DNA of 41,449 nt, taken from NCBI GenBank assembly GCA_023512105.1, contig JAIMAE010000007.1:1-41449 (forward strand). Direction: 5' to 3'. Of this stretch, positions 1 through 41,449 are shown in pieces (the first letter of the stretch is position 1; each line of letters starts with the position of its first letter). This DNA comes from Bacillota bacterium. GTDB taxonomy: Bacteria > Bacillota > Sulfobacillia > Sulfobacillales > Sulfobacillaceae. A program made the translations under genes and the position numbers. Below the pieces are notes generated by a model. It did no database searches. It saw only the letters and a program-made list of their open reading frames with translations, and was not told the origin of the DNA.

Positions 1-3
1 GCA

Positions 4-68
4 CACGGCCGTCCCCCACCTCCGCACCCGGGCTACTGGGGGGAGACCCCCTGGGATCCCGGGCCGTG
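4..68. other. GC-rich nested inverted repeat at window edge
   Basis: Three nested arms can be paired: bases 4-10 with 62-68, 27-32 with 58-63 (CCCGGG on both sides, so the two outer arms compete for 62-63), and 39-43 with 47-51 around an AGA loop. No T-run follows on the plus strand. It may be the 3' part of a structured RNA or of a terminator whose remainder lies outside the window. I did not recognise an RNA family: the conserved SRP, RNase P and tmRNA sequence signatures I looked for are absent. Confidence 0.3.
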
Positions 69-82
69 CCAGCCCTTGAAAT

Positions 83-112
83 TTGGTGGCGATCAGCTCC
101 GATGGGTAGAAT
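83..112 (+). promoter_or_regulatory. candidate promoter of the Rieske oxygenase operon
   Basis: TTGGTG at 83-88 and TAGAAT at 107-112 are separated by 18 bases, a fair match to a housekeeping sigma-70/SigA promoter. It lies about 55 bases upstream of the oxygenase start. An alternative -35 (TTGAAA, 76-81) is too far from the -10 element. Confidence 0.35.
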
Positions 113-166
113 CCCTCGGGGCTTTTTGCTTTATTGGTGTAGACATGTCGATTAAGGAGGGTGGCG

Positions 167-1456
167 ATGGGCGCAAAGACGCCATGGGACGCAATTGGAG
201 AGGAGCTGGCCCAGGGCCGGGTGCCGCAGGTCATCTATCGCTCGCCGGAACTTTGGGCCCAGGAACAAGCCCGCATCTTTTCCCGGCGGTGGCTTTTGGT
301 GGCCCACGAGAGCGAACTTCCCGCCCCCGGGTGCTTCGTCCGGCGGCGGATAGGCGGGCTGTCGGTTTTAATCGTCCGCGGCAAGGACGGCCAGATTCGG
401 GGGATGCTCAACCAGTGCGTGCATCGCGGCGCCGAGCTGACCGGCTACTGGCAGGGAGCGGTGCGAGCCTTTAGCTGCCCTTATCACGGCTGGACCTACG
501 ACCTCGATGGCGCCCTGATTGGAGTGCCCTTTCGGGAGCGGCTGTACGCCGGCGCGGCGTTGCCTAACTCCGCACACCTGGTGCGGGTAGAGCGATATCG
601 GGGATTTTGCTTTGCCAACCTCGATCCCGAGGCCCCGCCGTTGGCCGAGGGTTTGGGGGATTTTCGCTGGTACTTGGATTTTTGGTTTCAGCCCGGGGGG
701 ATGGAGATGGAGGTGGCCTCGGGCCCTGACCGTTGGCTCATCGCCACCAACTGGAAGGTCCCCAGCGAAAACTTTGCCGGCGACAGCTACCACACCTTGT
801 TTACCCACCGGTTCGCCGCCCAAGGGGGATACCTTCCCACCAGCGCCCGGTTGCACGACCAGGGGTTTTCGGTGCGCATTCCCGGCTTGGGGCACACGGC
901 CAATTTCGCCTATTTGGCGGACGGCGCCCCCTGGCCTGGGGTGCCGCCGGCCCTGGCCGAGCGGTTTGAGGCCTCTTACCTTCCGGAACAAGCCGCCCTC
1001 TTTCGCCGGGTGCGCACGGCCTTGGGCAACCTTTTTCCTAACGCCTCCATTCACACCACGGTGCGCCAGTGGGAGCGCGAAGGGCCGCTGGTGCGCTTTT
1101 GGACCGTCCGCACCTGGAACCCGCAGTCGCCAGAGCAAACCGAGGTGCTGAGTTGGTGTCTGGTCCCCCGCCAGGCTCCGGATTCCTTCAAGGCCTTGTC
1201 GGTGCAGGCGTATCGGCTCTCCTTTGGCCCCAGCGGAATGGTGGAACAAGATGACGTGGCGGTGTGGGAAGGGATTGGCCGCGCGGCGGCCGACCCGGCG
1301 GGGGATGGCCTGTCCCTGAGCTTGGAGATGGCGCCCAAACCGCCATTGCCGGGGGGTGGCCCAGGCCAGCCGCCTGGGGAGATCAGCCAGGGGCTGATCA
1401 ACGAGGACAACGCCCGGACCTTTCTGCAGACCTGGTGGCGGTGTCTTCAGGGGTAA
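167..1456 (+). CDS. Rieske non-heme iron ring-hydroxylating oxygenase, alpha subunit
   Basis: Large catalytic subunit (429 aa) of an aromatic-ring-hydroxylating oxygenase. Residues 84-107 hold the Rieske [2Fe-2S] ligands C-x-H-x17-C-x2-H (CVHRG, C84/H86; CPYHGW, C104/H107). The mononuclear iron site is visible as the D206-x2-H209-x4-H214 motif after a SENF stretch, with a distal acidic pair in EQDD (D362/D363). All catalytic ligands are therefore present. The ATG at 167 was preferred over the in-frame GTG at 161 because AAGGAGG (154-160) abuts the GTG but stands six bases from the ATG. The beta subunit follows after 21 bases. No ferredoxin or reductase gene is adjacent, so electrons must come from elsewhere. 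The substrate cannot be read from the sequence; an aromatic acid is only a family-level guess. Confidence 0.93.
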   Translation: MGAKTPWDAIGEELAQGRVPQVIYRSPELWAQEQARIFSRRWLLVAHESELPAPGCFVRRRIGGLSVLIVRGKDGQIRGMLNQCVHRGAELTGYWQGAVRAFSCPYHGWTYDLDGALIGVPFRERLYAGAALPNSAHLVRVERYRGFCFANLDPEAPPLAEGLGDFRWYLDFWFQPGGMEMEVASGPDRWLIATNWKVPSENFAGDSYHTLFTHRFAAQGGYLPTSARLHDQGFSVRIPGLGHTANFAYLADGAPWPGVPPALAERFEASYLPEQAALFRRVRTALGNLFPNASIHTTVRQWEREGPLVRFWTVRTWNPQSPEQTEVLSWCLVPRQAPDSFKALSVQAYRLSFGPSGMVEQDDVAVWEGIGRAAADPAGDGLSLSLEMAPKPPLPGGGPGQPPGEISQGLINEDNARTFLQTWWRCLQG

Positions 1457-1477
1457 CCTGCCCGAGGAGGAGAAGCG

Positions 1478-1957
1478 ATGGAGTGGGCCAGTTGGTACTA
1501 CGAGGAAGCCGAGTTGTTGGACCAGGGGCGATGGCAGGCATGGTTGGAGCGCTTCCACCCGGACGCCCGCTACGAGGTGTGGTTGACGGAGGTGCGCTTC
1601 CATGAGCCCCAGGGCGAGCAGCTGACGTACCATCCCTTGATTGCCGACGACCGCCTGGCGCTGGGGATCCGGGTGCAACGGCTTTTGGATGGCTTGGCTT
1701 GGAGCGAGCGCCCCCGGCATCTGACCACCCGCCTGGTCGGCAACCTGATGGCGGAACCTCTGGCCTCGGGTCGCTGGCGGGTCAAGACCACCGTACTCTT
1801 GTGGCAGTGGTCGGTGTCGCAGGGGCGGGGCGGGGTGCTGGGATTTCGGCGCACCGACGAGCTGGCTCAGGCTGATGGGAAGTGGCAAATTATCCATCGC
1901 CGGGTCGAGTTGGGAAGCGACCAGGTGACGGAGGGCGCGTTGAGCCTTTTGCTCTAG
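1478..1957 (+). CDS. ring-hydroxylating oxygenase beta subunit
   Basis: A 159-aa protein with the SnoaL/NTF2-like fold signature of ring-hydroxylating dioxygenase beta subunits: an N-terminal helix pair with YYEEAELLDQGRW, a central R-x2-HLTTRLVGN segment and a C-terminal strand ending in IIHRRVELG. The family has a structural role in the alpha3beta3 oxygenase and lacks metal centres; none are seen here. GAGGAGG precedes the ATG, and the gene starts 21 bases after the alpha subunit, so the pair is one operon. The length is typical. It is followed by a minus-strand terminator, not by further catabolic genes. Confidence 0.88.
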   Translation: MEWASWYYEEAELLDQGRWQAWLERFHPDARYEVWLTEVRFHEPQGEQLTYHPLIADDRLALGIRVQRLLDGLAWSERPRHLTTRLVGNLMAEPLASGRWRVKTTVLLWQWSVSQGRGGVLGFRRTDELAQADGKWQIIHRRVELGSDQVTEGALSLLL

Positions 1958-1973
1958 GGGATGGAGATTCCCT

Positions 1974-2012
1974 GAAAAAAAGCGGGAGGAGGCCGGCCCC
2001 CTCCCGCTGGGA
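1974..2012 (-). terminator. intrinsic terminator of the globin-sensor gene
   Basis: On the minus strand a GC-rich stem (CCAGCGGGAGGG paired with CCTCCCGC around GGCCGGCC) is followed by seven T residues, which read as A on the plus strand at 1974-1980. It lies just past the stop of the globin-coupled sensor. The oxygenase operon ends 16 bases before it on the other strand; the hairpin lacks a plus-strand T-run, so it is probably unidirectional. Confidence 0.8.
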
Positions 2013-2018
2013 TGGAGA

Positions 2019-2771
2019 TCAGGCCGGCTCCAGGCGACCGAGGGCCAGGCGGCGGGTCTGTCGCCGGCGCACCCGGTCCAACGCGGAAAGCTGTTGGGAG
2101 AACTCGGCCAACGACTCGGTAATTCGCCGGGTGGCGACCTCCGAGCCCTCGGAGAGCTTTTTCACCTCGTCGGCCACCACGGCAAAGCCGCGCCCCGCCT
2201 CTCCCGCCCGCGCCGCCTCAATGGCCGCGTTGAGGGCCAGGAGGTTGGTTTGGCGGGCCAGATTGCGGATCAGTTCCGTGGCGTCGCGGATGGCGTCGGA
2301 TTGCCCGCTCAGCGATCCCATCAGGGCGTCGAGCTCGGCGTCCAGCATCTCTTGGTAACGGGTGATGACGGTCACCATGTCGGCCATCAGGCGCTTAGAG
2401 GCGGCCTCATAGGCTCGGCTGCGCTTTTCGGCGTCTTGGGGCCACGCTTGGTCGATGGTGTGAGCGGCCTCCGCCCAGATCAGTCGGTAGGCCGCGAGGT
2501 ACCAGTCGGGGGACAGCCCAACCCGCACGTGGGCGGCGGCGATGCGTTCCAGTTCTTCGGGCAGGCTCGGGTCGTCCAAGGGGCGCCTTAAGCTGCGCAA
2601 GTACTCCGCCAGGGAGCGCTCCAAGCGCTCGTAGCTGGTGGCGTCGCGCACGATCCCGTCGAGGGCGGATACCGCCTTCACCTTGGCGTAAAACCGCGGC
2701 ACCACCAACTCCGCCACCCGATTCCAGTCGATGGCGGCTAAGATCTCCGCCTCCTCTGGGCTCCATTCCAT
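2019..2771 (-). CDS. short globin-coupled sensor with MCP signalling tip (HemAT-like)
   Basis: A 250-aa soluble protein. Residues 1 to about 130 resemble the protoglobin domain of HemAT: F27-Y28 near the distal side, and the proximal-helix motif [12 protein letters not shown] with H81 as the expected heme ligand. The C-terminal half carries the conserved chemoreceptor hairpin tip ([18 protein letters not shown], then [14 protein letters not shown]), where receptors contact CheA and CheW. There are no membrane segments. The coiled-coil region is much shorter than in HemAT (about 430 aa) and leaves little room for methylation helices. I chose the ATG at 2771, preceded by GGGAG. The open frame continues upstream to 3032 and includes a strong AGGAAAGGAAG, but no start codon sits near that site. 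Likely role: oxygen or other gas sensing. No che genes are in the window. Confidence 0.85.
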
Positions 2772-2863
2772 AAACTCCCGGAGCTGATGCCAGGCAACGA
2801 TAAGCCTACACTTCCTTTCCTGTCGAGGGTTCTCTGTGCCTAGTTCCTTCTCTTCGCTTAGGA

Positions 2864-2890
2864 AGTTCGGATCATTATAACATCCGAACT
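2864..2890. promoter_or_regulatory. operator-like inverted repeat overlapping a minus-strand -10 box
   Basis: AGTTCGGAT (2864-2872) and ATCCGAACT (2882-2890) are perfect 9-bp arms around a 9-base centre. The centre contains TATAAT on the minus strand (2874-2879), directed toward the globin-sensor gene, with a weak -35 (ATCACG) 17 bases upstream. A protein bound to the arms would cover the -10 element, which is the geometry of a repressor operator. The regulator is unknown. Confidence 0.5.
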
Positions 2891-3035
2891 GAATGCCGTG
2901 ATAGGATCTAATGTCGAAAATACTCGGATCTTGTAGACATATCCTTGCGGAGCCCTGCGCAGGGATAATGAGGCGATTCGTGTTTGCGCACGTACTCGCG
3001 ATCCGAGACGCATCAAGAGGGCCGTGAAACAAATA

Positions 3036-3064
3036 TTGACGAACATAGTCGAAAAAAGGACATA
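3036..3064 (+). promoter_or_regulatory. candidate promoter of the GGDEF-EAL gene
   Basis: TTGACG (3036-3041) and GACATA (3059-3064) are spaced by 17 bases and lie about 70 bases upstream of the start at 3134. The -35 is good and the -10 is weak. Confidence 0.35.
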
Positions 3065-3133
3065 CAGATTAGTAATGATGATGGGTTTGTGATAGAGTCT
3101 CTTGCCGACGTGAACAGGCTCAAGGAGGGAGCG

Positions 3134-5143
3134 ATGGAGCCGGAAACGGTGCCAAGGAGTGCGTTGGATTCCGAGGCGGGAGGAGAGTGGACGCGGGTCT
3201 ACCTAGGGACCCTCCGGCGCTGGCTGGCCGGCTTGCCGGAGTCGGTGCGGGAACGGCGGGAGGCGGCCGCCCGGCGGGTGTTGGAAGCCTGGATTGCCGG
3301 CCAAGGGGTGCCTGCAGGCGAAGGGGAAGCGGAGCTTTCGCCGGCGGAGGTCTTGGAACTATATCGGCTGTTGATGGAAGAGGCGGGGCCGGCTCTCAGC
3401 GCACCGGCCGCCGGGGGAGCTGCTCAACGCCTGTATGCGGCGCTGGCGGCTACCGTGGAGGCGCTGTGGGCCGAGGCGGTGCGCCAATCCCAGGTGGACG
3501 CGCTGACCGGGGCGGCCACCCGGCGCGGATACGAGGCCTGGCTCAGGCAGATTCCTCCGGCGAGCGAAGGGCTGGTGATGGTGTTTGACCTCGATGATTT
3601 CAAATGGTTTAATGACACCTTCGGCCACTGGGCCGGCGACACCATCCTCCGCCAGGCGGCAGCCCGGGTCCACGAGGTGGTGGATGAGCTAAGCCTTTTG
3701 GTCCGCTTAGGCGGGGATGAATTCTTGCTGTGCTGTCTCGGGCCCGACTTTCAAAGCCTGGAATCTTGTCAACGCTTTGTGGATGCGCTGCATCGCCGAT
3801 TAACCCAAGAGAGCTACCGGGTCGGGCGGCGCCGATATCGTCTCGGGGTGTCGGCCGGGTGGATGATGGGGCCGATAGGGGAGGATCTGGTGCAGCGCGC
3901 CGACGACCGCCTGCTCTTGGCCAAACGGCAGGGGAAGAATCACCTGGTGGGTCCGCAACAAAAGATGGACCAGCCGCTTGCCCCTCCGCCCCGGGCCCGC
4001 CCCCGCCGACCATCTTGGCCTCCGGCGGCGGAATTGGGATGGCTTGCCGAGGCGGCGGAGGCGCTGTGGGCGGGCTGGTCGACGGCGGCGGTGTTGGTCA
4101 ACCGCCGAGGGGAAATCGTGGCCGTCAACCCGGCCTACCAGGCGTTGGTGGGGCGAGGGCGAGAGGAGCTTTTGGGTCAAAATCCCCGGATCAACGGCGC
4201 CGGGGCCACCCCCCCGCCGGTCTACCGGCGCCTTTGGGCTAGGCTTCAAAAGGGCAAAACCTGGCGCGGGGCGCTGGAAAACCAGCGGGCGGACGGCGAG
4301 CGCTGGTGGGCGGAAGAGGAGATAATCCCGATTGCGGTGGGCTCCCAGGTGGTGGGATATTGGGCGGCGGTGCGCGATCTGGAAGCACCGGCCCCCTTGC
4401 CGCCGCTGGAGGCAAGCGTGACCGACGGGACCAGCTTTCAGTTCGCCCTGCAACCGATCGTGGAGCTTGCCTCCGGCAATCCCATCGGCTTCGAGGCCCT
4501 GGCCCGACCTCGGCGGGGTCCACATCCCCTGGCTCCTCGCCGCTGGTTTCGCCTCGCTCGGCTGCTGGAGGACGAAGTCGGGGCCGACTTGGCGGCCCTG
4601 CAGGCGTTGGCCCAGTCGCTCGCGCAGTTGGGGGGGTGGCTGGAGACCCGGCGGCTTTTCGTCAACGTCAAAGCCGCGACCTTGGCTCGCCCGGCGGGAT
4701 TCCGTCGGGCGCTGCGCGCCTTGGAGACCGCAGTGCCGCGGCGGTGCTTGGTGATGGAGATCGGGGAGCGGGGGGCGCTGCGCTACCCCCACTGGGAGCG
4801 TCTGCGCCGCACCTATCCCGACTTGGCCTGGGCCCAGGACGACCTCGGGCGGGGCGACGGCGACCTCTTGCGCATGGTGATCAGCCGGCCGGAGTGGATC
4901 AAGCTGGACCGGGAGTTGACGCGCCGCCTGGCCCAGGAGCCCATCGGGGGCCCCGCCCCCGCACTGGTGGCGGCCCTTACCACCTGGGCACACCGCTACG
5001 GCACTCGGGTGGTGGCGGAGGGCATCGAGACCGAGGCCGAGTTTCGAGTCGCCCGTCAGCTCGGGGTCGACGCCGGACAGGGGTTTTGGCTGGGTCCTCC
5101 GCGGCTGCTCGAGTTGCCATCCGCCGGAGAGAGCGGGCCATGA
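3134..5143 (+). CDS. cyclic-di-GMP protein with GGDEF-PAS-EAL domains
   Basis: A 669-aa soluble protein. Residues 1 to about 125 are an unassigned, probably helical region. A diguanylate cyclase domain follows (DALTG, FDLDDFKWFND, GHWAGD, intact GGDEF at 193-197). A PAS domain spans about 305-420 and an EAL phosphodiesterase domain about 434-660. EAL catalytic positions look retained: GFEALARP, FVNVK, EIGE, QDD, IKLD, AEGIETE and GQGFWLG. The RxxD product-inhibition site expected before GGDEF is absent (DELS instead). Both activities are therefore possible; net output cannot be predicted. The ATG at 3134 follows AAGGAGG at 3122-3128; the open frame extends further upstream but without a comparable site. 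The divergent neighbour is a globin sensor, suggesting a link between gas sensing and c-di-GMP, which is inference. Confidence 0.9.
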   Translation: MEPETVPRSALDSEAGGEWTRVYLGTLRRWLAGLPESVRERREAAARRVLEAWIAGQGVPAGEGEAELSPAEVLELYRLLMEEAGPALSAPAAGGAAQRLYAALAATVEALWAEAVRQSQVDALTGAATRRGYEAWLRQIPPASEGLVMVFDLDDFKWFNDTFGHWAGDTILRQAAARVHEVVDELSLLVRLGGDEFLLCCLGPDFQSLESCQRFVDALHRRLTQESYRVGRRRYRLGVSAGWMMGPIGEDLVQRADDRLLLAKRQGKNHLVGPQQKMDQPLAPPPRARPRRPSWPPAAELGWLAEAAEALWAGWSTAAVLVNRRGEIVAVNPAYQALVGRGREELLGQNPRINGAGATPPPVYRRLWARLQKGKTWRGALENQRADGERWWAEEEIIPIAVGSQVVGYWAAVRDLEAPAPLPPLEASVTDGTSFQFALQPIVELASGNPIGFEALARPRRGPHPLAPRRWFRLARLLEDEVGADLAALQALAQSLAQLGGWLETRRLFVNVKAATLARPAGFRRALRALETAVPRRCLVMEIGERGALRYPHWERLRRTYPDLAWAQDDLGRGDGDLLRMVISRPEWIKLDRELTRRLAQEPIGGPAPALVAALTTWAHRYGTRVVAEGIETEAEFRVARQLGVDAGQGFWLGPPRLLELPSAGESGP

Positions 5144-5484
5144 CGGGACTGGAGTCCCGCTTTGGGGAGGGAGGCCGCCCTGCCCAGGAACCTGGGGCGT
5201 GGAGGCTTTTGGTTTCCGCGAACTGGGAGGGCTACTGGGACGGGGAGCAGGTGGTCTCGCGGGTGGTGGATTCCTACGGCCTGCCGCTCTGGCCGGCCCG
5301 CTGGACGGTGGTCGGAACCCAAGGTACGGCCAGCTACGAGCTGACGGTGGAGTACCGGCTGGGGGGGCGCGGCCTGGTGACGGTGGTCTCGCTTTGGACG
5401 ACCGCCCCGGCGGAGGACGCCGAGCCCCGCCCGCCTTGGTTAGAGCCGCTGATCTGGCGCGTCCTACATCCGGACGACGACTAA
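5140..5484 (+). CDS. conserved-looking hypothetical protein
   Basis: A 114-aa protein that I do not recognise. Its ATG overlaps the stop of the GGDEF-PAS-EAL gene in an ATGA arrangement, so translation is probably coupled and the two may act together. The middle is rich in beta-strand-like alternation with many tryptophans and glycines (ANWEGYWDG, PLWPARWTVVG), and the C-terminus is acidic (HPDDD). There is no signal peptide or membrane segment. The last four bases overlap the 3' end of the convergent membrane-protein gene. Confidence 0.65.
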   Translation: MTGLESRFGEGGRPAQEPGAWRLLVSANWEGYWDGEQVVSRVVDSYGLPLWPARWTVVGTQGTASYELTVEYRLGGRGLVTVVSLWTTAPAEDAEPRPPWLEPLIWRVLHPDDD

Positions 5485-5966
5485 GGATTGAACCGGGCCA
5501 CCCAGACCACGGCCACGAAGGCCAGTTCGATGAGAATCGAGATCGTGGCCAGGGTGGGCGTGGAGACCCAGATTGGCAGCGCGTGGGAGAGCGGAGCCGC
5601 CCCGTGCACGGCCAGCTGGCCGGGCAGTGCGTGCAAGGGAAGGCCGCGGATCGGCCCCGGAGGGCGCAAGACCCAACGGGCAAAGCTGGGTGAGAGGTCC
5701 ATGGCGATCCGGATTACCGCCGCGCCACCGGATGCCACCACTCCCGCCCACACTCCAAAGCGCTTGCCGGCCAAAAGGGCCACCGCGGCCACCACGGCCA
5801 AGGCGGCGTCTATCCCAAACAGGCCGGCCAGGAACCGGTTGAACCCCTCCACTCGCGTCATCAGGGCAAGATGGATGTAGGCCACCGCCAGTAGCAGCAC
5901 CACTCCCACCCAGATCCAGGCGTTGCGATGGGCGGCAGGAGTGCTCGCCACAGCATCTTCAGACAT
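5481..5966 (-). CDS. small integral membrane protein, unknown function
   Basis: A 161-aa protein with about four hydrophobic helices: roughly residues 15-37, 45-66, 70-90 and 135-157. A loop rich in Pro, His and Gly lies between the third and fourth. The start ATG at 5966 is preceded by GAGGAAGGTGAAGGG on the minus strand. It lies 122 bases downstream of ispH in the same orientation and could share its transcript. I see no catalytic motif and cannot assign a family. The stop overlaps the end of the convergent gene by four bases. Confidence 0.7.
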   Translation of the reverse strand: MSEDAVASTPAAHRNAWIWVGVVLLLAVAYIHLALMTRVEGFNRFLAGLFGIDAALAVVAAVALLAGKRFGVWAGVVASGGAAVIRIAMDLSPSFARWVLRPPGPIRGLPLHALPGQLAVHGAAPLSHALPIWVSTPTLATISILIELAFVAVVWVARFNP

Positions 5967-6088
5967 CCCTTCACCTTCCTCGCCGCATAATCTTCCGTTG
6001 GAGCCGCAAGAGCGTCCATGCGGTGGTCCTAGTTTTTCCCAAAGTTGTTGCCGACATGTTGCCGGCGGCGAGGAGCTGGGATGCGCGC

Positions 6089-6982
6089 CTAGGAGGCCTC
6101 CTCCGGCCGCATGGCCTCCAGGCGGGCAATGACGGCCCGGGTGACGTGGGTGGGGGTGGAGGAGCCGGCGGTTACCCCGACCCGGCGCACCCCGACGAAC
6201 CAAGCCGGGTTCAGGTCTTCCGCGCGCTCGACCCGCACCGCCGGCTTTTTGGCCACCGTCTGCACCACTTCCACCAGTCGGTTGGTGTTGTTGCTGCGGG
6301 GATCGCCCACCACCACCACCAGGTCGACGTCGCGGGCAAAGCGCACGGCTGCCTCCTGACGATCCTGGGTGGCACGGCAGATCTCGTTGTACACCTCGGC
6401 CTTGGGGTAGCGGCGCAAAATCGCCTCCACTACCGCCTGGGTGTCCCACTGGCTCAAGGTGGTCTGGGTGGTCACCACCAAGGGTAGGTCGGGCGCAAAG
6501 TCCAGCCGGTCGACGTCTTCGGGGCGGGAGACTAAGCGGATGCGCTCGGGCGGAGCCTCGCCCATTGCGCCCTCCGGTTCGGGGTGGCCGGGTTGGCCAA
6601 TGTAGATGACGGAATAGCCGGCGGCAATCTTTTCGGCGATTAGCCGGTGGGTCTTGGCCACGTCGGGACAGGTGGCGTCCACCACGTGAAACCCGCGGCG
6701 CCGGGCCTCGGCCACCACCTGCGGGCTGATCCCGTGGGCGGTGAAGATGAGCGTGGCCCCCGGCGGCACCTCGTCCAAGAGCTCGAGTCGGCTCTTGGCG
6801 CCTTCCACGGTGAGGATGCCAAGTTCGGCCAACTCGTCGACCACATGGCGGTTGTGCACGATCTGGCCCAGGACCACGATCGGGCGGGGGAGGTTAGGGT
6901 CTTTGGCCACCCGCTTGGCCAAGGTAATGGCGTCCACCACCCCGTAACAGTACCCGCGCGGCGTAATTTTCACCACTTCCAC
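6089..6982 (-). CDS. ispH: 4-hydroxy-3-methylbut-2-enyl diphosphate reductase
   Basis: Last enzyme of the MEP isoprenoid pathway; it reduces HMBPP to IPP and DMAPP with a [4Fe-4S] cluster. The three cluster cysteines are in their usual contexts: C12 (RGYCYGV), C105 (DATCPDV) and C202 (ICRATQDRQ). Substrate-binding histidines are seen in QIVHN (H43) and TAHG (H83), and GHPE (H133) and the S-x-NTNRL segment are also present. At 297 aa it is a normal full-length enzyme. The start is GTG at 6982, seven bases after AGGAAGGGG. It is divergent from the PrsW-like gene. Confidence 0.95.
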   Translation of the reverse strand: MEVVKITPRGYCYGVVDAITLAKRVAKDPNLPRPIVVLGQIVHNRHVVDELAELGILTVEGAKSRLELLDEVPPGATLIFTAHGISPQVVAEARRRGFHVVDATCPDVAKTHRLIAEKIAAGYSVIYIGQPGHPEPEGAMGEAPPERIRLVSRPEDVDRLDFAPDLPLVVTTQTTLSQWDTQAVVEAILRRYPKAEVYNEICRATQDRQEAAVRFARDVDLVVVVGDPRSNNTNRLVEVVQTVAKKPAVRVERAEDLNPAWFVGVRRVGVTAGSSTPTHVTRAVIARLEAMRPEEAS

Positions 6983-7147
6983 GGCGTGACCCCTTCCTGC
7001 GAACCGCAAAACTCCAGCGAACGTGCTTCTCTTTGGAGCATACCACCTTTGCGCCCGGCCGGCGACCTCGAGGATGGGGAGCCCATTCCTTTGGGTTATA
7101 TTGGGAAGGAGTGCAGACGACGGCGGGTGGATGAGGAGGTCGAGGCA

Positions 7148-7990
7148 ATGGACCGATGGTTTGGCGCCCCGGGCCCGGACGGGGTCGGGGAGCGGGCGGA
7201 GGGGCCGCCGCGAGGGTGGTTTGAGATCTTCTCCCGCCACTACTGGGGCCTTTTGCTCCTGGCGGTGGTTCCCATGCTTCTGGAAGCCTTCCACTTCAAC
7301 GTGGTGGAAGGGATGATGATTTACTTCTCCTTGTTTTGGTTCTTTCTCTTCCGGCGCCTGGCCCACGTCAAGCTGGGTCCTTCGGCCCTGTTTGTCGACC
7401 TTTTGGCCTACCTCTTTGCCGGGACTTTTGGGGCGGGGCTGGCTGCGGCGGGCGAGAGCCTGGCCTTGGGCATGGGGGCCGGGGCCTGGATTCAAAGTCG
7501 GCACTTTGCCCTGGCCGCCACCGGCAGCATTCTCTTTGTCGGGCTGGTCGAGGAGGCCGCCAAGCAGGTGTGGGTGCTCGGGGTGTTGGGGTGGGACCGG
7601 CTGCGACGCCGGGATCCTCGGCCGATGAGCTATCTCATGATTGGGATCATGACCGGATTGGGCTTCTCCGCGATCGAAAACATCGACTACGTCGAGCGGG
7701 GGATCTTTCTCGACATCTCCCAACACGTGGGCGGGGTGGGGGTGGTCACCGCACTGACCCGGGCTTTGTACACCCCGTTTCTGCACGCGATTTGGGCCGC
7801 TACCCTGGCCTGGATGTTGGCGGTGGCGGCGCGCCGGCGCCAAGTCGGGATGGCCTTCAGCGGGTGGTTGGGCATGGCCGCCCTGCACGGTCTGTACGAC
7901 GCCAGCCTGCGTTTTAGCCTCTGGTTGAGTTTGGTGGTGGTGGCCTTCTCCTATTTTGTCTTCCTGTACGCGATGCGCCAGTCGGTTTGA
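7148..7990 (+). CDS. PrsW-family intramembrane metalloprotease
   Basis: A 280-aa polytopic membrane protein with about eight hydrophobic segments. Family hallmarks are the paired acidic motif VEEAAKQ, GFSAIEN in the next helix, a conserved FLHAIW and the C-terminal ALHGLYD. Together these supply the Glu/His residues characteristic of PrsW-type putative zinc proteases (CPBP-like superfamily). In Bacillus subtilis PrsW cleaves the anti-sigma factor RsiW; the substrate here is unknown and no sigma/anti-sigma pair is nearby. AGGAGGT stands seven bases before the ATG. The gene is 90 bases upstream of ftsE in the same direction. Confidence 0.88.
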   Translation: MDRWFGAPGPDGVGERAEGPPRGWFEIFSRHYWGLLLLAVVPMLLEAFHFNVVEGMMIYFSLFWFFLFRRLAHVKLGPSALFVDLLAYLFAGTFGAGLAAAGESLALGMGAGAWIQSRHFALAATGSILFVGLVEEAAKQVWVLGVLGWDRLRRRDPRPMSYLMIGIMTGLGFSAIENIDYVERGIFLDISQHVGGVGVVTALTRALYTPFLHAIWAATLAWMLAVAARRRQVGMAFSGWLGMAALHGLYDASLRFSLWLSLVVVAFSYFVFLYAMRQSV

Positions 7991-8080
7991 GGCTGGCCGG
8001 GGGGAAGCGGGACGAGCGGGCAGGAATCTAGGGAGGTGATGTCGTATGTAGTAGGATACAGGTCGTAAGGGGGAGGCCCC

Positions 8081-8767
8081 ATGATTCGTCTCGAGCACGT
8101 CAGCAAACGCTATCCCAACGGACATCAGGCGTTGCACGACGTCAGTCTGGTCATCCACCGCGGAGAGTTTGTGTTCATCGTCGGCCCTTCGGGGGCCGGC
8201 AAGTCGAGCGTGATCCGCCTCCTCTACCGGGAGGAGGTGCCTACCCAGGGGACGGTGTGGGTGGAGAATTTTTGCCTGAACACCATGCGGCCCTCGGAGG
8301 TGCCGCGGCTGCGGCGCCAGCTAGGGGTGGTCTTTCAGGACGTCAAGCTGTTGCCCAACCGCACGGTCTATCAAAACGTGGCCTTTGCCATGGAGGTAGT
8401 AGAGGCCAGCCCCCGGGAGATTAAGAAACGGGTGCCGCAACTGTTGGAGTTGGTGGGCCTCAGCGGACGCCACGACTTCTACCCGGAACAGCTTTCCGGG
8501 GGAGAACAGCAACGGGTGGGGATTGCCCGAGCCCTGGCCAACAACCCGCCGTATCTCATCGCCGACGAACCTACCGGCAACCTGGATCCCGACACCGCTC
8601 AGGATATCCTGCGCATCTTCGTCGAGGTCAACCGCCGCGGCGCCACCGTGATCATGGCCACCCACGCCAAGGAGCTGGTCAACCAGCTGCGCCGGCGGGT
8701 GATCGCCTTTGACCACGGCCGCTTGGTGCGCGACGACTTGCGCGGCGCCTACCACGTCGCGCCATGA
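8081..8767 (+). CDS. ftsE: cell division ATP-binding protein FtsE
   Basis: ABC-type ATPase (228 aa) that pairs with FtsX at the membrane to control peptidoglycan hydrolases during division or elongation. Walker A is GPSGAGKSS near residues 35-43, the signature [15 protein letters not shown] is complete, and Walker B is [11 protein letters not shown]. FtsE-typical sequences include [24 protein letters not shown] precedes the ATG. ftsX starts 35 bases downstream. Confidence 0.96.
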
Positions 8768-8802
8768 CCGGCGCTTAGCGGGTTTTTGGGGAGGGGATAA
8801 CA

Positions 8803-9693
8803 GTGGTCAAACCCCGGACGGTAGCCTATTGGCTTAAAGAGGCGGGGCAAAATCTCTGGAAGAACGGCTGGATGACGGTGGCCTCGGTCTCCACCGTGGC
8901 CCTCTCCCTGTTTGTGCTGGCCTTCTTTTTGGTGTTGTCGCTCAACCTCAACCACATCACCAGCGTCTTGCAAAGCCAAGTCGAGATTCGGGTCTTTGTC
9001 CATGCCAACGCCACCCGGGAGCAGGAGATGGCGTTGTTAAAGGCGGCCCAGGGATGGCCGGACGTGCGCCAAATCACCTTCTTCACCAAGCAGCAGGCGG
9101 CGGACCAGCTGAAGGCGGAGTTTCCCCAGGAAAAGGATTTGGTGGCGCTGATCAGCCAATCCAACCCACTGCTGGACGGCTACGACGTCTACATCCGGCA
9201 GGTCAGCGAGATTCCCGGTCTGGTCCAGCGATTTCAGGCCCAACCGATCGTGGAGAACGTGGTCTACCAGGGCCAGGTGGCCCAGCGCCTGGCCGAGACG
9301 GCGCGCATCGTGGCCTGGGCCGGTTACGTGATCGAGGGCTTGTTGGGACTGGCCACGGTGGTCATCATCATGAACACCATCCGCCTGGCCGTCTTCGCCC
9401 GTCGCCGGGAGATTCAGGTCATGAAACTGGTCGGCGCCACCGACTGGTTTATTCGTTGGCCCTTTTTGCTGGAAGGGGTGGCCCTGGGAGTGATCGGGGC
9501 GGTGTTGGCCGACCTGGCCACCGGCGTGGGCTACAGCTGGGTCTCCAACGCCGCCGCCCGAGCGCTCCCGTTTTGGCCCTTGGTCCCGCCGGCCGCCGCC
9601 CTGAGCCACGCGGTGGCGGTGACCTTGGCCGGCGGGTTGGCCATCGGACTGGCGGGCAGTTTGGTCGCGGTCCGACGCTTTCTTCGAGTGTAA
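8803..9693 (+). CDS. ftsX: cell division permease-like protein FtsX
   Basis: A 296-aa membrane partner of FtsE. It has an N-terminal membrane helix (about 25-48), an extracellular domain of roughly 120 residues containing EIRVFVHANATREQ and LLDGYDVYI, then three helices with the FtsX-domain segment FARRREIQVMKLVGATDWFIRWPFL. Start GTG at 8803 follows GGGGAGGGG. In Gram-positive bacteria FtsX activates secreted hydrolases such as CwlO or PcsB; no M23 or NlpC/P60 gene is adjacent here. Confidence 0.94.
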   Translation: MVKPRTVAYWLKEAGQNLWKNGWMTVASVSTVALSLFVLAFFLVLSLNLNHITSVLQSQVEIRVFVHANATREQEMALLKAAQGWPDVRQITFFTKQQAADQLKAEFPQEKDLVALISQSNPLLDGYDVYIRQVSEIPGLVQRFQAQPIVENVVYQGQVAQRLAETARIVAWAGYVIEGLLGLATVVIIMNTIRLAVFARRREIQVMKLVGATDWFIRWPFLLEGVALGVIGAVLADLATGVGYSWVSNAAARALPFWPLVPPAAALSHAVAVTLAGGLAIGLAGSLVAVRRFLRV

Positions 9694-9703
9694 CCCCGCG
9701 CCT

Positions 9704-11107
9704 TCAATCCCCCGCGGCCTCGGCCAACGGTCGGCTGGCTAACCTCCCCGGAGTGGTGCGGTAGGCGGCCCAGGCGCCTAGCAAGGCCAGCCCGGTGGCC
9801 ACCATCAACACCGCCGAAAACGCTCCTGCCCCACTGCCCGGCGGCTTAGACCAGGCGGTGTACAGGGCGCCGGCGATGGCCACGCCCAGGGCCTGGCCGA
9901 CGTAGCGGACGGCTCCGAGGGTTCCTGCCATCATCCCCTGGCGGTGGCGCGGGGTGGCCCCCAGTACCGCGCTTTGAATCGGGGCGGTAAACAGGCCGAG
10001 GCCGATGCCGATGGTGAGCAGGGGCGGGACCAGGAGCCAGAGCGGGCGGTCCGGCCAATGCGCGATCCACCCCAATCCGGCGGCGAAGATCAACAGCCCC
10101 AGGGTGGTGGGGAGGCGGGTGCCCCGGCGGTCTGACCACCCGCCGGCCCAGCGGGAGATGCCCAGCATCACCACCGGCGTCACCGTCATCATCAGCCCGA
10201 TCCGGCTTAAACCCACGTGGGCCGTCTCCGCCAGCCAGGCGGGGACCAGGAGATAGAAGAAGAACATGGCCACGTAATTGAGCAAGACGGCGAGATTCCC
10301 GTTGCGCACGGCGGGATGCGCAAACAGGCGGACGTCCAGCAGCGGGTCGGGATGGCCGAGCTCCAGGCGGACGAACAGAATGCCGGCCACCGCCGAGGCG
10401 ACGACTTCGCCGATCGCCGCCATCGTCCAACCCTGGCCCAAGCCCTGACTCCATCCCAGCAGTCCCCCGCCCAAGGTCACAGCCAACAGTGCACTGCCCC
10501 AGCCGTCCACTCGCACCGGTTGGCTTGCCGGGGCGGGATGGGACCGCGGCAAGAGGAGCAGCGAGGCGGCCAACAAGGGCAGGTTGATCCAAAAGGCTCC
10601 AGGCCATCCCCAGCGGGCGACTAAGAATCCCCCGACCAACGGCCCGAACGACAGCCCGATGTAGACCGCCATGGCAAAGGTGCCCAAGGCCCGGCCCCGC
10701 TGGTCGGGGGGATAGCGCAGCGCCAGCCAGGCCGGCACCGAGGCCATGATCATCGAGCCCGCCACTGCCTGCAGCGCCCTTAGCCCGAGCAGCAGCGGAA
10801 ACGAGGGGGCCAGGGCCGCGGCCGCCGAGGTGACGAAAAACAACCAGACCCCGATCCGGAAGACTCGGGCCTGACCGATCTGGTCCGACAACCTTCCCAT
10901 TGGTAACACCAAGACGGCCTGAACCAAGGTGTAGATCGAGGCCAGCCACTGGGCCACGTCGTAGGGCTGGTGGAAGGCGTGCACCAAGGCCGGCAAGACG
11001 GTGGCGACCAGGGTGGAGTTCATGCCGCCGACGATGGCCCCAAAGACGACGGACCAGAGTAGGCGGAACAAGGTGCGGTCTTGGGTCGGAACCGAGGTGG
11101 ATTGCAT
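9704..11107 (-). CDS. MFS transporter, DHA2 (EmrB/QacA-like) drug exporter
   Basis: A 467-aa protein with about 14 hydrophobic helices. The loop-2 motif GRLSDQIGQARVF and the helix-5 motif SFGPLVGGFLV (antiporter motif C-like) place it in the drug:H+ antiporter-2 group of the major facilitator superfamily. The substrate is unknown. AGGAGG precedes the ATG on the minus strand. It is convergent with ftsX (10-base gap) and divergent from uvrB, so it stands alone. Confidence 0.9.
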   Translation of the reverse strand: MQSTSVPTQDRTLFRLLWSVVFGAIVGGMNSTLVATVLPALVHAFHQPYDVAQWLASIYTLVQAVLVLPMGRLSDQIGQARVFRIGVWLFFVTSAAAALAPSFPLLLGLRALQAVAGSMIMASVPAWLALRYPPDQRGRALGTFAMAVYIGLSFGPLVGGFLVARWGWPGAFWINLPLLAASLLLLPRSHPAPASQPVRVDGWGSALLAVTLGGGLLGWSQGLGQGWTMAAIGEVVASAVAGILFVRLELGHPDPLLDVRLFAHPAVRNGNLAVLLNYVAMFFFYLLVPAWLAETAHVGLSRIGLMMTVTPVVMLGISRWAGGWSDRRGTRLPTTLGLLIFAAGLGWIAHWPDRPLWLLVPPLLTIGIGLGLFTAPIQSAVLGATPRHRQGMMAGTLGAVRYVGQALGVAIAGALYTAWSKPPGSGAGAFSAVLMVATGLALLGAWAAYRTTPGRLASRPLAEAAGD

Positions 11108-11269
11108 GGCGGCCTCCTATCTTCGCAGCTGGGAGCAGGCGAGATGGCCGGCTATTCGGCCCCGCGCCTCTCGGGTCGAATCTTACCGCAAGCCGGGGCC
11201 GACCGAGAAGGCTTTTTTGCCCGGGAGCGGCTCGGCGCGGAGCAAGCTCGGGTCGTTTAACCCTGGTGT

Positions 11270-11275
11270 TATAAT
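11270..11275 (+). promoter_or_regulatory. candidate -10 box upstream of uvrB
   Basis: A perfect TATAAT lies 47 bases before the uvrB start in the spacer between the divergent MFS and uvrB genes. The -35 position at 17 bases (CTCGGG) is poor, so an activator or an alternative -35 is possible. I saw no clear Gram-positive LexA box (GAAC-N4-GTTC) near it. Confidence 0.4.
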
Positions 11276-11322
11276 TGGATCAAGATTTATCGGCGCGGGC
11301 GTTGCAGACGAGGAGGGGAGCC

Positions 11323-13336
11323 GTGGCCACACCGGGACGGTTTCAGTTGGTGAGTCCCTATGCCCCGACCGGGGACCAACCCAAGGCGATTGCGGAGCTG
11401 GTTGCGGGGCTAAACCAGGGGATTGCGCGCCAGGTGTTGCTGGGGGTCACGGGGTCGGGCAAGACCTTTACCATGGCCAACGTGATCGCGGCCGTCAACC
11501 GGCCGACCCTGGTCTTGGCGCCCAACAAGACGCTGGCCGCGCAGTTGGCTGGGGAGCTTAAGGCCTTCTTTCCGCACAACGCGGTGGAGTACTTCGTGAG
11601 CTACTACGATTACTACCAGCCGGAGGCCTACGTGCCCCAGACCGACCTCTACATTGAGAAGGACTCGCAGATCAACGACGAGATCGACAAGTTGCGCCAC
11701 TCGGCGACCTCGTCTTTGCTCGAGCGGCGGGACGTGGTGGTGGTGGCCAGCGTCTCCTGCATCTACGGGTTGGGTTCTCCGGAGGATTACCGGACCTTGG
11801 TCCTCTCCCTGCGGGTGGGCCAGGAGCGGGATCGACAGGCGATCCTGCGCAAGCTGGTGGAGATCCAGTACACCCGCAACGACGTCAACTTCATTCGCGG
11901 CACCTTCCGGGTCCGCGGGGACGTGATCGAGGTCTTCCCTGCCAACCAGAGCGAACAGGCGATTCGGGTGGAGCTGTTCGGGGACGAGATCGAGCGCCTG
12001 CGCGAGTTTGACCCCTTGACCGGGGAGGTGTTGGGCGAACGCGAACACGTCGCCATCTACCCCGCCTCCCACTACGTGATGGGGCCTGGCCGGCTGGCTC
12101 CGGCCCTGGCCAGCATTCGCGCCGAGTTGGCCGAGCGCCTCCAGGAGTTGCGCCAACAGGGCAAGGACCTGGAGGCCCAGCGCCTGGAGCAGCGCACCCT
12201 GTACGACCTGGAGATGTTGGAGGAAGTGGGCTTTTGCTCCGGGATTGAGAACTACTCCCGCCACTTTACCGGGCGCAAGCCGGGCGAGCCCCCGTTTACC
12301 TTGCTGGATTTCTTTCCCGAGGACTTTTTGACCATCATCGACGAATCGCACGTGGCGGTGCCCCAGATTCGCGGGATGTACGCCGGGGACAAATCGCGCA
12401 AGGACAATTTGGTGGAGTACGGCTTCCGCCTGCCCTCGGCCTACGACAACCGGCCGCTGACCTTTGAGGAGTTCGAGGCCCGGGTGGGCCAGGTGATTTA
12501 CGTCTCGGCGACTCCGGGGCCGTACGAGCTCTCAGTGGCAGGCAAGGTGGTCGAGCAAATCGTCCGCCCCACCGGGTTGCTCGACCCGGTGGTGGAGGTG
12601 CGACCGACCCACGGCCAGATCGACGACCTGCTGGCCGAGATTCGGGAGCGGGTCAAGGTGGGGCTCAGGGTGTTGGTGACCACGCTGACCAAAAAAATGG
12701 CCGAGGACCTCACCGACTACCTGCGCGAGGCCGGGGTGCGGGTGCGCTACCTGCACTCGGACATCGACGCCTTGGAGCGAATGGCCATCCTGCGGGATTT
12801 GCGGCTGGGCGAGTTCGACGTCCTGGTCGGCATCAACCTGCTGCGGGAGGGGCTGGACCTGCCCGAGGTGGGCCTGGTGGCGATCTTGGACGCCGACAAG
12901 GAAGGCTACCTGCGTTCGGAGACCTCCCTGATCCAGACCATCGGGCGAGCCGCCCGCAACGTGGCCGGCACGGTGATCATGTACGCGGATCAGGTCACCC
13001 AGTCGATGCAGGCGGCGATTCGGGAGACCGAGCGGCGGCGGCAGATCCAGCAGCGCTACAACCAAGCCCACGGGATCGTGCCGACCACGGTGAAGAAGGC
13101 GATCCGCGACGTGATTCAAGCCACGCGAGCGGTGGAGGAGACCGGCCCCTCCAAGCGCTCCTTCTCCGAGTTGAGTCCCCGGGAGCGGATTAAGCTAGCC
13201 AACCAGCTGCGCAAGGAGATGAAAGAGGCCAGCCGCAACTGGGAATTTGAACGGGCAGCGATGCTGCGAGACATGCTGTTGGAATTGGAGGCGGAACGCC
13301 CGGTCAAGGCGGTGGCGGGAGGGCGACGGAAGAAGC

Positions 13337-13344
<8 letters not shown>
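11323..13344 (+). CDS. uvrB: excinuclease ABC subunit B
   Basis: DNA-damage-verifying helicase subunit of nucleotide excision repair, 673 aa. Walker A is GVTGSGKTF, and the DNA-clamping beta-hairpin [12 protein letters not shown] is intact. The helicase box is DESH, and the C-terminal UVR domain that contacts UvrC ([22 protein letters not shown]) is present. Start GTG at 11323 follows GAGGAGGGG and places [17 protein letters not shown] in the normal N-terminal position. An in-frame TTG at 11275 falls inside the promoter and was rejected. The stop overlaps the uvrA start by eight bases. Confidence 0.97.
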
Positions 13345-16192
<2,848 letters not shown>

Positions 16193-16195
16193 CCT

Positions 16196-16204
16196 GGGGG
16201 GAGG
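16196..16204 (+). promoter_or_regulatory. ribosome binding site that favours the uvrC GTG start
   Basis: GGGGGGAGG stands eight bases before GTG 16213. The alternative ATG at 16189 overlaps the uvrA stop (ATGA) but lies about a dozen bases from the nearest GAGGAGG. The GTG start also gives the usual short N-terminus before PGVYLMKD. Confidence 0.5.
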
Positions 16205-16212
16205 CAAAGGGC

Positions 16213-18093
16213 GTGGAGAAGGCCTTGCCGCTTTTGACCGAACGGCTTAAAAACTTGCCCGAACGCCCTGGAGTCTACTTGATGAAGGACCACGCAGGGG
16301 TCATCCTCTACGTGGGCAAGGCGGTCAACTTAAAAAACCGCGTGCGCAGCTACTTTCACGACTCGTCCCGCCAAAGTCCGAAGGTGGCGGCGCTGATGCG
16401 CCACGTGGAAGATATTGAGCTGATCGCCACCGACACCGAGGTCGAGGCCTTGATCTTGGAGGCCACCTTGGTCAAGCAGCACCAGCCGCGGTACAACATC
16501 CGCCTCAAGGACGACAAGGCCTACCCTTACCTGCGCCTGACCTGGGAGGAGGATTTTCCCCGCCTGCTGGTCGCCCGCCGGCCGGCCAAGGACGGCAGTC
16601 GGTATTTCGGGCCCTACACGCGAGCCCAGTCGGTGCGCGACACCATCCGGCTGTTGCGCAAGATCTTCCCCATCCGCAACTGTACCAACCAAAAGTTCAA
16701 GAACCAGTCGCGGCCGTGCCTGGAGTACTACATCAAGCGCTGCCAGGCGCCGTGCCAAGGCTATGTGGACCGCGACGCCTACCGGGCGATGATGACCGAA
16801 GTCGAATGGTTCCTGGAAGGGCGCACCGACCAAGTCCTGCGCGACCTCAAGGCCCGGCTGGCCGAGGAGGCCGAGGCACTGCGCTTTGAGCGGGCGGCCG
16901 AGCTTCGGGACCAGATTCGGGCGCTGGAGGAGATTCGGGCCCAACAAAAGGTGGCCAACGCCGCCGGACAAAACCTGGACGCGGTGCATTGGGCGGTGGC
17001 GGACGGAGAGGCCTTTGTCCAGGTCTTTGCGGTCCGCGAGGGGCGGCTCAAGGGGCGGGAGTCGCTGACCCTGGAAGGGGTGGAGGGGGTGGCAGAGGAA
17101 GCCATCGCTCGCTCATTGCTGTTGCAGTACTATAGCCGGACCACCGACATTCCCCCCGAGATCCTGCTGCCGGTGGAGCCGGAGGAAGGGGCGGCCTTAA
17201 ACGCCTGGCTCAGCGAGCGTCGGGGAAGTCGGGCCCAGTGGCGGGTGCCCCGGCGGGGGCAAAAGCTGGAGCTGATCCGGATGGTCCGGCAAAACGCCGA
17301 ACTGATTCGGGATGAGGCGGCGCGCCGACGGTCGGCGCGGGAGGCCGATCGGGAGGAGGCGCTGTTGGTGCTCCAGCACGTGCTGGGGTTGCCGGCCCGA
17401 CCGCGGCGGATCGAGTGTTACGACATCTCCAACACCCAGGGCACCGAGTCGGTGGCCTCGATGGTGGTCTTTCGCGACGGTCGACCCGACAAGTCGCAAT
17501 ACCGGCGCTTTCGCATTCAGACCGTGGAGGGGCCGAACGACTTCGCTTCGATGGCCGAGGTGATGCGGCGCCGCTTCCGCTACCTGGCCGAGCCGCCAAC
17601 CGAGGCTTCCGACCCCCGCTATCAGCGGTTTTCCGAAACCCCCGACCTGGTCATCGTCGACGGCGGCAAGGGCCAGGTTGGGTATGCCAAGCGGGTGTTG
17701 GACGAACTGGGGCTGAGCCAGCTGCCCCTGTTTGGGCTGGCCAAGGAGCACGAGTGGCTGTTTGAACCGGGGCGGGAAGGGCCGATCGTGTTGGACCGGG
17801 ACTCTCCGGGGTTAAAGCTGTTGCAGCACATCCGCGACGAGGCCCACCGGTTTGCCATCGGGTTTCATCGTCAGCTCCGCACCCGGCGCAACCTGCGCTC
17901 GCTGCTGGACGAGATTCCCGGGATTGGCCCCAAGCGCAAGAAGATCCTGTTGCGCCATTTCGGCGACTTAGGCGCGATTGCCCAGGCTTCGGTGGAGGAG
18001 ATCGCCCGGCTCCCAGGGATGACCACGCGGGCGGCTGAGGCGGTCAAGGAGTACCTCGGCAAGCCGGCGGGGGAGGAAGTGGGGGCCTCATGA
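16213..18093 (+). CDS. uvrC: excinuclease ABC subunit C
   Basis: Dual-incision nuclease of nucleotide excision repair, 626 aa from GTG 16213 (634 aa if ATG 16189 is used). In order: GIY-YIG nuclease (PGVYLMKD, ILYVGKA, NLKNRVRSYF); a four-cysteine cluster (NCTNQK, CLEYYIKRCQAPC) known in the family as an Fe-S site; a UVR domain (LRFERAAELRDQIRALE); an RNase H-like endonuclease domain (ECYDISNTQGTESVASMVVF, LVIVDGGKGQV); and C-terminal helix-hairpin-helix motifs (IPGIGPKRKKILL, LPGMTTRAAEAV). It completes the uvrBAC set, and its stop overlaps the next ATG. Confidence 0.96.
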   Translation: MEKALPLLTERLKNLPERPGVYLMKDHAGVILYVGKAVNLKNRVRSYFHDSSRQSPKVAALMRHVEDIELIATDTEVEALILEATLVKQHQPRYNIRLKDDKAYPYLRLTWEEDFPRLLVARRPAKDGSRYFGPYTRAQSVRDTIRLLRKIFPIRNCTNQKFKNQSRPCLEYYIKRCQAPCQGYVDRDAYRAMMTEVEWFLEGRTDQVLRDLKARLAEEAEALRFERAAELRDQIRALEEIRAQQKVANAAGQNLDAVHWAVADGEAFVQVFAVREGRLKGRESLTLEGVEGVAEEAIARSLLLQYYSRTTDIPPEILLPVEPEEGAALNAWLSERRGSRAQWRVPRRGQKLELIRMVRQNAELIRDEAARRRSAREADREEALLVLQHVLGLPARPRRIECYDISNTQGTESVASMVVFRDGRPDKSQYRRFRIQTVEGPNDFASMAEVMRRRFRYLAEPPTEASDPRYQRFSETPDLVIVDGGKGQVGYAKRVLDELGLSQLPLFGLAKEHEWLFEPGREGPIVLDRDSPGLKLLQHIRDEAHRFAIGFHRQLRTRRNLRSLLDEIPGIGPKRKKILLRHFGDLGAIAQASVEEIARLPGMTTRAAEAVKEYLGKPAGEEVGAS

Positions 18094-18443
18094 GACGGAT
18101 CCTGGTCCGCGGGCTGGCCGCGGCCATTTCGCTGTGGGTCGTCACCCGGCTCCCTTTGGGAATTCAGGCCAGCTCGTGGGCCACCGTGCTGTGGGCGGCG
18201 GTGATCCTGGGGTTGGTCAACCTGGTGGTGCGGCCGGTCGTCCGGTTGTTGGCCTTGCCGCTCAACCTCCTCACCCTCGGCCTGTTTGGATGGGTGATCA
18301 ACGGCTTGATGTTAAAGCTGGTTTCCCTGTTGGTGCCGGGGTTTGTGGTGCCCGGGTTTTGGCCGGCGATTTGGGGCGCCGTCGCCATCGCGATCATATC
18401 GGGGGTTATACATTGGCTCTTATCACGCGTCCTATCGCTTTAA
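18090..18443 (+). CDS. YvlD/phage-holin-family-4 small membrane protein
   Basis: A 117-aa protein with four hydrophobic helices. The central segment GLVNLVVRPVVRLLALPLNLLTLGLF is typical of the YvlD/Mycobacteria-type four-helix family, often labelled phage holin family 4. The helix after it has GWVINGLMLKLVS. There is no phage context, so lysis is unlikely; in Bacillus the family member YvlD is a cell-envelope stress protein. The start overlaps the uvrC stop as ATGA. Confidence 0.85.
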   Translation: MRRILVRGLAAAISLWVVTRLPLGIQASSWATVLWAAVILGLVNLVVRPVVRLLALPLNLLTLGLFGWVINGLMLKLVSLLVPGFVVPGFWPAIWGAVAIAIISGVIHWLLSRVLSL

Positions 18444-19258
18444 TTGCGCTCGACCTCGACGGCACCGCGATCGACGGGCGGCGAGGCACCGGTGTCTCGC
18501 CCAACTTGCGGACGGCGGTGGCCCAGGCGCAGGGCCGGGGGATTCAGGTGATCCTGGCCACCGGCCGGGCGGTGGCCTCTGCTTTGCCCCACTGGCAGGC
18601 GTTGGAGCTTCGCCCCGGGCCGCTTATCGCCTACAACGGGGCCGAGGTGGTGGCGGTCCCGGAACGCATCCGCTGGTTTCGCCTCCACCTGCACGACGGG
18701 GCGGCGCGTCGCCTGGTGGCCTTGGCCACCGAGTGGCAGCTTCTCTGCCAGGTCTACGTGGGGGAGGAGCTGTGGGTCACCCGCGAAGACTTACGGGTGC
18801 GCCAATACGTGCAGAAAAACAAGATCCCGGCCTGGGTGCGGGCGCCGGCGGAGATCACGGCTTGGCCGGAGCCTCCGATTAAGATCTTGATTCAAGGCGA
18901 TCCCGACCGCCTGGACCAATTTCGCCGGGCTATCGAGCCCGAATTTGCCGGCCTGCCGGTCCGCTTCATGAAGTCGCAGGCCGACTACCTGGAGATGGTG
19001 CCCGAAGACGCCGGCAAGGGCCGGGCGTTGGCCGAGGTGGCCACCCGCATGGGGATTCCCCGGGAGGCGGTGGTCGCCATTGGGGATGCCGAGAACGACA
19101 TCGACATGCTGACCTGGGCGGGGCTCGGGGTGGCCATGGGCCAGAGTCCGCCGGCGGTGCGAGCCGCCGCCGACGTGGTGACGGCCTCGGTGGAAGAGGA
19201 CGGAGCGGCTCGGGCCATTCGCTACCTGCTCGAAGGAGGAGGTGCGCCGTGGATCTAA
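18413..19258 (+). CDS. Cof-type HAD-IIB phosphatase
   Basis: A 281-aa haloacid-dehalogenase-fold hydrolase, probably acting on sugar phosphates or phosphorylated metabolites. Motif I is DLDGTAID, motif II is ATGR, the motif III lysine is likely in the AGKGRAL segment, and motif IV is GDAENDIDML. A C2 cap domain sits between motifs II and III. The best start is TTG at 18413, eight bases after GGGGG and inside the 3' end of the YvlD-type gene (31-base overlap); no ATG or GTG lies between there and motif I. Its stop overlaps pxpA by ten bases. Confidence 0.87.
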   Translation: MALITRPIALIALDLDGTAIDGRRGTGVSPNLRTAVAQAQGRGIQVILATGRAVASALPHWQALELRPGPLIAYNGAEVVAVPERIRWFRLHLHDGAARRLVALATEWQLLCQVYVGEELWVTREDLRVRQYVQKNKIPAWVRAPAEITAWPEPPIKILIQGDPDRLDQFRRAIEPEFAGLPVRFMKSQADYLEMVPEDAGKGRALAEVATRMGIPREAVVAIGDAENDIDMLTWAGLGVAMGQSPPAVRAAADVVTASVEEDGAARAIRYLLEGGGAPWI

Positions 19259-20001
19259 ATGCCGACGTAGGCGAAGGGTATGGGGTGTGGCGCCTGGGAG
19301 ACGACGCCCAACTCATGCCCTACCTGACTTCGGCCAGCGTCGCCACCGGAGGTCACGCCGGCGACCCGGCGGTGATGTGGCAAACCGTCGAGGCGGCGCG
19401 GCGCCATGGGGTGGCCGTAGGGGCTCACGTCTCCTATCCCGATGTCAGGGGTTTTGGCCGCCGGCGGTGGGAAGGCGACCCCGGGGAGATGGTGGCGGAG
19501 CTGGTGGCCCAGATCGGGGCGTTGGACGCGATCTGCCGCGCCCAGGGGGTTCCCCTGGCCTACGTCAAGCCTCACGGCACCCTCTATCACGACGTCAACT
19601 GGGACCGGAGGTGGCAGCAGGTTCTGGAGGCCGTGCTGACCCGGCTGTCCGGACCGAAAGCGGTGATGGTGCAGGCCAACACCCCGGCGGTGGCGTGGTT
19701 TCAAGCCGCCGGATTCACCGTGATCCGGGAGGGCTTCTGCGACCGGGGGTACCTGGACGACGGGCGGCTGGTGCCGCGCGGTCAGCCGGGCGCGCTGCGT
19801 TCGCTGGAGGAGGCGGTCGAGCAGGCGGTGAGGCTGGCCACCGAGGGGGTGGTGATCACCCAGGGGGGCCATCGCCTGCCCCTCGCGGTAGACTCGCTCT
19901 GCCTGCACGGGGACACTCCGGAGGCGTTGGCGATGGCCAAGGCCATCCGCCAGGCGTTGGAGGAGCGGGGGGTGAGCGTCCATTCCTGGGTTGCGGGTTG
20001 A
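19249..20001 (+). CDS. pxpA: 5-oxoprolinase subunit PxpA (LamB/YcsF family)
   Basis: A 250-aa subunit of the ATP-dependent 5-oxoprolinase PxpABC, which opens pyroglutamate to glutamate. Family motifs are DLNADVGEGYG at the N-terminus, HAGDP, GAHVSYPD, YVKPHGTLYHD, EGFCDRGY and SLCLHGD. The first region reads TSASVATGGHAGD where the family usually has SANIACGFHAGD, so three normally conserved positions differ. Start GTG at 19249 follows GGAGGAGG and overlaps the HAD gene. pxpB and pxpC follow with overlaps, so the complex is encoded as one unit. Confidence 0.93.
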   Translation: MDLNADVGEGYGVWRLGDDAQLMPYLTSASVATGGHAGDPAVMWQTVEAARRHGVAVGAHVSYPDVRGFGRRRWEGDPGEMVAELVAQIGALDAICRAQGVPLAYVKPHGTLYHDVNWDRRWQQVLEAVLTRLSGPKAVMVQANTPAVAWFQAAGFTVIREGFCDRGYLDDGRLVPRGQPGALRSLEEAVEQAVRLATEGVVITQGGHRLPLAVDSLCLHGDTPEALAMAKAIRQALEERGVSVHSWVAG

Positions 20002-20668
20002 GCCTGGCCATCCCCACTGGCAGCCATACGGTCCGGAGGCCATCTTGTGGGAATGGCCGGAGCCGAGTCCGGCCATCACCCGGGGGTTGTGGCGGATCTA
20101 CCAAGCCTGGGCCAAGCATCCGCCGCCTCCACTGCGCGACTTCATTCTCGGCCAATGCTCGGTGGTCGGCTTCCTTCCCGCCGACCTGAACACGGCCGAG
20201 CGCGAGGCGCTGGGGCGGCAGATCGCCGAGGCGCTGGGGGAGGCGGTGCGGGAGCCTGCCGAGCCTCCGGCCGAGCGCCTGTGGGAGATCCCGGTGACCT
20301 ATGACGGACCGGACTTGGATGCGGTGGCGTCCCTGACCGGCCTCTCCACCGCGGAGGTGTGCGAGCTGCATGCCCAGCGCGAGTACCGGGTGGGCTGGAT
20401 GGGATTTTTGCCCGGATTTGCCTACCTGATCGAGTTAGACCCCCGTCTGCGCCTGCCCCGCCGCTCGCCCTCCCGACCCCGGATGGCCGCCGGCGCGGTG
20501 GCCATCGCCGAAGGGATGACCGCGGTCTATCCCACCGCGAGCCCGGGAGGCTGGCACTGGATCGGCCACACCGCGGCTCGGTTGTTGCCAGACCCGTTTG
20601 CCGAGGCGCGCGACGCGTTGGTCTTAGCGCCGGGCGACCGGGTGCGCTTTGTCGTGCGCCGTGCTTGA
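19991..20668 (+). CDS. pxpB: 5-oxoprolinase subunit PxpB (KipI-like)
   Basis: A 225-aa subunit of the PxpABC 5-oxoprolinase. Family motifs are an N-terminal YGPEAILWEW strand, GWMGFLPGFAYL, RPRMAAGAVAIA and YPTASPGGWHWIG. The homologue KipI of Bacillus subtilis was first described as an inhibitor of the KinA kinase; gene order with pxpA and pxpC favours the enzyme role here. The start TTG at 19991 overlaps the pxpA stop by eleven bases and has only a weak ribosome site, suggesting coupling. Confidence 0.92.
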   Translation: MRVEPGHPHWQPYGPEAILWEWPEPSPAITRGLWRIYQAWAKHPPPPLRDFILGQCSVVGFLPADLNTAEREALGRQIAEALGEAVREPAEPPAERLWEIPVTYDGPDLDAVASLTGLSTAEVCELHAQREYRVGWMGFLPGFAYLIELDPRLRLPRRSPSRPRMAAGAVAIAEGMTAVYPTASPGGWHWIGHTAARLLPDPFAEARDALVLAPGDRVRFVVRRA

Positions 20669-21608
20669 GTGGCTGGTGGTCCGGGGCGTCCTGAGCGTGC
20701 AGGACGGCGGTCGCGTGGGCCATCAGGCGCGGGGCGTCTTTCCCTCCGGGGCCTTGGACCCCTGGGCGTTTGCCCTGGCCAACCGACTGGCCGGGAACCC
20801 GGAGGAGGCCGCGGTGCTGGAGGGGATTGGCGGGGGATTTGCCGCCCGCATTCGCCATCCGATGACCATCGTGCTGGCCGGATCTCCTCGTCCGGTGTGG
20901 TTCGCCGGCGTCCCCCTGGCTTTTTATCAGCCCCACCGGTTGTGGGCGGGAGGCGTGCTGGAGGTGGCGGATGGGCCGGGGCAACACTACCTGGTGGCGG
21001 TGAGCGGAGGCTGGTGGGCTCCTCGCTGGTGGGGTTCTCGTTCGCAGGCCCTGACCATGGCCGAAGCAGGGTGGTACCGCCCTCCCCGGCCGGGCGAGGT
21101 GCTGCTGGTCGCCGTTCCTGGCCAGGCCCCGCCGGATGGCGCCGAGGGGCTGGCCCCCCAGCATTGGCCCCGCTATCCCGCCGAACCGACGCTTCGGGTC
21201 TGGCCGGGCCCCGATTTCGAACGGCTGCGAGCCCGGGAGGCCTTGGGAGTGGCGCTCACCGTCCGGCGCTTCAGCCGCATGGGGGTGGTGGCCGATGGGC
21301 CGCGCCTTTACGAAGGCGGATGGGCGATGCCGTCGCGGCCCACCGTGCGCGGGGTGGTCGAGGTGGACGGGGCGGGACAGTATCTGATTTTAGGTCCGGA
21401 GCGCCAGACCACCGGGGGTTATCCGATGCCCTTTGTGGTCGACCCCCTAGATTTTGGACTGTTGGCCGAGCTTGGGCCGGGCAGCCGGTTTCGCTTGAGC
21501 TTGGTCACCCACCCCCAGGAGCTGTGGGAAGAGCGAGCGGCCCGCCGGCGCCTCCTGCGCAGCCTCGCGGCTGGCCACGGGGAGGAGCAAAGGAGCCCAG
21601 CGAGGTGA
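20661..21608 (+). CDS. pxpC: 5-oxoprolinase subunit PxpC (KipA-like)
   Basis: A 315-aa biotin-dependent-carboxylase-like subunit of PxpABC. The N-terminus carries SVQDGGRVGHQARGVFPSGALDPWAF followed by ANRLAGNPEEAAVLE, the usual start of the family. The C-terminus holds TTGGYPMPFVVDPLDFG and the final helix region. The start GTG at 20661 overlaps the pxpB stop by eight bases; a TTG at 20649 is possible but gives no better N-terminus. Confidence 0.92.
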   Translation: MLEWLVVRGVLSVQDGGRVGHQARGVFPSGALDPWAFALANRLAGNPEEAAVLEGIGGGFAARIRHPMTIVLAGSPRPVWFAGVPLAFYQPHRLWAGGVLEVADGPGQHYLVAVSGGWWAPRWWGSRSQALTMAEAGWYRPPRPGEVLLVAVPGQAPPDGAEGLAPQHWPRYPAEPTLRVWPGPDFERLRAREALGVALTVRRFSRMGVVADGPRLYEGGWAMPSRPTVRGVVEVDGAGQYLILGPERQTTGGYPMPFVVDPLDFGLLAELGPGSRFRLSLVTHPQELWEERAARRRLLRSLAAGHGEEQRSPAR

Positions 21609-21653
21609 CGGTCGGCCGCCGGGTGCGGTATGGTTAGGGGGGAGGAGAACACG

Positions 21654-21830
21654 GTGGCTCAGGACAAGTCTCCCCACCAACCCCTAAGTCGGGCGGAGCG
21701 CCATCGGCGGCGGCGAGAGGCCCGGATGGAGCGATGGTTTGCGGTGGCCTTTTTGCTCGGCATCCTGTTGACGGCCGGCTACGTGGTGTGGCGTAGCCCT
21801 TGGTTATCAGGTGGTCCAGGGCGGTTTTGA
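21654..21830 (+). CDS. small single-pass membrane protein
   Basis: A 58-aa protein. The first 33 residues are highly basic (RAERHRRRREARMERW) and are followed by one hydrophobic helix (FAVAFLLGILLTAGYVVW), giving an expected N-in topology. GTG at 21654 has GGGAGGAG about eight bases upstream; an earlier ATG at 21630 has no good site. The gene lies between pxpC and rapZ in the same direction with short gaps. I do not recognise a family. Confidence 0.6.
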   Translation: MAQDKSPHQPLSRAERHRRRREARMERWFAVAFLLGILLTAGYVVWRSPWLSGGPGRF

Positions 21831-21855
21831 GAGACCTTGGGCCAGGAGGACCATC

Positions 21856-22719
21856 ATGAGTGCGCGATTGGTGATCATCACCGGATTGTCTGGAGCGGGC
21901 CGCTCTGAGGCGATGCGCGCCTTTGAAGACTTGGGCTATTTTTGTGTGGACAACCTGCCCCCGTCCTTGATTCCGAAGTTTTTCGAGTTGATTCAAAGAA
22001 GCCCGGAGGTCCGGGGGGCGGCCCTGGTCTTAGACGTGCGCGGGGGGATCTTCTTTCGCGAACTGGAGGCCTTCCTGCACGAACTGGACAGCGAGGGCGT
22101 GCGCTACCAGGTGGTCTTCCTCGAGGTCGACGAGGAAGTCCAGATCCGGCGCTACAAGGAGACGCGACGGCGCCATCCCCTGGAGGCCCAGTTGAGTCTG
22201 ATCGAGGCCATCCGCCAAGAGCGCAAGGCCTTGGAGGGATTGCGCGGGCGAGCCGACGTGGTGATCAACACCTCGGAGATGAAACCGATGCAGTTGCGCC
22301 AGCGCCTGGCGGAACTCTTCCGACTCGACCAGGAGGCCGGGGCCTTGACGGTGCGGCTGGTCTCCTTCGGATTTAAGCACGGGCTGCCCAAAGATGCGGA
22401 TATGGTGCTTGACGTTCGGTTTCTTCCCAATCCGCACTACGTGGAGGGCCTGCGCCCGAAGAGCGGCAACGACCCCGAGGTGCGGGAGTGGGTGCTGCGC
22501 TGGCCGGTGGCTAGAGAAACCCTGGCCCGTTTCGAGAGCCTGATCGACTTTCTGCTGCCCCAATATCAGCAGGAAGGGAAACCTTCGCTGACCGTGGCCG
22601 TAGGCTGTACCGGCGGACAGCATCGCTCGGTGGTGTTCGCCAATGCCTTGGCGCAATACCTAAAAAGTCGAGGCCAACCGGTAAAGGTGGAACACCGGGA
22701 ACTGGTCAACGGGTCATAA
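21856..22719 (+). CDS. rapZ: RNase adapter / nucleotide-binding protein RapZ (YvcJ)
   Basis: A 287-aa P-loop protein. The N-terminal Walker A is GLSGAGRS, with Arg in place of the common Lys, followed by EDLGYFCVDNLPPSLIP. The C-terminal domain ends in the conserved GCTGGQHRSV. In Escherichia coli RapZ controls glmS sRNAs and binds UDP-GlcNAc precursors; in Bacillus subtilis the homologue YvcJ affects competence and phosphorylated-GTPase activity. AGGAGG precedes the ATG. The neighbours yvcK and whiA form the standard Gram-positive trio. Confidence 0.94.
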   Translation: MSARLVIITGLSGAGRSEAMRAFEDLGYFCVDNLPPSLIPKFFELIQRSPEVRGAALVLDVRGGIFFRELEAFLHELDSEGVRYQVVFLEVDEEVQIRRYKETRRRHPLEAQLSLIEAIRQERKALEGLRGRADVVINTSEMKPMQLRQRLAELFRLDQEAGALTVRLVSFGFKHGLPKDADMVLDVRFLPNPHYVEGLRPKSGNDPEVREWVLRWPVARETLARFESLIDFLLPQYQQEGKPSLTVAVGCTGGQHRSVVFANALAQYLKSRGQPVKVEHRELVNGS

Positions 22720-22729
22720 GGGGAACACG

Positions 22730-24028
22730 ATGTGGCGCTATCTCCTACCGGGGCTCAAATTGAAACGTTACCTGGTCTTGGTCGCCCTGGGATGGATGGG
22801 GCTTGGGGCGGCGCTGGCTCTCGAGGGCAGGCTGCGGATCCCCGCCGGGCTGCTCGGCGCCGCCAGCCTGCTCACCGTGGCCGGGGCGGGGTTCGGCTTG
22901 TGGCGGTCCCTGCAGGAAGTCGTTGGTTGGGGGCATTGGCCGGGCGTGGTCTACGCCAGGCGCTACCTGCTACGAGGGCCGCGGGTGGTGGCACTGGGCG
23001 GGGGCACCGGGATGCCTGCGGTGCTGCGGGGATTGAAGGAGTACACCGCCAATCTGACCGCCATCGTCACCGTCGCCGATGACGGCGGCAGTTCCGGTCG
23101 GCTGCGGGACGACCTGGGGATGCTGCCCCCCGGCGACCTCCGCAACTGCATGGTGGCGCTGGCGGACACCGAGTCGTTGATGGCTGAACTTTTTCAGTAC
23201 CGGTTTGAAAGCGGGGAGCTGGCCGGCCATTCCTTTGGCAATCTATTTCTGGCGGCGATGGAAAAGGCCACCGGGGACTTCGTGACCGGGCTGCGCGAGT
23301 CGAGCCGGGTGCTGGCGGTCCGGGGCCGGGTTCTGCCGGCCACCTTGGACCGGGTGGAACTGCGGGCGAGGCTGGTCGACGGCCGAGTGTTAGAGGGGGA
23401 GAGCCAGGTGGGCCAGGCGCCGGCCCGCATTGAGCGGGTCTGGCTGGAGCCGGAAGACGCCACTCCGCTGGCGGAGGCGATCGAGGCGCTGGAGGAGGCG
23501 GACCTGATCGTGCTCGGTCCGGGCAGCCTGTACACCTCGGTGATCCCCAACCTCCTGGTTCGCCCGATTGCCGAGGCGATCCGGCGCAGTCGGGCCCTGC
23601 GGGTGCTGGTGGCCAACGCGATGACCCAGCCCGGCGAGACCAGCGGCTACTCGGTCTTCGACCACGTCCGGGCGGTGGAGGAACACGCGGGGGGCTCGGT
23701 GGTGGACGTGGTCCTGGTCAACCGTGCTCCGATTCCCCCGGCGGTGGAGGCCCGCTACCGACAAGAGGGCGCCGAGCCGGTCTCCTGGGGGCAAGATGGC
23801 AGCTTCCCCCGCCGGCCAGCTTTGATTGCGGCCGACTTAATCCAGGTGGAAGCCGATGGGGTGGTGCGCCACGACCCGGCCAAGTTGGCCCGCACGTTGC
23901 TGAGGGTGCTGGTCCGCTTTCGGCCCCACTGGGCGGAGGGACATCGGCTGGACGCCTGGATATTGGAGGGACGGCTGCGCGGACACCCGGAACGGCCGGG
24001 GATCTCGCATGGGCCGAGAACATGGTAA
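22730..24028 (+). CDS. yvcK: YvcK/GlmR-family regulator with membrane N-terminus
   Basis: A 432-aa protein of the YvcK (GlmR/CofD-like) family, which binds UDP-GlcNAc and supports peptidoglycan precursor synthesis and gluconeogenic growth in Bacillus. The core begins near residue 85 with VVALGGGTGMPAVLRGLK, then TVADDGGSSGRLRDD, PPGDLRNC, GHSFGNLFL and LGPGSLYTSVIPNLL. Residues about 14-32 and 38-60 are two hydrophobic helices absent from the shorter Bacillus protein, so this version is probably membrane-anchored. AAGGGG precedes the ATG. Its stop overlaps whiA by seven bases. Confidence 0.93.
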   Translation: MWRYLLPGLKLKRYLVLVALGWMGLGAALALEGRLRIPAGLLGAASLLTVAGAGFGLWRSLQEVVGWGHWPGVVYARRYLLRGPRVVALGGGTGMPAVLRGLKEYTANLTAIVTVADDGGSSGRLRDDLGMLPPGDLRNCMVALADTESLMAELFQYRFESGELAGHSFGNLFLAAMEKATGDFVTGLRESSRVLAVRGRVLPATLDRVELRARLVDGRVLEGESQVGQAPARIERVWLEPEDATPLAEAIEALEEADLIVLGPGSLYTSVIPNLLVRPIAEAIRRSRALRVLVANAMTQPGETSGYSVFDHVRAVEEHAGGSVVDVVLVNRAPIPPAVEARYRQEGAEPVSWGQDGSFPRRPALIAADLIQVEADGVVRHDPAKLARTLLRVLVRFRPHWAEGHRLDAWILEGRLRGHPERPGISHGPRTW

Positions 24029-24888
24029 ATTTCAGCTATGCCCGGCAGCTGAAGACCCGGCTTGGCCAAAAGCGACTGCCCGAGGATCCCTTGTGCATGG
24101 CCGCTGAGTGCTGGGGAATGTCCGGTCCCCGGGAGGCCAGCCAACCCTTTGTCCTGACCCTGAACACGGCGGCGGTGGCCCGCCGGGCGTTTCGCCTGCT
24201 GCGCAGGCTGGGATGCGAACCGCGGCTGGAGATCGACCGGGCGCGGCGACGCGGACCCTTCCGGATCCAGGCTCGCCCGCTGCCGTTTGCTCCCGAGCAA
24301 TGCCTCGGACGCTGTCCCCAGGAATATCTCCTAGGGGCCTTTTTGGCGTACGGGAGCCTTACCGCCCCGGACCGGGGATCGCACCTGGAGATTGGGGTGG
24401 GCGACGACGTGCAGGCCGCCTGGCTGACCACCGCCCTGGCCGCGGTGCGCATTCGCGCCAAAGTGGTACCCCGGCGGGGAGGCCACGCCCTGTACCTGAA
24501 GGGCCGGCGCGCCATCATCCGCTTTTTGGCCGCGATCGGGGCGCACGAGGCGGTGCTGGAGATGGAGAATCTCGACGCCCTGAAGGCGATGAAGAACCGG
24601 ATCAACCGGCTGGTCAACTCAGAGACCGCCAACCTGCACCGCACGGTGATTTCGGGATGGGATCAGGCGCAGCTCTTGACGCGCCTGTACCACTCAGACC
24701 TCTGGGCCACGCTGCCGTCCAGCCTGACCGTGGTGGCGCTGATGCGGATGCAACACCCCGACTGGTCGCTGCGGGAGATCGGGCGAGCGTTGAAGCCCCC
24801 CCTGTCCAAATCGGCGGTCAACCACCGAATGCGGCGGGTGTTGAAACTGGCCCTGCAGATGGAAGGCCAGGACGGTAGCACCCCTTAA
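24022..24888 (+). CDS. whiA: DNA-binding protein WhiA
   Basis: A 288-aa WhiA: an N-terminal domain related to LAGLIDADG homing endonucleases and a C-terminal helix-turn-helix. The LAGLIDADG-like helix reads LLGAFLAYGSLTAP, so the catalytic acid is missing, as usual for this non-nuclease family. MKNRINRLVNSETANL is the conserved linker, and HPDWSLREIGRAL...SKSAVNHRMRR is the recognition helix region. WhiA affects division and chromosome segregation in Bacillus and sporulation in Streptomyces. The ATG overlaps the yvcK stop. It ends the long uvr-pxp-rapZ run. Confidence 0.94.
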   Translation: MVNFSYARQLKTRLGQKRLPEDPLCMAAECWGMSGPREASQPFVLTLNTAAVARRAFRLLRRLGCEPRLEIDRARRRGPFRIQARPLPFAPEQCLGRCPQEYLLGAFLAYGSLTAPDRGSHLEIGVGDDVQAAWLTTALAAVRIRAKVVPRRGGHALYLKGRRAIIRFLAAIGAHEAVLEMENLDALKAMKNRINRLVNSETANLHRTVISGWDQAQLLTRLYHSDLWATLPSSLTVVALMRMQHPDWSLREIGRALKPPLSKSAVNHRMRRVLKLALQMEGQDGSTP

Positions 24889-24890
24889 CT

Positions 24891-25613
24891 CTACCAGGGG
24901 GTGGGGACGGGGTCGACCCGCAGGTAGGTGCAGGCCAAGGCCGGGCGCGGACGACTCTCGGGCCAGGCCCGGACCAGCCGCCCCACCAGGGGATGTAACC
25001 CCTCTTGGCGCAAGGCAGCCAACAAGGCGTGGCCGCTGGCTTCCCCTCCCGCCTCGCGCCAGACCTCCTCCAGACTGCGGGAGGCCAGGACCATGGCCAA
25101 GGCGTGGCTTTTCGGGCGCAGAATGCCGCGCGAGGCGGAAAACCACAGCGGCACCCGATGGTCGGCCTCGAAGCGGGCCGGCTCTCCCGGCCGCAGCCAC
25201 CGCTCCTTGCCGGAGACGCCATCTTCGACCAGGATGAAACAATCGCCGAAGACGCCATACTCCACTTGGTCGTCCTCGATCCGGACCACCGCCAAACTGG
25301 CCACCGGCGACTCTTCTCGCTGCCCCCAAATTTGTCGGTATTGCCGGGAGACGTTGATCAAGAGCTGGGGCAACAACATCCGCAAGGGTGCCGAGGCTTC
25401 CTCGGTGACATACCGGCGCAAGGCGTGGTCCAAGGTGGTGACCAGCCACTGCAAAGGAAGGTCGTCGGCCAGTCCGCCAGGCGGAGGGTTGCCGTGCACC
25501 ACCCAGCCCCAGCGATTGATGGCTCCAGCCACGTCGTAGTTGTGGGCGGCCGTTTGGGCCGGCATCGAAAGGGTGGCGTTGGCGGTCACCCGCATGCGTA
25601 CACAGGCTGCCAT
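24891..25613 (-). CDS. PP2C-like protein with degenerate metal site
   Basis: A 240-aa protein resembling bacterial PP2C Ser/Thr phosphatases: an N-terminal NYDVAGA (compare N-x-D), a VVHGNPPPGG turn where PP2C has V-V-D-G, a middle SPVASLAVVRIEDDQVEYGVFGDC equivalent to the usual S-A-x-L...GD segment, and no membrane helix. The metal-binding Asp of the DG motif is His here (codon CAC), so phosphatase activity is doubtful. GGAAGGAG precedes the ATG at 25613 on the minus strand; the frame extends upstream to 25949, but that part looks non-coding. Its stop lies two bases from the whiA stop. The family call is tentative. Confidence 0.55.
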   Translation of the reverse strand: MAACVRMRVTANATLSMPAQTAAHNYDVAGAINRWGWVVHGNPPPGGLADDLPLQWLVTTLDHALRRYVTEEASAPLRMLLPQLLINVSRQYRQIWGQREESPVASLAVVRIEDDQVEYGVFGDCFILVEDGVSGKERWLRPGEPARFEADHRVPLWFSASRGILRPKSHALAMVLASRSLEEVWREAGGEASGHALLAALRQEGLHPLVGRLVRAWPESRPRPALACTYLRVDPVPTPW

Positions 25614-25652
25614 GAATGACTCCTTCCCGTCAGTGGGGTTGCCTCTGTATGG

Positions 25653-25658
25653 ATTATA
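25653..25658 (-). promoter_or_regulatory. candidate -10 box of the PP2C-like gene
   Basis: TATAAT on the minus strand, 39 bases upstream of the ATG at 25613. The -35 at 17 bases (CCGCCA) matches only half of the consensus. Confidence 0.4.
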
Positions 25659-25800
25659 CGCGATTGCCTGCCCGATGGCGGGGCGCTTTCTTCGCTGGAC
25701 GCTTGCGCGGAGGAGAACTTCGGGCGTAGGATCAGGGCGGAGGCAACTTTTTAAAGCGGTTTCAGGCTGCAACGCCGCGTGATGGGAGTGAATTCGGCGG

Positions 25801-25917
25801 ATGGGATTGGCATTGGCGCTCTTCTGTGGCATGTTGGTGGTCCCGGCCCTTTTCGCCTGGCTGGTCGATCGGGGGCTCAAGCCAGAGGAAGAGGCGCATG
25901 AGAGGCCGCTTTCATAA
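25801..25917 (+). CDS. 38-residue membrane peptide
   Basis: A short frame reading MGLALALFCGMLVVPALFAWLVDRG and a charged tail with KPEEEAHERPLS: one hydrophobic helix followed by an acidic end. A GGGAG lies about twelve bases upstream, which is longer than ideal. An in-frame stop at 25789 limits the N-terminus. The flippase-like gene begins 38 bases downstream in the same direction, so the two could be co-expressed. No family is recognised. Confidence 0.4.
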   Translation: MGLALALFCGMLVVPALFAWLVDRGLKPEEEAHERPLS

Positions 25918-25955
25918 GGCGCGAGGAGTACCGCTTTTGGGCTGACCAAGGCTGG

Positions 25956-27122
25956 ATGGGTGCCGCCCTTTTGGTCAGCGGGGCAGGGAATTACGCCTTC
26001 TCCACCTTGTTAGCCCACGGGTTGGGTCCCGTGGGCTACGGCATGATCGGGGCCTGGCTGAAGGTCTGGCAGTGGCTGTTCATTCCGGTCGGGGTCATCC
26101 CCTGGCTGGCGATCCGCTCTGGGTCGCAACTGCGCGAGCCGGTGATTTGGCTGGCCGGGTTGGGGGTGGGAGGAGCAGGGGCGGCCTGGATGGCGACGGT
26201 GCCGTCTCTGGACCTTTCGGCGCTCGGGGCCGCGTTGCTCGGGGCGTCGGTCGCCCCTGGAATGGCTGCCGCCGTCTATGTAGGACGGCTCGAACGCCTG
26301 CGCCGGTACCGGGCAGTGGCTGCGGTGGCGGCGGTTGGGGCGGTGTGGTCCCTGGGGGTGGCGTGGGCGGTGACGGCCTCGGGCCACCCCCGGGTGAGCT
26401 TGGCCGGGGGCGTCTTGGCCGGACAAGCGCTGACCTATGGTGTGGCGCGCCGCCTGGCCGCGGGCGCCAACACCCAAGGCTGGGATGGAGCGGGCGATGC
26501 CCGCCAGGCGGTGGGGGCGGTGTTGGCCTCTCTGGTATTGACGCTGGGTCAGACCTTAGATGGCGTGTGGGCCCGAATTACCCTGCCGGCGGCCGAGGCG
26601 GGGCAGTACGGCGGCATGGCCACCGTGGCTCACAGCCTCCCTTACGTGGCCGGAGGCGTGGCGACGGTGTTGCTCAGCGCTGCGCTCTCTGGGTCGCCGA
26701 GGCAAAGTCTACCCTGGCTCGGGCGAGCGCTTGGGGTCTACGGGGTGCTGGCCGGTGCGGGCCTGGTCCTCTTGCGGGGTTATGGCTCGGTGCTGGTCAA
26801 TGCCGTGTTGGGCGGTGACTTTGCCCCGGTCACCGGCTGGCTGGGGAGCTACGGAGTGGCGATGGCGGCGCTGGGGTGGGTGGCGATTTGGCTGGGCTGG
26901 GCGGTGGCGCGGGGGGAGTTGGCGGTGGTGGCGGTGGCCCTGGCGGGAACCATAGCCTGGGGATGGGAGCTGTCCGGGGCTCACGACTACCGGTTGATGG
27001 TGGTGGCGGGGGAACGGGTTTGGCTGGCTACCGCAGCGGCGGTGACGGCCGTAGGGCTGGGACTGGGGGTTGCGGCCAGACGGGGGGAGACCGCGCCGCG
27101 TGGTTGGGGAAAGGTACCTTGA
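25956..27122 (+). CDS. polysaccharide flippase-like (MATE/MOP superfamily) membrane protein
   Basis: A 388-aa polytopic protein with about eleven or twelve hydrophobic helices. The N-terminus SGAGNYAFSTLLAHGLGPVGYG matches the opening of oligosaccharide flippases of the MOP superfamily (Wzx/RfbX-like), where a lipid-linked glycan is moved across the membrane. It is somewhat short for the family (usually 400-500 aa). No glycosyltransferases are adjacent, so the substrate is unknown. ATG 25956 has only a weak AAGG upstream, and no better in-frame start exists. Confidence 0.7.
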   Translation: MGAALLVSGAGNYAFSTLLAHGLGPVGYGMIGAWLKVWQWLFIPVGVIPWLAIRSGSQLREPVIWLAGLGVGGAGAAWMATVPSLDLSALGAALLGASVAPGMAAAVYVGRLERLRRYRAVAAVAAVGAVWSLGVAWAVTASGHPRVSLAGGVLAGQALTYGVARRLAAGANTQGWDGAGDARQAVGAVLASLVLTLGQTLDGVWARITLPAAEAGQYGGMATVAHSLPYVAGGVATVLLSAALSGSPRQSLPWLGRALGVYGVLAGAGLVLLRGYGSVLVNAVLGGDFAPVTGWLGSYGVAMAALGWVAIWLGWAVARGELAVVAVALAGTIAWGWELSGAHDYRLMVVAGERVWLATAAAVTAVGLGLGVAARRGETAPRGWGKVP

Positions 27123-27772
27123 GAAGGTCGCGACGCAGACCGCCAATGATTTTGGGTTTTGACCTTTGTCGCCGGACGGCGACCTGTGAATGCTCATGAC
27201 GGCCGGCATCCCTCTGTGTGCCACCCGGCGACTTCTCGGCACGGGCGAAGTCGGTCGGCGGTCTTCTTCATTCCACCGTTCGCCTGCGGCAAGGGCGGGA
27301 GCCGGCGCGCCTATCAGAACCATGGGGCGTCCTAGGTCTCCGAGAGCGACCAACACCTTTTCCGGCCTTAAGGGAAGCTGGATTTGACGTCATCTGCACG
27401 AGACGGGCGACTTGGACGTCCAGGGGTTGGAAGCCCGCCGGCCGGCCTTTGCCGGGCTCTCCCACATCTTGGCCAGCCATGGCGCTCGGCGCCGGGTCAA
27501 TCGGCGCGTTTGGCCTGCGAAGGCGGTGATGGAACCGCCGAAGTAGCCGTGGCGGTACGGAAAGGCGCCCTGGGGCGTAGCCGAAAATCGCGGTGTGTGG
27601 GGTTTATCACCTGATCCCGGGGATACCTCTGCCACCACTTACCCTGGCCGGCGGCTAGGATTTTGGGATTGAATGGGATACAATACGTATGAAGGGCGAA
27701 ACGATGGGTTTCGGGCGGGTATGTGAAAACGCGAACAAGGACTTCAACCCCTAGAAGGGTGGGGGTGGGCGG
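27123..27772. other. 650-bp region without a convincing gene, several inverted repeats
   Basis: No frame gives a recognisable protein. Inverted repeats include GTCGCCG/CGGCGAC (27168-27183), CGACTTC/GAAGTCG (27229-27235 with 27247-27253), GGCGGT/ACCGCC (27522-27527 with 27534-27539) and CGAAAC/GTTTCG (27697-27713, just before nuoA). None is followed by a T-run, so none is an obvious terminator. A possible decayed coding stretch lies at about 27218-27546. The 3' end carries the likely nuo promoter and leader. It could hold a structured RNA, a dead gene or a long leader; I cannot decide. Confidence 0.45.
27679..27684 (+). promoter_or_regulatory. candidate -10 box of the nuo operon
   Basis: TACAAT lies about 90 bases before the nuoA start, in a small AT-richer island of the spacer. 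The -35 position at 17 bases (TAGGAT) is poor. A CGAAAC/GTTTCG hairpin (27697-27713) would fall in the leader. Confidence 0.3.
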
Positions 27773-28126
27773 ATGATCGGCGAATATCAAGCCCTGTTGG
27801 TCTATCTGGTGGTTTGCTTCCTGGTGGCCTTTTCGATGTCGTTTGCCTCAGAGCGCCTGGGGCCGAAGGCGCCCGGCGGACTGAAGCGAGAGACCTATGA
27901 GTCGGGGATCGTCCCGGAGGCCCCGGTGCGGTACTTCTCGGTGCGGTTTTACCGAGTCGCGATGTTGTTCATGATCTTTGACGTGGCGGTGATGGCCCTG
28001 TATCCCTGGGCCACCAGCCTGACCCTGCTGGGCAAGGCCGGCTTCTGGCACGCTTTGGCCTTCCTGGCGGTGGTGGCGGTAACCTTCGCCTATTTGTGGA
28101 AGAAGGGGGGATTTCAGTGGCATTGA
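27773..28126 (+). CDS. nuoA: NADH-quinone oxidoreductase subunit A
   Basis: A 117-aa membrane subunit with three helices near the quinone site of complex I. The conserved loop [35 protein letters not shown] is diagnostic. GGGGGTG precedes the ATG. It is the first gene of the operon, and its stop overlaps nuoB by ten bases. Confidence 0.96.
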
Positions 28127-28644
28127 GCGACGAACAGAAAGAGATGGAGCGGTCGATCCTGCTCACCAGCGTGGAGAAGATGGCCCGCTGGGCCCAGAAG
28201 TCGTCTCTGTGGCCGGCCACCTTCGGGCTTGCCTGCTGCGCCATCGAGATGATGAGCGTCACCAACTCCCGTTACGACTTGGCCCGCTTTGGCTCCGAGG
28301 TGTTTCGGGCCTCGCCGCGCCAGGCTGACCTGATGATCGTGGCCGGGCGGGTGACCCAAAAGATGGCGCCGGTGCTGCGCACCATCTGGGAGCAGATGCC
28401 GGAGCCCAAATGGGTGATCTCGATGGGGGCCTGCGCGTCGTCCGGGGGCGTGTTTGACAACTACGCCATCATCCAAGGGGTGGACCACATCGTGCCGGTC
28501 GATGTCTACGTGCCGGGCTGCCCGCCCAACCCGGAGGCGTTGATGTACGGGATCTTAAAGTTGCAGGAGAAGATCGCCCAAGGACTTCCGCCGAAGTACA
28601 AGGAGTTGGAGGCCCGGATGGTCCGGGAGGCCCAGGGGGCATGA
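28117..28644 (+). CDS. nuoB: NADH-quinone oxidoreductase subunit B
   Basis: A 175-aa peripheral-arm subunit carrying the terminal [4Fe-4S] cluster N2 that passes electrons to quinone. Ligands are the adjacent cysteines in GLACCAIEM, the cysteine in MGACASSGG and the one in [11 protein letters not shown]. Start GTG at 28117 follows AAGGGGGG inside the end of nuoA. The stop overlaps nuoC as ATGA. Confidence 0.97.
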
Positions 28645-29099
28645 GCGCGGATCCGGAAATCCTGGATCGCCTGGAGACGCGGTTTCCCGGAGCGATCACG
28701 CGCGTGGAGGCGGTCGACCAGCCCACCTGCCTGATCCCCAAAGACGCGGTGCGGGCGGTGGCGCTCTACCTGCGCGATGAAGAGGGCTACCGGATGTGCA
28801 TCGACGTCGCCGGGGTCGACTACCATCCGGATCGTCCGCGCTTCGAGGTGGTGTACCACCTTTACCATCCCGAGCGGCGGGCGCGCCTTAGGGTGAAATG
28901 TCGGGTGGGCGAAGAGGAGGAGGTTGCCAGCGTCACCCCGATATGGCCAGGGGCGGACTGGCCGGAGCGGGAGGCGTACGACCTCTTAGGGATTCGCTTC
29001 GCCGGGCACCCCAACCTTACCCGCATCTACATGCCTGATGACTGGGAGGGGCACCCTTTGCGCAAGGATTATCCTCTGCGCGGAACCCGGATCGATTGA
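28641..29099 (+). CDS. nuoC: NADH-quinone oxidoreductase subunit C
   Basis: A 152-aa peripheral-arm subunit (30-kDa family). Diagnostic sequence is [45 protein letters not shown]. It is separate from nuoD, not fused as in Escherichia coli. The ATG overlaps the nuoB stop. Confidence 0.96.
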
Positions 29100-29114
29100 T
29101 ATCGGAGGTGCGAG

Positions 29115-30371
29115 ATGGCGAGCCTAGGCCCGGAAGCCAAGGCCGGGGAGATGCCCCCGGATTCTCCCTTTGTCCGCGGGGCGGAGGCCGGCCCCGAGCT
29201 GTCCGAGGAGACCATGGTGATCAACCTGGGGCCCCAGCACCCCAGCACCCACGGGGTGCTGCGGGTTCGGCTGACCCTCGACGGCGAGCGGGTGGTAGAC
29301 GCCGAGCCGGTGATTGGATACCTGCACACCGGGTTCGAGAAGACGGCCGAGAGTTTGACCTGGCAGCAAGCCAACACCGTGACCGACCGACTGGATTACC
29401 TGTCGCCGATGAGCAACAACCTGGCCTACGTGTTGGCGGTAGAGAAGTTGATGAACCTGGAGGTGCCCAAGCGGGCCCAATACATTCGCGTCTTGTTTGC
29501 CGAATTGACCCGGATTGCCAGCCACTTGGTCTGGCTGGGGACCCACGTCATGGACCTGGGGGCGATGAGCCTCTTCTTCTACACCATGCGCGAGCGCGAG
29601 GTCTTGCTCGACATCATCGAGGCCACCACCGGGGTACGCATGAACCCTAGCTACTTTCGAGTGGGGGGGTTGGCCTACGACCTGCCGGACGGGTTTCATG
29701 AGAAGGTCCGCGACTTCCTGAAGGAATTCCCCCGTTGGATGAAGATGTACCGCAACCTTTTTGAAGACAATCCGTTGATTCTCGAGCGGCTGCAAGGGGT
29801 GGCGGTGGTCAGCCGCGAGCAGTGCTACGCCTACTCGGTGACCGGCCCCATCCTGCGCGCCACCGGGGTGGCCCGCGACCTGCGCAAGGACGAGCCGTAC
29901 TCCTCGTATGAGGAATTTGAGTTCGAGGTGCCCACGCGCACCGAAGGAGATGCCCTGGCCCGTTTTTGGGTGCGGGTGGAAGAGATGTACGAGAGCCACA
30001 AGATCATGGAGCAGGCGTTGGAGAAGATCACCCCCCACGGCCCGTACACCACCAGCGACCGGAAGGTGGCGCTTCCGCCCCGGGATGAGATCTACGGAAA
30101 CATGGAGGCCTTAATCCATCAGTTCAAGTTGGTGACCGAAGGGTTCTCGGTCCCGCGCGGCGAGGTGTACCAGGCGGTGGAAGGGCCGCGCGGAGAGATG
30201 GGGTATTACTTGGTATCGGATGGCGGCCCTCGCCCCTATCGCTGGCGGGCGCGGACCCCGTCCTTCTACAACTTGCAGACCTTGCCGTTGATGTGCCGGG
30301 ACGGGTTGGTGGCGGACGTCATCACCACCATCGGCAGCATCGATATCATGCTGGGAGATGTCGACAAATGA
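29115..30371 (+). CDS. nuoD: NADH-quinone oxidoreductase subunit D
   Basis: A 418-aa subunit (49-kDa family) that forms the quinone pocket with NuoB. Conserved parts are NLGPQHPSTHGVLR, GYLHTGFEK, the YLSPMSNNLAY region, SHLVWLGTHVMDLGA and the C-terminal TIGSIDIMLGDVDK. An N-terminal extension of about 35 residues precedes the conserved start. GGAGGTG is the ribosome site. The stop overlaps nuoE as ATGA. Confidence 0.97.
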   Translation: MASLGPEAKAGEMPPDSPFVRGAEAGPELSEETMVINLGPQHPSTHGVLRVRLTLDGERVVDAEPVIGYLHTGFEKTAESLTWQQANTVTDRLDYLSPMSNNLAYVLAVEKLMNLEVPKRAQYIRVLFAELTRIASHLVWLGTHVMDLGAMSLFFYTMREREVLLDIIEATTGVRMNPSYFRVGGLAYDLPDGFHEKVRDFLKEFPRWMKMYRNLFEDNPLILERLQGVAVVSREQCYAYSVTGPILRATGVARDLRKDEPYSSYEEFEFEVPTRTEGDALARFWVRVEEMYESHKIMEQALEKITPHGPYTTSDRKVALPPRDEIYGNMEALIHQFKLVTEGFSVPRGEVYQAVEGPRGEMGYYLVSDGGPRPYRWRARTPSFYNLQTLPLMCRDGLVADVITTIGSIDIMLGDVDK

Positions 30372-30832
30372 AGCCGCATTGGCGCCAATGGGTGGAGGAG
30401 ATTCGCCAGCAGTTTCCCCAAGGGAACTCGGCCTTGTTGCCGCTGTTGCACCGCATCCAGGCCGAGGAGGGATGGCTGTCTCCGGAGACCCTGGCCGACG
30501 TAGCCACCCTCCTGAATCTGCCGGTGACGACCGTCGAATCGGTGGCCTCGTTCTATTCCCTGTTCTACAAACGGCCGGTGGGGGAACGGGTGGTCCACGT
30601 CTGCGTGGGGCTCTCCTGCGCGCTGAAAGGGGCCGACGCCTTGATGCACCGCCTGGAGGAGCACCTTGGGATTCGCCAAGGTCAGACCACCCCGGATGGC
30701 AAGTACTCGTTGATGGAGGCGGAATGTCTGGCCGCCTGCGACCTGGCCCCGGTGGCCCAGGTCAACCTGCGGTACATGGGACCGGTGCCGCCTGAGGAGT
30801 ATCAACGGCTCTTGGGAGAGGGGGAGAAGTGA
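30368..30832 (+). CDS. nuoE: NADH-quinone oxidoreductase subunit E
   Basis: A 154-aa thioredoxin-fold subunit of the NADH-oxidising module with the [2Fe-2S] cluster N1a. Ligands are C-x4-C in CVGLSC and C-x3-C in ECLAAC. The ATG overlaps the nuoD stop. Its presence, with nuoF and nuoG, shows a full NADH-input arm rather than the shortened 11-subunit form common in Bacilli. Confidence 0.96.
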   Translation: MKPHWRQWVEEIRQQFPQGNSALLPLLHRIQAEEGWLSPETLADVATLLNLPVTTVESVASFYSLFYKRPVGERVVHVCVGLSCALKGADALMHRLEEHLGIRQGQTTPDGKYSLMEAECLAACDLAPVAQVNLRYMGPVPPEEYQRLLGEGEK

Positions 30833-30833
30833 G

Positions 30834-32129
30834 ATGGCGGAACTGAACACCCACTACCTCCTGCGCCATCGCGAGGTTCCGGACATCGACCAGATCGCCG
30901 TCTACGAGGCCCACGGGGGCTATCAGAGCCTGCGCCGCGCCTTGCGGGATTTTACCCCCGAGGCGGTTTTGGAACTGGTCAAGGCCTCAGGGCTGCGAGG
31001 CCGGGGAGGCGCTGGGTTCCCCACCGGGATGAAGTGGAGCTTTCTGCCCAACGATGGCCGGCCGCGCTACCTGGTGGTCAACTCCGACGAGGCGGAACCG
31101 GGAACGTTTAAGGACCGGGAGCTGATCGAACATAACCCCCACCAGCTCATCGAGGGCATGATCATCTCCTCGTACGCGATCGGCTCGCATGACGCCTACA
31201 TCTACTGCCGGGGCGAGTTCCTTCGCGGTTCCGAACAGCTGGCGCGGGCTATTCGCGAGGCTTATGCGCACGGCTACCTGGGGGACAACATCCTCGACAG
31301 CGGGTTTTCGTTGCACATCCACCTCTATCGGGGCGCTGGCGCCTACATCTGCGGCGAGGAGTCGGCGCTGTTGGAGTCGCTGGAAGGAAAGCGCGGCCAA
31401 CCGCGCTTAAAGCCTCCCTTCCCGGCGGTGGCCGGGTTGTACGGGATGCCGACCATCGTCAACAATGTGGAGACAATCGCTAACGTGCCGGTGTTGGTCG
31501 AAAAAGGAGCCGACTGGTACCGGAGCATGGGTACCGAGAAGAGCCCCGGGATCAAGATCATGTCGGTCAGCGGACATGTGCGGCGGCCTGGCAACTACGA
31601 AGTGCCGCTGGCCACCCCCCTGCGCACCTTGATCGAGGAGTACGCCGGCGGCGTGTGGCCGGGCAAATTGAAGGCGATCATCCCCGGCGGCAGCTCGGTG
31701 CCGCTTTTGACTCCGGACCAGATCGACACTCCGTTGGATTACGAGTCGATGATCGCGGCCGGCTCGATGTTGGGTTCCGGCGGATGCATCGTGATGAACG
31801 ACGAGACCTGCATGGTCTGGGCGGCCCACCGCCTGGTCAAGTTCTACCGGGTGGAGTCCTGCGGCAAGTGTACGCCCTGTCGCGAAGGCACCTACTGGAT
31901 GACCAACATCCTTGAGCGCTTGGAGAGCGGGGAGGGCAGCCAGGGCGACCTCGAGGTGTTGCTGGACGTAGCCGACAACATCGGCGGCAAGTGCCTTTGC
32001 CCCTTGGGCGACGCCTCGTTGGGCTTTATGGTCAGCGCCATCCGCCATTTCCGGGATGAATTTGAGGCGCACGTGCGCGAGCACGGCTGTCCGTTGGGGG
32101 CGAAGCGGTATGATCCGATTAACCATTGA
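30834..32129 (+). CDS. nuoF: NADH-quinone oxidoreductase subunit F
   Basis: A 431-aa flavoprotein that oxidises NADH with FMN and holds cluster N3. The nucleotide/flavin region is GLRGRGGAGFPTGMKW and GAGAYICGEESALLESLEG. The [4Fe-4S] ligands are SCGKCTPCREG and the later cysteine in KCLCPLGD. The ATG has a GGGGGAGAAGTGAG leader and starts one base after nuoE. The 3' end overlaps nuoG by 20 bases. Confidence 0.97.
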   Translation: MAELNTHYLLRHREVPDIDQIAVYEAHGGYQSLRRALRDFTPEAVLELVKASGLRGRGGAGFPTGMKWSFLPNDGRPRYLVVNSDEAEPGTFKDRELIEHNPHQLIEGMIISSYAIGSHDAYIYCRGEFLRGSEQLARAIREAYAHGYLGDNILDSGFSLHIHLYRGAGAYICGEESALLESLEGKRGQPRLKPPFPAVAGLYGMPTIVNNVETIANVPVLVEKGADWYRSMGTEKSPGIKIMSVSGHVRRPGNYEVPLATPLRTLIEEYAGGVWPGKLKAIIPGGSSVPLLTPDQIDTPLDYESMIAAGSMLGSGGCIVMNDETCMVWAAHRLVKFYRVESCGKCTPCREGTYWMTNILERLESGEGSQGDLEVLLDVADNIGGKCLCPLGDASLGFMVSAIRHFRDEFEAHVREHGCPLGAKRYDPINH

Positions 32130-34425
32130 CGGCCAGACGGTCACCGTGCCGGAAGGCACGATGATTGTCGACGCCGCCGAGAAGCTCGGCATTGAGGTGC
32201 CTATCTACTGTTACCACCAGGCCTTGGGACCGCTCGGGGCGTGTCGGATGTGCCTGGTGCAAGTCGAGAAGATGCCAAAGCTGGTCACCGGCTGCACCAC
32301 CCCGGTGGCCGAGGGCATGGTGGTCCACACCAAAGGCCCCGCGGTGGAGAAAGGGCGCCGAGGCATTTTGGAGTTTTTGCTGATCAACCATCCGCTGGAT
32401 TGCCCGGTTTGCGACAAAGGCGGCGAGTGTCATCTGCAAGATTACACGTTCCGCTACGGTCCTCCGGCCGGGCGCTTCGCCGAGGCCAAGCTGGAGCGCC
32501 TCAAAGATGCCCCGGTGAGCGAGCTCATCTTAATCGACCAGGAACGGTGCGTGCTCTGCCAGCGCTGCGTGCGCTTCTTGGGGGAGTACGTAGGGGAGCC
32601 GCAGCTGATGTTGAAGGGGCGGGGCGTAGAGACGGTGGTGGCCCCGGTCGATGACCGTCCGGTGGACAGCCGGTTCTCCGGGAACATCATCGACCTCTGC
32701 CCGGTCGGAGCGCTCACCTCGGCGGCCTACCGGTTCAAGGCCCGTCCTTGGAACCAGGAGCGCCACCCGTCGGTCTGCCCGCATTGCCCGGTGGGGTGTC
32801 CGGTTACCGTCACGGCCCGCGAGGAGCACGTGGTTCGGGTGGAAGGGCGCCCGATTCCCGAGCACGACTGGGGCTGGCTGTGCGACCGCGGTCGGTTTGG
32901 CTACGACTTTGCGGTGGCGCCTTCCCGTCTTCTCAGCGCGCGGGTGGCCGGGCGGGTGGTGCCCGAAGTCGCGGCGGTTCGCCACCTGGCCAACTTGGTG
33001 CGGACGGTTCGCGAACAGCACGGCGCGGCGGCGATCGGAGTGGTGGTGGGGGGCCAACACAGCGCCGAGGACGCCTTCTACCTGCGCCACTTCGCGGAGA
33101 GCGTCTTGGGCGAAGGGGTGCGGCTGGCGGTGAGCCAGACCGTGAAGGGGTATCTCCCCTTGGCCTTAAACGGCACCTACGACGACATCGGGGTGGCCGA
33201 CGCGGTGGTCTTGCTGGGCTCCGATCCCTACCGGGCGGCTCCCGTCCTCTATCTCAAATTGCGCGAGCGCTGGCGGCGCGACCCGCAGTTGGTCCGCTGG
33301 GGGGTGGGAGTGCGTCCGCTGTCCCGGCCCACCCTGCCTCTCCGCGAGTTGCGGGTGGGACCGCAGGAGATGGCGGCCACGGTGGCCTGGGGCCTTTTCA
33401 GCCAGCGCCCCGACGACGAGGGGCTGCGCCTGCTCACCGAGTCCCTGGAAGGTTGGCAGCCGCGCGATCCGGAAGGCGCCCGCGCGCTGGCCGCCACCCT
33501 GTTGGACAGCCAACACCTAGTCCTGCTCTGGGACGGCAAGGAGCCATGGATGGAGGCGGTGTTGGGCGTCTTGACTCGCCTCCGGGGCGAGAAGGGGACC
33601 CGCGTCTTGCCCACCTTCGGGCCGCCCAACCTGCGCGGCTTTGAGTGGGCCGGCATTCCCGCCCGTTGGGGTGCCTTAGAAGACCTGTTGCAGGCGACCG
33701 TCCGCGGCGAAGTCCGACTGCTGTGGGTGTTGGGAGCGGATCTCCTCCGCGAGATCCCCGACTACGCCTTAGCCGCTCAGGCCCTGGAGCGGGTTGAACA
33801 CGCCGTCTTCGAGGGCCTGTTTCCGCCCGAAGGCTCCGAGCGGTTTGAGCTCTGGCTGCCGGGAGCGGGCTGGTCGGAGGAGCCGGGGACCTGGGCCAAT
33901 CTTGAAGGGCGCCTCCGCTCGGTGGCCGAGGCGGTGCCGCCGCCGGGAGAGGCCCGGCCGGTAAAAAGCCTGTTGACGGCGCTGGCGCGGGCATTGCGCC
34001 AGCCGTGGACGCCTCCGGAGTGGAACCCCTACCTGGGCGCGGAAGGCGGGCTTTTGCCGCGGGAAGGAGAGCCCACAGCTCCTGCGCGGTTGCCGCGGCC
34101 GGAGCCGACCGCCGGCGACTTGTACGTCTGGGGGGAGCCGGAGGTCTTCGTCGGGGGCTATCCCTCCGAGAATTTGCGGCCGCGCCGACCCTCCTTGCTC
34201 GGCGAGATCCACCCGGTCGATGCGGCGGCGTGGGGCATTGGGGAGGACGGCGGAGAGCTGGGCATTGAGCGCTTCGGTCGGCGCTGGACGGTGACGGTGC
34301 GCCCGAGCGCGGCCGCCGCTCCAGGAATGCTGATTCTGCCGCTGGGCGCTGCCGAGGCGCCGGTCAATCAGATCGGCGAAGGACCGGCATCGGTCATTCC
34401 CCGGGTGGAGGTGGAGCGCCGGTGA
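32110..34425 (+). CDS. nuoG: NADH-quinone oxidoreductase subunit G
   Basis: A 771-aa subunit, close in length to the Thermus version and shorter than that of Escherichia coli. It carries an N-terminal [2Fe-2S] cluster (GACRMC, TGC), the His-Cys [4Fe-4S] site (CPVCDKGGECHLQDY), a further [4Fe-4S] site (CVLCQRC, DLCPVGAL) and the C-x2-C-x3-C-x27-C motif of extra cluster N7 (CPHCPVGC ... WLCDRGR). A molybdopterin-oxidoreductase-like domain follows and is presumed to lack cofactor, as in other complex I. The ATG at 32110 lies inside the end of nuoF; the stop overlaps nuoH. Confidence 0.95.
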   Translation: MIRLTIDGQTVTVPEGTMIVDAAEKLGIEVPIYCYHQALGPLGACRMCLVQVEKMPKLVTGCTTPVAEGMVVHTKGPAVEKGRRGILEFLLINHPLDCPVCDKGGECHLQDYTFRYGPPAGRFAEAKLERLKDAPVSELILIDQERCVLCQRCVRFLGEYVGEPQLMLKGRGVETVVAPVDDRPVDSRFSGNIIDLCPVGALTSAAYRFKARPWNQERHPSVCPHCPVGCPVTVTAREEHVVRVEGRPIPEHDWGWLCDRGRFGYDFAVAPSRLLSARVAGRVVPEVAAVRHLANLVRTVREQHGAAAIGVVVGGQHSAEDAFYLRHFAESVLGEGVRLAVSQTVKGYLPLALNGTYDDIGVADAVVLLGSDPYRAAPVLYLKLRERWRRDPQLVRWGVGVRPLSRPTLPLRELRVGPQEMAATVAWGLFSQRPDDEGLRLLTESLEGWQPRDPEGARALAATLLDSQHLVLLWDGKEPWMEAVLGVLTRLRGEKGTRVLPTFGPPNLRGFEWAGIPARWGALEDLLQATVRGEVRLLWVLGADLLREIPDYALAAQALERVEHAVFEGLFPPEGSERFELWLPGAGWSEEPGTWANLEGRLRSVAEAVPPPGEARPVKSLLTALARALRQPWTPPEWNPYLGAEGGLLPREGEPTAPARLPRPEPTAGDLYVWGEPEVFVGGYPSENLRPRRPSLLGEIHPVDAAAWGIGEDGGELGIERFGRRWTVTVRPSAAAAPGMLILPLGAAEAPVNQIGEGPASVIPRVEVERR

Positions 34426-35408
34426 TCCAAATCATCTTGCTCATCGTCAAGATCATCCTGTTGATCGCCATCTTGATGGGTGGCTTTGCCTACACGATGT
34501 TGCTGGAGCGGCGGCTTTTGGGATTTTTCCAGCTGCGCTTAGGACCCAACCGGGTGGGGCCAGGAGGACTTTTGCAGCCGATTGCCGACGCCATCAAGAT
34601 GATGTTGAAAGAGGACTTGATGCCGGCTCAGGCCGACCCGGTGGTCTACCGGATTGCGCCGGTCATCTCCGCCTTTGCCGCTCTGGCCGTCGACGCCGTG
34701 ATCCCGTTCGGGGCGCCGGTCCACGTCTTTGGAACCACGGTGAACCTCGACATCGCCAACCCCTCGATTGGGCTCTTAATCGCCTTTGCCTTCAGTTCGC
34801 TTGGCATCTACGGGATTGTGCTCGGGGGCTGGGCCTCCCAGAACAAGTACTCCCTGCTTGGGGGCATCCGCGCCACCGCCCAGATCATCTCTTACGAGCT
34901 GGCCATGGGGCTTTCGGTGATGGGGGTGCTCATGTTGGCCCACACCGCCAACCTGGAAGGGATTGTCTTGGCCCAGGCTCGCCACGGCTGGTTCTGGCTG
35001 CCCCAGATCGTGCCGCTGCTGGTCTTCTTCGTCACCATGGTGGCGGAGACCAACCGGACCCCGTTTGACCTGCCGGAAGCAGAGTCGGAACTGGTCGCAG
35101 GCTATCACACCGAGTACTCGGGGATGCGGTTTGCCCTGTACTACGTGGCGGAGTACATCAACATGATCACCGTCAGCGGCCTTTGGGTCACCCTGTTTTT
35201 CGGAGGATGGCTGGGACCGTCGTTTCTGCCGCCGATCATTTGGTTCTTCATCAAAGTCGGCATCGTCATCTTCCTGTTCATCTGGATCCGGGCCACCTTG
35301 CCCCGCTTTCGGTACGACAAGTTGATGTCCTTCGGGTGGAAGGTGCTGTTGCCGGTTTCGTTTCTGTACGTGCTGGGGACCGCCGCCTTTGTCAGCGGCG
35401 TGCTGTGA
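34422..35408 (+). CDS. nuoH: NADH-quinone oxidoreductase subunit H
   Basis: A 328-aa membrane subunit with about eight helices at the junction of the two arms, contributing to the quinone channel. Diagnostic segments are LLGFFQLRLGPNRVGPGGLLQPIADAIKM, ETNRTPFDLPEAESELVAGYHTEYSGM and RATLPRFRYDKLM. GTG at 34422 overlaps the nuoG stop. Confidence 0.97.
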   Translation: MIQIILLIVKIILLIAILMGGFAYTMLLERRLLGFFQLRLGPNRVGPGGLLQPIADAIKMMLKEDLMPAQADPVVYRIAPVISAFAALAVDAVIPFGAPVHVFGTTVNLDIANPSIGLLIAFAFSSLGIYGIVLGGWASQNKYSLLGGIRATAQIISYELAMGLSVMGVLMLAHTANLEGIVLAQARHGWFWLPQIVPLLVFFVTMVAETNRTPFDLPEAESELVAGYHTEYSGMRFALYYVAEYINMITVSGLWVTLFFGGWLGPSFLPPIIWFFIKVGIVIFLFIWIRATLPRFRYDKLMSFGWKVLLPVSFLYVLGTAAFVSGVL

Positions 35409-35466
35409 CCCTGGCGGCAAGCGTCCACGAAGCCTCGCATGGGGCAGGTAAGGGAGGGAGGCAGGG

Positions 35467-35904
35467 ATGTTCAAGACGGTGAAGGCCTTGGCCAAAGGGC
35501 TGGGCACGACCCTGCGGGCGTTGACCGAGCCGCGGGATACCATCGCCTATCCGGAAAAACGGCGCGAATACGCTCCGCGTTTTCGCGGCAAGCACATGTT
35601 GGCCCGCGATGAAGACGGGCACGAGCTGTGCGTCGGTTGCGGCCTCTGCGAGGCCGTCTGCCCGGCCAATGCGATCCGGGTGGTGGCCGCCGAAGCCGAA
35701 CCGGGCAAAAACATCTCGTGGACGGACCGCTACAGCGTGGACTACGAGGTCGACCTCATTCGCTGCATCTTCTGCGGTATGTGCGAAGAGGCCTGCCCCA
35801 CCAACGCCGTGCGGCTGACGCCATTTAACGAACTTGCGGCCTACAGCCGGCTGGACATGATCGCCGACAAGGAAGAACTGTTGCATCCGCCGGTGCGGAA
35901 GTAG
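35467..35904 (+). CDS. nuoI: NADH-quinone oxidoreductase subunit I
   Basis: A 145-aa ferredoxin-like subunit with two [4Fe-4S] clusters (N6a and N6b). The motifs are CVGCGLCEAVCPANAI and CIFCGMCEEACPTNAV, each C-x2-C-x2-C-x3-CP. It is shorter than the roughly 180-aa proteobacterial form, mostly at the C-terminus. AAGGGAGGGAGG precedes the ATG after a 58-base gap from nuoH. Confidence 0.96.
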   Translation: MFKTVKALAKGLGTTLRALTEPRDTIAYPEKRREYAPRFRGKHMLARDEDGHELCVGCGLCEAVCPANAIRVVAAEAEPGKNISWTDRYSVDYEVDLIRCIFCGMCEEACPTNAVRLTPFNELAAYSRLDMIADKEELLHPPVRK

Positions 35905-35924
35905 GCGGGAAAAGAGGGAGTCGC

Positions 35925-36500
35925 GTGTTCGGGTTTTATTTGGTGGGCTTAGTAGCGGTGGCCGCCGCGGTGGGAGTGGTGGCCGTTCGCCAGCCGGTGC
36001 ACAGCGCCATCCTGCTCATCATCAACATCCTGGCCTTGGCGGTGCTGTACCTGATGCTCTCGGCAGAGTTTTTGGCGGTGGCGCAGGTCATCGTCTACGC
36101 CGGAGCGATCATGGTGCTGTTCCTGTTTGTGATCACCTTGCTCACGGCCGGCAAGGAGGAACAGGAAGCCCCGGAAATCTTGTCCGGTCAGCGTTGGTGG
36201 GCCGGAGGACTTTCGGTGGCGATTGGGATCGTCCTGATATTGGTCCTCGGGCAAGCCGGGACAAGACCAGAGGCCGCGCCCGCGCCCGGCCTGGGAACGC
36301 TGCAGGACCTCGGGCAGGCGCTGTGGGGCAACGGATTTCTCTACCTGTTGGCGGTGGGGATGATGTTGCTGACGGCCTCTTTGGGGGTGTTGGTGTTAAA
36401 CCGAGCGGTGCGGGCCAACCGGACGGCGGAGGAGGTTCGCGCCTCCGCGCCCTCGGAAGAAGAAGCCAGGAAAGCCGTGAAAGGAGGCGGGACCCCGTGA
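35925..36500 (+). CDS. nuoJ: NADH-quinone oxidoreductase subunit J
   Basis: A 191-aa membrane subunit with about five helices. It includes the conserved QVIVYAGAIMVLFLFVI helix that contains the pi-bulge in the family. The C-terminus is a charged tail (SAPSEEEARKAVKGG). The start is GTG at 35925 after GAGGGAG. The stop overlaps nuoK. Confidence 0.94.
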   Translation: MFGFYLVGLVAVAAAVGVVAVRQPVHSAILLIINILALAVLYLMLSAEFLAVAQVIVYAGAIMVLFLFVITLLTAGKEEQEAPEILSGQRWWAGGLSVAIGIVLILVLGQAGTRPEAAPAPGLGTLQDLGQALWGNGFLYLLAVGMMLLTASLGVLVLNRAVRANRTAEEVRASAPSEEEARKAVKGGGTP

Positions 36501-36811
36501 CGGTGACCACTTGGGCGGTGGCGGTGGCGGTGGCGGTGGCGGTGGCCATCTTTGCCGTCGGCGCGATCGGGGTGCTGACGCGGCGCAATCCGCTGATCAT
36601 GTTCATGGCCGCGGAAATGATGTGGAACGCGGCGGCGCTGGCCTTCATCGCCTACGCCCGCCACTACCACGCGGTGAGCGGCCAGGCCATGGCCTTTCTG
36701 ATCATCGCCACCGCGGCGGCGGAGGTCGGGATTGGCCTGGCCATCATCGTGTCGGTCTACCATCGCCGGCATCGCCTCAACATCGATGAAGTGTCGCGGC
36801 TGAGAGGATAG
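36497..36811 (+). CDS. nuoK: NADH-quinone oxidoreductase subunit K
   Basis: A 104-aa antiporter-like subunit (MrpC/MnhC-related) with three helices. Conserved features are GVLTRRNPLIMFMAAEMMWNAA, with a glutamate in the second helix, and ATAAAEVGIGLAIIVSVY with the third-helix glutamate; both take part in proton transfer in the family. Helix 1 is an Ala-Val repeat encoded by five tandem GCGGTG hexamers. Start GTG at 36497 overlaps the nuoJ stop and follows AAAGGAGG; a second GTG six bases later is possible. Confidence 0.95.
   Translation: MTVTTWAVAVAVAVAVAIFAVGAIGVLTRRNPLIMFMAAEMMWNAAALAFIAYARHYHAVSGQAMAFLIIATAAAEVGIGLAIIVSVYHRRHRLNIDEVSRLRG
36515..36544 (+). repeat. five perfect GCGGTG hexamers inside nuoK
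   Basis: Five exact copies of GCGGTG in the nuoK frame, each encoding Ala-Val within the first transmembrane helix. Copy-number changes would keep the frame and alter helix length by two residues per unit. Confidence 0.95.
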
Positions 36812-36839
36812 CCCAAGGCGTCGAGAGAAGGGACGTAAA

Positions 36840-38711
36840 ATGCAGTCGATCAGTGCAGTGTTGTGGCCACCGCTTCTGGGAGCGGTCAGTATCGCGGCGT
36901 TGGGAGGATACCTGCCCAAGCGATGGGTGGGGGTCTGGGCCAGTTTGCTGATCCTGGTCAGCTTTGCCCTCGGGGTGGGCGAGGTGGGCCACCTGGCCTC
37001 GCTGGCGCCTGCGGCGCGGGCCTGGAGCGAGACCCTCTTCCCCTTCGTCACCGGGTTTGGACCGGCAGTCCCCTGGCAGCTCTTCTTGGACCCGCTGTCG
37101 GGGGTGTGGCTTCTGGTTATCACCGGGGTGGGGTTCTTGATCCACGTCTACTCCATCGGCTACATGGGGGAGGACCCCGGGGAGGCCCGCTACTTTGCCT
37201 TTCTCAACTTTTTCATCTTCGCCATGTTGTTGCTGGTGCTGGCCGGCAACTTGGTGGTGCTTTTGATCGGTTGGGCCCTGGTCGGGTTGGCCTCCTACTT
37301 CCTAATCGGGTTTTGGTACGAGCGTCCTTCGGCGGTGGCGGCGGCCAAGAAGGCGTTTGTGATGAATACCCTGGGCGATGTCGGGATCCTGCTGGGACTG
37401 GTCCTGCTCTACCTGCGCTACCACACTGTCTCCTACCCGGGGTTGTTCGCCGCCTTCAGCCATGCCCCGGTGGGCTCGCCCTTCTTTGAGTGGACGGCGT
37501 TCTTGCTCTACGTCGGGGCGATGGCCAAGTCGGCCCAGTTTCCCCTCCACATGTGGTTGGCCGACGCCATGGAAGGCCCGACCCCGGTCTCGGCCTTGAT
37601 CCACGCCGCCACCATGGTCACGGCAGGGGTCTACCTGATGGTTCGCATCTATCCGCTGCTCCACCTGGCCCCAGCCATCCAGGGGTTAATCGGGGACATC
37701 GGGGCGTTTACCGCCATCTTCGCGGCCAGCATTGCCTTCTTCCAACAGGACATCAAGAAGGTATTGGCCTATTCCACCTTAAGTCAGCTGGGTTACATGT
37801 TTTTAGGCGTCGGGGTGGGGGCGCTGGCGGCTGGCGTCTTTCACTTTCTCACCCACGCCTTTTTCAAGGCCCTGCTCTTCTTGGCGGCCGGCTCGGTGAT
37901 TCACGCCCTGGGAGGCGAGCAGGACCTTGGCCGGATGGGGGGATTGGGGAGCAAGCTGCCCTGGACGATGGCCGCCTTTTTGGTCGGGTGCCTGGCCATC
38001 GCCGGCATCCCTCCGTTCTCGGGGTACTTTAGCAAGGAGGCCATCTTGGGACAGGCCTTCAACCAAGGGCACTGGGTCTTGTGGGGGGTGGGCGTGCTTA
38101 CCGCCGGGATGACCGCGTTTTACATGTTCCGCGCCTTCTTCCTCACCTTCACCGGCCCGGTGCGGGACGCCCATCTGCACGCCCACGCTCACGAGGCCCC
38201 CGGGGTGATGACGGTGCCGGTGGTGCTGTTGGCGGTCTTGGCCATCCTGGGCGGGGCCTTGGCGGAGCCGCTGGACCGCTGGCTTGGGCCCACCTTCGCC
38301 GCCTGGCCCGGGGCGAGCAGCGCGGGATTGCAAGAGGGACCGCTCTTTACCACCGTGCTCACGGTGGGGTTGGCGGTGGTCGGGGCGGTGGTGGCCTGGC
38401 GGTTGTACGGCGTGCGCCATCTTGAGGCCAAGGCCGGAATCGACCGCGCGCCCGGCCGGTGGATGCTGGCGGCTTGGGGGATGGATACGGCCTGGAGCTG
38501 GGCCGTGGTCGAGCCGCTGAAGGCGACTGGGGAATACCTGCGCGCAGTGGTCGAGCCTGCCGTGCTGGGGGCGGTCGGCCGCTTGGGACAGGGCGTCTTG
38601 GGGTGGGCAGAGGACTTGCGGCCCTTGGAATCGGGTTATGTGCGCCGGTATGGCCTGTCCATTCTGGTCGGGGTGGGGGCGCTGTTGGCCTATTATCTGA
38701 TCCGGGTCTAG
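36840..38711 (+). CDS. nuoL: NADH-quinone oxidoreductase subunit L
   Basis: A 623-aa antiporter-like proton-pumping subunit, the most distal one, with the long lateral helix toward its C-terminus. Conserved motifs are YSIGYM, GWALVGLASYFLIGFW, KSAQFPLHMWLADAMEGPTPVSALIHAATMV and KKVLAYSTLSQLGYMF. Lysine and histidine positions of the proton path appear intact. GAAGGGACG precedes the ATG. nuoM follows after 22 bases. Confidence 0.97.
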   Translation: MQSISAVLWPPLLGAVSIAALGGYLPKRWVGVWASLLILVSFALGVGEVGHLASLAPAARAWSETLFPFVTGFGPAVPWQLFLDPLSGVWLLVITGVGFLIHVYSIGYMGEDPGEARYFAFLNFFIFAMLLLVLAGNLVVLLIGWALVGLASYFLIGFWYERPSAVAAAKKAFVMNTLGDVGILLGLVLLYLRYHTVSYPGLFAAFSHAPVGSPFFEWTAFLLYVGAMAKSAQFPLHMWLADAMEGPTPVSALIHAATMVTAGVYLMVRIYPLLHLAPAIQGLIGDIGAFTAIFAASIAFFQQDIKKVLAYSTLSQLGYMFLGVGVGALAAGVFHFLTHAFFKALLFLAAGSVIHALGGEQDLGRMGGLGSKLPWTMAAFLVGCLAIAGIPPFSGYFSKEAILGQAFNQGHWVLWGVGVLTAGMTAFYMFRAFFLTFTGPVRDAHLHAHAHEAPGVMTVPVVLLAVLAILGGALAEPLDRWLGPTFAAWPGASSAGLQEGPLFTTVLTVGLAVVGAVVAWRLYGVRHLEAKAGIDRAPGRWMLAAWGMDTAWSWAVVEPLKATGEYLRAVVEPAVLGAVGRLGQGVLGWAEDLRPLESGYVRRYGLSILVGVGALLAYYLIRV

Positions 38712-38733
38712 CCGCGGGCGGAGGAGGAGTGGC

Positions 38734-40176
38734 ATGGTTTGGGCGTTGTTGCTCGTTCCTTTGGGAATGAGCGGAGTCATCTGGCTACTGCCGCGGGGAG
38801 CGGCCAAAGCAGGAGCGCTGGTCGGATCGCTGGCCACCTTGGCGGTGTGGGTGGCGGTGCTGGCGGCCGGCGGGTTGCCCTCGCTGGACTGGCCCTGGAT
38901 TGGCGATTGGGGCATCGACTTTCACCTCGGGGTGGACGGGCTCTCGCTCTTCTTGTTGGGCCTGACCGCGGTGCTGACCGCCGCGGCCATCCTCGCCTCC
39001 CCGGCCCGGCGGGGACGAGCCTACTTCTTCTGGATCTTGTTTTTGGAGTTTGCCAGCATCGGGCTGTTTTTGGCCCTTAACCTGTTTGTCTTCTACATCT
39101 TCTGGGAGGCGGTGCTGGTCCCCATCTTCTTCCTGTTGACCACCGAGCCTGGGCCGCGCGGGCGGGCGGCGGCGCTGAAGTGGCTGATCATGAACCTGGT
39201 GGGAAGCCTGTTCATGTTGGTGGGGATCGTCGCCGCCGCTGTCTACCACGCCGAGGCAACTGGCACCTACAGTTTTGAGATCGGGGTGCTGGCCCACACC
39301 ACCTGGCCGGTGGGCGCGGTGGGGTGGATGATGGCGGCCTTCCTGATCGCCTTCGCGATTAAGGCGCCGTTATGGCCGCTCCACGGCTGGATGCCGGAGG
39401 CCTATGGGGAAGCTCCCGCTCCGGTGACCGCGCTGTTGGCCGGAGTGCTGTCCAAAGCCGGCGTCTACGGGCTACTTCGGGTCTTCCTGCCCCTGTTTGG
39501 CCCCGCCCTGGGTCCAATCCGCACCCTCTTGCTGACCTGGGCGGTGGTGGACCTGGTCTACGGGGCGCTGATGGCCCTGCGGCAGCGGGACGTCAAGATG
39601 GTGGCCGCCTATGCCTCGATGTCCCATCTGGGGATGATCGCCTTGGGGATCTTCTCGCTCACCCAAGCCGGCGTGCTCGGGGCCACCTTCCAGATGGTCG
39701 CCCATGGGGTGATGATGGGAGGCCTGTTTGTCATCCTGGGATGGCTGGAAGAGACCCTCGGCACCCGCGACCTCTCTCAGCTGGGCGGATACAATCGGCA
39801 TCTGCCTCGCCTGTCGGCCTACTTTCTCTTCTTCGCCCTGGCCGTGCTCGGCCTGCCCGGCCTGCCCGGGTTCGTGGGCGAGTACCTGATCCTGCAGGGG
39901 CTGGTGACCAATGCCGTAGGCTACGCGGTGGTGGCGGTGATCGTCCTGGTGGTGGCGGCCTGGTACATGTTGCGGCTCTTCCAGGGCGCCATGCAGGGAC
40001 CACCCAAACCGCCGCCGACCGGATCTGACCTGCGGTCTTGGCAGTTGGCGTTTGCCCTGCCGCTGGCGCTGTTGGTGCTGCTTTTGGGGGTGTGGCCGGC
40101 GTCCATCACCTCCCGCGCGGCCCCGACCTTGTATCAAGCCGTGGGGCTGGTGGCGGGACGAGGAGGAGTGCACTGA
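38734..40176 (+). CDS. nuoM: NADH-quinone oxidoreductase subunit M
   Basis: A 480-aa antiporter-like subunit. Typical segments are FHLGVDGLSLFLLGLTAVL, FYIFWEAVLVPIFFLL, KAPLWPLHGWMPEAYGEAPAPVTALLAGVLSKAGVYGLLR and KMVAAYASMSHLGM. The conserved E in the FWEAVL helix and K in the KAPLWP helix are present. GGAGGAGG precedes the ATG. The stop shares one base with the nuoN start. Confidence 0.97.
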   Translation: MVWALLLVPLGMSGVIWLLPRGAAKAGALVGSLATLAVWVAVLAAGGLPSLDWPWIGDWGIDFHLGVDGLSLFLLGLTAVLTAAAILASPARRGRAYFFWILFLEFASIGLFLALNLFVFYIFWEAVLVPIFFLLTTEPGPRGRAAALKWLIMNLVGSLFMLVGIVAAAVYHAEATGTYSFEIGVLAHTTWPVGAVGWMMAAFLIAFAIKAPLWPLHGWMPEAYGEAPAPVTALLAGVLSKAGVYGLLRVFLPLFGPALGPIRTLLLTWAVVDLVYGALMALRQRDVKMVAAYASMSHLGMIALGIFSLTQAGVLGATFQMVAHGVMMGGLFVILGWLEETLGTRDLSQLGGYNRHLPRLSAYFLFFALAVLGLPGLPGFVGEYLILQGLVTNAVGYAVVAVIVLVVAAWYMLRLFQGAMQGPPKPPPTGSDLRSWQLAFALPLALLVLLLGVWPASITSRAAPTLYQAVGLVAGRGGVH

Positions 40177-41449
40177 TGGTCTACCTGTTGCCCAAGATGT
40201 TGGTTGCCGGCGGCGCCTTGCTCAGCTTGCTGGCCACCTTGGCCTTTCCCCGCTGGCGCAATGGCGCCTATTGGGTCACCCTGGTGTTGCTGGTGGCGGC
40301 GGGGGTCGAGAGCGTCGCCTTGTGGTCGCTCAATCCCAGCCTCTTGGTGGGCGGGTTCGTGATCGCCGACCCCTTCAGCCTGATGGTGGACCTGCTGGTG
40401 CTGGCGGCTGGAGTCTCCAGCTTGCTCTTGGCCTGGAACGCTCCGCGCTACGGGGAGGAGTTTCCGGCCTTGGTGGCGGTGTCGGTCCTGGGGATGATGA
40501 TGGTGGCGGAGGCCGCCGACCTGATCTGGCTCTTTTTGGGCGTGGAGGTACTCTCTTTGCCGCTCTACGTGCTGGCCGCCAGCGAACGCACGGCCTGGGG
40601 TGGCGAGGCCGGATTGAAGTACCTACTGCTCGGCGCCTTCTCCTCAGGCATCCTCCTCTTCGGCATGGCCTTGGTGTTTGGGGCCACCGGAACCCTGCTC
40701 TTCTTGCGCTATCCCAGCCTTCCGGTGGGTGGGTTTGGCCTGTACGGGATCGGCCTGCTCCTGATCTTGGTTGGTCTCGGGTTCAAGGTGGCGATGGTGC
40801 CGTTTCACATGTGGGTGCCTGACGTCTATGAAGGATCGCCGACTCCGGTGACCAACCTGATGGCCTTCGGGACCAAGGCGGGCGCGGCGGCGGCCATCCT
40901 CAGGCTGTTAGCCTTCGGTTTTTATCCCTCGGCAGACTGGTGGAGTCCGCTCCTGGGGTATCTGGCGGTGTTGACCATGATCGTCGGCAACCTCTTGGCC
41001 TTACCTCAACGCGACCTCAAGCGCCTGTTGGCCTACTCCGGGATCGGCCACGCCGGATTTCTGTTGGTGGGGATCGCCGCCCACAACTTCCTGGGGGCGA
41101 TGGCCACCCTCTTCTACCTCTTCCCCTACGGGCTGGCCGCGATTGGCGCGTTTGCGCTGATTCGGCTGCTAGAAGGCGAGGGCGAAGGCGTGAGCCTGGA
41201 CGACCTCAAAGGCCTAGCCTATCAACAACCTTGGGCCGCGGCGTTGTTTGTGGTGGTGATGCTCTCTCTGGCGGGGATTCCGCTCACTGCGGGGTTTGTG
41301 GGCAAGTTTTACCTTCTGCAGGCGGCGCTGGTGGCCAATCAGACCGGGCTGGCGGTGGGGGTGGTGGTCGGGACCATGGTCGGTCTGGCCGCCTACTTGC
41401 GACCGCTACAGCAGATGTTCTCGCGGACTTTGTCGGAACGGGCGTCGCA
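40176..41449 (+). CDS. nuoN: NADH-quinone oxidoreductase subunit N, cut by the window end
   Basis: The first 424 or so residues of a protein that is usually about 480 aa; the 3' end lies beyond the window and no stop is reached. Diagnostic sequence includes GVEVLSLPLYVLAA, EAGLKYLLLGAFSSGILLFGMALVFGATGT, KVAMVPFHMWVPDVYEGSPTPVT, FGTKAGAAAAI and KRLLAYSGIGHAGFLLVG. The ATG at 40176 overlaps the nuoM stop (TGATG). It completes the standard nuoA-N order. Confidence 0.95.
   Translation, partial: MVYLLPKMLVAGGALLSLLATLAFPRWRNGAYWVTLVLLVAAGVESVALWSLNPSLLVGGFVIADPFSLMVDLLVLAAGVSSLLLAWNAPRYGEEFPALVAVSVLGMMMVAEAADLIWLFLGVEVLSLPLYVLAASERTAWGGEAGLKYLLLGAFSSGILLFGMALVFGATGTLLFLRYPSLPVGGFGLYGIGLLLILVGLGFKVAMVPFHMWVPDVYEGSPTPVTNLMAFGTKAGAAAAILRLLAFGFYPSADWWSPLLGYLAVLTMIVGNLLALPQRDLKRLLAYSGIGHAGFLLVGIAAHNFLGAMATLFYLFPYGLAAIGAFALIRLLEGEGEGVSLDDLKGLAYQQPWAAALFVVVMLSLAGIPLTAGFVGKFYLLQAALVANQTGLAVGVVVGTMVGLAAYLRPLQQMFSRTLSERAS

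Follow-up and report, generated by a model that had tools for sequence, protein, structure and literature searches.

The window, meaning the whole 41,449-nucleotide stretch of DNA that was analyzed, contains the start of the complex I (nuo) operon. The first gene of this operon, nuoA, encodes complex I chain 3 (27773 to 28126, plus strand; PF00507, E = 8.4e-26) and is followed by nuoB (PF01058). The gene order in a sister genome is yvcK, whiA, a minus-strand open reading frame (ORF), a small membrane ORF, nuoA, and nuoB. The window has the same order plus a flippase-like gene (25956 to 27122, plus strand; a 388-amino-acid ORF with a codon usage z score of 9.6) and 650 nt (27123 to 27772) between the small ORF and nuoA, an interval of 136 nt in the sister. 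Pfam searches of the window confirm WhiA, NuoA, and NuoB, and give CofD (PF01933), which we take to be the family of YvcK, at the yvcK position. The minus-strand ORF (24891 to 25604) matches the sister at 63% over a longer reading and appears PP2C-like by eye, with no Pfam match. The small membrane ORF (25801 to 25917, plus strand, 38 amino acids) has a sister homologue that stops just upstream of the nuo promoter.

The 650-nt stretch is a composite of a spacer and the nuo promoter lying side by side. Window and sister nuoA are 90% identical, and the alignable part of the stretch is restricted to its last ~120 nt, with 72% identity at positions 27652 to 27739 and a second alignment of 69% over a stretch continuing into nuoA. 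This conserved nuo promoter region (27652 to 27772, plus strand) lies behind a lineage-specific spacer (27123 to 27651) in which no gene is recognized and which shows no excess structure and only short matches within the class.

The conserved region contains two boxes. The first is a -10-like TACAAT (27679 to 27684, plus strand), from which we predict a transcription start at about 27691 and a leader of ~80 nt. The -35 of this promoter is poor, a consensus promoter scan returned no promoter, and a terminator scan gave two terminator-like sites, both within nuoA (shuffle mean, 2.5). The second is a Rex-operator-like box, TATGTGAAAACGCGAACAAG, with the core TGTGAA (27720 to 27739, plus strand). 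A weight matrix was built on 27 loci with the window and sister excluded; for one of these loci (L023), an incorrect TGTGA out of three was taken as the training site. The matrix scores the window site at 21.4 bits, and the runner-up among 82,860 positions reaches 7.0 bits. In an alignment of 9 of the 10 TACAAT loci, which form the window's promoter class (L014 was left out), both TACAAT and TGTGAA...ACAA are invariant.

The box recurs well beyond this class. We surveyed 30 nuoA loci, drawn from 37 genomes with a match, and found TGTGAA 20 to 110 nt upstream of nuoA in 28 of them (window and sister counted), against 0.9 of 30 expected from a mononucleotide shuffle that ignores relatedness; locus L033 has no box upstream of nuoA. 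Nineteen of the 30 loci carry TATAAT 11 to 13 nt upstream of the box, so that the box would overlap the start. Ten, including the window and sister, have TACAAT alone, 38 to 49 nt upstream, an arrangement that would place the box within the leader, where it would act as a roadblock. The one remaining locus has neither hexamer.

The redox sensor Rex is a likely candidate for the protein that binds this box. A rex gene (PF06971) is present in 39 of 41 genomes, and the window's own genome encodes a Rex with both PF06971 and PF02629. In 26 of 36 genomes, rex shares its contig and strand with nuoA and lies 14.76 to 15.06 kb downstream of the start of that gene. The other 10 (the window's own genome with four of the same order, and five of other families) have rex and nuoA on different contigs, and the nuo-rex linkage is therefore not seen in them. 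In the window's own genome, rex lies on contig C73 (L106, G000:C73) behind the gene for a polyprenyl synthetase; when aligned to the sister, this contig continues from the end of the window. The best site on this rex contig scores 2.8 bits with the leave-out matrix, and no strong site is present there.

Exact matches to TTGTGAAN5TCACAA were counted at 33 distinct places, spread over 20 of the 41 genomes (one match for the control), and the surroundings of 31 of these places were inspected on both strands. Three precede cydA-like genes, two confirmed by Pfam and the third by eye, and one is the nuoA box of G005. At least six precede a single family of small membrane proteins, for which the one member tried had no Pfam match and which is possibly a member of the Rex regulon; such proteins lie behind perfect Rex-like sites in L079, L093, L094, L097, L099, and L100, near base 1501. 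Two places are inside long ORFs, and the remaining ones are beside various or no clear genes. Many of the 31 have no adjoining respiratory gene. The exact motif is absent from the window's own genome and from the sister, and allowing up to two mismatches gives 20 strand hits against 12 for the control in the own genome, little enrichment. One of two one-mismatch sites in this genome lies where a COX2-COX1 operon begins. It overlaps the first codons of the longest COX2 reading and would be upstream of the gene only with a later start codon; the other site is inside a long ORF on C105.

Regulators of the CRP/FNR type bind TGTGA-N6-TCACA-like sites, and the box could in principle be the operator of one of these, or of another regulator that recognizes TGTGA half-sites, rather than of Rex. 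Its spacing fits both types, the right half-sites are loose, and the lack of a strong site on the rex contig would also be in keeping with a different regulator. We nevertheless regard this as unlikely, given the position of rex near nuo in most of the genomes where both were placed, the like sites upstream of cydA in three genomes and at the oxidase operon of the window's own genome, and the inclusion of both nuo and cyd among the Rex targets described in passages of PMC5355995.

Turning to the spacer, the statement in the initial annotation that the 650-nt stretch holds no clear gene is borne out by ORFs, Pfam, NCBIfam, PHROGs, and codon usage. The longest ORF wholly within the stretch has 103 amino acids (ORF list with a lower limit of 40 amino acids). 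Pfam gave nothing above the cutoff for seven ORFs that lie within the stretch or overlap it, nor for one long antisense ORF. A clear protein homologue was likewise missing from all six frames, translated with X at stops, for which the top Pfam match was a below-cutoff PEP-CTERM motif (E = 0.077). Two ORFs had no NCBIfam match and three stretches had no PHROGs match. Codon usage z scores are 0.6 to 2.6 for eight listed ORFs and 3.7 for the ORF at 27412 to 27546, compared with 7.8 to 17.2 for eight correctly framed genes; the model behind these per-ORF scores included the gene at 30358 to 30832 in the wrong frame, and the sliding-window model took 30293 to 30832. Sliding windows pick out one 50-codon stretch with gene-like codons (27394 to 27543, plus strand; z = 4.1), a relic or a chance occurrence; 1.8% of 455 wrong-frame control windows reach a z score of 3.5.

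The flippase-like gene next to the spacer was identified by eye as a Wzx/MATE-type membrane protein. Pfam has no match for its 388-amino-acid product, and NCBIfam gives a weak, unrelated match alone (E = 0.014). Homologues elsewhere are distant (28 to 36% identical) and occur in 30 of 41 genomes and, in the larger set, in 38 of 154, its own genome counted. The gene is absent from the sister between the small ORF and nuoA, and the other loci examined do not have it at this position either. In DNA searches of 154 genomes of the class, with at most four first-look candidates scored per genome, the spacer itself has matches of only 24 to 37 nt among the matches listed. These, at four places outside the stretch, fall in unrelated sequence and differing frames and were set aside as chance in GC-rich DNA. 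Neither plasmids nor phages contain a DNA match to the spacer.

The interval from the end of whiA to nuoA is at most 403 nt in 23 other loci, 591 and 867 nt in two more, and 1.6 to 2.2 kb in G003, G025, and G030. In G031 together with these three, the gap is 0.9 to 2.2 kb and lacks this flippase, and tblastn did not find this flippase in any of the five loci with gaps of 591 nt to 2.2 kb. Loci L108, L109, L110, L028, and L033 have whiA-nuoA gaps of 0.6 to 2.2 kb without the window's flippase. Judging from these wide, flippase-free gaps, the site seems to take up DNA repeatedly. An insertion in the window's lineage is the more likely source of the extra DNA, and the sister may instead have lost it, which is conceivable since G003, G025, G030, and G031 also have gaps of 0.9 to 2.2 kb. 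The insertion would have brought the flippase-like gene in between the small ORF upstream and the promoter of nuo.

A mobile element was considered for the extra DNA and rejected. Twelve inverted-repeat pairs can be listed in 25880 to 27720, none of which joins both edges of the extra DNA; for the repeat pairing 25949 to 25970 with 27291 to 27312 (73%), only the left edge has an arm close to it. The window's own genome has no second copy beyond a 37-nt match among the matches listed, and the flippase-like protein has no plasmid match, just as plasmid and phage DNA gave none. A 19-nt direct repeat (27141/27652) was judged by eye to be chance.

Flippase genes are frequently found within gene clusters, which makes it conceivable that a gene came in with the flippase and decayed, leaving the spacer as its remnant, and the gene-like codons at 27394 to 27543 would fit such a relic. 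The search results make this improbable. No frame of the stretch has a Pfam match, and the 52-amino-acid piece encoded there has no match in PHROGs, the PDB, or plasmids. Comparison of the +1 and +2 frames with 41 genomes gave best nonwindow E values of 0.0028 and 0.0011 per genome, respectively, about the chance level for 40 genomes.

The initial annotation had also reported at least four good inverted repeats, had read the stretch as a structured noncoding RNA or a long regulated leader of the nuo operon, and had proposed a covariance-model search and comparative folding. Inverted pairs can indeed be listed, yet not above chance. None appears in 26900 to 28000 with a seed of 9 and a length of 12, and relaxing these to 6 and 7 gives 14 pairs, comprising six overlapping palindromes, five with 71 to 89% complementarity, and three perfect 7-bp stems. 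The whole region folds with z scores of -0.73 (plus strand) and -0.94 (minus strand) relative to shuffled sequence, and 7 and 5 of 20 shuffles, respectively, fold at least as well as the real stretch. Locally, none of 46 100-nt windows inside the stretch has a z score below -2, compared with 8.4% and 5.2% on the two strands outside it (250 windows each). The hairpins of the stretch are thus what chance gives in GC-rich DNA. The covariance-model search found no Rfam family at the gathering threshold in the whole window, nor any match up to an E value of 1 in 26900 to 27900. Comparative folding of nine aligned loci with RNAalifold yielded no consensus pairs in the conserved last ~135 nt. Among the matches listed, the upstream ~530 nt have none within the class longer than 37 nt, so the nuo operon does not carry this part as a conserved element. 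A structured RNA or riboswitch-like leader in 27123 to 27772, for which 650 nt without a gene ahead of a regulated operon had spoken, is therefore rejected as extremely improbable, with Rfam, whole-region and local folding, and consensus folding all null. The leader proposal survives in part: nuo regulation is retained, through a promoter and a DNA box resembling a protein operator, which lie within the final ~120 nt, and both the folded RNA and the length of 650 nt fall away, the predicted leader having ~80 nt.

Taken together, we consider it likely that 27652 to 27772 is a Rex-repressed nuo promoter behind a lineage-specific spacer, and that the switch of the complex I genes is probably worked by Rex. 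On this model, the region would hold the promoter of the complex I operon together with a short leader, and RNA polymerase would start at about 27691. When NADH is low, Rex would occupy the box at 27720 to 27739 and block transcription, and NADH would release Rex from it, so that complex I would be made when NADH is available for oxidation. The spacer at 27123 to 27651, with no recognized function, would have arrived with the flippase-like gene or decayed behind it. More tentatively, the operator-like box may have been kept across the order while the promoter changed, with complex I and its NADH sensor forming one linked feedback unit. The analysis shows the hint of a new RNA to be a false lead and predicts that, in a group of Bacillota that has received little study, Rex controls complex I and rex is linked to nuo; apart from this prediction, the regulation suggested here is ordinary.

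Rfam riboswitches and cis-regulatory RNAs share with the stretch a position ahead of an operon and differ from it in that the stretch has no Rfam match, excess folding, or consensus pairs. The closer parallel is with published Rex operators of Gram-positive bacteria (PMC5355995), which the window box resembles. The B. subtilis consensus quoted in passages of that paper is loose in its right half. The Rex operator is an 18-bp imperfect palindrome, TTGTGAA-N4-TTCACAA. Compared with this operator, the window box matches 6 of 7 bases in the left half and 4 of 7 in the right (10 of 14 fixed bases), its right half reading GAACAA where the Rex operator has TTCACAA. Release of Rex from DNA by NADH is stated in passages of PMC5355995, PMC8836258, and PMC13077300. 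In Streptomyces avermitilis, Rex binding is described at the nuoA1, cydA1, atpI, and rex promoters (PMC5355995). Its nuoA1-N1 operon has, like that of the window, a TGTGAA half-site and an operator close to where nuo begins, and S. avermitilis further resembles the genomes studied here in having Rex and cyd genes with like sites. The two systems differ in layout, according to the descriptions in PMC5355995: the window box lies ~30 to 48 nt after the predicted start, whereas that of S. avermitilis nuoA1 lies over the -35, and rex is found close to where the nuo operon ends in the present genomes and with hem genes in Streptomyces.
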